Shown here one piece after another: positions 1-42,812 of a DNA stretch of 42,812 nt. The notes beneath the pieces were generated by a model, which was not told the DNA's origin, ran no database searches, and was given only the letters and a program-made list of their open reading frames with translations. The translations under genes and the position numbers were made by a program. Source of the stretch: a virus. Position 1 is the stretch's first letter; every line of letters begins with the position of its first letter. The stretch spans positions 1 through 42,812 of the IMG/VR virus record IMGVR_UViG_3300023179_000199, one strand, 5' to 3'.

Positions 1-1
1 A

Positions 2-115
2 GAGAATAAGAAAACTTTAAATACGTTAGGACACCATATAGTTAATCGATATAAATTAACAGAGTCGCAACGTTTACAATTAATTAATGCAGTAATCAAT
101 AAATTATCTAAATAA
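2..115 (+). CDS. C-terminal end of an unidentified protein (cut by window start)
   Basis: An open frame enters from the left edge and stops at TAA 113-115. The visible 37 residues are charged and helix-prone (ending INAVINKLSK) and include the stretch LTESQRLQLIN. The gene sits directly upstream of the tail-fibre-like gene, with a five-base gap. Too little is visible to assign a family. Codon use matches the downstream genes, so I read it as a real gene end rather than a chance frame. Confidence 0.5.
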   Translation, partial: ENKKTLNTLGHHIVNRYKLTESQRLQLINAVINKLSK

Positions 116-120
116 CTTGA

Positions 121-2268
121 ATGTCAGCAGACAATTTTACGGGTCAAAATATAAGCAGTACGTTTCAGCGTTTACTGCAACTATCGGATAATGGCGATTA
201 TATTACAGATGGTACTGGATCGGTAGTCACTTTACCCAGTGCTAATACATCTTCACTTTTAACCACTGCTTCTGTATCTTCAAACACAATTACGTTTACA
301 AAAGGTGATGGAAGTACATTTCCTATAACTGTAGATACAGGATCTGGAGGTACCTTTGATACTAGCTCATTAGTAACTACTTCAAGTTTTAACTCCTTTA
401 CTTCAAGTATAAATGCTTTTACAGCGTCATATAATACAGGATCATTTAGTGGAAGTTTTACAGGTTCATTATTTGGTACTGCAAGTTGGGCTACAAGTGC
501 TTCACACGCAATAACAGCATCTTATGCTTTAAACGGAGGAGTAACCAAGATAACAGCAGGAAATGGAATCTCAATTTCTCCAGTATCAGGTTTAGGAAAT
601 GTTACTATTAATTCACTAGCAGCAGCATACAACACAGCCACAGGATCCTATGGTTCATTTTATGATACCGGTTCTCAAACAGCTGTTAGTGCTACAACCA
701 TATACTCAATGTCTTTATCTACAACAGACATTTCTAATGGTGTTTTTATAAGTGGATCTACAAATCCATATAATACTTATATTAAATTTACTAATGCTGG
801 GGTATATAATATACAATTTTCTGCTCAATTTTCTAATACAGGAAATAACCCAACAGACGTAGCTATATGGATTAGAAAAAACGATGGATCATCAATTAAT
901 GATGTACCTGACTCTACAGGTATTTGTACTATCCCAGCTAAAAAAGGATCCACTCCTGGTCAATTAATTAGTAGTTGGAATTACTATGTTAGTTTAAATG
1001 CTGGAGAGTTTATACAATTGTTATGGCATGCTACTACAAATAACGAAATTACACTAGAAACATTACCCGCAGGAGTTTCGCCAACTCACCCAGTTTCTCC
1101 CTCACTTATATTAACAGCACAACGTGTAGATACTTTCCTAAGCAATACAGGTTCATTTACAGGCTCATTTACAGGACAATTAATTGGTACGGCAAGTTGG
1201 GCAAATAATGCTGTAACAGCATCATATGTTACTGCATCAAATGTTTATGGACCATATGGTTCAAACAGTGTATTGAGTTCAAGTTATGCTTTGTCTAGTT
1301 CCTATGCCGTATCATCAAGTAGAGCATTAACTTCTAGTTTTGCTTTAACTGCCTCATATACACCAAATGCTTTAGTAACAGCATCCGTATCCTCAAACAC
1401 AATTACTTTTACAAAAGGAAATGGAACTACTTTTCCAATAACAGTTGATGCTAATATAGGACCGGGAGTACAAGACAGATTAGCTACATGGAATACAACT
1501 ACTACTATAGGAAGTAGTAACATAACACGCTTAACATCAACTAATGCTACCAATGAAGCAATAGTAGAAAGTGATTTATATGAAGTTAATTCCGATGGTA
1601 TTAAAATACTCAAAAAATCTAATAACCCATTATCATCATCTATCAATTCCAACATATTTGTAAACAATATATCCCCTGCTAGCAACTTTATTGAAATTAG
1701 ATCCAGGACTTATGCAGTTATAAAATACATAGATTTATCTAAATACAATAAAAATAATATAGGAGGGTGTTATGGAGCAATATTGGATTTTAATTTAATG
1801 TTAGGATTTAGTTCTATAGCAAATATAGGAGTCCCAGATTCCTACATATACGACGCAGGAAGTTACCCAGCTGGCAATGATCCTAAATATGTAGAAACTG
1901 GTCGAATATACTTATCTTGGTTAGGATCTGATTATAATGTAGGAGGAGCGGTAGGTGTTAATGGAAATGTAACATACTTAACAATGAATGAAACTATAAA
2001 AAATGCTGAACCGGAGGGATGGGAACAGGTTAGTTCTACAGGTACGCCATCAGCTACATCGTTAGCAGCTTCTGAAGAAGGAGTAGTAGCACCATATAGT
2101 GCTCCTATCCTAAGAGATGCCAACGGCGGATATCAGTTTGGATACAAACTAGTAAATAATCCTGATAATTCTTTATGGTATGTTGAAGTGGCACTATTTA
2201 ATGATTCGGAGTATACTTTAAGAATAACTCACACAACAAAAATATTAAATTTATTTACGGCCCGATAA
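121..2268 (+). CDS. Tail fibre-like protein with SFTGxLxGTASWA repeats
   Basis: A 715-residue virion protein, probably part of a tail fibre or baseplate-attached appendage. It is rich in Ser, Thr, Gly and Ala and carries modules of the type GSFTGSLFGTASWA followed by ITASYAL or VTASYV repeats, near residues 106-138 and 343-420. Such low-complexity repeats are typical of trimeric beta-structured phage fibres. A short phrase, TASVSSNTITFTKGxGxTFPITVD, occurs twice (near residues 49 and 420), so the protein is internally duplicated. The C-terminal 250 residues are not repetitive and may form the globular or receptor-facing part. One module is nearly identical to part of the protein at 2777-3646. 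No signal peptide or membrane segment is seen. The precise place in the tail is inferred. Confidence 0.65.
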   Translation: MSADNFTGQNISSTFQRLLQLSDNGDYITDGTGSVVTLPSANTSSLLTTASVSSNTITFTKGDGSTFPITVDTGSGGTFDTSSLVTTSSFNSFTSSINAFTASYNTGSFSGSFTGSLFGTASWATSASHAITASYALNGGVTKITAGNGISISPVSGLGNVTINSLAAAYNTATGSYGSFYDTGSQTAVSATTIYSMSLSTTDISNGVFISGSTNPYNTYIKFTNAGVYNIQFSAQFSNTGNNPTDVAIWIRKNDGSSINDVPDSTGICTIPAKKGSTPGQLISSWNYYVSLNAGEFIQLLWHATTNNEITLETLPAGVSPTHPVSPSLILTAQRVDTFLSNTGSFTGSFTGQLIGTASWANNAVTASYVTASNVYGPYGSNSVLSSSYALSSSYAVSSSRALTSSFALTASYTPNALVTASVSSNTITFTKGNGTTFPITVDANIGPGVQDRLATWNTTTTIGSSNITRLTSTNATNEAIVESDLYEVNSDGIKILKKSNNPLSSSINSNIFVNNISPASNFIEIRSRTYAVIKYIDLSKYNKNNIGGCYGAILDFNLMLGFSSIANIGVPDSYIYDAGSYPAGNDPKYVETGRIYLSWLGSDYNVGGAVGVNGNVTYLTMNETIKNAEPEGWEQVSSTGTPSATSLAASEEGVVAPYSAPILRDANGGYQFGYKLVNNPDNSLWYVEVALFNDSEYTLRITHTTKILNLFTAR

Positions 2269-2269
2269 T

Positions 2270-2362
2270 ATGAAACACATAAGTCCTGGCATAATAGTTT
2301 TAAGTAGATTCTTGAACATATTTCATGACCATTTACAACTGCGCGGTAATACTTTCTTGTAG
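2270..2362 (+). CDS. Possible 30-residue small ORF
   Basis: An ATG two bases after the fibre gene stop opens a 30-codon frame (MKHISPGIIVLSRF...), ending in TAG at 2360-2362. The peptide is basic and moderately hydrophobic. There is no clear ribosome binding site, so expression would depend on coupling to the upstream gene. It fills most of the 122-base gap before the next gene. It may equally be chance. Confidence 0.25.
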   Translation: MKHISPGIIVLSRFLNIFHDHLQLRGNTFL

Positions 2363-2364
2363 TA

Positions 2365-2372
2365 ATATTTAT
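2365..2372 (+). promoter_or_regulatory. ATATTTAT promoter-like motif
   Basis: One copy of the ATATTTAT motif that recurs before many genes here, followed by an AT-rich stretch, the Shine-Dalgarno AAAAGGAAA and the ATG at 2391. A weak 6-bp pairing (2353-2358 with 2380-2385) could cover the Shine-Dalgarno. The promoter role is inferred from recurrence and position. Confidence 0.4.
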
Positions 2373-2390
2373 TATTAAAAGGAAACTTTA

Positions 2391-2777
2391 ATGGCAGCTG
2401 GTAAATATTCGTTTATTATTGAACAAGGATCGACTTTAAATTTTGAAGTTCAATATAAAGATTCTACAAGTACACCGATAAACTTATCGGGATATTCTGG
2501 AAAAATGCAAATACGATCAGGATTTGCAGATTCTAATCCTACTACATATATAACTTTATCTAGTTCATTAGCACCGGATGGTACCGGTTTAAATTTTAGC
2601 GGGTCTAACGGAAGTACGCCTTTGTCATCAGGGTCAATAGGAATTTATATATCCGCAGCGTCTAGTTCAGCCTTTACATTTGATACTGCTTATTATGATT
2701 TAGAAATTACGTCAGGAACAGTCGTTACTCGTTTATTAGAAGGCCAGATAAAACTTAGTAAAGAGGTAACACGATAA
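2391..2777 (+). CDS. Small tail-associated protein of the 'EQGSTLNF...IRSG' type
   Basis: A 128-residue protein beginning MAAGKYSFIIEQGSTLNF and containing NLSGYSGKMQIRS near residues 32-45. I recall this pattern (I-x-Q-G-x-T-F, then L-T-G-Y-x-A-R-M-Q-I-R) from small beta-sandwich proteins encoded beside tail-fibre genes in many phages; no function is established. The C-terminal part, YYDLEITSGTVVTRLLEGQI, fits an immunoglobulin-like beta fold. The start has a good Shine-Dalgarno (AAAAGGAAA). The stop overlaps the next start by one base (TAATG), so translation is probably coupled to the downstream fibre gene. It may be an adaptor or stabiliser for the fibre. Confidence 0.6.
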   Translation: MAAGKYSFIIEQGSTLNFEVQYKDSTSTPINLSGYSGKMQIRSGFADSNPTTYITLSSSLAPDGTGLNFSGSNGSTPLSSGSIGIYISAASSSAFTFDTAYYDLEITSGTVVTRLLEGQIKLSKEVTR

Positions 2778-3646
2778 TGGCAAGTAATATTGTAAATATT
2801 AATAATACTGATAATAATATAACAGTAACTAACGCTAATCAAAAAGTAATAGTTACTGATAATAATACCGGTATATCAGTTAATGTTACGAATCCAAAAA
2901 CATCGATAGTTCAAGTAAATGCTTTAGGTCCGCAAGGAGGTATAGGAGCACAAGGCCCTGCAGGAAATATAGATACATCTTCATTTGTAACTACATCTTC
3001 GTTTAATACATTTACTAGTTCTTATAATACAGGTTCATTCAGCGGCTCATTTACAGGACAATTAATTGGTACTGCAAGTTGGGCAAATTCATCATCGCAA
3101 GCGCTAACAGCGTCCTTTGTCACTGCATCCAATGTACGAGGTCCATACGGATACAATTCCATATTAAGTGCATCATATGCTTTGAGTGCGTCCTGGGCGC
3201 CGAGTGGTGGAAGTGCTACGCCAGCCGGCTCTGATAGACAAATTCAATTTAACTCTAATAATACATTTGCAGGAGACACTTCGTTAACATTCGATAGTGA
3301 AAGACAATTAAATGCACAAAGACTGAAAGTTACTGGTAGATTTATTTTAGAAGGCAGATCTCTTATTACCGCTGATGATAGTCCATATACTGTAGGTATT
3401 GATGAAACGGTTATATTGTGTAATACAACGAAGGATCCAATTGACCTTAATCTAGAAGCTGCCAGTATACAAGGTAAAGTTCTAATAATAAAAGACATAG
3501 GCGATGCATCCTTAAACAATATAACATTAGGAAATGCAAAAATAGACGGGACAGAAAGCAGTTTTAATATTACCCGTAGTAAAGGAAGCATAATTATCAC
3601 ATATGATATATCTACAGCTAGCTGGTACATAATCGGAGCATATTAA
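2777..3646 (+). CDS. Tail fibre-like protein with short collagen-like segment
   Basis: A 289-residue appendage protein. The first 45 residues are Asn/Val-rich. A short collagen-like run (GPQGGIGAQGPAG, residues 51-63) follows, then the TGSFSGSFTGQLIGTASWA module and ALTASF/ALSASWA repeats shared with the large fibre protein upstream. From about residue 150 comes a domain starting DRQIQFNSNNTFAGD and ending in beta-rich sequence (DISTASWYIIGAY). The Gly-x-Pro segment and repeats indicate a trimeric fibre. It is translationally coupled to the 128-residue protein. Tip and receptor specificity cannot be read from the sequence. Confidence 0.6.
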   Translation: MASNIVNINNTDNNITVTNANQKVIVTDNNTGISVNVTNPKTSIVQVNALGPQGGIGAQGPAGNIDTSSFVTTSSFNTFTSSYNTGSFSGSFTGQLIGTASWANSSSQALTASFVTASNVRGPYGYNSILSASYALSASWAPSGGSATPAGSDRQIQFNSNNTFAGDTSLTFDSERQLNAQRLKVTGRFILEGRSLITADDSPYTVGIDETVILCNTTKDPIDLNLEAASIQGKVLIIKDIGDASLNNITLGNAKIDGTESSFNITRSKGSIIITYDISTASWYIIGAY

Positions 3647-3683
3647 TTATCATAGTTTATCAAAAATCAATTAGTATTTATTT

Positions 3684-3706
3684 TTCTTTATATTTATTAT
3701 AAAGGA
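3684..3706 (+). promoter_or_regulatory. Hairpin with promoter-like motif; masks RBS of 3712 gene
   Basis: Bases 3684-3692 pair with 3698-3706 (9 bp, one G-T), with a five-base loop. ATATTTAT (3690-3697) spans the 5' arm and loop. The Shine-Dalgarno AAAGGA (3701-3706) lies in the 3' arm, six bases before the ATG at 3712. A transcript reading in from upstream could mask the RBS; one starting at the local motif would lack the 5' arm. Pairing is seen; the role is inferred. Confidence 0.45.
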
Positions 3707-3711
3707 TTATC

Positions 3712-4863
3712 ATGGCAATATCAGTACCTATTTGGCCAGGTTCCAGCTCGTTTTACCCAGGAAAAACGCCATTTGGATTTTACGATAACGAATATCAATT
3801 TCAGCAAGACGCTGATAAAGTGGCTATGTGGTGTACTACACGCCTAGGATATCCTATAATGGATGTAGAACTACAAGATATTCATTTATATACTTGCTTC
3901 GAAGAAGCAATAACAGAATATTCTAATCAAGTAAATCAATTTAATATTCGTGATAACATGTTCCTTTTACAAGGATCGTCAACAAATACTTCTTTAAACG
4001 GAAGAGCAATACAACCTACATTAGGTAGATTAATAGGTATTTCTAAAGGATACGGTACAGAAGCGGGATATGGTGGAGAATTAATATATAAATCTGCATC
4101 ATTATCAATTAAAGCAAATCAACAAACATATGATTTATCGCAATTATCTTTAGAAGTATCAAATGATGCATCAAAACATTTAGAAATTAAAAAAGTATTT
4201 CATTATACACCTCCTGCATTAGTTAGATATTTTGATCCATTTGCAGGAACAGGAGCCGGTTCTCAACAATTATTAGAAACATTTGGCTGGGGCAATTATT
4301 CTCCTGCAGTATCGTTTGTCTTAATGCCTTTATATCATGATTTATTAAGATTACAGGCTATCGAATTTAATGATATGATTCGCCGTTCAGGATATAGTTT
4401 CGAATTAACTGGTACGAGATTTAAAATATTTCCGATACCATCATATGATTTTACATTATGGATGCAGTATATAACTACAGAAGATAGAGATGCTTTATTA
4501 TTTTCAAATCCTACGGGTTCTATATCAGATTTCAGTAACGCTCCATATGACAAGTTAGTTTATGAAAATATTAATGATCCGGGTAAACAATGGATTAATA
4601 AATATACATTAGCACTTGCTAAAGAAGTATTAGGTAATATACGTAATAAGTATTCATCCGTTCCTATTCCTAATGCAGAAGTTACATTAAATGGAGATTC
4701 GCTAGTATCTGAAGGTAAAGCAGAGCAAGAAGCGTTAGTAACTCAATTACGAGAAAATTTAGAAGCTACGTCACGTACAACACAAATGGAACGTTTAAAT
4801 AATGAAGCTACTTATTTACAAGAGCAATTAAATAAAATTCCATTAACAATATATGTAGGATAA
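3712..4863 (+). CDS. 13: Neck protein, gp13-like
   Basis: A 383-residue head-completion (neck) protein. In T4, gp13 and gp14 close the DNA-filled head and provide the tail-docking site. The C-terminal half has the pattern I associate with this family: WINKYTLALAKEVLGNIR, then YSSVPIPNAEVTLNGDSLVSEG, then a helical stretch ending LNKIPLTIYVG. The N-terminal half contains FYDNEYQFQQDADKVAMW. The order gp13-, gp14-, gp15-like and then sheath matches the T4 13-14-15-18 order, minus the terminase genes, which strongly supports the call. It is somewhat longer than T4 gp13. The next gene begins three bases after the stop. Confidence 0.7.
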   Translation: MAISVPIWPGSSSFYPGKTPFGFYDNEYQFQQDADKVAMWCTTRLGYPIMDVELQDIHLYTCFEEAITEYSNQVNQFNIRDNMFLLQGSSTNTSLNGRAIQPTLGRLIGISKGYGTEAGYGGELIYKSASLSIKANQQTYDLSQLSLEVSNDASKHLEIKKVFHYTPPALVRYFDPFAGTGAGSQQLLETFGWGNYSPAVSFVLMPLYHDLLRLQAIEFNDMIRRSGYSFELTGTRFKIFPIPSYDFTLWMQYITTEDRDALLFSNPTGSISDFSNAPYDKLVYENINDPGKQWINKYTLALAKEVLGNIRNKYSSVPIPNAEVTLNGDSLVSEGKAEQEALVTQLRENLEATSRTTQMERLNNEATYLQEQLNKIPLTIYVG

Positions 4864-4866
4864 AAT

Positions 4867-5400
4867 ATGGCTTTATTTGGTGGCGCACGTGATATGGATG
4901 TATTTAGAAAACTTAATAAAGAAGTTATTAAGAAGGTAATAGATACTGAAGTATTATATTATAAATTTAATATCAGCGATACAAAAATTAATTTATATGA
5001 AGAGTCTCGTAAGAAAACTTATTATTCTCCTATATTAGTACATGCATTAATATCAAAGGATGACCAGGAATGGAGTGCAGATGATTTTGGTCCTAACGTA
5101 AGTCAAAATGTTAATATTGCATTTTTACGTGATATTTTAGTTGAAATAGATTTAGTGCCCGAAGTAGGTGATATTGTAGAACATAATCATGCATTTTATG
5201 AAATAGATTCAATAGTTCAAAATCAACGATTTGTAGGAAAAGATCCTGATATGTGGTTCGGTGGTGATACTCATGGTTATAACATATCAATTATTTGTGC
5301 AGGTCATATGACACAAGCATCGAATCTCAATATTATGCCTACAAAATTTGGAGATTCTAATAGTTCGCAAAATGATATTATATTACCGAGGAACGTATAA
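4867..5400 (+). CDS. 14: Neck protein, gp14-like
   Basis: A 177-residue neck protein thought to work with the gp13-like protein in closing the head. Recognisable family features are INLYEESRKKTYYSPI near residues 40-55, DDQEWSADDFGP near 66-77, and VPEVGDIVEHNHAFYEIDS near 99-117, followed by a glycine-rich part and SIICAGHM. It is shorter than T4 gp14 but has the same order of conserved blocks. The stop overlaps the next start by one base (TAATG), so the gp14- and gp15-like proteins are probably made in coupled fashion. Context between gp13- and gp15-like genes supports the assignment. Confidence 0.7.
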   Translation: MALFGGARDMDVFRKLNKEVIKKVIDTEVLYYKFNISDTKINLYEESRKKTYYSPILVHALISKDDQEWSADDFGPNVSQNVNIAFLRDILVEIDLVPEVGDIVEHNHAFYEIDSIVQNQRFVGKDPDMWFGGDTHGYNISIICAGHMTQASNLNIMPTKFGDSNSSQNDIILPRNV

Positions 5401-6413
5401 TGGCAAAACCTAAATTAAATAAAACAGAAAGTACATTTTCAAAAAATGATGAAAGTGTAAATAGGTCGTATAATATACGAAGAGATGGTGATAAAGTAAG
5501 ACGTATATCTGTTAGTATTTATGATATAGACTATGCAGTAAAATGGTTTATACAAAATACAATACGTCCTACAATACAAGAAGATGAAGATTTAGTAACA
5601 GTCCCTGTAATGTTTACTACCGGTGAAAAATGGGCACAAGCACAACGTAACGGATATTTGAGAGATAAAAATAATATGATATCTTCTCCATTGATAATGT
5701 TACGTAGAACTTCAATTGAACCTAGAACAGATTTAGAAAATAATAATGTATTACGAGGGATATCTTATAATACAGGTAATAAAATGTTATTTGAAAAGAA
5801 ATATACATCTGCAAATAGATATGATAGATTTTCGATATATAATCAAATAACTCCATTAAAAGAATTTTATGCAGTCGACTTTCCTAAATTCGTAACCGTA
5901 AATTATGATTTATTAATGTGGACAAATGGAATGGAGCATTTAAATGAAATGTGCGAACAATTTATTTATTTTGATGGCAAAGCTTGGGGCGATTCATATA
6001 AATTTATTACATATACAGACACGCCTTCATATGAATTAGTAAATGATATAGGTTCGGATAGGTTAGTGCGAGCTGCATTTTCATTACGTACTCAAGCATA
6101 TTTAATTCCTGATAGAGTTGGTAATGAATCGGGTTTAGAAAAATTCTACGGAGTAACAAAAACTTTAATAGCTACAGAAACTGAAGTTGATATAAATCAA
6201 TTAGATGAAACATTTGCAGAACGCCAAGCTAGAATGTTAGCATTAACATCTAATGCAAGTAATAATCAACCTACTACACAAAATATAAATACAGAAACAA
6301 ATCCTAATAATTTAATAAGACCTACGGGAGAGACATCTAATGATATACAGCCACCGGTTGAACAACCCGGATCAAATACTCCTAAATGGCCTAGACCAGA
6401 TTCATTAATTTAA
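5400..6413 (+). CDS. 15: Tail terminator / sheath stabiliser, gp15-like
   Basis: A 337-residue protein likely to cap the tail tube and sheath at the head-proximal end, as T4 gp15 does. Block order agrees with gp15: VTVPVMFTTGEKWAQ near residues 66-80, a middle section with YDLLMWTNGMEHLNEMCEQF, and a C-terminal block AAFSLRTQAYLIPD. After residue 270 the sequence becomes Asn/Thr/Pro-rich and probably disordered (ending in PKWPRPDSLI). The position between the gp14-like gene and the sheath genes matches T4. It is longer than T4 gp15 (272 residues), mostly at the C terminus. Confidence 0.65.
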   Translation: MAKPKLNKTESTFSKNDESVNRSYNIRRDGDKVRRISVSIYDIDYAVKWFIQNTIRPTIQEDEDLVTVPVMFTTGEKWAQAQRNGYLRDKNNMISSPLIMLRRTSIEPRTDLENNNVLRGISYNTGNKMLFEKKYTSANRYDRFSIYNQITPLKEFYAVDFPKFVTVNYDLLMWTNGMEHLNEMCEQFIYFDGKAWGDSYKFITYTDTPSYELVNDIGSDRLVRAAFSLRTQAYLIPDRVGNESGLEKFYGVTKTLIATETEVDINQLDETFAERQARMLALTSNASNNQPTTQNINTETNPNNLIRPTGETSNDIQPPVEQPGSNTPKWPRPDSLI

Positions 6414-6428
6414 CATATATAAAACGTT

Positions 6429-6692
6429 ATGGAACAAAAACAATTAACACCGGAAGAATTAGCTAATGTAAAAGAATTAGCTTCGAGCCTTAATGACATT
6501 ACTACTAAATTCGGGCAATTAAAAGTAGAAAAACTTAACTTACTTACTCAGATATCTGCGTTAGAAGAATTAGAAAATTCAATGGATAAAGAATATTTTG
6601 AATTAAAAGAAAAGGAATATACTTTATCAAAAGAGTTATCTGAAAAATACGGCGAAGGCACTTTAAATTTAGAAACTGGAGCTATTTCCTAA
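6429..6692 (+). CDS. Small coiled-coil protein before the sheath genes
   Basis: An 87-residue, highly charged protein with no Cys and strong heptad-like helical pattern from about residue 8 to 75 (LTPEELANVKELASSLNDI, then ALEELENSMDKEYFELKEK). I do not recognise a named family. It starts 15 bases after the gp15-like stop without a strong Shine-Dalgarno. In T4 the terminase genes 16 and 17 lie at this place. This protein is far smaller than gp17 and has no ATPase motif, and I see no large terminase in the window. A chaperone or minor tail role is possible but unproven. Confidence 0.5.
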   Translation: MEQKQLTPEELANVKELASSLNDITTKFGQLKVEKLNLLTQISALEELENSMDKEYFELKEKEYTLSKELSEKYGEGTLNLETGAIS

Positions 6693-6712
6693 TATTTTGA
6701 AGTTTATAAAGT

Positions 6713-6720
6713 ATATTTAT
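6713..6720 (+). promoter_or_regulatory. ATATTTAT promoter-like motif before sheath gene 1
   Basis: A copy of the recurrent motif lies 31 bases before the first sheath start, inside an AT-only stretch. A 6-bp pairing (TATAAA with TTTATA) flanks it but leaves the Shine-Dalgarno AGGAGAA free. The promoter role is inferred. Confidence 0.4.
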
Positions 6721-6751
6721 ATATAGTTTATAATCTTAATTTAGGAGAACA

Positions 6752-9190
6752 ATGGCAGAAAAAATAGTAAGTCCTGGCGTATTTACGAATGAAAGAGATC
6801 TTTCGTTTTTACCAGCAGGCATCGCACAAATAGGTGGAGCATTTATTGGCCCGGCAACAAAAGGCCCGGCGTACGTTCCAACTTCAATTAACTCGTTTAC
6901 TGACTTCGAGACAGTATTCGGTAAAACAAATTCAAATTATTATATGCCGTATGCCGTAAAAGAATACATTCAAAACGGCGGCCGTGCTACAGTAGTACGT
7001 ACAATGAATACTGACGGATACAGTATTAATAATGGTATAGTAGCTGTTTATGCATCAGGATCAACAGCAAATAGTGCTCAATTATTATTCGCAATTCACC
7101 CAACACAAAAAGTAACGGGTTCTGCAGATTATAATGGAACTAACGGAGTATTTACGGGTGCTACAGTTAGTACCGTGTTAGCACAAGGTACCTTAGGCGT
7201 TGCATTGACAGGAACTGCAGGCACCGTAAATGGTACGACGTTGTATACTGCTAGTTTAACTACTACATCAAATAACTTTATTACTAAAGTATTTCCGCAA
7301 AATCCTACGACAACAGACGAATACGGATATTTGTACACCAATTTACCAGTTAGGGCAGCGGCTGTAAGTGGAACTGCTGCAGCTACGACATTTACGGCTA
7401 CGGTAGGTACGATGACATTCTCAGGAGCACGTACTAGTACACAATCCGGAGCAGGTCATACTTATGCATCTACTCCATGGATTATATCTCAAACAACGAA
7501 TAATACAAATTATGAATTATTTAAATTTCATACAATATCTGAAGGATCAAATGCTAATTATGAAGTTAAAGTAGCAATATCAAATATTCGTCCTGCAGGA
7601 ACAGTGCCAGGAACAGAATACGGCGATTTTACAGTAACAGTAAGAACAGTTGACCAATCATTAATTTTAGGTTCACCATTTACTACAATTGATTCTGATT
7701 TACGTCCTAATATCCTTGAAACATATACTCAATGTAATTTAGATCCGACATCTAAAAATTATATTGGTAAGAAGATCGGTGATAGATACGAAGCATATGA
7801 TACAGATAATTTACGTACGGTAGTAACCGGTGACTATGCTAATAAATCAAAGTATATTCGTGTTGAAATTGATAATAGAGTTAAAGATGGCGCATATCCT
7901 ACAGCATTAGTTCCGTTTGGTCATGCTCCTTTAATGAATACATTATCTAGTTCATTTTATCCTACCGGAACAGAATTTATATCTGCATCACTTCAAACTA
8001 CTCAAACGGATTCATTAGGCGTATATAACAAGAAAGTGCATTTCGGATTTAAATATGATTTCGCTACTACAGATAACTTAATTTATTTAAAGCCTATTCC
8101 TAACGGAGCTAATACAGGAAGCAATGCTAAATTCTTATTAAGTAATTATAATCAAGATTCATCAGCAGGTTCAACCGGATCAATTGATTTAACTTCGGCT
8201 ACGTCAATCGATTCTCGTAGATTCGTAGTACCGTTCCAAGGTGGATTTGATGGTACATATCCTAGCAGGATTTTGGCGACGGGTGCAGATATTGATACTA
8301 ATAATTCTCAAGGATACGATTTTACTTCAGTTAATACTAACGGGTATGTAGAATTTAAGAAAGCTATTGACACTGTAGCTAGTGCAACGAACGTAGATAT
8401 TAATTTATTAGTAATGCCAGGTATTATATATGAAAAACATCCTGCTATTGTTTCTTATGCAGAACAAGTAGCACATGATCGTGGAGATACATTCTTTGTA
8501 TTTGATGCAGTAGGTTTAACTTCTACGGTACAAAATGCGGTAGATCAAATTGCTGATTGGGATTCAAATTATGCTGCTACATATTATCCTTGGGTTAAGA
8601 TAGTTGATGCAAATACAAGTCGTCCAGTTTGGGTTCCGCCTAGCGTTGTTATTCCAGGTGTATTAGCATTTAATGACAAAGTTGGAGAACAATGGTTCGC
8701 TCCCGCAGGTCTTAACAGAGGCGGTTTAGCAGTTAATGATGTGTATGTACGTTTAAATAGAACAGATATCGACACGTTATATGATGGACGTGTTAATCCT
8801 ATTGCAACTATTCCGAATATTGGATATGCCGTATGGGGACAAAAGACACTTCAAGCTAAACCTAGTGCGTTGGATCGTATTAATGTACGTAGATTAATGA
8901 TTGCTCTTAAGAAGTATATCGCTTCTGCTTCGCAATATTTAGTATTCGAACAAAATACGTCTGCTACAAGAAATAGATTCTTAAATATTGTTAATCCATA
9001 TATGGAATCAGTTCAACAGAGACAAGGTATTTATGCGTTTAAAGTTGTAATGGATGATACAAATAATACTCCTGACTTAATTGACAGAAACATTATGTAT
9101 GGTCAAATTTATTTACAACCTACTCGTACGGCAGAATTTATCATTATTGATTTCAATATTCTTCCTACAGGTGCAACGTTTGGTGCATAA
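6752..9190 (+). CDS. 18: Tail sheath protein 1 (gp18-like)
   Basis: An 812-residue contractile sheath subunit that polymerises around the tail tube and contracts on infection. The N terminus, MAEKIVSPGVFTNERDLSF, and the phrases AQIGGAF, NGGRATVVRTM and (C-terminal) QKTLQAKPSALDRINVRRLM and FNILPTGATFGA are sheath hallmarks; the last segment supplies the strands that link neighbouring subunits. Residues about 95-240 are low in conservation compared with the paralogue at 9282 and likely form a surface-exposed insertion. It is longer than T4 gp18 (659 residues). It has a strong Shine-Dalgarno (AGGAGAA) and is followed by an intrinsic terminator, so it can be transcribed as a single-gene unit. 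Confidence 0.92.
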   Translation: MAEKIVSPGVFTNERDLSFLPAGIAQIGGAFIGPATKGPAYVPTSINSFTDFETVFGKTNSNYYMPYAVKEYIQNGGRATVVRTMNTDGYSINNGIVAVYASGSTANSAQLLFAIHPTQKVTGSADYNGTNGVFTGATVSTVLAQGTLGVALTGTAGTVNGTTLYTASLTTTSNNFITKVFPQNPTTTDEYGYLYTNLPVRAAAVSGTAAATTFTATVGTMTFSGARTSTQSGAGHTYASTPWIISQTTNNTNYELFKFHTISEGSNANYEVKVAISNIRPAGTVPGTEYGDFTVTVRTVDQSLILGSPFTTIDSDLRPNILETYTQCNLDPTSKNYIGKKIGDRYEAYDTDNLRTVVTGDYANKSKYIRVEIDNRVKDGAYPTALVPFGHAPLMNTLSSSFYPTGTEFISASLQTTQTDSLGVYNKKVHFGFKYDFATTDNLIYLKPIPNGANTGSNAKFLLSNYNQDSSAGSTGSIDLTSATSIDSRRFVVPFQGGFDGTYPSRILATGADIDTNNSQGYDFTSVNTNGYVEFKKAIDTVASATNVDINLLVMPGIIYEKHPAIVSYAEQVAHDRGDTFFVFDAVGLTSTVQNAVDQIADWDSNYAATYYPWVKIVDANTSRPVWVPPSVVIPGVLAFNDKVGEQWFAPAGLNRGGLAVNDVYVRLNRTDIDTLYDGRVNPIATIPNIGYAVWGQKTLQAKPSALDRINVRRLMIALKKYIASASQYLVFEQNTSATRNRFLNIVNPYMESVQQRQGIYAFKVVMDDTNNTPDLIDRNIMYGQIYLQPTRTAEFIIIDFNILPTGATFGA

Positions 9191-9208
9191 TAATAAAAAT
9201 TAAATTAC

Positions 9209-9234
9209 AAAAGGGGCTTCGGCCCCTTTTTTTT
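9209..9234 (+). terminator. Intrinsic terminator after sheath gene 1
   Basis: A perfect 9-bp stem (9209-9217 with 9222-9230) closes a TTCG tetraloop and is followed by a T run. It separates the two sheath genes. Confidence 0.9.
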
Positions 9235-9261
9235 GTGTTACAGTAACATAATTATATATAA

Positions 9262-9298
9262 AATCTTAATTTAGGAGAACAATGGCAGAAAAAATAGT
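9262..9298 (+). repeat. Duplicated 37-base leader of the sheath genes
   Basis: This segment is identical to 6732-6768 and contains the AGGAGAA Shine-Dalgarno and the first codons of each sheath gene. The flanking codons already differ, so the identity may be kept by selection or gene conversion. Confidence 0.9.
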
Positions 9299-11927
9299 TA
9301 GCCCCGGTGTATTTACGAATGAAAAAGACTTATCATTCCTTCCCGCGGGCGTCGCACAAATAGGCGGTGCGTTTGTTGGGTCTACGACTAAAGGGCCCGC
9401 ATTCGTTCCGACCGCACTTAATTCATTTACGGAATTTGAAACAATATTTGGTAAAACAAATTCAAATTATTATATGCCTTATGCAGTTAGGGAATATGTT
9501 ACTAATGGCGGCAGAGCTACAGTAGTTCGGATAATGCCTTCGGAAGGATATTCACTTAATCAAGGATTAGTCGGCGTATATGCTGCAGCAAATAATGCAG
9601 CCGGAAATTTAGCTGCGGGAGTACCAAAAGTACAAACGGCAATATCTACATCATTAGTAGCGGCCGGAATTTATACTTCAACAGAGATTGTCTCCTATAC
9701 AGGAAGTGCTCAGTTATTATTCACATTGCATCCTACTAAAAAACAAACTACGTCAACGTATTATTCATTAACTAGCCCAACTCAGTTTTTTGATAATGCG
9801 CCGTCATCATATACATTAGTAGCTGGCGCATCAAATTTAGATTCTTCTTCAATTACATTAGTATTAAGCGGGTCTGGAGCAACAAGTACGACATATACGG
9901 TTAATGGATTATCTGGTACAAATAATAATTTTACAACTAAATTATTTGGAGTTACTGCTCAAACAAGTAATGATCCGGTATATTTGTATAATACATTTAA
10001 AAATGCAGCGATATCATATTATACTTCGAATCCTAATACAAGTAGCTTATTTGCTATGTTACCTTCAGGATCAATGGTCGGTACAGTATCAGCGTCTATA
10101 GTATTCTCGGGAGATCGCAGAACAGGTGCTTCGGGACAATATCATACGTATGCATCTACTCCTTGGATTATTTCTCAGACAGTAAATGGAATTAATAATC
10201 AATTATTTAAATTTCATACATTGTCAGAAGGAACAAATGCTAATTATGAAATTAAAATTGGTATATCGAATATCAGACCGGCAGGAACAGTACCAGGAAC
10301 AGAATATGGAGACTTTACAGTTACTGTAAGAGCAGTTGATCAATCGTTAGTTCCTGGCTCGCCATTTACTACTATTGACTCTGATACAAGACCTAACATT
10401 CTTGAAACATATACTCAATGTAATTTAGATCCTAGCTCAAAGAACTTTATTGCTAGAAAAATAGGTGATAAATACCGTTATTTCGATACTGAAAATTTAA
10501 GAGCTGTTGTTACTGGTGACTATGATAATAAATCAAAATATGTACGTGTTGAAGTAAGTACTAAAGTATTTAAAGGATCTTATTCTACGGCATTAGTTCC
10601 ATTTGGATTCGAAGCATTATATAATACATTACCGTTACATTTTTATTCGGCTAATGCAATTGCGGATATTAATGGTACGGCTCGTACATTTAATGCTGCA
10701 TTTCCTCCGGCAAAGTATAAGACAAATCAGAAAGACGTTAATAACGTTTATAATAAGAAAATTTATTTCGGATTTGATTATGATTTCTCGGGCACAGATA
10801 ACTTGAATTATCTTAAACCAATTCCAAATGACGCTACAACCGGTATTAATAAAAACTTCTTGTTATCAAATTACAATCAGGATGCAGGTGCAACTGCCGC
10901 AGGAACAACGGGGCCAATAGATTTAACTACTGCTACATCAATTGAATCTCGTAAGTTCATTGTTCCATTCCAATTCGGATTTGATGGCACATATCCTAAT
11001 AAAGAAATATTAACTGGTGCTAATATTACTGCTACAAATACTCAAGGATACAATGTAAATACAACATCAGCTGATGGATATTTAGCGTTTAAATACGGTA
11101 TTGATGCAGTAGGAAGTGCTACAAGCGTTGATATTAATATGCTTGTATGTCCTGGTATTATTTATAGTTTACATCCTGCTATTGTTTCTTATGCAGAACA
11201 AGTAGCACAGGATCGTGGAGATACATTCTTTGTATTTGATGCAGCTGCTTTAGATGCCACTGTACAAGATACGGTTGATGCTATAGCAGATTGGGATTCG
11301 AATTATGCTGCTACATATTATCCTTGGGTAAAAATTGTAGATCAGAATACAACCAAACCGCTTTGGGTTCCACCTTCAGTAGTAGTTCCTGGTGTATTAG
11401 CATATAACGATAAGGTAGGTGAACAATGGTTCGCTCCTGCAGGATTAAATCGTGGATCATTACCTAATGTAATTGATGCTTATTCAAGATTATCTAGAAC
11501 GGAAATTGATACTTTATATGACGGTCGCGTTAATCCATTGGCTACATTACCTGGTTTAGGTATTACAGTATGGGGACAGAAAACGTTGCAAGCTAAACCT
11601 AGTGCATTAGATAGAATTAACGTTCGTCGTTTATTAATTGCACTTAAGAAATTTATTGCATCATCGACACAATATTTAGTATTCGAACAAAATACGTCAG
11701 CAACTCGTAACAGATTCTTAAATATAGTTAATCCTTATATGGAATCAGTTCAACAAAGAAGCGGTGTATATGCATTTAAAGTAGTAATGGATGACACTAA
11801 TAATACTCCTGACTTAATTGACAGAAACATTATGTATGGCCAAATTTATATTCAGCCGACCAGAACTGCAGAATTCATTATAATCGACTTTAACATTTTA
11901 CCGACGGGTGCGACTTTTGGTGCTTAA
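9282..11927 (+). CDS. 18: Tail sheath protein 2 (gp18-like paralogue)
   Basis: An 881-residue second sheath protein in tandem with the first. The N-terminal 75 residues and the C-terminal 350 are close to those of the upstream paralogue (AQIGGAF, DRGDTFFVFDA, QKTLQAKPSALDRINVRRL, NILPTGATFGA). The region about residues 100-330 is different and longer. The 37 bases covering the Shine-Dalgarno and first codons (9262-9298) are identical to those before gene 1, so the duplication included the translation start. It ends at its own terminator. Both copies keep the residues expected of a working sheath, so neither looks like a decaying copy. Whether both are in the virion is not shown by the sequence. 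Confidence 0.9.
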   Translation: MAEKIVSPGVFTNEKDLSFLPAGVAQIGGAFVGSTTKGPAFVPTALNSFTEFETIFGKTNSNYYMPYAVREYVTNGGRATVVRIMPSEGYSLNQGLVGVYAAANNAAGNLAAGVPKVQTAISTSLVAAGIYTSTEIVSYTGSAQLLFTLHPTKKQTTSTYYSLTSPTQFFDNAPSSYTLVAGASNLDSSSITLVLSGSGATSTTYTVNGLSGTNNNFTTKLFGVTAQTSNDPVYLYNTFKNAAISYYTSNPNTSSLFAMLPSGSMVGTVSASIVFSGDRRTGASGQYHTYASTPWIISQTVNGINNQLFKFHTLSEGTNANYEIKIGISNIRPAGTVPGTEYGDFTVTVRAVDQSLVPGSPFTTIDSDTRPNILETYTQCNLDPSSKNFIARKIGDKYRYFDTENLRAVVTGDYDNKSKYVRVEVSTKVFKGSYSTALVPFGFEALYNTLPLHFYSANAIADINGTARTFNAAFPPAKYKTNQKDVNNVYNKKIYFGFDYDFSGTDNLNYLKPIPNDATTGINKNFLLSNYNQDAGATAAGTTGPIDLTTATSIESRKFIVPFQFGFDGTYPNKEILTGANITATNTQGYNVNTTSADGYLAFKYGIDAVGSATSVDINMLVCPGIIYSLHPAIVSYAEQVAQDRGDTFFVFDAAALDATVQDTVDAIADWDSNYAATYYPWVKIVDQNTTKPLWVPPSVVVPGVLAYNDKVGEQWFAPAGLNRGSLPNVIDAYSRLSRTEIDTLYDGRVNPLATLPGLGITVWGQKTLQAKPSALDRINVRRLLIALKKFIASSTQYLVFEQNTSATRNRFLNIVNPYMESVQQRSGVYAFKVVMDDTNNTPDLIDRNIMYGQIYIQPTRTAEFIIIDFNILPTGATFGA

Positions 11928-11949
11928 TTTTTAATTTTTAATCGATTGG

Positions 11950-11978
11950 GAAGGGGAGCGAAAGTTCCCCTTCTTTTT
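11950..11978 (+). terminator. Intrinsic terminator after sheath gene 2
   Basis: GAAGGGGA (11950-11957) pairs with TCCCCTTC (11966-11973); one G-T and one C-G pair extend the stem to a GAAA tetraloop. Five T residues follow. The T tract also forms the 5' arm of the next regulatory hairpin. Confidence 0.85.
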
Positions 11979-12007
11979 ATATCATCAACATATTTATATA
12001 AAAGGAA
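11971..12007 (+). promoter_or_regulatory. Hairpin with promoter-like motif; masks RBS of 12013 gene
   Basis: Bases 11971-11982 pair with 11996-12007 (12 bp, one G-T; loop 13). ATATTTAT (11990-11997) lies in the loop and the start of the 3' arm. The Shine-Dalgarno AAAGGAA is in the 3' arm, five bases before the ATG at 12013. The 5' arm is the terminator T tract. Pairing is seen; function is inferred. Confidence 0.5.
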
Positions 12008-12012
12008 TTTAA

Positions 12013-12501
12013 ATGGCGAGTGAAGCTCAGGTAATATTAAATAGAATTAAAAAACTTACAAGAGTCTTACAAAAGACGGAAATGTTTTCAACTGATCCAG
12101 TAGCCCAGAAATTAAACGCAAAATTTACGGGATTATTAGGAAAGCTTTCTTCTTATGTAAATCAAAATACTGCAGAACCTACGCCGGATTCAAATAACCC
12201 TAAAATAGATGCTCAAAGTCCTACAAGAACTCAAACACCTCAAGGACAAAAAGTACCTGCTGCAAGCGAATCTATTAATGAAACTAAATTAAGAGCTTAT
12301 ATAAGAAATATGATAATAAGCGAATTGACTGATGCAGAGAAAGAAGAACAAAAAGCTGACTTAGAAAATCAAGTATCTGACTTACAAGGACAAGTATCTA
12401 AAATAAAATCAGATGCGGCTAAAAAAGCAGAGCCGATGCAAAAAAAGATTGCTGATTTACAAAAACAAAAAGAAAAAGTATCTAAAATGGCGACGAAATA
12501 A
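12013..12501 (+). CDS. Coiled-coil protein between sheath and tube genes
   Basis: A 162-residue protein of unknown function. Residues 1-55 are helical (ILNRIKKLTRVLQKTEMF). Residues 55-95 are Pro/Thr/Gln-rich and probably disordered. From residue 96 the sequence ETKLRAYIRNMIISEL leads into a long charged coiled coil (KADLENQVSDLQGQVSKIK) to the end. The RAYIRNMIISEL element loosely resembles the LIREEIRKVLKE leader of other proteins in this window, but it is internal here. No enzyme motif is seen. Its place between the sheath and tube genes suggests a structural or assembly role. Confidence 0.5.
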   Translation: MASEAQVILNRIKKLTRVLQKTEMFSTDPVAQKLNAKFTGLLGKLSSYVNQNTAEPTPDSNNPKIDAQSPTRTQTPQGQKVPAASESINETKLRAYIRNMIISELTDAEKEEQKADLENQVSDLQGQVSKIKSDAAKKAEPMQKKIADLQKQKEKVSKMATK

Positions 12502-12521
12502 ATTTTTTCGTAACCAATCGA

Positions 12522-12529
12522 ATATTTAT
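12522..12529 (+). promoter_or_regulatory. ATATTTAT promoter-like motif before tail tube gene
   Basis: A copy of the recurrent motif 50 bases before the tube start. A short hairpin (TACCC/GGGTA, 12547-12560) lies between it and the Shine-Dalgarno AAAAAGGAAA. That hairpin would be near the 5' end of a transcript from this motif and might stabilise it. The RBS itself is free. Confidence 0.4.
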
Positions 12530-12579
12530 TATAAATTAAAATAAAGTACCCGATAGGGTATAAATAAAAAGGAAATAAA

Positions 12580-13068
12580 ATGGCAGAATTAATTGACCCT
12601 ACCGAAATAATGTTTACCGCATTTGAACCTAAAGTAGCCAATAGGTTTATTATGTATATTGAAGGTATCCCTGCATACCTAGTTAAGGCTTCTGGTCGTC
12701 CTAGTATTACATTCGGTGATGTAGTATTAGATCATATCAACGTAGAAAGAAAATTAAAAGGAAAAGGACGTTGGGATGATGTTACTATTACTCTTTATGA
12801 TCCAATCGTTCCTTCAGGTGCGCAAGCAGTAATGGAGTGGGTACGTTTATCTCACGAATCAGTAACAGGCCGTGATGGTTATTCTGATTTCTATAAGAAA
12901 GACATTACTTTTAACGTATTAGGACCAGTAGGTGATAAAGTTGAAGAGTGGACTTTAAAAGGTGCATATATCGGAGCTGCTCAGTTTGGTGATTTTGATT
13001 GGTCTACAGAAGATGCGATTAATATTAGCTTAACTATTAAGTATGACTATGCAATATTACAATTTTGA
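12580..13068 (+). CDS. 19: Tail tube protein (gp19-like)
   Basis: A 162-residue tail tube subunit, the same size as T4 gp19 (163 residues). Its hexamers stack to form the channel for DNA inside the sheath. Family features are PKVANRFIMYIEGIPAYLVK near residues 18-37, DHINVERKLKGKGRWDDVTI near 50-69, and the C-terminal FGDFDWSTEDAINISLTIKY. It follows the sheath genes as in T4. A good Shine-Dalgarno (AAAAAGGAAA) precedes the ATG. It is followed by a homing endonuclease, not by the portal gene as in T4. Confidence 0.9.
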   Translation: MAELIDPTEIMFTAFEPKVANRFIMYIEGIPAYLVKASGRPSITFGDVVLDHINVERKLKGKGRWDDVTITLYDPIVPSGAQAVMEWVRLSHESVTGRDGYSDFYKKDITFNVLGPVGDKVEEWTLKGAYIGAAQFGDFDWSTEDAINISLTIKYDYAILQF

Positions 13069-13120
13069 TTTTTATCAATTAATTGTAAAAATACTTTAAA
13101 ATACTTTATAGTTACAAAAG

Positions 13121-13150
13121 AATTCCTTATATTTATTTATATAAGGAATT
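13121..13150 (+). promoter_or_regulatory. Perfect 12-bp hairpin with promoter-like motif, masks RBS of endonuclease
   Basis: AATTCCTTATAT (13121-13132) pairs perfectly with ATATAAGGAATT (13139-13150) around a 6-base loop. The Shine-Dalgarno AAGGAA is in the 3' arm, six bases before the ATG at 13155. ATATTTAT (13129-13136) lies across the 5' arm and loop. Tube-gene read-through RNA would fold and hide the RBS. RNA starting at the motif would not. T4 I-TevI is controlled in this way. It could also act as a weak terminator because TTTT follows. Confidence 0.65.
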
Positions 13151-13154
13151 TTTT

Positions 13155-14009
13155 ATGTTTAAATGTAACGATTGCAATATTGAATTGAAGTCTTATAAAG
13201 GACTTCAAGCACATAATTCAAAAACTCACAAAATACAAGGGGTTGATACCCATGTAAATTTTTATTATAATGGCGAATGGCCTTTATGTAAGTGCGGATG
13301 TAATGAAAAACTAAATTTCCAAGGAGGAAAGTTTGGTGAATATATTCGAGGCCATAAAGCTCGAATATCTGGAGGATTTTATTCTAAAGAAGGTCTTGAA
13401 AAATCTGCAGTAACTCGCAGAGAACAATTCACTTCAGGAAAGCGTGTTCAATGGAATAAAGGAGTATCTAAAACAGAAGTGCAAATGCAAGCTTGTGTCA
13501 AAGCTGCCCAAAACCCGGAACGTAGAAAGAAAATATCAGAAAAATTAACAGGAAAAAAGAAATCTCCGGGGCATGTTGCAAAGATAAAAGCTGACAGGAA
13601 AAAATATTGGCGTGACCAAGATAATAGAAATGTTCAAAGAATTCGTAGATCTAATTATATGAAAACTTATTTAATTAAGACAGAATCTAAATTAGAAACT
13701 GAATTTAAGAAAATTTTAGATATGTTAGATATTAAATATGAATTTCAGTATACAGTATGTGGGTATAACTATGACTTTTATATTACTAATAAAAATATAC
13801 TAATTGAAGTTGATGGGGACTGGTGGCACTGTAATCCAGATCTAGAAATACATCCTATACATGAGTCGCAGAAACATACTGTAGAACATGATTTAATCAA
13901 AAATAAAATTGCATCAGATAACAGATATCAGCTTCTGCGATTTTGGGAACATGACATTATGACAAATCGATTGCAAGTAGTTCAAAGATTAATTGAAAAT
14001 TTAAAATAG
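13155..14009 (+). CDS. Homing endonuclease, EDxHD (Vsr-like) type
   Basis: A 284-residue free-standing homing endonuclease. The N terminus has a C2H2-like finger (C4, C7, H20, H25) and a second Cys cluster (C45, C47, C49, with H67). The middle is basic, with NUMOD-like DNA-binding repeats (RRKKISEKLTGKKKSPGHV). The C-terminal catalytic domain is Vsr/PD-(D/E)xK-like: E181, D207 in YNYDFYI, then ILIEVDGDWWH (E218, D220, H225) and a final LLRFWEHDI. This matches the EDxHD group (I-Bth0305I type). It lies between the tube and gp26-like genes, likely inserted there. Its translation start sits in a perfect hairpin. Its likely target is DNA near this intergenic site in related phages that lack it. 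Confidence 0.8.
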   Translation: MFKCNDCNIELKSYKGLQAHNSKTHKIQGVDTHVNFYYNGEWPLCKCGCNEKLNFQGGKFGEYIRGHKARISGGFYSKEGLEKSAVTRREQFTSGKRVQWNKGVSKTEVQMQACVKAAQNPERRKKISEKLTGKKKSPGHVAKIKADRKKYWRDQDNRNVQRIRRSNYMKTYLIKTESKLETEFKKILDMLDIKYEFQYTVCGYNYDFYITNKNILIEVDGDWWHCNPDLEIHPIHESQKHTVEHDLIKNKIASDNRYQLLRFWEHDIMTNRLQVVQRLIENLK

Positions 14010-14011
14010 CG

Positions 14012-14019
14012 ATATTTAT
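14012..14019 (+). promoter_or_regulatory. ATATTTAT promoter-like motif before gp26-like gene
   Basis: A copy of the recurrent motif, followed by AATAAATTAATAAA and a Shine-Dalgarno (AAAAGG) before the ATG at 14055. No masking hairpin is seen. The promoter role is inferred. Confidence 0.4.
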
Positions 14020-14054
14020 AATAAATTAATAAACAATTAAAAGGCAAAACAGTT

Positions 14055-14918
14055 ATGGCATTAGTTGACGAAAACTACCCAAAGAAAGCCTCGGAAGAAA
14101 TGTCCGACGCAGCTTTAAAGCAAGCAGCCCTTCAAAATTTTAAGCAAGAAGAAGTTAAGAAATATAACTTCCCTACAGAAATTGTAGATCTACCTACTAA
14201 AGGATTACTATATGCAAAAGATAATGCATTAGCAACCGGACAAGTAGAAATGAAATACATGACTGCTAGAGAAGAAGATATTCTTACTTCTGCTAATCTT
14301 ATTAAACAAGGGGTTGTATTAGATAAATTATTTCAATCGATGATTGTATCTAGAATCAATTACGACGATTTATTAGTATGCGATAAAAATGCAATTATGA
14401 TCGCAGCTCGTATTTTAGGATATGGTAAAGAGTATGCAGTTGAAGTACAAGATCCATTTTCGGAAAATAAGCAAAAAGTAGTTATAGACTTAACTACAAT
14501 TGAACCAAAAGAATATGACTTCGAATCTATTGTACCTGGACAAAATGAATTTACGTTCGTCTTACCTACCTCTAAAAGAACAATTACATACCGATTGCTC
14601 ACTCATGGATTAGAAAAGAAAATTAAGGATGATCTTAAAGGTTATGCTAAATTAACAAAGAATACAGGAGTAGATAAAGAACTTACTACAAGATTGAAGA
14701 ATTTAATTACTTCAGTTGATGGTAATTCTGATACAGCTACAATTAATGGCTTTGTAGACAATGAACTTCTTGCAATGGACTCACGAGCATTACGTGATGA
14801 AATTAAAAAAGTTACTCCAGATTTAGATATGACATTTGTATTTACTTCAGAAACAACCGGCGAAACCAAAGTAATGGATATGCCGATGGATGTGAGCTTT
14901 TTTTGGCCCAACTCCTGA
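14055..14918 (+). CDS. 26: gp26-like baseplate hub / tail assembly protein (short form)
   Basis: A 287-residue protein of the T4 baseplate gp26 type. Typical phrases are VDLPTKGLLYAKDN (residues 44-57), MKYMTAREEDILTSANLIKQ (66-85), AARILGYGKEY, TYRLLTHGLEKKI, LAMDSRALRDEI and the C-terminal VSFFWPNS. It ends at UGA a few codons after FFWP, and a second frame (+1) continues with family-like sequence. This suggests that a fraction of ribosomes shift frame to give a longer product. Together with its place upstream of the tape measure gene, this makes a tail-assembly-chaperone role (like lambda G/GT) as likely as a structural hub role. Confidence 0.75.
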   Translation: MALVDENYPKKASEEMSDAALKQAALQNFKQEEVKKYNFPTEIVDLPTKGLLYAKDNALATGQVEMKYMTAREEDILTSANLIKQGVVLDKLFQSMIVSRINYDDLLVCDKNAIMIAARILGYGKEYAVEVQDPFSENKQKVVIDLTTIEPKEYDFESIVPGQNEFTFVLPTSKRTITYRLLTHGLEKKIKDDLKGYAKLTKNTGVDKELTTRLKNLITSVDGNSDTATINGFVDNELLAMDSRALRDEIKKVTPDLDMTFVFTSETTGETKVMDMPMDVSFFWPNS

Positions 14919-15138
14919 GTATCGCCCATATCTTCATTCGGAGATATTTAATCTCGTATATCACGGGAAGGGAGGATTCACTTGGGAGTGCGTCTACGAA
15001 ATGCCAATATTCTTAAGGCGATTTTATATTAAGAAAATAAACGAAACAATTGAAGAACAAAATAAAGCTCAAAAAGAAGCAAATAAAAAATCTTCAAAAG
15101 GTATGGATAGGCCGGGAATAACTCCAGGCAGAAAATAA
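14896..15138 (+). CDS. Frameshift extension of the gp26-like protein (+1 frame)
   Basis: A +1-frame ORF overlaps the end of the gp26-like gene, has no start codon near its beginning (first ATG at 15001) and ends at TAA 15136-15138. A +1 slip of the P-site tRNA from CCC (14907-14909) to CCA gives FFWPTPEYRPYL, a smooth continuation, and a fusion of about 360 residues. The 75 extra residues include NLVYHGKGGFTWECVYEMPI and LRRFYIKKINE, then a basic tail. A T7 run at 14898-14904 and a slow UGA (14916) give alternative slip sites. The coding character and family-like sequence are seen; programmed shifting is inferred. Confidence 0.65.
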   Translation, partial: AFFGPTPEYRPYLHSEIFNLVYHGKGGFTWECVYEMPIFLRRFYIKKINETIEEQNKAQKEANKKSSKGMDRPGITPGRK

Positions 15139-15144
15139 CCTAAA

Positions 15145-15184
15145 GAATGCTCGACCTTGATATTTATATTAAAGTCGGGCATTC
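15145..15184 (+). promoter_or_regulatory. Hairpin with promoter-like motif; ends next to start of 15188 gene
   Basis: Bases 15145-15155 pair with 15174-15184 (11 bp, one G-T), and two more A-T pairs lie past a mismatch. ATATTTAT (15160-15167) is in the loop. The 3' arm ends three bases before the ATG at 15188, so the initiation region would be closed on read-through RNA and open on RNA started at the motif. Pairing is seen; role is inferred. Confidence 0.5.
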
Positions 15185-15187
15185 ATC

Positions 15188-15502
15188 ATGAATAAACAAG
15201 AAACACTAAAAAAACTTATACGAGAAGAAGTTCGTAAAGAGCTTATTAAAGAATCTGATAAATCTAAATTAAATGAAGGATTGTTAGAAAAACTTCTAAT
15301 GGCTTTTTTATCTCCAATGATAAAGCGTGAAGTTAAAAAAATAAAAAATGATCCTGATATTATCGCTGCTCAGCAATCAGTTCAGTATGCAGTAGATAAT
15401 TACGTAGCACAATTAAAACGATCTACTGAATATCAAAAATCACAAAAAAATCGCGAAGAAAAAGAATACGAAGAATTTCGTAAATCGCTCAATAAAAAGT
15501 AA
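15188..15502 (+). CDS. Small leader-bearing protein upstream of tape measure
   Basis: A 104-residue, very charged protein. It starts with MNKQETLKKLIREEVRKEL, nearly the same amphipathic leader as the proteins at 38449 and 38200. The middle (GLLEKLLMAFLSPMIKREV) is hydrophobic and helical; the rest is charged helix ending in FRKSLNKK. No enzyme motif is present. T4 internal proteins carry a short N-terminal capsid-targeting helix that the prohead protease removes after Glu; this leader could be equivalent, but here the gene lies among tail genes. It ends three bases before the tape measure start. Function is unknown. Confidence 0.55.
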   Translation: MNKQETLKKLIREEVRKELIKESDKSKLNEGLLEKLLMAFLSPMIKREVKKIKNDPDIIAAQQSVQYAVDNYVAQLKRSTEYQKSQKNREEKEYEEFRKSLNKK

Positions 15503-15505
15503 TAA

Positions 15506-18500
15506 ATGGCTAAACAATCGGGTCCAAAGAAAAAAGCTGAAGAAATTAAAAACTCCTTTGATGACGTTACTTTATCAATAAAAGATTTAGAAAAGGAATT
15601 ATCAAAAGTTTTTAATACCAAAAAACTTGACAACTTTGTTAAGTCATTAACATCTGGATTCGAAGATACAATTGATTATTCAGATCAGATACAAGATAAA
15701 ATGACTGATATGAGTAAATCAGTTACATCATTATCTAAAGAATTTGGCTCATTACGAAGTGAACTAAATAGTTTTTCAAAAAATATATCAAATATAAAAG
15801 TACCTAACTTAAATATTATTTCAAATATTAATGAAGTAGATATATCTTCATTACAAGAATCTATTAAAAATTTACCTGATATTAATTTAAATGCGTCTAT
15901 ATCAAATGTAGATGCTAGTAAATTAGATAATATTGATTTACCAGTACTCGATGATATTCAAGCAAATGTTAAATTTAATGTTCAGCCGATTGATCTACCT
16001 ACAGTAGACGATATCAATGCAAATATTAAATTTAATGTACAAACTTTTGATTTGCCGAAAGTTGAAGATATTCAAGCAAATGTTAAATTTAATACCGAAG
16101 CAATTACAATACCTGACGTACAAGATATTCAAGCAAATGTTAAATTTAATGTTCAGCCGATTGATCTACCTGACGTCGAAGATATTCAAGCAAATGTTAA
16201 ATTTAATGTTCAGCCGATTGAAATACCTAAGGTTGATGATGTTAATGCTTTAATAAATTATACAACTCAAGTACCAAATCCTCCAACAGTTGAAGATATT
16301 CAAGCAAACATTAAATTTAACATACAAGACATCGAAGTTCCGGACATCGAAGATATTACTGCAGTAGTAAAGTATACAACGCAAATATCAGATTTACCAA
16401 AAATAGATGATATTAATGCTTCAATAAAATATACGGCACAGATATCGGATTTACCTAAAATCGAAGATATACAAGCAAATATTAAATTTAACGTACAACC
16501 TATAGATTTACCAAAAATAGAAGATATAGAATCGACAATTAAATATAATGTAAAAGATATTGATTTAACGGAATTACAAAAAATAAATTTATCAGCAATT
16601 ATATCAGACGTAGATATGTCTGTAGTAGATAAAGCAATATATAAGTATACTCCTATAATTTTAGATTCTATAATAAATGTCGACGCATCAGAAATACAAA
16701 AACTAAGTTCTAATGCGCCTATTCAATTACCGGTTCAAGTACCTTCTATAACGCCGGAAATTCAACCTCCATTACCTACTGAAGTTCCTATTGAAACTAG
16801 TCCTATAGAAGATTTAGAAGATAATTTACCTGAAGTTGATAATACTTTATTGTTTGAAAGGTCTGATTTATATAAAAAAATTCTTGGTGCGCAAGATTTA
16901 ATTGCAAAAAGAAATATTGATATTGCTGGTAGCGAAAAATTAATAAAAGAATTTACCGACCAATCAAAAGAAATGTATGATAGAATTAATAAATCAAAAC
17001 AACGAGAAAAGGACTTATCAACTAAGTTAAAAGATATTACTAAAGAAACTTCGGATATTACTAAACGTATACGAGATATTAAATCAGGAAAAGTCCAAGG
17101 TAATGTACAAGAAGAAGAAGCTGAATTAAAAATTCTTAATCTTCAAAAAACGTCTATTGATTCACGTATAACGTCCGAACGTCAATTACAAACAGATTTA
17201 GAAAAAATTAATAAGTTAACGGAAGATGATGCAGATAACCTTTTAAAAGTACTAAATAATAAACAACGTATAGGTAAAGCTTCTTATGAGTCTTTAGACT
17301 TTTCTAAAGAACTTTTAAAAACAGAAGAAGATTTGCAAATTGCAATTGCATCTGGAGATAAAGACTTACAAAATGCTTTAATGTCTCGTAAAGATTTATT
17401 AACTGCGGCGCAACAAGAAGCTGAAGCGCAAGATAAAATTAACTCTAAATTAGAAGCTGCGCGAGATAGTATCGTTAGTTTCGGCGATAAATTATTAAAT
17501 TTAGTACCAGGGGGTAAAGAAGGATTTTTAGGAAAAATGTTAGGGCTTGATACTATTTCTAAAAATCTTAAAGATAATGTAGGAACTGCAATGGCAAATG
17601 CATTTTCAACTGCCGGATCAGGAGCTTCAGGATTTTTTGCTGCTGCTTCAGCAGGTGCAAGTACATTAATGGCATCATTAGCTCCTATACTTCCTATATT
17701 ATTAGCAATTGCCGGAGTAGTTGGATTAGTAAAATTGTTTATGGATGCCGATAAACAAGTATCTGAATTAGCTCATAATTTAAATATATCATATAAAGAA
17801 GCTGGGAAGTTACAAAATACTGCAGTAGATATTGCTACGGAAATGAATGTAGCAGGAATGAATACTGCAGAAGTAACAAAACAAATGGTAGACTTACAGC
17901 AGGCTACGGGTCTTAATGTAGGTTTATTAGCAACACAAAATAAACAAGCTAAAGATTTATTAGCTACGAGTACAATGTTAACTACTCAATACGGATTGTC
18001 TGCAGAAGAAACAATGACATTAAATTCTGCGGCTGCTATCGGAGGTGGTACATTAGATAAAATGGCATTAGCCGCTGAAAAGTTTGGTGAAGATGGTTTA
18101 GTACCTGCCGGAGAAATAATGAAAGATATCGCTAAAACGTCAAAAACCGTTTTAATGAATTTTAAAGGCGATTATATTGCATTAGCACGAGCAACAAAGA
18201 CTGCAAAATTAATGGGTACTACATTAGATAAAATGAGTGCGGCAGGAGAAAGTTTATTGAATATAGAAAGTTCGATAACTGCCCAAAATAAAGCTCGTAT
18301 GATGTTAGGCCGTAATATTAATTTAGATGCGGCTCGTTATTATGCGTTACAAGGCGACACTGAAGGCTTAATGCAAGAAATGGTTAAAGCTGCTGGTTCT
18401 GTAGAAGACTACGATAAAATGAGCGTTCTTCAGAAAAAAGCATTAGCCGAAGCAATGGGAATGCAAGTAAGTGACTTAGATGAAATGATGATGAAGCAAA

Positions 18501-21175
18501 AAGAATTAAATACTTTAGGCATCGATGCAAATAAGTTACAAGAAATAATGACTAAGGCTAAAGATGGTACGATAGATTTAGAGAAAGAATTGCTCGGAAT
18601 GAAAGATGATGAAGCTAGAAAATTGCTTAAGCAAAAAGTAGCTGAACAACAGCGAGCAGGAACTCAAGAAAAATTAGCTAGTACAATACAAAAAGTAACT
18701 GATTTATTATATAAAATGGTTGAACCATTGCTTCCTATAATTGATAGTTTTGTAGATTCATTAGGTAATGGAGAAGGTATATTATCTTCTATATCAAAGA
18801 CATTAGGAATAATAGGTTCAGTATTAGGTACTATATTTGAAATATCCGGTAATATTTTAAGAGGTGCATGGTATCCAATAGGAGTTACTATTGATTTTAT
18901 ATCTGCCGTTTTTGATAAAATAGGTAAAGCAGTAAAATATATTAAAGAAAATATATTCGGTATAAAAGATGCAACCGGAGCTGCAAGTAAGGCAGCCGAT
19001 GATACCGGTAAGTCAATGGAAATTATTAAATTTGTCGCACTTGCAATTGGAAATATAATTGGTGGTTGGTTTCTTTTAAAAACTTTATCTAAAGCAAAAG
19101 ACGGATTATCTTCAATGTACGATAGTGCAAAAGGCATTGGATCTTCTTTAAAAGAAGGATTTAAAAGCTTAAAAGAAGGAAAATTTCCATCATTAGGTAA
19201 AAAGAAAGGTGCAGTTGATGAATTATCAGAAAAGAAAATTGAAACTCCTGAAGTAGATACTAAAGGCACAGATAAAACCCTAAAAAATACTAAGTCATTT
19301 GCAGATAGATTAAATTCGATGTTTAAATCTATTAACGATACTTTAAAGGCTATTTTTAAAGGCATCGGTGATATGCTTAAGAATATATTTAAATTTATTA
19401 AAGATACAGTTAAAACTATATTAGATTTTATAAAAAATGTAATGAAAGATATCTTTAAGACAATTAAAGACGTTGCAAAAGAATTAACTTCAACATTACA
19501 ATCATTATTACAAAATATTGGAGATTTATTAAATACTGCCGTTAACGTAATTAGAGATGTTGGTACTAATTTAATAGGAGCTGTAGGAGATTTATTAGGA
19601 TCGGTTATTGAAATAATAGATTCTCAAGGAACTGCATTAGTTGAAGCATTAGGTAATATAGGTAATACATTAGCTGAACAAGTAATGAAAGTTGTTAATA
19701 CTTTATTAGATGGATTAGGTCAAGCCGCTAGTAAATTACCAGGTATAATGAATAGTTTAGGACAAGCTATTGGATCGTTTTTTGTAGGATTATCTACTGG
19801 ATTAGTTACTTTTGCTGAAGCAATGGCAACACCAACTCCGTTATTCGGATTACCGGTTGGATTAATTGTACTTGCTATGGCTATGGGAATAGCTGCAGCT
19901 CTTAGAATTGCTGGTCCTGGCATAGAAGCTCTTGGCAAGGCTTTTACAGGACTGGGTAAAGGTTTAGGGGCAGCTGCCCCTGCAATACAAGCAGCAGCGA
20001 GTGCTATATTTAATGTTTTTAAAGGTATAGGATATGTTATTGAATCAGTAGGGAAAGCAATATCTACAGTTATAACTGCAGTTGCAGATTCTATTGTTAA
20101 GTTTAGTGATGTCGACGCAGGAAATATAGCTGCAGTAGGATTATCATTGGGAGCATTAGGTGCGGGGTTATTAGCATTAACCGCGGGAGAAGTAGTAAAT
20201 GGTATTGCATCATTCTTCGGAGCTAGTCCAGTAGATACATTAAAAGAATTAGAGACTATCGACGGTAATAAAATGAAAGTTACTGCAGACGGTCTTAAAT
20301 CAATGTCAGATGCATTAACTAATTTCGGAAACGTTAATACAGACCCGATTATAAAATCCGCGGATGCATTGGATAAATTTAATAATCAAGTTATTAAAGG
20401 TGGATTAGCGGACGGATTAAATAGTTTTTTAGGAACAGATCCATTCGCAGTATTTACCCAATTGGCAGCTATTGATACCGGTAAAATTGATACAGTTGCT
20501 AAATCCATTGCATTAGCAGGAACTAGTATAGAATCATTTAATGCAAAGGTCGGTGCATTAGATGATAGCGTTGGAGATAAGGGCGATTTAATTGCAGCCT
20601 TATTAAATGATATTGCTGATATTGAACATGATGAAATAGATGCTTTAGCAACTGCAATTGATAATTTAGCTAAATCATATGACTCTTTATTAGCATCAAT
20701 GAAAAATATAACAGACGATGATATATCTCGTATGCAACAAATTGCTTCCGCCACTCCTAAAGATGTAAGCGGCGGAGGTATAGGCGATGCTATAAGCGAT
20801 ACGTTGGGATCGGCAATGTCAGGAGTTAAAGATTTAGCAAGTAGTGCAATTAGTTCTGTAGGAAGTTTCTTTGGATTCAGTGATGAAGAAACTGCTCAAG
20901 AAACGAAATCAACAGCAGTAGCTACGGCCCCTATAACACCAGTAATGCAACCAGTGGCTACAGTAAACGCTCAACCGGCAATCGCTACTCAATCAGAAAC
21001 GACAATAAATAACCAAAACAATAATGCTAAATTAGAAGGATTGGTAAGAGAATTAATTGCTAAAGTAGAGCAACCGGTAATAATTAAATTAGGTGAAAAG
21101 ACAGTAGCCGAAATGCAAAGCGCAATATCATTTAGAAAATCGTATGGAGCCAACGTAAATGGCTACCGATCATAA
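15506..21175 (+). CDS. Tape measure protein
   Basis: The largest gene, 1889 residues, directly after the gp26-like/frameshift pair as expected of a tape measure gene, which sets tail length and passes into the host with the DNA. Residues 1-110 are helical. Residues 150-358 hold eleven tandem 19-residue units (DIQANVKFNVQPIDLP-x-V-x). Residues about 440-660 are coiled coil (KTSIDSRITSERQLQTDLEK). A hydrophobic segment near 712-745 (SLAPILPILLAIAGVVGLVK) and another near 1435-1465 (LPVGLIVLAMAMGIAAAL) could span a membrane. Short helical repeats of the IKDTVKTILDFIKNVMKDI kind fill 1270-1330. I see no lytic transglycosylase motif. Confidence 0.88.
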   Translation: MAKQSGPKKKAEEIKNSFDDVTLSIKDLEKELSKVFNTKKLDNFVKSLTSGFEDTIDYSDQIQDKMTDMSKSVTSLSKEFGSLRSELNSFSKNISNIKVPNLNIISNINEVDISSLQESIKNLPDINLNASISNVDASKLDNIDLPVLDDIQANVKFNVQPIDLPTVDDINANIKFNVQTFDLPKVEDIQANVKFNTEAITIPDVQDIQANVKFNVQPIDLPDVEDIQANVKFNVQPIEIPKVDDVNALINYTTQVPNPPTVEDIQANIKFNIQDIEVPDIEDITAVVKYTTQISDLPKIDDINASIKYTAQISDLPKIEDIQANIKFNVQPIDLPKIEDIESTIKYNVKDIDLTELQKINLSAIISDVDMSVVDKAIYKYTPIILDSIINVDASEIQKLSSNAPIQLPVQVPSITPEIQPPLPTEVPIETSPIEDLEDNLPEVDNTLLFERSDLYKKILGAQDLIAKRNIDIAGSEKLIKEFTDQSKEMYDRINKSKQREKDLSTKLKDITKETSDITKRIRDIKSGKVQGNVQEEEAELKILNLQKTSIDSRITSERQLQTDLEKINKLTEDDADNLLKVLNNKQRIGKASYESLDFSKELLKTEEDLQIAIASGDKDLQNALMSRKDLLTAAQQEAEAQDKINSKLEAARDSIVSFGDKLLNLVPGGKEGFLGKMLGLDTISKNLKDNVGTAMANAFSTAGSGASGFFAAASAGASTLMASLAPILPILLAIAGVVGLVKLFMDADKQVSELAHNLNISYKEAGKLQNTAVDIATEMNVAGMNTAEVTKQMVDLQQATGLNVGLLATQNKQAKDLLATSTMLTTQYGLSAEETMTLNSAAAIGGGTLDKMALAAEKFGEDGLVPAGEIMKDIAKTSKTVLMNFKGDYIALARATKTAKLMGTTLDKMSAAGESLLNIESSITAQNKARMMLGRNINLDAARYYALQGDTEGLMQEMVKAAGSVEDYDKMSVLQKKALAEAMGMQVSDLDEMMMKQKELNTLGIDANKLQEIMTKAKDGTIDLEKELLGMKDDEARKLLKQKVAEQQRAGTQEKLASTIQKVTDLLYKMVEPLLPIIDSFVDSLGNGEGILSSISKTLGIIGSVLGTIFEISGNILRGAWYPIGVTIDFISAVFDKIGKAVKYIKENIFGIKDATGAASKAADDTGKSMEIIKFVALAIGNIIGGWFLLKTLSKAKDGLSSMYDSAKGIGSSLKEGFKSLKEGKFPSLGKKKGAVDELSEKKIETPEVDTKGTDKTLKNTKSFADRLNSMFKSINDTLKAIFKGIGDMLKNIFKFIKDTVKTILDFIKNVMKDIFKTIKDVAKELTSTLQSLLQNIGDLLNTAVNVIRDVGTNLIGAVGDLLGSVIEIIDSQGTALVEALGNIGNTLAEQVMKVVNTLLDGLGQAASKLPGIMNSLGQAIGSFFVGLSTGLVTFAEAMATPTPLFGLPVGLIVLAMAMGIAAALRIAGPGIEALGKAFTGLGKGLGAAAPAIQAAASAIFNVFKGIGYVIESVGKAISTVITAVADSIVKFSDVDAGNIAAVGLSLGALGAGLLALTAGEVVNGIASFFGASPVDTLKELETIDGNKMKVTADGLKSMSDALTNFGNVNTDPIIKSADALDKFNNQVIKGGLADGLNSFLGTDPFAVFTQLAAIDTGKIDTVAKSIALAGTSIESFNAKVGALDDSVGDKGDLIAALLNDIADIEHDEIDALATAIDNLAKSYDSLLASMKNITDDDISRMQQIASATPKDVSGGGIGDAISDTLGSAMSGVKDLASSAISSVGSFFGFSDEETAQETKSTAVATAPITPVMQPVATVNAQPAIATQSETTINNQNNNAKLEGLVRELIAKVEQPVIIKLGEKTVAEMQSAISFRKSYGANVNGYRS
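15953..16579 (+). repeat. Eleven tandem 57-base (19-residue) repeats in the tape measure gene
   Basis: Units follow the pattern D-I-x-A-x-(V/I)-K-(F/Y)-x-x-Q-x-x-x-x-P-x-(V/I)-(D/E). The first, fourth and fifth units are nearly identical in DNA; others have diverged, for example DVNALINYTTQ. All are in frame, so unit gain or loss would change protein length in 19-residue steps. Confidence 0.9.
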
Positions 21176-21184
21176 TTATATTAT

Positions 21185-24073
21185 ATGGGAATAATATCAC
21201 TTAAATCGAACCTGGCTATAAACGGTACTCCCGACCGTTATGATACACAAGGGCAATTAATTAATTTTCCTAAAGCAGGGTCGCAGTTAGATATTGACAG
21301 CGTTCCTGAAAAGTATGATCGTTTAGGTAAGTTAGATAAATTACCTCCAGAATCTTCACAATTAAATTTTGATGGTAATTTACCTGCAGCTACTAATGCA
21401 TTTTTAAATACTAATGCATTAGGATTTACAATTAAAAATCCTATAGGAGTAACTCAATTCGTTGGAATAAACGGAACGACATTTACTAATCCAAATGGAA
21501 TTAATATAAATACAACACCAGGAGTTGGCGTTGATTTTATGCCTAATACATATGCTAAAGGATTTACAATTAAAAATGGATTTGGCGAATCGCAATTTAT
21601 TGGAATTAGCGGTAATACATATACAAACCCTACTGGAACTAGTCTAGGAACCGTAAATTATTTTCCGGATGAAACTTCAGGTGCTAAAGGATTTAAAACT
21701 AAATTAGCTCCTTACGAATCAGGATTTATAGGCATTAGTTTAGATAATACTAAATATCAATATCCTGACACGGTTTATGGGGCAAGACTATTAAATGTAA
21801 CTTTAGGACCTTCAGGAGGAACTGCTAAATTAGAAAATCAATTAGGCGCTGGTTCTAAAATGGGTAATAAAGGCTTTTATGCAGAAAATAGATATGCAGA
21901 AGCAGTTCGTAATGATTCAAATCAAAGTTTATTGACATCTTGGTCATTACGTAGAAGAAGCCCGTCTCCATTAGAACAACAGTATTCTAAATTTAAACTT
22001 CGTGAAGAAGCTTTTAATCCCACATATATAGCACATCCTTTAATTTTAAGAGGTATACAAAATCCAGATGTATTGAATCCACAAAGATGGGGAATCGATG
22101 CATTAGGCCAACAAGAAGGACGTACTGCTGCAAATAATTTAGCCGCTGCATTAGATGGAGGATTTATACGAGGAGGTGCTAGCACGGCATTAGAACGTAG
22201 TGCTATTGATACTGCGCGTTTAGCTAAATTTATGGCTAGTCCTAAAGGTATTGTATGGGCAATAACTCAAGTAGGATTAGGAAAATCAAATCCATTAGTA
22301 GAAAAGAATCTAGAAAATGTATTACCATTTAATGATACAAGATCGCATTCAGGATTAACTACATTATTATCAGTTCCAGGATCTGCATTTGGTTTACATA
22401 TTACTAGACACGGAATTCCATTTGCAAATGAAGCTGCTTCATATGAAAAGATAATTCAATATCAAACAAAAAATTCAAATCAATTTATAGCTAATAATAG
22501 ACTTTTACAACTTAAAACAGAATTATTAAGTCCTTTTGGAGGAGCTCCTTCTTCAAATGCCGTTGCAAAACTTCAAAAATTGTCTTCTATAGTTAAAGGA
22601 AATGATAATCCGGTTATACAAACTTTATCAGGTTTAGGCGGACCAGGTTCTGTATATGGATTAGGTTCAACAACTATTAGGAGATATACACGTTCTAGAG
22701 AATTTGGTATTACTTTTAGTAAAGATGATAAAGTTACTGAAACATTATTAGGAAATAGTAGAACGCCTTATCACGATTCGGATGGTAATCTTACAATGGA
22801 TTATTATGCCGGATTACTTAAAACTCCTACGAGCCATTTAGGTAATCCTAAAATAAGTACTAATGCTAATGGTCGTGATCGTGATGCATTTGGTATAGAT
22901 GATTTGGATAGAGACGTTAATGATAATCCACATAATCTTACTCGATGGTTAGACCAAACAGTATCGGACGGAAATGAACCAGGAAACAATTATTCAGAAG
23001 GAAAATCTTTAAGAGTTCAAAATTCTGCATTTCCTGCTAATTTAACAGATAGAGATCATAGATTCTCTACATTACCTTATGCAGAGATACGTAATATTGC
23101 AAAAGACCGAAGTTCTAAATCAACTTCAATTAACGACTTTCGTGCTAAATTAGGCGGAGAAACAAAAACGTTTTCTACTAGTACTGATAATGTTAATTTT
23201 ACTGAAGGTAATTTATCTAAACGTTATGGATTCGGCGATCAAGGCAATCCAAATGCAGATAGAAGCGATCCATATCTCAGAACTAGTATTGACGGAGCAG
23301 GACAAGCACAAGATAGAGGTAATATAGATAGTGCAATAGGAGATCTTAAAACTATAGGCAAATTCGGAATATCAAATACTAATGGATTCAGGGGCGATAA
23401 AATAACTGCAACTGATTATATTAAATCAACTTCTCAAAATGAAATATATCCTGAAGGTGTTAGAGATTTTATAAAGTTTTATTTTTCTGGTATTGATTTA
23501 TATGATAGCGGTAGAGATAATGTAATAGTATTTAGATCAAATATACAGAATTTGGCCGATTCATTTAGTCCTAACTGGAGTACGGTAAGTATTATTGGAC
23601 GTCCCGATGGACCTGCAATATATAGTTCATTTGAAAGAAATATTTCTTTTAACTTTACTGTCGCAGCTACTTCAAGAGAAGAATTAGTTCCAATGTGGAG
23701 AAAATTAAATTATTTAGCTACTTTTACAATGCCAGTATATGGTGGCGGTAAACCAGGAGGAGCTTTATGTAGAATGACAATAGGAGATATGTTTAATAAT
23801 ACTCCAGGATATTTTACAGGATTAACAATTGGAGTTAATGAAGAATCTTCTTGGGACTTAGCTGATGACTCTACAATTGATAAAACAAATACAATTAGAA
23901 AGAAAAAGAATAAATATTCCAAACAATTACCTACTATAGTAGATGTAGATGTACAATTTAAAATTATTCATGATTGGAGACCGCAGCAAGGTGGTAGAGC
24001 ATATCATTTATATAACGGAAATTATACACCTGCATCTCAAGACGGTAGTTGGTTATGGGATTCTAACATTTAA
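21185..24073 (+). CDS. Large baseplate / tail-tube-initiation protein
   Basis: A 962-residue structural protein just after the tape measure. The N-terminal 230 residues contain imperfect repeats of the form AKGFTIKNGFGESQFIGISG followed by N-T-Y-T-N-P. The C-terminal 200 residues (DFIKFYFSGIDLYDSG; VFRSNIQNLADSFSPNWSTV; FNFTVAATSREELVPMWRKL; VDVDVQFKIIHDW) match the tube-like domain of baseplate proteins that seed the tail tube in T4-like and other contractile phages. Its place between the tape measure and the gp53-like gene supports a baseplate role. The exact T4 counterpart (gp48, gp54 or a hub protein) cannot be fixed from the sequence. Confidence 0.6.
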   Translation: MGIISLKSNLAINGTPDRYDTQGQLINFPKAGSQLDIDSVPEKYDRLGKLDKLPPESSQLNFDGNLPAATNAFLNTNALGFTIKNPIGVTQFVGINGTTFTNPNGININTTPGVGVDFMPNTYAKGFTIKNGFGESQFIGISGNTYTNPTGTSLGTVNYFPDETSGAKGFKTKLAPYESGFIGISLDNTKYQYPDTVYGARLLNVTLGPSGGTAKLENQLGAGSKMGNKGFYAENRYAEAVRNDSNQSLLTSWSLRRRSPSPLEQQYSKFKLREEAFNPTYIAHPLILRGIQNPDVLNPQRWGIDALGQQEGRTAANNLAAALDGGFIRGGASTALERSAIDTARLAKFMASPKGIVWAITQVGLGKSNPLVEKNLENVLPFNDTRSHSGLTTLLSVPGSAFGLHITRHGIPFANEAASYEKIIQYQTKNSNQFIANNRLLQLKTELLSPFGGAPSSNAVAKLQKLSSIVKGNDNPVIQTLSGLGGPGSVYGLGSTTIRRYTRSREFGITFSKDDKVTETLLGNSRTPYHDSDGNLTMDYYAGLLKTPTSHLGNPKISTNANGRDRDAFGIDDLDRDVNDNPHNLTRWLDQTVSDGNEPGNNYSEGKSLRVQNSAFPANLTDRDHRFSTLPYAEIRNIAKDRSSKSTSINDFRAKLGGETKTFSTSTDNVNFTEGNLSKRYGFGDQGNPNADRSDPYLRTSIDGAGQAQDRGNIDSAIGDLKTIGKFGISNTNGFRGDKITATDYIKSTSQNEIYPEGVRDFIKFYFSGIDLYDSGRDNVIVFRSNIQNLADSFSPNWSTVSIIGRPDGPAIYSSFERNISFNFTVAATSREELVPMWRKLNYLATFTMPVYGGGKPGGALCRMTIGDMFNNTPGYFTGLTIGVNEESSWDLADDSTIDKTNTIRKKKNKYSKQLPTIVDVDVQFKIIHDWRPQQGGRAYHLYNGNYTPASQDGSWLWDSNI

Positions 24074-24099
24074 CATATTTATAATAAAGTAAATATGTT
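24072..24099 (+). promoter_or_regulatory. Hairpin with promoter-like motif that includes the start codon of the gp53-like gene
   Basis: AACATATTT (24072-24080) pairs perfectly with AAATATGTT (24091-24099) around a 10-base loop. The ATG at 24095-24097 is inside the 3' arm. ATATTTAT (24075-24082) overlaps the 5' arm. Read-through RNA would bury the start codon; RNA starting at the motif would not. No strong Shine-Dalgarno is present. Pairing is seen; role is inferred. Confidence 0.5.
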
Positions 24100-24412
24100 T
24101 TACGAAAGATATAAACTAAACGGCGTTTTACTAAATAAAGATAGAAAGCATAGATATATCCGTGCTGGTATATTACCTACTATCGAAAAAACTCCGGACG
24201 ATACATATATTATAACAACTATAGGAGATACGTTAGACTTTTTGGCTTTTGATTATTATAAGGATGTTAACTTATGGTGGTTAATCGCAGCTGCGAATCC
24301 AGACATTCCATTTAGTTCATTATACCTAGAACCAGGCCTTCAGTTACGTATACCCCCTGTTAAGTTTCAATCTGATATTGATGCATTAATAGAAAAATCA
24401 AATAGGAGGTAA
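24095..24412 (+). CDS. 53: Baseplate wedge protein, gp53-like with LysM-type fold
   Basis: A 105-residue protein. After a short N-terminal part (MFYERYKLNGVLL), residues 35-95 have the LysM-like pattern found in baseplate gp53 proteins: TYIITTIGDTLDFLAFDYY, LWWLIAAANPDI, then LEPGLQLRIPP. In contractile tails such proteins connect wedges and tube in the baseplate; the LysM-type fold is structural and does not need peptidoglycan. It is about half the length of T4 gp53 (196 residues), mainly the C-terminal LysM-like part. It ends five bases before the next baseplate gene, and both are likely to be co-translated. Confidence 0.7.
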   Translation: MFYERYKLNGVLLNKDRKHRYIRAGILPTIEKTPDDTYIITTIGDTLDFLAFDYYKDVNLWWLIAAANPDIPFSSLYLEPGLQLRIPPVKFQSDIDALIEKSNRR

Positions 24413-24417
24413 ATAAT

Positions 24418-26154
24418 ATGGCATGGATTAATCCGTGGTGGCGTCCTGCAGGCGGTGGCATTTTAAGTAATTATGATTCAAGAGAACGTACTAGAAGTTA
24501 TTTAGAAGTTGCTTACGGTAAAATTGTATTTGCTTCTGCGGGCGGATATAATTCAATTTGGGGCAAAAATACTATTGATTTACCGAGCGTACAAAACGAC
24601 CCCGTAGATACGGTAGATGAAAATGATAATAATAGATCTACCACAGTTACTCCTAAAGGATTATATACTCGAAGCGATCCAAATGGAGATAAATTTAAAC
24701 CTAAATCGCATTTAGTATCAATAACTACATCCGGTATGGATGAATTAGGAATGAATCAAAAAGGTTCATATACCTATAGAACTTATGGCGGTTTAGGAAA
24801 TGTCCCGTCGATAGGCGATACTGTAGGTATGAGCTGGGGCTGGGCATACGGAGGTCAAGTATTAGCTTCGGAAGGATTTAATGGAAAGGTAATGGGATAT
24901 AACGTTTCTTCAAATAGCGAAGGAGGTTTTGATGTTACTGTAGATTTATTAGGAAATAATACTTCCGTAGTAGCCGCTAATATGAGTGTCGACGCGGCAA
25001 CGCCTTTAATTACAGGAACAGGACAAACGGATGCTGCGGGTAATACTAAAGAAGTCAGTGGATTAATATCAGCTATTCTAGATGCTCAGTCACAAGCTGC
25101 TACTCAAAAAGTATCAGGTCTTGCTACATTTGGTAATGGATTGTCTGGAGTAGTTATTGAAGTTCCTGAAGATTATGCCAGCCCAAAAGACCAAGGAGCT
25201 ACTACTAAGGACACTACTAATCCGCAATATAAAGCATATGTAACATTTGCATCCGTAGTAGATTGTTGTAATAAAGTATTAAAAAGTTATTTAGACCCGG
25301 ATGTACAAATAAAATTTGCAGATGCAGGAAAATGCCCCGTAACAATACCAGCCGGAGCAATGAATGCCGGAGACCCGTTAGAATTATTAATTCCTGGCGC
25401 AGCTACATATGGTCCGAAAGTTTTTCCTACGGTAGGAACATATACCGGAAATTCTGAAGCTCTTTTACTTAGTTGCGAAAAAATGAAAGAATTTGCAAAA
25501 TTTACTATAGAAGAAAGAACTACTGCAGGCGGGCAATCTAGACGATTGTCAATAAAAACGTTTTTTGATAGTATATTTAGACTAATTAATGATAACTGCG
25601 GGCAGGTATATGCATTAACATTAGCTAACAGCGCCGATAGACAAGATAAAAATATTTATATTGTAGATTTTAATCTTATACCTACCGTAAACGCCGTAGG
25701 TACTAGTCCATATAGAAGTGCTACCTTATCGGCACAATTAGATAGTGATCAAGCAGCGGTATTTTACATTAATAAAAATGCACCTACAGAAGCTAAGGCA
25801 AAAGGTTTAAATACTAATGTTGAACCAGATGAACCTGATTATGCAACATTAGTAAAGGCAGTTGGCGATAGCGCAGATCCGCAAAATGTATCTGCTCTTA
25901 AATCTGCTAATAAAACTAAAATGGCAGGATTACTCTCATCTGCGGCTGAATTTGGTACGGCTGCTCCGTGGAAATTATCTGTAACTCTGGATGGAATCGG
26001 TGGATGGCAATACGGGGGAGTTATAACAAACCCAGCGGCCATGGCGGCTAAAGTACCAAATTATAAAGTAGGTTTTGCGATAACAAACGTATCACATAAC
26101 GTATCTGCAGGAGATTGGACCGTTTCATTAGATACGTATTGTAGGATTTATTAA
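24418..26154 (+). CDS. Baseplate hub protein (probable)
   Basis: A 578-residue structural protein following the gp53-like gene. It begins MAWINPWWRPAGGG and has beta-rich segments such as YGGLGNVPSIGDTVGMSWGW and NGKVMGYNVSSNSEGGFDVTV. The second half has RRLSIKTFFDSIFRLIND, IYIVDFNLIP and a C-terminal block KVGFAITNVSHNVSAGDWTV. The pattern of tube-like halves and the location suggest a hub component (gp27/gpD-like). There is no lysozyme domain, unlike T4 gp5. The family call is inferred from context more than from motifs. Only one base separates it from the next gene. Confidence 0.5.
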   Translation: MAWINPWWRPAGGGILSNYDSRERTRSYLEVAYGKIVFASAGGYNSIWGKNTIDLPSVQNDPVDTVDENDNNRSTTVTPKGLYTRSDPNGDKFKPKSHLVSITTSGMDELGMNQKGSYTYRTYGGLGNVPSIGDTVGMSWGWAYGGQVLASEGFNGKVMGYNVSSNSEGGFDVTVDLLGNNTSVVAANMSVDAATPLITGTGQTDAAGNTKEVSGLISAILDAQSQAATQKVSGLATFGNGLSGVVIEVPEDYASPKDQGATTKDTTNPQYKAYVTFASVVDCCNKVLKSYLDPDVQIKFADAGKCPVTIPAGAMNAGDPLELLIPGAATYGPKVFPTVGTYTGNSEALLLSCEKMKEFAKFTIEERTTAGGQSRRLSIKTFFDSIFRLINDNCGQVYALTLANSADRQDKNIYIVDFNLIPTVNAVGTSPYRSATLSAQLDSDQAAVFYINKNAPTEAKAKGLNTNVEPDEPDYATLVKAVGDSADPQNVSALKSANKTKMAGLLSSAAEFGTAAPWKLSVTLDGIGGWQYGGVITNPAAMAAKVPNYKVGFAITNVSHNVSAGDWTVSLDTYCRIY

Positions 26155-26155
26155 T

Positions 26156-26812
26156 ATGTACAAACGACCCAAAATATATTATCCAAAAACTAAGATCATA
26201 ACAAATCTTTATACGAAAGGTAAAGAGTGGATGTATGAGAATGGGGTTGAATATATTGGATATTATCATAGATATTTAGATGGATTAGTATTAACTGAAC
26301 CATATTATAATATGGTAAAGTCAGAAAAGATAATTCCGTATTCTGAAATAAAAAGAAATCAAACAAATGTAATATACGATTCAATATCAGACTTACAAGT
26401 GTCGTTTAATGTATCGCCTACCAATGTATATACATTACCTACATTAGATGATTATAAAAAAGGATTTTTTAAACGATATTTTATCTATAGAAGAAATTTA
26501 AAAAATATATATACTGAATTTTTTGAAGTAAACGATAAACAATATAAATCTTGGAAAACGCCGAGAGAAGGTATTGATGAAATTTTATACGATGCTTTTG
26601 TTATTGAATGGAGATTAACTGGGCCTAAAAATGATATTGTAGCAAATGGTCAAATAATAGAGTTCGGTGTATATGATACTAACAAACGATTAGTATATTT
26701 AAATGAAAAGAAGTTTTCTGGCATAGTAAAAATTCTAACGGATTATACGGAGTTTAGTATTTATTCATTACTTACTCCAGAAGAAATTCGAAAACAATTT
26801 GGAAATATGTAA
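26156..26812 (+). CDS. Conserved-type baseplate-adjacent protein
   Basis: A 218-residue protein with YIGYYHRYLDGLVLTEPYYN near residues 33-52, a phrase I associate with a small family found beside baseplate genes in many T4-like phages. The middle (KKGFFKRYFIYRRNLKNIYTEF) is basic and aromatic. The C-terminal half has YDAFVIEWRLTGP and a final LLTPEEIRKQFGNM. No catalytic motif is visible. It is the last gene of the tail block; the polymerase gene begins 21 bases later. A minor baseplate or fibre-attachment role is likely but not shown. Confidence 0.5.
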   Translation: MYKRPKIYYPKTKIITNLYTKGKEWMYENGVEYIGYYHRYLDGLVLTEPYYNMVKSEKIIPYSEIKRNQTNVIYDSISDLQVSFNVSPTNVYTLPTLDDYKKGFFKRYFIYRRNLKNIYTEFFEVNDKQYKSWKTPREGIDEILYDAFVIEWRLTGPKNDIVANGQIIEFGVYDTNKRLVYLNEKKFSGIVKILTDYTEFSIYSLLTPEEIRKQFGNM

Positions 26813-26833
26813 AGTATTTTTTAAATTAAGGTT

Positions 26834-28177
26834 GTGAAAATTATAGATAGTTACGTAGATTTTTTTAAGTTCTTGGAGCAAGAATCCAAATCTATTCATT
26901 TTATTATTCCTATTTATTGTGCAGAATATAAATCGCTACATGAAAGCGATATATCTTTATTATATGTATATTGTATAGATTCATCAAATGAATACATGTT
27001 ATGTTATGATCATTCGGAATCGGAATCGATAAATACTCAAACGCTAAAAGATTATCTCAATAGTATTGAAAAAATATTTTGTTATAATAAAAAGAGACTT
27101 TTAAAATATAGCGAAAAGAATAATTTAATTGATATTGATTTAGTACAATGGTTTTATTCTAATACATATCTGGATCAGGATTACGATACTCCCACCCATG
27201 ATCAATTTTATAGAACGTATGAAAATTTATCTGATATCAATGTAGTTATTCCAATAAGTAAGCATTATGATAGATGTACAAAGATTCGAGAGCAGTTTTT
27301 TAATGTATTAGATTATTTTGAAGATCAAACGTATTCAACTACACCTTCGTATGACTATTATGATTTTATACTTCGTACTTTATATAGTATAGAAAATAAT
27401 GGATTATATATAGATCATAAAATATTTAATAAGCATTTTAAAGAAAATTTATATCAGGACAAATTAGTATATACAGAATACAATATATATACTACAACAG
27501 GAAGACCTTCTAATAGATTTAACGGTATTAATTACGCTGCATTAAATAAAGAAGATGGAAGTCGTTCTGCATTTATAAGTAGATATAAGAATGGCATTCT
27601 AGTTCAGTTTGATTACGATGCTTATCACTTACGTTTATTAGCAGATTTAATTGATTATAAATTTCCAGAAGGAATATCGGTGCATGAGTATTTAGGTAAA
27701 ATGTATTTTGAAAAAGATATATTAAGCGATGCTGAATATCAAGAATCGAAACAAATTAGTTTTAAATTGTTGTATGGAGGTATAACAAAAGATTATATGT
27801 CAGTTGAATTTTTTGCTCAAGTAAAAAAGTATACAGACTTGCTTTTTGAAAAATTTAATGAAGATGGTTATATCGAATCTCCATTAGCCGGAAGGAAATT
27901 ATACAAAAAATTCTTTAAAGATATTAATGCAAGTAAATTGCTTAACTACTTTATACAGATATATGAAACAGAGCGTAATATACATATTATAAGTAGTATA
28001 AACGAGCTATTACAAGGTAATGAAAATAAACTGATACTATATACCTATGACTCATTTTTATTTGATTTGAACGTTTATAACGAAGATTTGATAGGTCAAA
28101 TAAAAGGTATATTAGAACAAAATAATAAATTCCCAACAAAGTTAACAAAAGGAATTAATTATCATGATGTTGAGTGA
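26834..28177 (+). CDS. Compact family A DNA polymerase
   Basis: A 447-residue polymerase of the Pol I type, starting with GTG after a weak TAAGG. Seen in order: LYSIENNGLYID (183-194), TTTGRPSNRFNGINYAAL (220-237, like TGRLSS..PNLQNIP), motif A VQFDYDAYHLR (257-267, Asp260), motif B KQISFKLLYGG (306-316, Lys306, Phe310, Tyr314) and motif C LYTYDSFLFD (402-411, Asp406). Differences from E. coli Pol I are no Arg four before the motif B Lys (Tyr302), His265 for Glu710 and Ser407 for Glu883. The segment between the IENNG block and TTGR is about 31 residues, so most of the thumb is missing. The first 180 residues may be a decayed 3'-5' exonuclease; its acidic motifs are not seen. Confidence 0.82.
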   Translation: MKIIDSYVDFFKFLEQESKSIHFIIPIYCAEYKSLHESDISLLYVYCIDSSNEYMLCYDHSESESINTQTLKDYLNSIEKIFCYNKKRLLKYSEKNNLIDIDLVQWFYSNTYLDQDYDTPTHDQFYRTYENLSDINVVIPISKHYDRCTKIREQFFNVLDYFEDQTYSTTPSYDYYDFILRTLYSIENNGLYIDHKIFNKHFKENLYQDKLVYTEYNIYTTTGRPSNRFNGINYAALNKEDGSRSAFISRYKNGILVQFDYDAYHLRLLADLIDYKFPEGISVHEYLGKMYFEKDILSDAEYQESKQISFKLLYGGITKDYMSVEFFAQVKKYTDLLFEKFNEDGYIESPLAGRKLYKKFFKDINASKLLNYFIQIYETERNIHIISSINELLQGNENKLILYTYDSFLFDLNVYNEDLIGQIKGILEQNNKFPTKLTKGINYHDVE

Positions 28178-28185
28178 GACGTTTT

Positions 28186-28209
28186 ATATTTATATTAAAG
28201 ATAAAATGT
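28186..28209 (+). promoter_or_regulatory. ATATTTAT promoter-like motif with hairpin before 28222 gene
   Basis: ATATTTAT is at 28186-28193. Bases 28179-28187 pair with 28201-28209 (9 bp, one G-T). The Shine-Dalgarno AAGGAG lies just after the 3' arm, so it stays accessible here, unlike at the masked sites. The role is inferred. Confidence 0.4.
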
Positions 28210-28221
28210 TAAGGAGAGTTA

Positions 28222-28608
28222 GTGAGTCAATTAGTATGTGTGTTTTCACTAAAAGAGAATTTAGATTATACGACTAATATAATAGAATCGACATATTTTG
28301 TACTATTCAAAAAAATCTTTATATTAGGCATTGAAGATAGCGAAGAGTTCATTTGCAGTTTTAATATTGATAAAGAAATGCAGCGAAAGCAATTACCTAA
28401 TGCAATGTTAGTACATAAAAAAAGAGATACAAATACAATTTATACCATTAACTCATTGAACGCTTTAATTAAACAACAGAATAACGGAGTATTAGATAAG
28501 TCATTTAAAATTGAATGGGCTAATTACTCAAATGGAATATTATTGTTGTCAAACAACGAACTAAAGTTCCTGACTACATATTTATATCAAATAATAAATG
28601 TTAAATAA
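28222..28608 (+). CDS. Unknown protein between polymerase and ssDNA-binding protein
   Basis: A 128-residue protein starting at GTG with a strong Shine-Dalgarno (AAGGAG). Sequence such as ESTYFVLFKKIFILGIEDSE suggests a small alpha/beta fold with hydrophobic strands, but I see no known motif, Cys cluster or membrane segment. Its position between the DNA polymerase and the ssDNA-binding protein suggests a replication accessory role; this is guilt by neighbourhood only. Confidence 0.5.
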   Translation: MSQLVCVFSLKENLDYTTNIIESTYFVLFKKIFILGIEDSEEFICSFNIDKEMQRKQLPNAMLVHKKRDTNTIYTINSLNALIKQQNNGVLDKSFKIEWANYSNGILLLSNNELKFLTTYLYQIINVK

Positions 28609-28611
28609 AAT

Positions 28612-28640
28612 TTGCAACTTACGTAAGAATTCATTATATT
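28612..28640 (+). promoter_or_regulatory. Sigma70-like promoter for the ssDNA-binding protein gene
   Basis: TTGCAA (28612-28617) and TATATT (28635-28640) are 17 bases apart, close to the bacterial consensus spacing. The -10 flank AAGAATTCATTATATT closely resembles the one before the zinc-ribbon gene (39670-39698). This differs from the ATATTTAT type and probably serves earlier expression. It is inferred from sequence. Confidence 0.5.
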
Positions 28641-28673
28641 CAATAACAATTAACAAATAAATAAAGGTAAATT

Positions 28674-29459
28674 ATGGCAATTAATTTAGACACCGTTAGG
28701 CAGAAGTTATCGCAACTTCAAAATGTTACGACAAAGCAAAACAATTTATGGAAGCCTGAACCAGGCGCGCAACAAATAAGGATAGTTCCTTATCAGCACA
28801 ATCGAGACAATCCATTTTTAGAGCTTTACTTTCATTATAATTTCGGCGGTAAGAACATGTTATCCCCTATTACTTATGGAAGACCTGATCCGATTGTAGA
28901 ATTTGCAGAAAAATTAAAATCATCTGGTAGTAAAGAAGATTGGAAAATGGGCAAGAAGCTTGAACCGACGATGCGTTGTTATGCACCTATTATTGTGCGT
29001 GGTAAAGAGCATGAAGGTATTAAGTTTTGGGGTTTTGGTAAAACAGTTTATCAAGAACTTTTAGGATTTATTGCAGATCCTGATTACGGTGATATTTCAG
29101 ATCCAATGAACGGACGTGATATTACAGTCGAATTTAAATCGAAAGACCAGACAGGTAAAGATTATCCAGAGACGTCAATTCGTATTAAACCGAATGTGAC
29201 TCCGATAACTACGGATAAGTCTGTATTAGAAAAAATTGGTAATCAGCCTAACATTAATGACATCTTTAAAGAACCTTCTTACGATGACTTAATGAAAGCA
29301 TTACAAGATTGGTTGAATCCATCAGAAGAGTCCGCGTCGGCAGACCCAGCTAAAAGCGACAATCAAAAACAGAATAAGGCTTCAATTGAGTCTTCTTCAA
29401 CCGCAGCATCGTCTGTAGATGATATCGGTGCGGCATTCGATCAACTATTTAACAAGTAA
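28674..29459 (+). CDS. 32: Single-stranded DNA-binding protein (gp32-like)
   Basis: A 261-residue protein that probably coats single-stranded DNA during replication and recombination. The N terminus (MAINLDTVRQKLSQLQ) is the helical part used for cooperative binding. The core holds IRIVPYQHNRDNPFLELYFHY near 36-55 and KFWGFGKTVYQELLGFI near 122-138. The C-terminal tail is Ser/Asp-rich and ends SVDDIGAAFDQLFNK, an acidic protein-contact tail. Only one Cys is present, so the zinc module of T4 gp32 is absent. It lies directly upstream of uvsX; both act in recombination-dependent replication. It has its own sigma70-like promoter. Confidence 0.82.
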   Translation: MAINLDTVRQKLSQLQNVTTKQNNLWKPEPGAQQIRIVPYQHNRDNPFLELYFHYNFGGKNMLSPITYGRPDPIVEFAEKLKSSGSKEDWKMGKKLEPTMRCYAPIIVRGKEHEGIKFWGFGKTVYQELLGFIADPDYGDISDPMNGRDITVEFKSKDQTGKDYPETSIRIKPNVTPITTDKSVLEKIGNQPNINDIFKEPSYDDLMKALQDWLNPSEESASADPAKSDNQKQNKASIESSSTAASSVDDIGAAFDQLFNK

Positions 29460-29473
29460 TTTAAGGAGCTATT

Positions 29474-30625
29474 ATGGCAAAGAAATCTATTGAGATTGAT
29501 TCTTTACAAGATGAACTGGCCGGTATATTAGCAACGAATCTTAACAAAAAATTTAAAAGTAGTAATTATAAAGTAGCTTACTTTCTGGAAGGGGACGATG
29601 ACTCCCCTTCTGAAGTAAGTGAATGGATTTCTACCGGTAGTTCAATGTTGGATTTGGCTATTAGTAATCGACCTAATGGGGGACTACCCGTTGGACGTAT
29701 TACTGAAATCACCGGATTAGAAGCGTCAGGTAAATCGTTATTGGCAGCACATGTGTTAGCCAATACACAAAAGAAAGGCGGATTGGCAGTATATATTGAT
29801 ACTGAAAATGCAATATCCCGAGAATTTCTTCAAGCAATTGGAGTTAATTTAAAAGATATGCTTTATGTTCCGTTAGATACTATCGAAGACATTTTCGATG
29901 CAATTGATTCAATTATTGAATCTGTACGTAAAACAGATAAAAATAAAATTGTTACGATTGTAGTAGATTCAGTCGCCGGTGCTTCAACTAAAATTGAAAT
30001 GGCAGCTGATTATGATAAAGATGGTTATGCAACATCAAAGGCATTGATTTTATCAAAGGCAATGCGTAAGATAACTAATTTTATAGGACGCGAACGTATT
30101 TGTATGATATTTACAAATCAGTTACGTACTAGAATGGGCGTTAGCTTTGGAGATCAATGGACTACGAGCGGTGGTAAAGCAATTGCATTCCACTCGTCAG
30201 TAAGATTACGTTTAAAATCCGTAGGACAAATTAAAGTAACTAAAGAAGGCCGGGATGAAATTTTAGGAATTAAAACGCGCGCTCAAGTAATTAAGAATCG
30301 TATGGGCCCTCCATTGAGAATGGTTGATTATGATATCTATTTTGAATCCGGTATAGACGATTACGGTTCTTGGTTAGAAATGCTTAAGAATTTTAATTTA
30401 GTAACTCAAGCAGGTGCATGGTATACATATACTAATACCGAAACGGGGGAAATAATTAAATTTCAGTCTAAGGACTTTGAAAGTAAAATAATGGATAATG
30501 CTGAATTAAAAGATCATATTTATAAAGAGCTTTGTTCAAAATATATTTTAAAATACAAAGCCGGTGAAGATTTTGGTATTGATGATGTAACTGTTGATAC
30601 TGATTTCGAAGGCGAAGAAAGTTAA
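29474..30625 (+). CDS. uvsX: RecA-like recombinase (UvsX)
   Basis: A 383-residue strand-exchange ATPase. Walker A is GLEASGKS (81-88), the RecA-type catalytic Glu is in YIDTENA (Glu111), and Walker B is TIVVDSVAG (161-169). IFTNQLRTRMGVSFGDQWTT contains the loop 1/loop 2 region for DNA binding, and GGKAIAFHSSVRLRLKSVG follows. The C terminus is acidic. Size matches T4 UvsX (391). Shine-Dalgarno AAGGAG is strong. The stop overlaps an ATG (TAATG at 30623-30627) that begins the relic 5' end of the exonuclease gene, so the ancestral arrangement was probably a coupled uvsX-exonuclease pair. Confidence 0.92.
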   Translation: MAKKSIEIDSLQDELAGILATNLNKKFKSSNYKVAYFLEGDDDSPSEVSEWISTGSSMLDLAISNRPNGGLPVGRITEITGLEASGKSLLAAHVLANTQKKGGLAVYIDTENAISREFLQAIGVNLKDMLYVPLDTIEDIFDAIDSIIESVRKTDKNKIVTIVVDSVAGASTKIEMAADYDKDGYATSKALILSKAMRKITNFIGRERICMIFTNQLRTRMGVSFGDQWTTSGGKAIAFHSSVRLRLKSVGQIKVTKEGRDEILGIKTRAQVIKNRMGPPLRMVDYDIYFESGIDDYGSWLEMLKNFNLVTQAGAWYTYTNTETGEIIKFQSKDFESKIMDNAELKDHIYKELCSKYILKYKAGEDFGIDDVTVDTDFEGEES

Positions 30626-30737
30626 TGAAATCTAAATACTCTGAATTGCTAAAACAAATTCGCGTCACTGATAGAATTTAGATAATTTAGTTGATACTTT
30701 TATTGGTAAATTTACCGACAATACGATATTTATTTAA
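30625..30737 (+). pseudogene. Relic of the original 5' end of the exonuclease gene
   Basis: ATG at 30625 overlaps the uvsX stop and encodes MKSKYSELLKQIRVTDRI before TAG at 30679-30681. It lines up with the exonuclease start downstream, MLKHYADLLRQLS (same M, Y, LL and Q, with conservative changes between). One base shift at 30675 continues as NLDNLVDTFIGKFTDNTIFI and stops at 30735-30737; TDNTIFI corresponds to RDSKVLI before the catalytic VDG. So this looks like an old 5' end with a one-base deletion, cut off where an endonuclease gene was inserted. The DNA is diverged from the downstream copy, so it is not a fresh tandem duplication. Confidence 0.6.
30726..30733 (+). promoter_or_regulatory. 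ATATTTAT promoter-like motif before second endonuclease
   Basis: A copy of the recurrent motif 17 bases before the endonuclease ATG at 30750. It also overlaps the last codons of the relic frame, so it may mark the left end of the inserted cassette. Confidence 0.4.
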
Positions 30738-30749
30738 AATAAACTTAAA

Positions 30750-31757
30750 ATGAATATGTATAGCAAGGAGCAACTAAATTATCTTTATTCTTTAATAATA
30801 GATCAAACAAATAATGTATTTAGTCTTACAAATCAAATAATCTTAGATTATTTATCTATCACTAAAAGTAAAAAATTTATTAAGCCTTTAAAGGAAGAGT
30901 TTTATTCAGTATATGATAAAGATTATATAACTTCTATTTGTCGGCAAAAGCAGGGTCGGTACGGAAGTAGCGTGAGAAATTCGACACCGATTCGATATAG
31001 CGATGAAGCTAAAGAAAAAATGAAGTTATCCAGACGAAAATTCTGGGAATCGATACGAGGTACTGAAAGAGAACAACAATTGAAAGAAATTTCCAGAAAT
31101 TCGATGAAACAGTTACACTCACTTAAACTAAATCAAACTGAGGAGGTAAAGGCTAAGCGAATTAATTCCAGAAAAGCTAATAATGAAATTTGGCATACTG
31201 ACGAGACAAAAGAAAAAATTAGTAAGTCTCAAATAGGAAAAATTGTATCCGAAGATACGCGTAAAAAGCAATCAGATGCTGCCCGCGGCAAGCCTAAATT
31301 TGATCGAAGAGGTGAGTTAAGTCCTAGCAAACGTGCGGAAACTCGGCAAAAAATTTCAGAATCCGTTAAATATTTACACCGTATCGGTACTTATCCGTTA
31401 AAAGTAAAATCGAAAGGACATTGCGAAATTGAAACAATTTTATTAAATTTAGGGTATGATATAATTAATGAAGCCAGATTAGGTAGATTTTCATATGATA
31501 TATTAATTAAAGATTTAAACACAATTATTGAGTTTCACGGTACATATTGGCATTTAGATCCAAATAAATATGATAAAGATTTTTATGATAAATCAAAAGA
31601 TAGATTTGCGTATCAACAATGGGAACGTGACGATATACGAAAGTCACACGCAATCGCAACTAATTATAGATACGTAGTGATTTGGCAACAAGAATGGGAA
31701 TCGTTAACCGACGCAGAAAAAATTAAAAAAATTAAAACGATAATTAGTTATGCTTAA
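30750..31757 (+). CDS. Homing endonuclease, EDxHD (Vsr-like) type, next to exonuclease gene
   Basis: A 335-residue free-standing homing endonuclease. Residues 80-210 hold basic NUMOD-like DNA-binding repeats (YSDEAKEKMKLSRRKFWE; HTDETKEKISKSQIGK; RAETRQKISESVKYLH). The C-terminal Vsr-like domain has CEIETILLNLGYD (Glu228), GRFSYDILI (Asp250), NTIIEFHGTYWHLDP (Glu261, His263, His268) and the final YVVIWQQEWE. The fold is the same as in the endonuclease at 13155, but the N-terminal Cys fingers are missing. The last codons overlap the start of the exonuclease frame (ATG at 31750 inside ATGCTTAA). An alternative in-frame ATG at 30756 exists. It likely cleaves the catalytic-motif region of exonuclease genes lacking the cassette; this is inferred from location. 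Confidence 0.8.
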   Translation: MNMYSKEQLNYLYSLIIDQTNNVFSLTNQIILDYLSITKSKKFIKPLKEEFYSVYDKDYITSICRQKQGRYGSSVRNSTPIRYSDEAKEKMKLSRRKFWESIRGTEREQQLKEISRNSMKQLHSLKLNQTEEVKAKRINSRKANNEIWHTDETKEKISKSQIGKIVSEDTRKKQSDAARGKPKFDRRGELSPSKRAETRQKISESVKYLHRIGTYPLKVKSKGHCEIETILLNLGYDIINEARLGRFSYDILIKDLNTIIEFHGTYWHLDPNKYDKDFYDKSKDRFAYQQWERDDIRKSHAIATNYRYVVIWQQEWESLTDAEKIKKIKTIISYA

Positions 31758-32805
31758 ACATTATGCCGATTTATTACGGCAACTTTCACAAGAAAATCAA
31801 TCAGCCGTCGACTTGAACCGTGATTCAAAGGTTCTTATAGTCGACGGCCTTTAACTGAATACCTTTATAAGAGTCTTTAGTGCAGTTCCTATTGTAAATG
31901 ATGATGGCGACCATATAGGTGGTACGTTTGGTTTTATACGTTCTATAGGAGCGATAGTAAGACAATTTAAACCTACTAGATTAGTAATAGTATTTGACGG
32001 TAAGGGAGGTTCTGCTCGTCGAAGAAAAATGCATTCGGGTTATAAAGAAGGACGTAGTTTACCTACGCGCTTTAATAGGTTTGAAGATACTGAACAAACT
32101 GTAGAACAAGAAATTCAATCGTTGCAAAGGCAATTTGGTCGATTGGCAGAATATTTAAATTGCTTACCAGTTACTGTTATATCAATAGATAATATTGAAG
32201 CAGATGATGTTATTAGTTATTTAGCGACTGATGTATTTGTTAAAGAAGAAACAAAGAAAGTAACAATAATGTCAGATGATAAAGACTTTTTACAACTTAT
32301 AGATGAACGAGTTCAAGTATGGAGACCGGTAGAAAAGAAACTTTATGGTCGTAATGAAATGGTTGAAAGATTTGGAATGCACCCGGAGAATTTTTTATTA
32401 TATAAAATCTTCATTGGAGATAATTCCGATAACATTCCAGGTATAAAAGGAGTAGGCCATAAAACCCTACTTAATAAGTTTCCGTTCATTACCGAACATC
32501 GAAAGGTGGATATCGACGAAATATTACAGTATTGTGAAGCAAATAAAGATAGCAAGTATGCTATTTATAAATCCGTACTAGAGCAAAAAGAAAGTATGGA
32601 ACTTAATTATCGATTAATGCAATTACACAATGTAGATATTGCCGGCAATTACAAAACAATGATAATGGATATGGCAGGTAGGGATTCTAATACATACGAC
32701 AAAAATGCTTTTAAGCAATTGTTTATGTTGGATAAGGCCTATACAGTAATTCCTTCGGTAGATAGTTGGTTACAAAATACTTTTAGCAATTTAGCGGCAT
32801 ATTGA
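31750..32805 (+). CDS. 5'-to-3' exonuclease (FEN / T4 RNase H family) with in-frame UAA in catalytic motif
   Basis: One frame from ATG 31750 to TGA 32805 encodes a FEN-type nuclease that would remove RNA primers and 5' flaps. Motifs in order are KVLIVDG (first metal Asp), TFIRVFSAVP, VIVFDGKGGSARRRK, NIEADDVISYL, MSDDKDFLQLI, IGDNSDNIPGIKGVGHKT (helix-hairpin-helix). Codon 35 is UAA (31852-31854), directly after VDGL. Without six bases (CTTTAA) the motif reads VDGLNTFIR, as expected. A start at ATG 32029 would drop two metal-site Asp residues, so a working enzyme needs the ribosome to pass the stop. Sequence after the stop shows no decay. A hop would give about 349 residues. A true nonsense mutation or sequencing error is the alternative. 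Confidence 0.75.
31804..31848 (+). promoter_or_regulatory. Hairpin just upstream of the in-frame stop (possible recoding signal)
   Basis: GCCGTCGACT (31804-31813) pairs perfectly with AGTCGACGGC (31839-31848). Inside it GAACC (31815-31819) pairs with GGTTC (31830-31834). The 3' arm ends at the GGC codon; CUU UAA CUG follows. When UAA is in the ribosomal A site, the 3' arm has just been passed, so refolding behind the ribosome could push it forward. T4 gene 60 uses a 5' stem-loop in this sense. There is no T run, so it is not a normal terminator. Confidence 0.55.
31849..31857 (+). other. Candidate hop site CUU-UAA-CUG
   Basis: Two Leu codons flank the UAA. A peptidyl-tRNA(Leu) moving from CUU to CUG would skip six bases and resume at AAU, giving VDG-L-NTFIR. 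Single-hop stop bypass between like codons is known from reporter studies; natural use here is inferred. Confidence 0.45.
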
Positions 32806-32827
32806 AAAAATTTTATTATATTAATGT

Positions 32828-34195
32828 ATGGCAGATAAATTATCGACGTACGGTCATAACTTTCAAGTAAAGGTTATATCCTCATTATTAACTGACAGAA
32901 TATTCTTACAACAAGTAAGTGATATCATGTCTCCTGACTATTTTGAATCGCAAGCAAATCAATGGATTGTAGACACTATAAAAACATATTTTGTAGACTA
33001 TGGATCTATTCCTACGTTAGATGTATTTAAAATAAAAACGCAAGAAGAATCAAGTGATATATTAAAGACCTCTATTATAGACAATTTACGTGAAGTATTT
33101 AAATACGTAGAATCAGATGATTTAGATTTCGTAAAAGAAGAATCGCTTAAGTTTTGTAAGAATCAAGAAATTAAAAAAGCGATAATGGATTCAGTTGATT
33201 TACTTAAACGCGGTCAATATGAAGACATTAAAAAGAGAATTGACGAAGCAATGAAAGCCGGAGCCGATAAGGATATTGGCTATGAATACTTATTAGGCGT
33301 TGCAGAACGTTATACTGATAACGTAAGAAATACAATGCCAACATGTTGGCCTTTAATAAATGATTTAGCTGGTGGCGGATTTGGTAAAGGAGAACTTATT
33401 ATATTTGTAGCTGGTCCTGGCGGTGGTAAATCTACTGCAATGATGAATATAGGCGCTCATATTCTTAAAAAAGGAATGAGAGTAGTTCATTATACAATGG
33501 AGTTAACAGAAGCTTACGTATCACAAAGGTATGATGCAGTTATAACTGGTATAGCAACACAAAACCTAAAATATCATATTGAAGATATTGAAGCAGAACT
33601 TAAAAAGTTAACGGGTGAACTTATTATTAAGTATTATCCTACAAAGACAGCATCTGTATCTTCTCTTAAGGCACATTTAGATAAGTTAATCTTACAAGGT
33701 AAAAAACCTGATATTGTAATAGTAGACTACGCAGATTTGTTAAGAAGTACAAATGGTAAGGGTAGAGATTCATTACATCAGGAGTTAGAAAATATTTACG
33801 AAGACTTGCGTGGATTAGCCGGTGAATACGAAGTTCCAGTATATACGGCATCGCAAGCTAATAGAAGTTCTGCGGAGTCAGATATTATTACGGGTGAGCA
33901 AGTAGCTTCATCCTTTGCAAAAATTATGATTGGTGATTTTGTTATTTCATTGTCACGTAAAGTAACTGATAAGATTGCAGGAACAGGACGGTGGTATGTA
34001 ATTAAAAATCGTTTTGGGCCCGACGGTTTAACGTTACCTAGTAGATTAAACATGAGCAATGGACGTATAGAAATATTTGAAGAGACCAGTGTACAAGGTA
34101 AAGAGACCAAAAAAACAATGGAAAATGGCGATGAAATTTTGCGTAAAAGTTTAGCAACAAAATTTAAGGAAATCAATGGTGGATCGCTAGGTTAA
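32828..34195 (+). CDS. 41: Replicative DNA helicase (DnaB / gp41-like)
   Basis: A 455-residue ring helicase that unwinds DNA at the fork. The N-terminal 150 residues are helical (FQVKVISSLLTDRIFLQQV). The RecA-like motor has Walker A GPGGGKST (196-203), the Glu-containing motif YTMELTEAYVSQR (Glu225), Walker B DIVIVDYADLL (Asp300), and motif 3 VPVYTASQANRSS (Gln in TASQ). RWYVIKNRFGPDG carries the arginine-type region. Size is close to T4 gp41 (475). It follows the exonuclease gene by 22 bases with no strong Shine-Dalgarno. No primase (gp61-like) is seen in the window. Confidence 0.9.
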   Translation: MADKLSTYGHNFQVKVISSLLTDRIFLQQVSDIMSPDYFESQANQWIVDTIKTYFVDYGSIPTLDVFKIKTQEESSDILKTSIIDNLREVFKYVESDDLDFVKEESLKFCKNQEIKKAIMDSVDLLKRGQYEDIKKRIDEAMKAGADKDIGYEYLLGVAERYTDNVRNTMPTCWPLINDLAGGGFGKGELIIFVAGPGGGKSTAMMNIGAHILKKGMRVVHYTMELTEAYVSQRYDAVITGIATQNLKYHIEDIEAELKKLTGELIIKYYPTKTASVSSLKAHLDKLILQGKKPDIVIVDYADLLRSTNGKGRDSLHQELENIYEDLRGLAGEYEVPVYTASQANRSSAESDIITGEQVASSFAKIMIGDFVISLSRKVTDKIAGTGRWYVIKNRFGPDGLTLPSRLNMSNGRIEIFEETSVQGKETKKTMENGDEILRKSLATKFKEINGGSLG

Positions 34196-34198
34196 CAA

Positions 34199-34206
34199 AT
34201 ATTTAT
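34199..34206 (+). promoter_or_regulatory. ATATTTAT promoter-like motif before RNR gene
   Basis: A copy of the recurrent motif right after the helicase stop, 29 bases before the RNR start. The Shine-Dalgarno GGAGAA is free. The role is inferred. Confidence 0.4.
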
Positions 34207-34235
34207 AAATACAAAATTAAAATCGGAGAAATTAT

Positions 34236-36092
34236 ATGGATTTATCAAAACGGATACTTAGTGATATTACCATCTTCATGAAGTATAGTAAGTACTTGCC
34301 TGAGATGGAAAGAAGAGAAACATGGGAAGAATTGGTTACTCGAAATCGTGAGATGCATATGAAGAAGTATCCTCAATTAGCAAAAGAAATTGAGGACGTT
34401 TATCAATTAGTATATGATAAAAAAATACTCCCTTCAATGCGATCTTTACAATTCGCAGGTAAACCAATTGAATTAAGTCCTAATAGAATTTACAATTGTT
34501 GTTATTTGCCTATTGATGACGTACGTGCATTTTCAGAAGTAATGTTTTTATTACTTGGCGGTACGGGCGTCGGCTATTCAGTACAAAAACATCATGTAGA
34601 AAATTTACCAGAAATTAGAAAATCAAATAAATCTAGAAAGAAAAGATTTTTAATTAGCGATTCTATTGAAGGATGGGCTGATGCCGTTAAAGCTTTAATG
34701 ACAAGCTATTTTAAAGGCACGTCAGATGTAGAATTTGATTTTCGTGATATTCGTCCTAAAGGCGCACGTTTAGTTACATCGGGCGGTAAAGCACCAGGAC
34801 CTCAACCCCTTAAAGAATGTTTAGTAAAAATTAAAGGTTTATTAGAAAATAAAGAAGATGGCGAAAAACTTTCATCAATTGAAGTACATGATATCGTATG
34901 TCATATCGCGGATGCCGTACTTGCAGGCGGGATTCGTAGAGCAGCTCTTATTAGCTTATTTAGCGCTGACGACCATGAAATGATTGCTTGTAAATCAGGC
35001 GCATGGTGGGAACTTAATCCGCAGAGAGGTAGAGCAAATAACTCTGCAACTCTTTTAAGACATAAAATTACTAAAGAATATTTTATGGATCTGTGGAAGC
35101 GTATTGAAGCTTCAGGAGCAGGCGAACCGGGTATTTTCTTTACTAACGATAAAGATTGGGGAACTAATCCTTGCGCGGAAATTGCACTTCGCCCTTATCA
35201 ATTCTGTAACCTTTGTGAAGTAAATGCATCGGATATTACGTCTCAAGAAGATTTTAATGAGCGTTGTAAAGGTGCTGCGTTTATCGGAACATTACAAGCA
35301 GGATATACTGACTTTCATTATTTAAGAGATGTATGGAAACGTACGACGGAGAAAGAAGCTCTTATTGGTGTAGGTATGACGGGTATCGGGTCTAATCAAG
35401 TATTCAATTACGATATTAAGCAGGCCGCTAAATTAGTAAAAGAAGAAAATGCTCGAGTAGCAGAATTGATTGGAATTAATAAAGCTGCTCGTACGACTAC
35501 AGTTAAACCTTCGGGCACGTCATCTTTAGTATTAGGTACGTCATCTGGTATTCACGCTTGGCATAACGATTATTACATTCGTAGAATAAGAGTAGGTAAG
35601 AATGAATCTATTTATTCTTACTTAGCAGTTTATCATCCTGAGTTGGTAGAAGACGAGTATTTCCGTCCACATGATACGGCAGTAATTTCAGTTCCTCAAC
35701 ATTCTCCGGAAGGTTCAATAGTACGTACGGAATCGGCCCTTAATTTATTAGAAAGAGTTAAAAAGATTCAGCAAGAATGGATTAAGCCGGGACATAGAAG
35801 CGGTTCAAACCTTCATAACGTATCAGCTACTATATCCGTTAAAAATGATGAATGGGGTATTGTAGGAGATTGGATGTGGGAAAACAGGGAGTACTATGCA
35901 GGTTTATCAGTACTGCCTTATTCAGATCATACATACGTACAAGCACCTTTTGAAGATATTACTCAAGAAAAGTATGATGAAATGATTCAACATTTAAATA
36001 ATATACATTTAGATAAAGTAATTGAAATTGACGATTCTACCGACGCTCGAGGCGAATTAGCTTGTGCCGGCGGTGCATGTGAAATAGTTTAA
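34236..36092 (+). CDS. nrdJ: Class II (adenosylcobalamin-dependent) ribonucleotide reductase
   Basis: A 618-residue reductase that makes deoxyribonucleotides for phage DNA, using a B12-derived thiyl radical, so no separate small subunit is needed. TNPCAEIALRPYQFCNLCEVN carries the radical Cys313, Glu315 and the redox Cys324 (11 residues later, as in Lactobacillus RTPR). NCCYLP (Cys88/89) supplies the partner Cys. TTVKPSGTSSLVLGTSSGIH is the phosphate-binding region. The C terminus ELACAGGACEIV has the mobile Cys pair (Cys610, Cys615) for re-reduction. It is shorter than RTPR (739 residues). It depends on host B12 or a salvage route. dUTPase follows two genes later. Confidence 0.88.
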   Translation: MDLSKRILSDITIFMKYSKYLPEMERRETWEELVTRNREMHMKKYPQLAKEIEDVYQLVYDKKILPSMRSLQFAGKPIELSPNRIYNCCYLPIDDVRAFSEVMFLLLGGTGVGYSVQKHHVENLPEIRKSNKSRKKRFLISDSIEGWADAVKALMTSYFKGTSDVEFDFRDIRPKGARLVTSGGKAPGPQPLKECLVKIKGLLENKEDGEKLSSIEVHDIVCHIADAVLAGGIRRAALISLFSADDHEMIACKSGAWWELNPQRGRANNSATLLRHKITKEYFMDLWKRIEASGAGEPGIFFTNDKDWGTNPCAEIALRPYQFCNLCEVNASDITSQEDFNERCKGAAFIGTLQAGYTDFHYLRDVWKRTTEKEALIGVGMTGIGSNQVFNYDIKQAAKLVKEENARVAELIGINKAARTTTVKPSGTSSLVLGTSSGIHAWHNDYYIRRIRVGKNESIYSYLAVYHPELVEDEYFRPHDTAVISVPQHSPEGSIVRTESALNLLERVKKIQQEWIKPGHRSGSNLHNVSATISVKNDEWGIVGDWMWENREYYAGLSVLPYSDHTYVQAPFEDITQEKYDEMIQHLNNIHLDKVIEIDDSTDARGELACAGGACEIV

Positions 36093-36103
36093 CAGTATAT
36101 GAA

Positions 36104-36331
36104 ATGAAACTCTGGTTAACAAGACAACATAACGGGTTATATATGCTAACTGCTCTTAAGCCTATATTTGAAAAAGTACAAGGACAAGAATTTGAAGATG
36201 CGTATGTAGCCCCGGGAGAGCCAGTGGGGATGAGAAACTTTTGTGATTTAATATTAAAATTAATTAATTTAGACACTCCGCTTAAGCGCGGAGAAACAAT
36301 TCAAATAGAGTTACATGGGAATATCTGTTAA
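36104..36331 (+). CDS. Small unknown protein overlapping dUTPase gene
   Basis: A 75-residue protein with MKLWLTRQHNGLYMLTALKP at the start and a middle EDAYVAPGEPVGMRNFCDLI. It has no family I recognise. Its last 17 bases overlap the start of the dUTPase gene, which suggests translational coupling. It lies between two nucleotide-metabolism genes, but no enzyme motif is visible. Confidence 0.5.
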   Translation: MKLWLTRQHNGLYMLTALKPIFEKVQGQEFEDAYVAPGEPVGMRNFCDLILKLINLDTPLKRGETIQIELHGNIC

Positions 36332-36773
36332 AATAAAAAAATTAAGAGAAGACGCTACCATCCCCTGCTATGCAAAAGTGGGCGATGCTGGCCTTGATTT
36401 AGTAGCTACTCATATCATTAGCGAGACTAATAAACAAGTTACTTACGGAACGGGAATAGCTTTAGAAATTCCTGATGGTCATGTTGGATTGATATTTCCT
36501 CGATCTTCAATACGTAAATATGATTTAGAGCTTTCTAATTCTGTCGGGGTTATTGATAGCGGTTATAGGGGAGAAATTCAGTTTACGTTTAATGTTACTA
36601 AAAAGAAATGTGATATAAGTCAACATGAGCATTGGAGTACGGAAATTTATAAAGTAGGTGATAAGATAGGACAAATTATTATTCTTCCTTATCCTCAAGT
36701 TACGTTAATTGAAAGTAATGAATTAAACGAAACAGAAAGAGGAACCGGTGGGTTCGGAAGTACGGGAAATTAA
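36315..36773 (+). CDS. dut: dUTPase
   Basis: A 152-residue trimeric-type dUTP pyrophosphatase, which turns dUTP into dUMP and keeps uracil out of DNA. All five motifs are seen: DAGLDL (24-29), PRSS (62-65), GVIDSGYRGEI (78-88, catalytic Asp81), GDKIGQIIILP (115-125) and RGTGGFGSTG (142-151). Length is normal. A small insertion is present around residues 95-113 (KKKCDISQHEHWSTE). The next gene starts directly after its stop. Confidence 0.93.
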   Translation: MGISVKIKKLREDATIPCYAKVGDAGLDLVATHIISETNKQVTYGTGIALEIPDGHVGLIFPRSSIRKYDLELSNSVGVIDSGYRGEIQFTFNVTKKKCDISQHEHWSTEIYKVGDKIGQIIILPYPQVTLIESNELNETERGTGGFGSTGN

Positions 36774-36986
36774 ATGAGACGAGCGGATGATTGGATTTAT
36801 GGCCAATACGTTAAAGAACTTGTAGTAAAAAATGTACAAGAATATTATTTAGATGAAAAAGGTAATTTTGTTTTTACTGAACATTATCATAAAAAGCGAG
36901 GATCATGTTGCGGTAATGGATGTAAACATTGTCCATTTGAACCTAGACATATAAAAGGAAATAATAAGTTGGGAGATATTTATTAA
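36774..36986 (+). CDS. Small Cys-rich protein, CCGNGC(K/R)HCP type
   Basis: A 70-residue protein with RGSCCGNGCKHCPFEP at residues 42-57 (Cys45, 46, 50, 53), a probable metal site. The same signature is found in a short bacterial protein family of unknown function (DUF5522 as I recall), common in Bacteroidota. The N-terminal half is plain (DWIYGQYVKELVVKNVQEYY). It starts with no gap after the dUTPase stop. Its last codons form part of a 32-base direct repeat with 38380-38411. Function is unknown; acquisition from a host is plausible. Confidence 0.6.
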   Translation: MRRADDWIYGQYVKELVVKNVQEYYLDEKGNFVFTEHYHKKRGSCCGNGCKHCPFEPRHIKGNNKLGDIY

Positions 36987-36990
36987 TATG
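36959..36990 (+). repeat. 32-base direct repeat (copy 1; copy 2 at 38380-38411)
   Basis: The two copies are identical. Copy 1 encodes the C terminus of the Cys-rich protein, contains ATATTTAT (36976-36983) and ends at the ATG of the 36988 gene. Copy 2 ends at an ATG with no long frame. The pair brackets the 394-residue gene and the leader pseudogene. Confidence 0.9.
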
Positions 36991-38172
36991 AAACTAACAA
37001 AATTACTAGAAAATTCTATTAACGAAAAATTAGATTTAGTAGAAGATGTCAATACAGATGCAGTAGTTGCAAATTTTGTAAAAAAATATATTTCAAAAAA
37101 CAAACAAAAATTATTTAATGAATTTTGGAATAATATTCCTTCGGGGCGTGTATTACGTCCGTCATTTATTTCTTTAATAGAAACTAGTACGCCCGGAGAA
37201 AAAAAGCGATTAGGAGCGGCATTTAAAACAGTAGAACAAGTCGATTCTTTAGATAATACACCTTATACTGATTTTATAAAATTGTGGAAAATTCAAGGAG
37301 ATGGATGCGGACCGGGTGAATTATATATTATGTTTAGAGTCAATGACGCACGTATGCAAGGTCCTGGTGAATCATTTGATATTGAGTCTGGAGGGAAAAA
37401 ATATGAAGTTAAAGCTTTAGACACTGGCGAGTCGGGTAAAGCGGCGATGATTAGACCCGGTGCTGAAGGGAAAATATCTAGATTTCCTACTTTAGTTAAG
37501 CCATTGGCAGAATTTTTTGGCTTAGTTAGCGCATTAAAAGATCCAAAAATTCAAACATCTATTTTAACCTTAGGCGATCCCAATGCATTGCAAAAAATAT
37601 TAACTATTATTAATGATATCAAATCAAATCGACCATCCAAAAAACTTAAAGACGTTAGAATCGTAGATACTCCGGGTGATATACCAATATCAATAATGGA
37701 TTCTGCTTATAAAGGTATGTTAGCTTTAAAAGGTAAAAGAATACCTAAAGACATAACTACTTCTAGAATAAAAGTAAAAAGTAATACAAAAGATTCTTCT
37801 TATTGGATAACGCCGGATGATGTAGATGATATAACTAAATCCGCGGGAAAAGATAAAGAAATTACAATTAAAGTAGGTAATCGTATAACAGATGAAAATA
37901 AAGAAGCGGCAGTATTACTCGTAGATCTATTAAATAATAGATTTGTTAAAAATCCAGACGCATTTTTACAAGAGTTATCAAATGCTAAAAATACATTTAT
38001 GATGGGCGGCGATAAATCTGGAATAATTTATTTTAAACAAAATAAAATTAATGTTAAAGAATCTTTAAAAGATTTTGCTACTATAGAATTTTCTGGTGAT
38101 GCACTTAAATTTGATTTAAAAACTGCAAAAGCATCATATAAAGATTATCCTCATGTGATAAATCAGCCATAA
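36988..38172 (+). CDS. Unknown protein with possible PD-(D/E)xK nuclease core
   Basis: A 394-residue protein not assigned to a named family. Residues 105-145 resemble a restriction-type nuclease core: GDGCGPGELYIMF (Glu111), GESFDIES (Asp131), KKYEVKALD (Glu140-Val-Lys142). The rest is mixed helix and strand, with RIVDTPGDIPIS near residue 223. The N terminus MKLTKLLENSINEKL is an amphipathic helix that could serve as a leader, as in other proteins nearby. It sits between copies of a 32-base direct repeat. It may be an injected or internal nuclease, a restriction enzyme relative, or a non-enzymatic structural protein; I give the nuclease reading modest weight. Confidence 0.5.
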   Translation: MKLTKLLENSINEKLDLVEDVNTDAVVANFVKKYISKNKQKLFNEFWNNIPSGRVLRPSFISLIETSTPGEKKRLGAAFKTVEQVDSLDNTPYTDFIKLWKIQGDGCGPGELYIMFRVNDARMQGPGESFDIESGGKKYEVKALDTGESGKAAMIRPGAEGKISRFPTLVKPLAEFFGLVSALKDPKIQTSILTLGDPNALQKILTIINDIKSNRPSKKLKDVRIVDTPGDIPISIMDSAYKGMLALKGKRIPKDITTSRIKVKSNTKDSSYWITPDDVDDITKSAGKDKEITIKVGNRITDENKEAAVLLVDLLNNRFVKNPDAFLQELSNAKNTFMMGGDKSGIIYFKQNKINVKESLKDFATIEFSGDALKFDLKTAKASYKDYPHVINQP

Positions 38173-38199
38173 AAATAAAAGGAACAAAAAGGTATTTTA

Positions 38200-38361
38200 A
38201 TAAACAAACAAGAATTTAAACAATTAATTCGTGAAGAAATTCGTAAAGTCTTAAAAGAAGGCAAAACGGATCCTATAATTTTTAGTAGAAACTCTTTTTT
38301 AGCGACTATAACATTTCGCAGAATAGATGATAATATATTTAAAAAATATAAAAATAAATAA
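38200..38361 (+). pseudogene. Leader copy on a short unrelated tail, ATG changed to ATA
   Basis: Codons from 38203 encode NKQEFKQLIREEIRKVLKE, identical in protein to the leader of the 38449 gene and different at only two synonymous bases (CGT for CGC). The start codon position is ATA. The following 33 residues (GKTDPIIFSRNSF...) do not match the 38449 protein, and the frame stops at TAA 38359. A Shine-Dalgarno-like AAAGG is present. This is either a decayed small gene, a recombination product, or a gene using a rare AUA start. Confidence 0.55.
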
Positions 38362-38379
38362 TATTTATATAATAAAAGT

Positions 38380-38411
38380 AAATAATAAGTTGGGAGATAT
38401 TTATTAATATG
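38380..38411 (+). repeat. 32-base direct repeat (copy 2)
   Basis: Identical to 36959-36990. It ends in an ATG followed only by a short frame (ATG GCA ATA AAA TAA), so it looks like the junction left by a duplication or insertion. Confidence 0.9.
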
Positions 38412-38422
38412 GCAATAAAATA

Positions 38423-38430
38423 ATATTTAT
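38423..38430 (+). promoter_or_regulatory. ATATTTAT promoter-like motif before 38449 gene
   Basis: A copy of the recurrent motif 18 bases before the start; AAAAGGAA is the Shine-Dalgarno. A further copy lies at 38361-38368. The role is inferred. Confidence 0.4.
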
Positions 38431-38448
38431 ATAAAAAAAAGGAATATA

Positions 38449-39000
38449 ATGAACAAACAAGAATTTAAACAATTAATTCGCGAAGAAATTCGCAAAGTCT
38501 TAAAAGAAGCAACTAAAAAATTACCAGCTCATGAATTTACTGTACCGGAAAGAGGATGGCTTCAATTCGATCCAAAGAAGGTTAGTGTAAGTGATATGAA
38601 GGATTTAAAGAAAAATATTGATGCTGCTGTTAAACAAGGAATTTTACCTAAAGTAAAAGAATTTCACATAGCTCAAGATCCTGAAATGGAATTACATTCT
38701 ATTATATTTGCCAAGGCATATGATCCTACAGTAATGAACCAATTCGGTATAAATATATCAAAATCAAGCGATTTTAAAAAAGACCTTAAGAAAGATGTAA
38801 TGCATATATTTAAACAAGCATCGCAAAATAACGATATGACAGATGAAATAAACGATGAATTAGGAGATTACTTTGAATTAATTCAAACTTCTAAAGATTC
38901 AAAGTTAAAAAATGCTTATAGTAAATTAAGAGGCGAAATAGATGGGTCTGTAGCTAACCAGGCTAAATATGCAAAAGCACTTTTAGATTTATTAAAATAA
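38449..39000 (+). CDS. Leader-bearing protein of unknown function
   Basis: A 183-residue protein starting MNKQEFKQLIREEIRKVLKE followed by ATKKLPAHEF. The leader is a basic/acidic amphipathic helix shared with 15188 and 38200. The body contains ERGWLQFDPKKVSVSDM, EFHIAQDPEMELHSIIFA and a helical C terminus (VANQAKYAKALLDLLK); I recognise no domain. If the leader is a capsid-targeting peptide cut after Glu by a prohead protease, the mature protein would start near Ala21. That is inference by analogy with T4 internal proteins. A hairpin follows the stop. Confidence 0.55.
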   Translation: MNKQEFKQLIREEIRKVLKEATKKLPAHEFTVPERGWLQFDPKKVSVSDMKDLKKNIDAAVKQGILPKVKEFHIAQDPEMELHSIIFAKAYDPTVMNQFGINISKSSDFKKDLKKDVMHIFKQASQNNDMTDEINDELGDYFELIQTSKDSKLKNAYSKLRGEIDGSVANQAKYAKALLDLLK

Positions 39001-39004
39001 AAAA

Positions 39005-39040
39005 AGTAAATGCTTCATCTAATCAATGAAGTATTTTACT
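39005..39040 (+). terminator. Hairpin after 38449 gene, probable weak terminator
   Basis: CTTCAT (39013-39018) pairs with ATGAAG (39026-39031), and the stem extends outward to 39005/39040 with a G-T pair and one bulged base, about 14 bp. The tail TGTTTAATTTG has few T residues. A second AT-only hairpin (ATTTGA/TCAAAT) follows and is trailed by TTTTT. Confidence 0.45.
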
Positions 39041-39095
39041 GTTTAATTTGATTTATCAAATAATTTTTATATATTTAAACAAAGTAATCAACGTT

Positions 39096-39668
39096 ATGGA
39101 TAAAATACAATATATTACGCGAAAAGGTAATTTCGACTCAGGTCATAGAGTCATGAATGAATTCATGAAATGTTTTAACATACATGGACATACATACTTA
39201 TATGAACTAACTTTCTCTTTTAAAAATATGGAAGAGATTGGATATGCAATTGATTTTAAAGAAATTAAAAGAGTGTTTTGTCAATGGATTGACGATATAC
39301 TTGATCATGGAATGATTCTTAATCCAAAAGATGAATTGCTTATTAAGACTACAAAAGAATATGGGACTAAACTTTGGTTAATGTCTTTAAATGGAGAAAA
39401 TGAATATTGTAATCCTTCTGTAGAGAATATTGCAAAAGAAGTATTTTTAGCAATGGATATACTTTCAAAAGTACTTTATAAAGATTCAATAACGGGATTA
39501 CAAATACATAAGGTTACTATTTACGAAACTCCGAATTGTTATACAGAATGCTTAAGAGATAGTATTTCTGATACAGAGCGTCTTTTGTTTAATAAGGTTC
39601 GTTGGGAAGAGATTAAGAATTATGCTGAGTCAAAAGGTGTAATAGAATATGATGATCGTAAAATATAA
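39096..39668 (+). CDS. queD: 6-carboxytetrahydropterin synthase (QueD / PTPS-like)
   Basis: A 190-residue enzyme of the QueD/PTPS family, which converts dihydroneopterin triphosphate to 6-carboxytetrahydropterin in the preQ0 pathway. Zinc ligands are His17 (FDSGHR) and His30 and His32 (NIHGHTY); the catalytic Cys26 is in MKCFNIHGH. LDHGMILNPKDELL near residue 66 and the late IYETPNCYTE give the usual Asp/His and Glu. It is longer than E. coli QueD (121), with an insertion around residues 85-115. I chose ATG 39096 over an upstream TTG (39048), whose extra residues are not family-like. It likely works with QueE and FolE nearby. Confidence 0.85.
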   Translation: MDKIQYITRKGNFDSGHRVMNEFMKCFNIHGHTYLYELTFSFKNMEEIGYAIDFKEIKRVFCQWIDDILDHGMILNPKDELLIKTTKEYGTKLWLMSLNGENEYCNPSVENIAKEVFLAMDILSKVLYKDSITGLQIHKVTIYETPNCYTECLRDSISDTERLLFNKVRWEEIKNYAESKGVIEYDDRKI

Positions 39669-39669
39669 T

Positions 39670-39698
39670 TTGGAAAATTCAAAAGAATTTATTATATT
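39670..39698 (+). promoter_or_regulatory. Sigma70-like promoter before zinc-ribbon/queE genes
   Basis: TTGGAA (39670-39675) and TATATT (39693-39698) are 17 bases apart. The -10 flank AAGAATTTATTATATT is nearly the same as at the gp32 promoter (28612-28640), so the two genes may be co-regulated. Inferred from sequence. Confidence 0.5.
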
Positions 39699-39704
39699 TA
39701 GTTT

Positions 39705-40139
39705 ATGAAATGTAAATCATGTAATTCAGAATTACCTAATGTACGAGTGTCATTAGGTTACAAAGAATGTGTTTCTTGTTCTACTGTAGATACATATGGC
39801 TGTGTCGATATAGTATATCATAAGACAGGTAATACAGTTCAAGTAATGAGTAAGTCGGCAGCGGCTGAAGTCAATAAACATAAAAGAAGAGGTTTTGGTA
39901 CTATGCTTAAAGGCGGTAGTAAATCTTCTGTATATAATCCAAAAGGCTCTAAATATGGAGTATCTACTTGCGTTATAGGTAGCGATGCTTCTTATAATAA
40001 GGTAGGTGAAATATCAATGTCGTTATTTGAAAATAAAGGCATTGAAGCTGCATTCGATTATATCGATCGTGCGGTAGTTAATTACGATATAAACAAAAAT
40101 CAAGCATTCAAATTAAAAAGTATATTTAACTCATTATGA
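39705..40139 (+). CDS. Zinc-ribbon protein of unknown function
   Basis: A 144-residue protein with an N-terminal zinc ribbon (Cys3, Cys6, Cys22, Cys25: MKCKSC...YKECVSC). The rest includes a basic patch (NKHKRRGFGTMLKGGSKSS) and a helical C terminus (NQAFKLKSIFNSL). It overlaps queE by four bases (ATGA), so the two are translationally coupled, and it may take part in the same modification pathway. No queC motif (SGGLDS-type) is seen, so it is not the missing QueC. Confidence 0.55.
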   Translation: MKCKSCNSELPNVRVSLGYKECVSCSTVDTYGCVDIVYHKTGNTVQVMSKSAAAEVNKHKRRGFGTMLKGGSKSSVYNPKGSKYGVSTCVIGSDASYNKVGEISMSLFENKGIEAAFDYIDRAVVNYDINKNQAFKLKSIFNSL

Positions 40140-40981
40140 CAGACGTTAGTGAAAACAAACTATTAATCTCCGAAGATTTTTATTCGGTACAAGGAGAAGG
40201 ACTTACGTCCGGCTATCCTGCTTACTTTATTCGATTAGCCAATTGCAATTTATCTTGCGGTGCTAAAATGGCATTCGTAAATCAATTTAAAAAGGATAAA
40301 GTAGATTACGATCCAGGTACATTTAAAGGTGACTTACATGAAGAAGGTAAGGCTACTTGGACGTGCGACACAATTCCAGTATGGGCAAAAGGTGTTGAAA
40401 GAGATTATCAATATTTAATTGATCGTTGGATTGAACAAGGTATCTATGATGATATTAAACGCGGTATTATCCATATTATTTGGACCGGTGGAGAACCTAC
40501 AATTCCACAACATCAAAAAGCAATTATTGGATTTCATAACTATTGGTCGAATTTAGTATTCAGCGGAAACGATTATATTGAATTTAGTCCGTTTGTAGAA
40601 ATTGAAACAAACGGTACATTTGTTATTGAAGATGAATTAATGGCTCAATTAGATCAAATTAATTGCTCACCTAAACTTGCTAATTCAGGTATGACTGAAA
40701 AGCAACGTATTGTTCCGGAAGCTCTTAATAAAATTATGGAGCATATGATATATCAATTCAAATTCGTTATTAGTACTGAAGAAGATGTTCAAGAAGTATT
40801 TAATGATTTTGTTAAACCATTTAATATGCCGTTACCATATGTAATATGTATGCCTGGTTTAGATAGCCAAGATGATTATTTCGAAAGGACAAGATTTGTT
40901 TTGGAAATGGCTAAAAAATATAAATTTGTAGGATTATCAAGAATGCACGTTGCAGCATGGGACAAGACTACTGGGGTCTAA
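40136..40981 (+). CDS. queE: 7-carboxy-7-deazaguanine synthase (QueE), radical SAM
   Basis: A 281-residue radical SAM enzyme that turns 6-carboxytetrahydropterin into 7-carboxy-7-deazaguanine. FYSVQGEGLTSGYPAYFIRL (15-34) is the family N terminus. The cluster-binding Cys are Cys37 and Cys41 (NCNLSC) and, after a 35-residue insertion, Cys77 (TWTCDT); most QueE have two residues between the last two. WTGGEPT is the SAM-binding GGEP. VEIETNGT and NCSPKLANSG match later family blocks. It is coupled to the zinc-ribbon gene. With QueD and FolE in the window it forms most of a preQ0 route. Confidence 0.85.
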   Translation: MTDVSENKLLISEDFYSVQGEGLTSGYPAYFIRLANCNLSCGAKMAFVNQFKKDKVDYDPGTFKGDLHEEGKATWTCDTIPVWAKGVERDYQYLIDRWIEQGIYDDIKRGIIHIIWTGGEPTIPQHQKAIIGFHNYWSNLVFSGNDYIEFSPFVEIETNGTFVIEDELMAQLDQINCSPKLANSGMTEKQRIVPEALNKIMEHMIYQFKFVISTEEDVQEVFNDFVKPFNMPLPYVICMPGLDSQDDYFERTRFVLEMAKKYKFVGLSRMHVAAWDKTTGV

Positions 40982-41000
40982 TTAAAATAAAAAAATTAAT

Positions 41001-41309
41001 ATGAAAAAAATCGCAAAACCGCTCGGAGACCGAGTATTAGTTAAAGAAAGAAAAGAAGAGGAAACTGTAGTATCGGGAATCTTTATTCCAGAAAGCGCAA
41101 ACATTGAAGATGTTAAATTAGCAGATGTAATTTCTGTCGGCGCAGGATTATTTACACAAAACGGAGTTCCTATTCCTATGACTGTTAAGGAAGGAGATTT
41201 AGTTGCATTACCTCCATACCATCAAGGTAATGAAGTTAAATTAAATGGAGAAATGTATCTTGTACTTCGCGAAAGCGACTTATTGATGGTAATCGCTGAA
41301 ACAGAATAA
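41001..41309 (+). CDS. groES: GroES-like co-chaperonin (gp31 analogue)
   Basis: A 102-residue co-chaperonin that would cap host GroEL to fold phage proteins, as gp31 does for the T4 capsid protein. It is a recognisable GroES rather than a diverged gp31: KPLGDRVLVKERKEEETVVS at the N terminus, the mobile-loop region SGIFIPESANIED, VISVGAGLFTQNG, VKEGDLVALPPYHQGNEVK and LRESDLLMVI. Length is close to E. coli GroES (97). It lies between queE and folE, starting 20 bases after queE, and could be transcribed with them. No groEL is present. Confidence 0.9.
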   Translation: MKKIAKPLGDRVLVKERKEEETVVSGIFIPESANIEDVKLADVISVGAGLFTQNGVPIPMTVKEGDLVALPPYHQGNEVKLNGEMYLVLRESDLLMVIAETE

Positions 41310-41394
41310 TTTATTTGTTCATATCATATACCTTTATAATAAATATACCAAAAAACAGTCATATAATTTAGATGCATTAAAAATAAATAAAGCA

Positions 41395-41481
41395 TTGGAA
41401 TTATGTAATAATGTTTATATATTTTGGTTAGATACATTACAATTAATTAAAATAGAAACACCAATTAAATTATTAATATGA
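41395..41481 (+). CDS. Possible small or decayed ORF coupled to folE
   Basis: The frame stays open from the end of the GroES gene to TGA 41479-41481, which overlaps the folE ATG (ATGA). It has no ATG; a TTG at 41395 would give 28 residues ([18 protein letters not shown]...). The longer open frame ([15 protein letters not shown]) has coding-like composition. It may be the end of a decayed gene, or a short coupling peptide. This is all that fills 41310-41477. Confidence 0.25.
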
Positions 41482-42080
41482 AATTTCCAATTAAGTTATC
41501 ACAAGAACAAATTACCAAAGCATCTAATACGTTCGGAAAATTCCTAATAGAATTAGGATTTGAAGATTATTTACAAAATCCACACATGAAAGATACACCT
41601 CAACGTGTAACTAAAGCATTTATTAATGATTTATTTAGTGGTGTATATAATGAACCTCCTAAAATTACGGCATTTGATAATACAGGTCAATATGATGGAA
41701 TAGTTTTCCAAGGTAATATCGATGTTAAATCAATGTGCAGTCATCATTTTTTACCATTTATTGGATATGCGCATGTAGCGTATATACCAGCAACCGATGG
41801 TAAAGTTATTGGCTTATCTAAATTAAATCGTATTGTAGAGCATTTCGCTCGAAGACCTCAGGTCCAAGAAAATCTTACAACTGAAATTCATAATTATATT
41901 AATGAAACGTGTATAGGTAATAAAGGCGTTGCAGTTGTAGTAGGTGCTAATCATATGTGTGCATGTGTTAGAGGAGTTCGTCACGACAGTACAATGATGA
42001 CTTCTAAAATGTCCGGTGCATTTATGCAAGACCCTGCTACTAGAAATGAATTTTATCGATTCGTAGATAGTATGGAGTAA
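41478..42080 (+). CDS. folE: GTP cyclohydrolase I
   Basis: A 200-residue enzyme converting GTP to dihydroneopterin triphosphate, the first step of both folate and preQ0 synthesis. [19 protein letters not shown] (37-55), the zinc site CSHHFLPF (Cys87, His90) with Cys161 in [10 protein letters not shown], and [20 protein letters not shown] (112-131) are all present. Length is slightly below E. coli FolE (222). With QueD and QueE it supplies a deazaguanine precursor for DNA or tRNA modification. The gene starts inside the stop of a small upstream frame. Confidence 0.93.
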
Positions 42081-42081
42081 T

Positions 42082-42438
42082 ATGTATATCAAAGATAAAC
42101 AAGCACGTATACGATTATTTTTACAATTAATAGACAGCTTTAAAGCGGAGTCATGGGTAGATAACATATATTCGATTATTGAGCAATATGATATGCCCGA
42201 TCATTTAGATAGGGAATTTGTTATTGATGCTTTAATTGAACATTATGTAAGAAAAGAAGAATATGAAAAATGCGCTCAGTTAATTAAATGGAAAGAAAAT
42301 CCATTGCGCGTTGATTTAATGATAAACGAAGCAACAGAGTCTATACAAGAAACAGACAAAACGGAATCAAAATATAAGGACGGATTTAAAGTTCCTGATT
42401 CCATAAGACAACGATTTAAAAGAAAACGTGATAAATAA
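42082..42438 (+). CDS. Small helical protein of unknown function
   Basis: A 118-residue protein starting one base after the folE stop. The N-terminal 80 residues are helical (MYIKDKQARIRLFLQLIDSF; FVIDALIEHYVRKEEYEKC). The C terminus is basic and probably disordered (VPDSIRQRFKRKRDK). No family is recognised. It is in the same operon as folE by spacing. Confidence 0.5.
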   Translation: MYIKDKQARIRLFLQLIDSFKAESWVDNIYSIIEQYDMPDHLDREFVIDALIEHYVRKEEYEKCAQLIKWKENPLRVDLMINEATESIQETDKTESKYKDGFKVPDSIRQRFKRKRDK

Positions 42439-42441
42439 GTT

Positions 42442-42812
42442 ATGAAAAGAAAATTATTTTATTTTGGCTTAGAAAGCCTGGCGAGCCGATATACTGGGCA
42501 ATTAACAAATGAGTGGGCACCTGCTGCATTTAATAATTTTAGTGACCAAATTGAATTTGTAAATATTCCGGGTGACGATAAAGAGCATGGGGATGTAGCA
42601 GTAGGAATGGTATTGGATGCAGTTGGTCGAGGAATATATAGCATGTCTCAAGTACAGTATTTTCTTAATTTAATTCGTAAAGGCGAAGTAAAAGAAAATG
42701 ATATTGTATATTTTGCAGATTATTGGACGCCTGGATTAGAAAGTATTTTCTATGCATTAGATCTTTATAAGATTAAGAATGTAAAGTTTTATGCTCGTAA
42801 TTGGGCACAAAG
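42442..42812 (+). CDS. N-terminal part of a possible glycosyltransferase (cut by window end)
   Basis: At least 123 residues are visible, open to the edge. The start MKRKLFYFGLESLASRYTGQ and the later ENDIVYFADYWTPGLESIFY followed by KNVKFYARNWAQ resemble the first Rossmann half of GT-B glycosyltransferases, where an Asp and a Pro-Gly precede a long helix. If so, it might glucosylate DNA or surface sugars. The evidence is weak, and an unrelated Rossmann protein is possible. It begins three bases after the preceding stop. Confidence 0.4.
   Translation, partial: MKRKLFYFGLESLASRYTGQLTNEWAPAAFNNFSDQIEFVNIPGDDKEHGDVAVGMVLDAVGRGIYSMSQVQYFLNLIRKGEVKENDIVYFADYWTPGLESIFYALDLYKIKNVKFYARNWAQ

Follow-up and report, generated by a model that had tools for sequence, protein, structure and literature searches.

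A 5'-3' exonuclease gene in the window—the whole stretch of 42,812 nucleotides analysed here—is interrupted in its first metal-binding motif by a stop codon that ribosomes very probably hop over. The interruption is best read as a stop-hop element, a short case of programmed translational bypassing, that arrived together with the neighbouring homing endonuclease, and a probability of about 85% is given to this reading on the basis of sequence comparison. It is also rather likely that the element belongs to a widespread mobile family of very short bypass elements (+5, +6, +7 and +11 nt, both in and out of frame), which all occupy the same catalytic codon in the exonucleases of phages and would serve EDxHD homing endonucleases as a phenotypically silent, cleavage-proof mark. 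Such a family would add a third way to those offered by introns and inteins and would include the first natural in-frame stop-hop.

The frame 31750–32805 translates as MLKHYADLLRQLSQENQSAVDLNRDSKVLIVDGL, a stop and LNTFIRVFSAVP..., with the junction reading VLIVDGL-stop-LNTFIRVF. CTT-TAA-CTG (31849–31857) splits the motif (VDG/LN) of an otherwise intact gene. The part behind the stop matches the Pfam families 5_3_exonuc_N (3e-30) and 5_3_exonuc (3e-10), and an intact sister protein matches the 5' nuclease of Taq polymerase across VDG. The gene has a gp32-like SSB, RecA, a DnaB-like helicase and ribonucleotide reductase as neighbours. The in-frame UAA that the earlier note placed within the catalytic motif is real, and about ten lineages show CTT-stop-CTN behind a hairpin. 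The features of the locus are collected in Table 1.

Table 1. Features of the interrupted exonuclease locus in the window.
Feature	Coordinates	Strand	Remarks
Left-over 5' end of the native exonuclease (MKSKYSELLKQIRVTDRI, then stop)	30625..30681	+	Overlaps the RecA stop; start same as MKSKYSELFKQLQNEQ... of sisters L001-L005; nucleotide identity to L001 ends about 30647
Acquired cassette: homing endonuclease and foreign exonuclease 5' end including the candidate bypass element	30648..31857	+	Stretch without counterpart in L001-L005
Homing endonuclease, 335 aa, NUMOD3 region and C-terminal Vsr-like/EDxHD-type nuclease domain (by motif)	30750..31757	+	Pfam NUMOD3 21.6 bits
Translated exonuclease N-terminus, ends before take-off codon	31750..31848	+	33 codons, MLKHYAD...VLIVDG; element-free N-termini are homologous and in the same frame; L016/L054 are close
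Predicted 5' stem-loop abutting take-off codon	31804..31848	+	Outer stem 31804-31813/31839-31848, inner stem 31815-31819/31830-31834; fold kept with different sequences in other lineages
Proposed take-off codon CUU (Leu)	31849..31851	+	Invariant among all +6 elements
In-frame stop codon UAA	31852..31854	+	TAA, TGA or TAG here in other lineages
Proposed landing codon CUG (Leu)	31855..31857	+	All +6 elements have CTN; the five closest sisters have TTA
Rest of 5'-3' exonuclease including stop; N-terminal resolvase-like and SAM-fold domains	31858..32805	+	Pfam; purifying selection

The frame continues behind UAA for 316 sense codons, one fewer than the 317 first counted, and, as had been noted along with that count, it shows no decay: pN/pS is 0.04–0.44 over the whole downstream ORF and 0–0.26 in the first 24 codons after the stop, which amounts to strong purifying selection. 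The N-terminus is likewise under purifying selection, with low pN/pS on both sides of the stop; decay of the region past the stop in relatives, which had been named as evidence to the contrary, is not seen. Normally, a nonsense codon within a catalytic motif would mark a pseudogene. Nevertheless, the idea that the exonuclease is inactivated and decaying, or that the contig is misassembled, deserves hardly any weight in view of the low pN/pS on both sides, the many independent contigs with different stops and the limitation of the junctions to gaps of 8, 9, 10 or 14 nt with the stop at a fixed place.

Endonuclease insertions can divide phage genes into working halves (PMC2988022), and in L073, L075, L091 and L290 an ATG lies two codons past the stop. 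A split gene of this kind—a short peptide ending at UAA, the remainder made by reinitiation and both parts assembling—is, however, very improbable here. The first in-frame ATG, GTG or TTG in the window is codon 58 past the stop (82 codons in L056) and lies beyond the VDG and FDG aspartates, which bears out the claim that a downstream start would lose catalytic Asp residues. Since the window has no standard start codon for 58 codons after the stop, the ribosome must pass through the junction. Moreover, the codons right after the stop are under strong purifying selection, and reinitiation needs no landing codon that resembles the take-off codon.

A search for tRNA genes returned none, suppressor or other, and a change of code was rejected; 23 of the 28 long ORFs of the window end in TAA. 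No Rfam match to a group I or II intron was obtained in the window, L055, L077, L360, L211 or L290, and an intron at the site was rejected on this ground and because the gap is merely 5–11 nt.

Relatives were collected by an unbiased protein search of IMG/VR, which yielded 68, and by further pattern and protein scans. The five sisters L001-L005, 94–98% identical downstream, read VDG-LNSFIR without a stop, and L016, L054, L055, L056 and L057 read VDGL-stop-LNSFIR. The arrangement of the window is also found in about ten other phage lineages, all carriers being metagenomic contigs. The stop is TAA in the window and the L078 group, TGA in L016, L054, the L073 group, L096 and L093, and TAG in L055 and L056; the TGA of L093 stands in the place of TAA in near-identical relatives. 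The consensus of the window-type cases is [A/G]CCGTCGAC-N25/28-GTCGACGG[C/T]-CTT-stop-CTN-AAY. The landing codon is CTN in all +6 elements, whereas TTA or TTG occupies this position in 30 of 82, or 56 of 176, unique sequences of intact genes. The window has CTG where its five sisters have TTA, L290 has CTC versus TTG in its sisters, and L075 has CTT versus TTG in L366/L367. Since carriers have CTN while their sisters have TTA or TTG, the codon change accompanied acquisition of the element.

Recurrence in about ten lineages is not a matter of chance, sequencing error or decay. At the same time, the window-type +6 elements are related by recent transfer and, hence, not fully independent. The N-termini of L210 and L221 are identical, yet 71% of the synonymous sites differ downstream, and the window shares 80% of its nucleotides with L210 over the 45 nt that lead up to the take-off codon and about half after the landing codon. 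The element state on the exonuclease tree requires 10 changes by parsimony, of which eight are forced by starred branches, as gains or losses. A loose hairpin scan without the CTTTRR tail gave GC-rich chance matches only outside this gene, and a 17-mer scan without the left arm added no true case except L196. A scan of bacterial and archaeal genome contigs produced 76 matches, none of them in an exonuclease. Among named phages only distant relatives (<60% identity) were found, the closest annotated ones with an uninterrupted CDS. The exonuclease N-terminus of L225/L089 has 2 nt fewer before the hairpin than the otherwise same element of L221, which changes the upstream frame; it may be a sequencing error or a decaying copy.

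The hairpin of the window, a 10-bp outer stem with an inner 5-bp stem, ends at the codon before CUU and lies exactly where it had been placed. Its 45 nt have a minimum free energy of −22.9 kcal/mol, as compared with an average of about −4 to −8 for synonymous recodings (p about 0.0005, 2000 recodings). Every +6 hairpin also surpasses in stability the synonymous recodings of the peptide it encodes (all codons recoded, p about 0.0005–0.003), and for the inner stem part alone the combined p is 9e-9 with phage codon usage and 2e-5 with flat usage. This recoding test was used in place of formal column covariation, which was not scored because the inner stems change register between lineages. The arms of the +6 hairpins are conserved, with pairing of the end pair kept through a compensatory G-C to A-T change, and inner stems persist across lineages despite different sequences. 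A hairpin abutting the take-off codon is predicted in 19 of 20 interrupted genes versus 30 of 169 intact ones, with median energies of −23.2 and −8.7 kcal/mol, respectively. The +6 elements of L450 and L472 have hairpins of different sequence, and in L475 a hairpin appears when a longer stretch is folded.

Out-of-frame relatives at the same codon were found by scanning with an alignment of the endonuclease, whose close relatives are mostly located before the same exonuclease gene. Written as take-off codon, intervening bases and landing codon, they comprise +5 gaps in L457 (TTG.TA>GTG, about 20 copies), L471 (CTG.TA>GTG) and L475 (ACT.TA>GCT), a +7 gap in L473 and L474 (CTC.TAGC>GTC) and a +11 gap in L453 (CTT.TGAAGAAG>CTG). 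In each of them, a hop to the codon preceding the conserved Asn would restore VDGLN or VDGTN—both sequences of intact relatives. L545/L547 have a downstream protein identical to that of L457 and no gap. Take-off and landing codons match as CTT/CTN in all +6 and +11 elements and at positions 2–3 only in the +5 and +7 elements. Among 332 junctions, the gap lengths are only 3 (intact), 8, 9, 10 and 14 nt, and in all interrupted ones the stop stands directly 3' of the take-off codon; decay would not produce such restricted lengths with a fixed stop position. The sole exception without a matched landing codon is L452 (about 3318–3330), with CTA.TAGA>AAA (+7); the gap adjoins a run of six A, so that an error in length or another mechanism may be at work. 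L446 was set aside as a further gap, being a poly-T length change inside the motif: at about 3325–3360, a run of ten T within the codons just after VIDGTN breaks the frame, with a related endonuclease adjoining. Either a homopolymer error or slippage in transcription may account for it.

Gaps of 5, 7 and 11 nt are out of frame and, hence, can be bridged only by a hop or a shift. This bears on stop-codon readthrough, by which an amino acid would be inserted at UAA to give VDGL-X-LNTFIR, whose catalytic loop would be two residues longer. Being in frame, the window element would give a long product in this way; readthrough is improbable all the same, as the downstream frame equals the upstream frame only for +6 and elements of the same design are out of frame. 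All three stops are used with no suppressor tRNA found, no intact relative has two extra residues at this place, and both the CTN/CTN match and the position of the 5' hairpin would be left unexplained. Conventional −1/+1 frameshifting with a few extra junction residues in the out-of-frame cases, combined with readthrough in the in-frame ones, draws on CUU before a stop being among the most shift-prone P-site contexts, for which PMC5009743 cites the RF2 +1 site. Frameshifting is highly improbable nonetheless: It would demand differing directions and mechanisms at one codon (net −1 for +5 and +11, +1 for +7, 0 for +6), codons offset by −1/+1 would re-pair poorly, e.g., CUC>UCU, and the products would carry extra residues that intact relatives lack.

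Hopping is favoured because three stops occur, the landing codon of the +6 class is always CTN, gaps of 5, 7 and 11 nt exist, the stop follows the take-off codon and a 5' hairpin abuts it. Comparative evidence, therefore, supports what had been proposed as a candidate reading over readthrough, reinitiation, frameshifting and pseudogenisation; the short six-base hop at CUU UAA CUG stands as one member of a +5/+6/+7/+11 series and not as the whole of the phenomenon. In the window, a ribosome would arrive at CUU with the stop in the A site, and the strong upstream hairpin, melted in the mRNA channel, would refold behind the ribosome and drive it forward. The peptidyl-tRNA-Leu would quit CUU, pass six nucleotides (CUU UAA) and re-pair with CUG; decoding would restart at AAU and yield VDGLNTFIR, just as uninterrupted relatives have it. 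It counts against a hop that tRNA(GAG), which decodes CUU, is not fully cognate to CUG or CUA. As for a nascent-peptide stimulator, the residues VLIVDG ahead of the take-off codon are in any case conserved for catalysis. For T4 gene 60, PMC5009743 and PMC11194080 likewise describe a stop in the A site, release of the peptidyl-tRNA at the take-off codon, stem-loops that promote forward sliding by refolding behind the ribosome, and matched re-pairing.

Element and endonuclease were gained as one cassette of ~1.2 kb, as judged by nucleotide comparison: Identity between the window and L001 is 94% over 28601–30647 and 92% from about 31819/31858 on, and the cassette is absent from sisters that are 98% identical downstream. 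Presence versus absence with an empty site is seen between the window and L001-L005 and between L091 and L361-L363. The endonuclease ORF (30750–31757) overlaps the exonuclease start, has a weak MTES_1575 REase match and is 60% identical to an ORF of L077 in the same place. Its assignment as Vsr-like/EDxHD is by motif, the C-terminal alignment featuring invariant KSKGHxExE, YDI, IE[FY]-x-GTYWH-x-D, DKSK.R and W. When the endonuclease was searched against the PDB, the only matches were spurious-looking ones to DARPins, and the solved I-Bth0305I domain was not matched in sequence. Upstream of the exonuclease, an EDxHD-type endonuclease occurs in 8 of 17 interrupted and 4 of 197 intact loci (p=1e-7), a count in which a few matches are low-scoring and from which loci fetched by the endonuclease itself were left out. 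The parallel with T4 gene 60 and MobA drawn from the adjacent endonuclease holds for the cassette gain, both parts being absent in sisters, but not for a MobA-like HNH type, as the enzyme is a NUMOD3 protein with a C-terminal domain that is, by motif, of the Vsr/EDxHD type. It had been asked whether the six bases of related exonucleases occur only with the endonuclease, and they do not: L016, L056 and L359 carry the element without it, as is expected after endonuclease loss. The insert falls where the codons of the gene are most conserved, the likely recognition site; the endonuclease would cut the empty site, and the element would render the allele uncleavable with the protein left intact.

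In L451, L454 and L479, a related endonuclease adjoins an uninterrupted exonuclease. An ORF of 202–209 aa with an HNH-like motif (YYESHHIVP) occupies the same intergenic place upstream of the exonuclease in L078/L211 (L078 being an element carrier) and in the element-free L216, and a second NUMOD3 ORF with a GIY-YIG-like start lies between exonuclease and helicase (L211:4016-4750). RecA, one gene upstream of the exonuclease, is broken in two in L055:711-3380, L077:7749-10211, L360:1045-1899 and L452:1207-2016; in L055 and L077, the two halves are separated by an endonuclease-like ORF (DUF559/Vsr-like). DPWCVDP..TKV.. closes the N half, whereas the C half opens with new sequence, at the end of which lies an intein C-terminal splicing region (TIGR01443, L055). 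The broken RecA is by these signatures a split-intein 'fractured gene', a class reportedly treated by Dassa et al. 2009.

Genes of this kind will be called broken by annotation pipelines, or their starts will be placed too late. They form a natural comparative series in which hop length, stop and landing codon vary and the hairpin placement is common, which makes take-off and landing rules directly testable. In addition, they offer many lineages for testing whether bypass inserts travel with homing endonucleases, an idea hitherto based on T4.

To our knowledge, T4 gene 60 was for decades almost the sole well-studied bacterial-type bypass. The gap there is 50 nt versus 5–11 nt here, in as well as out of frame; the endonuclease of the gene 60/mobA system is HNH and here, by motif, EDxHD type, with a 5'-3' exonuclease as target. 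No KKYK-like nascent-peptide signal was identified here, and gene 60 belongs to one lineage as opposed to many. In the synthetic stop-hops of Weiss et al. 1987, whose title names +5 and +6 shifts, and as PMC5009743 presents them, matched codons flank a stop and 9 nt encode one amino acid—the same layout as CUU-stop-CUN. Those were constructs in E. coli, for which that account describes no dedicated upstream hairpin, while the genes here are natural ones. The same 2016 review states of natural in-frame stop-hops that 'no occurences are known' (PMC5009743); a literature search, with most subscription journals out of reach, found no report of this element, and the window element would be the first such case. 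The mitochondrial byp elements of Magnusiomyces capitatus are likewise short inserts that are bypassed, with codons not always perfectly matched, according to PMC5009743. They occupy 81 sites over the organelle genes and are apparently context-independent, whereas one position with a hairpin and a linked endonuclease is used here. The EDxHD homing endonuclease I-Bth0305I shares, as far as motifs show, the NUMOD and Vsr-like/EDxHD-type domains, and it has phage genes as targets (PMC3943268). Known EDxHD members reside in introns or between the halves of split-intein genes; here, the insertion would be tolerated by translational bypass.
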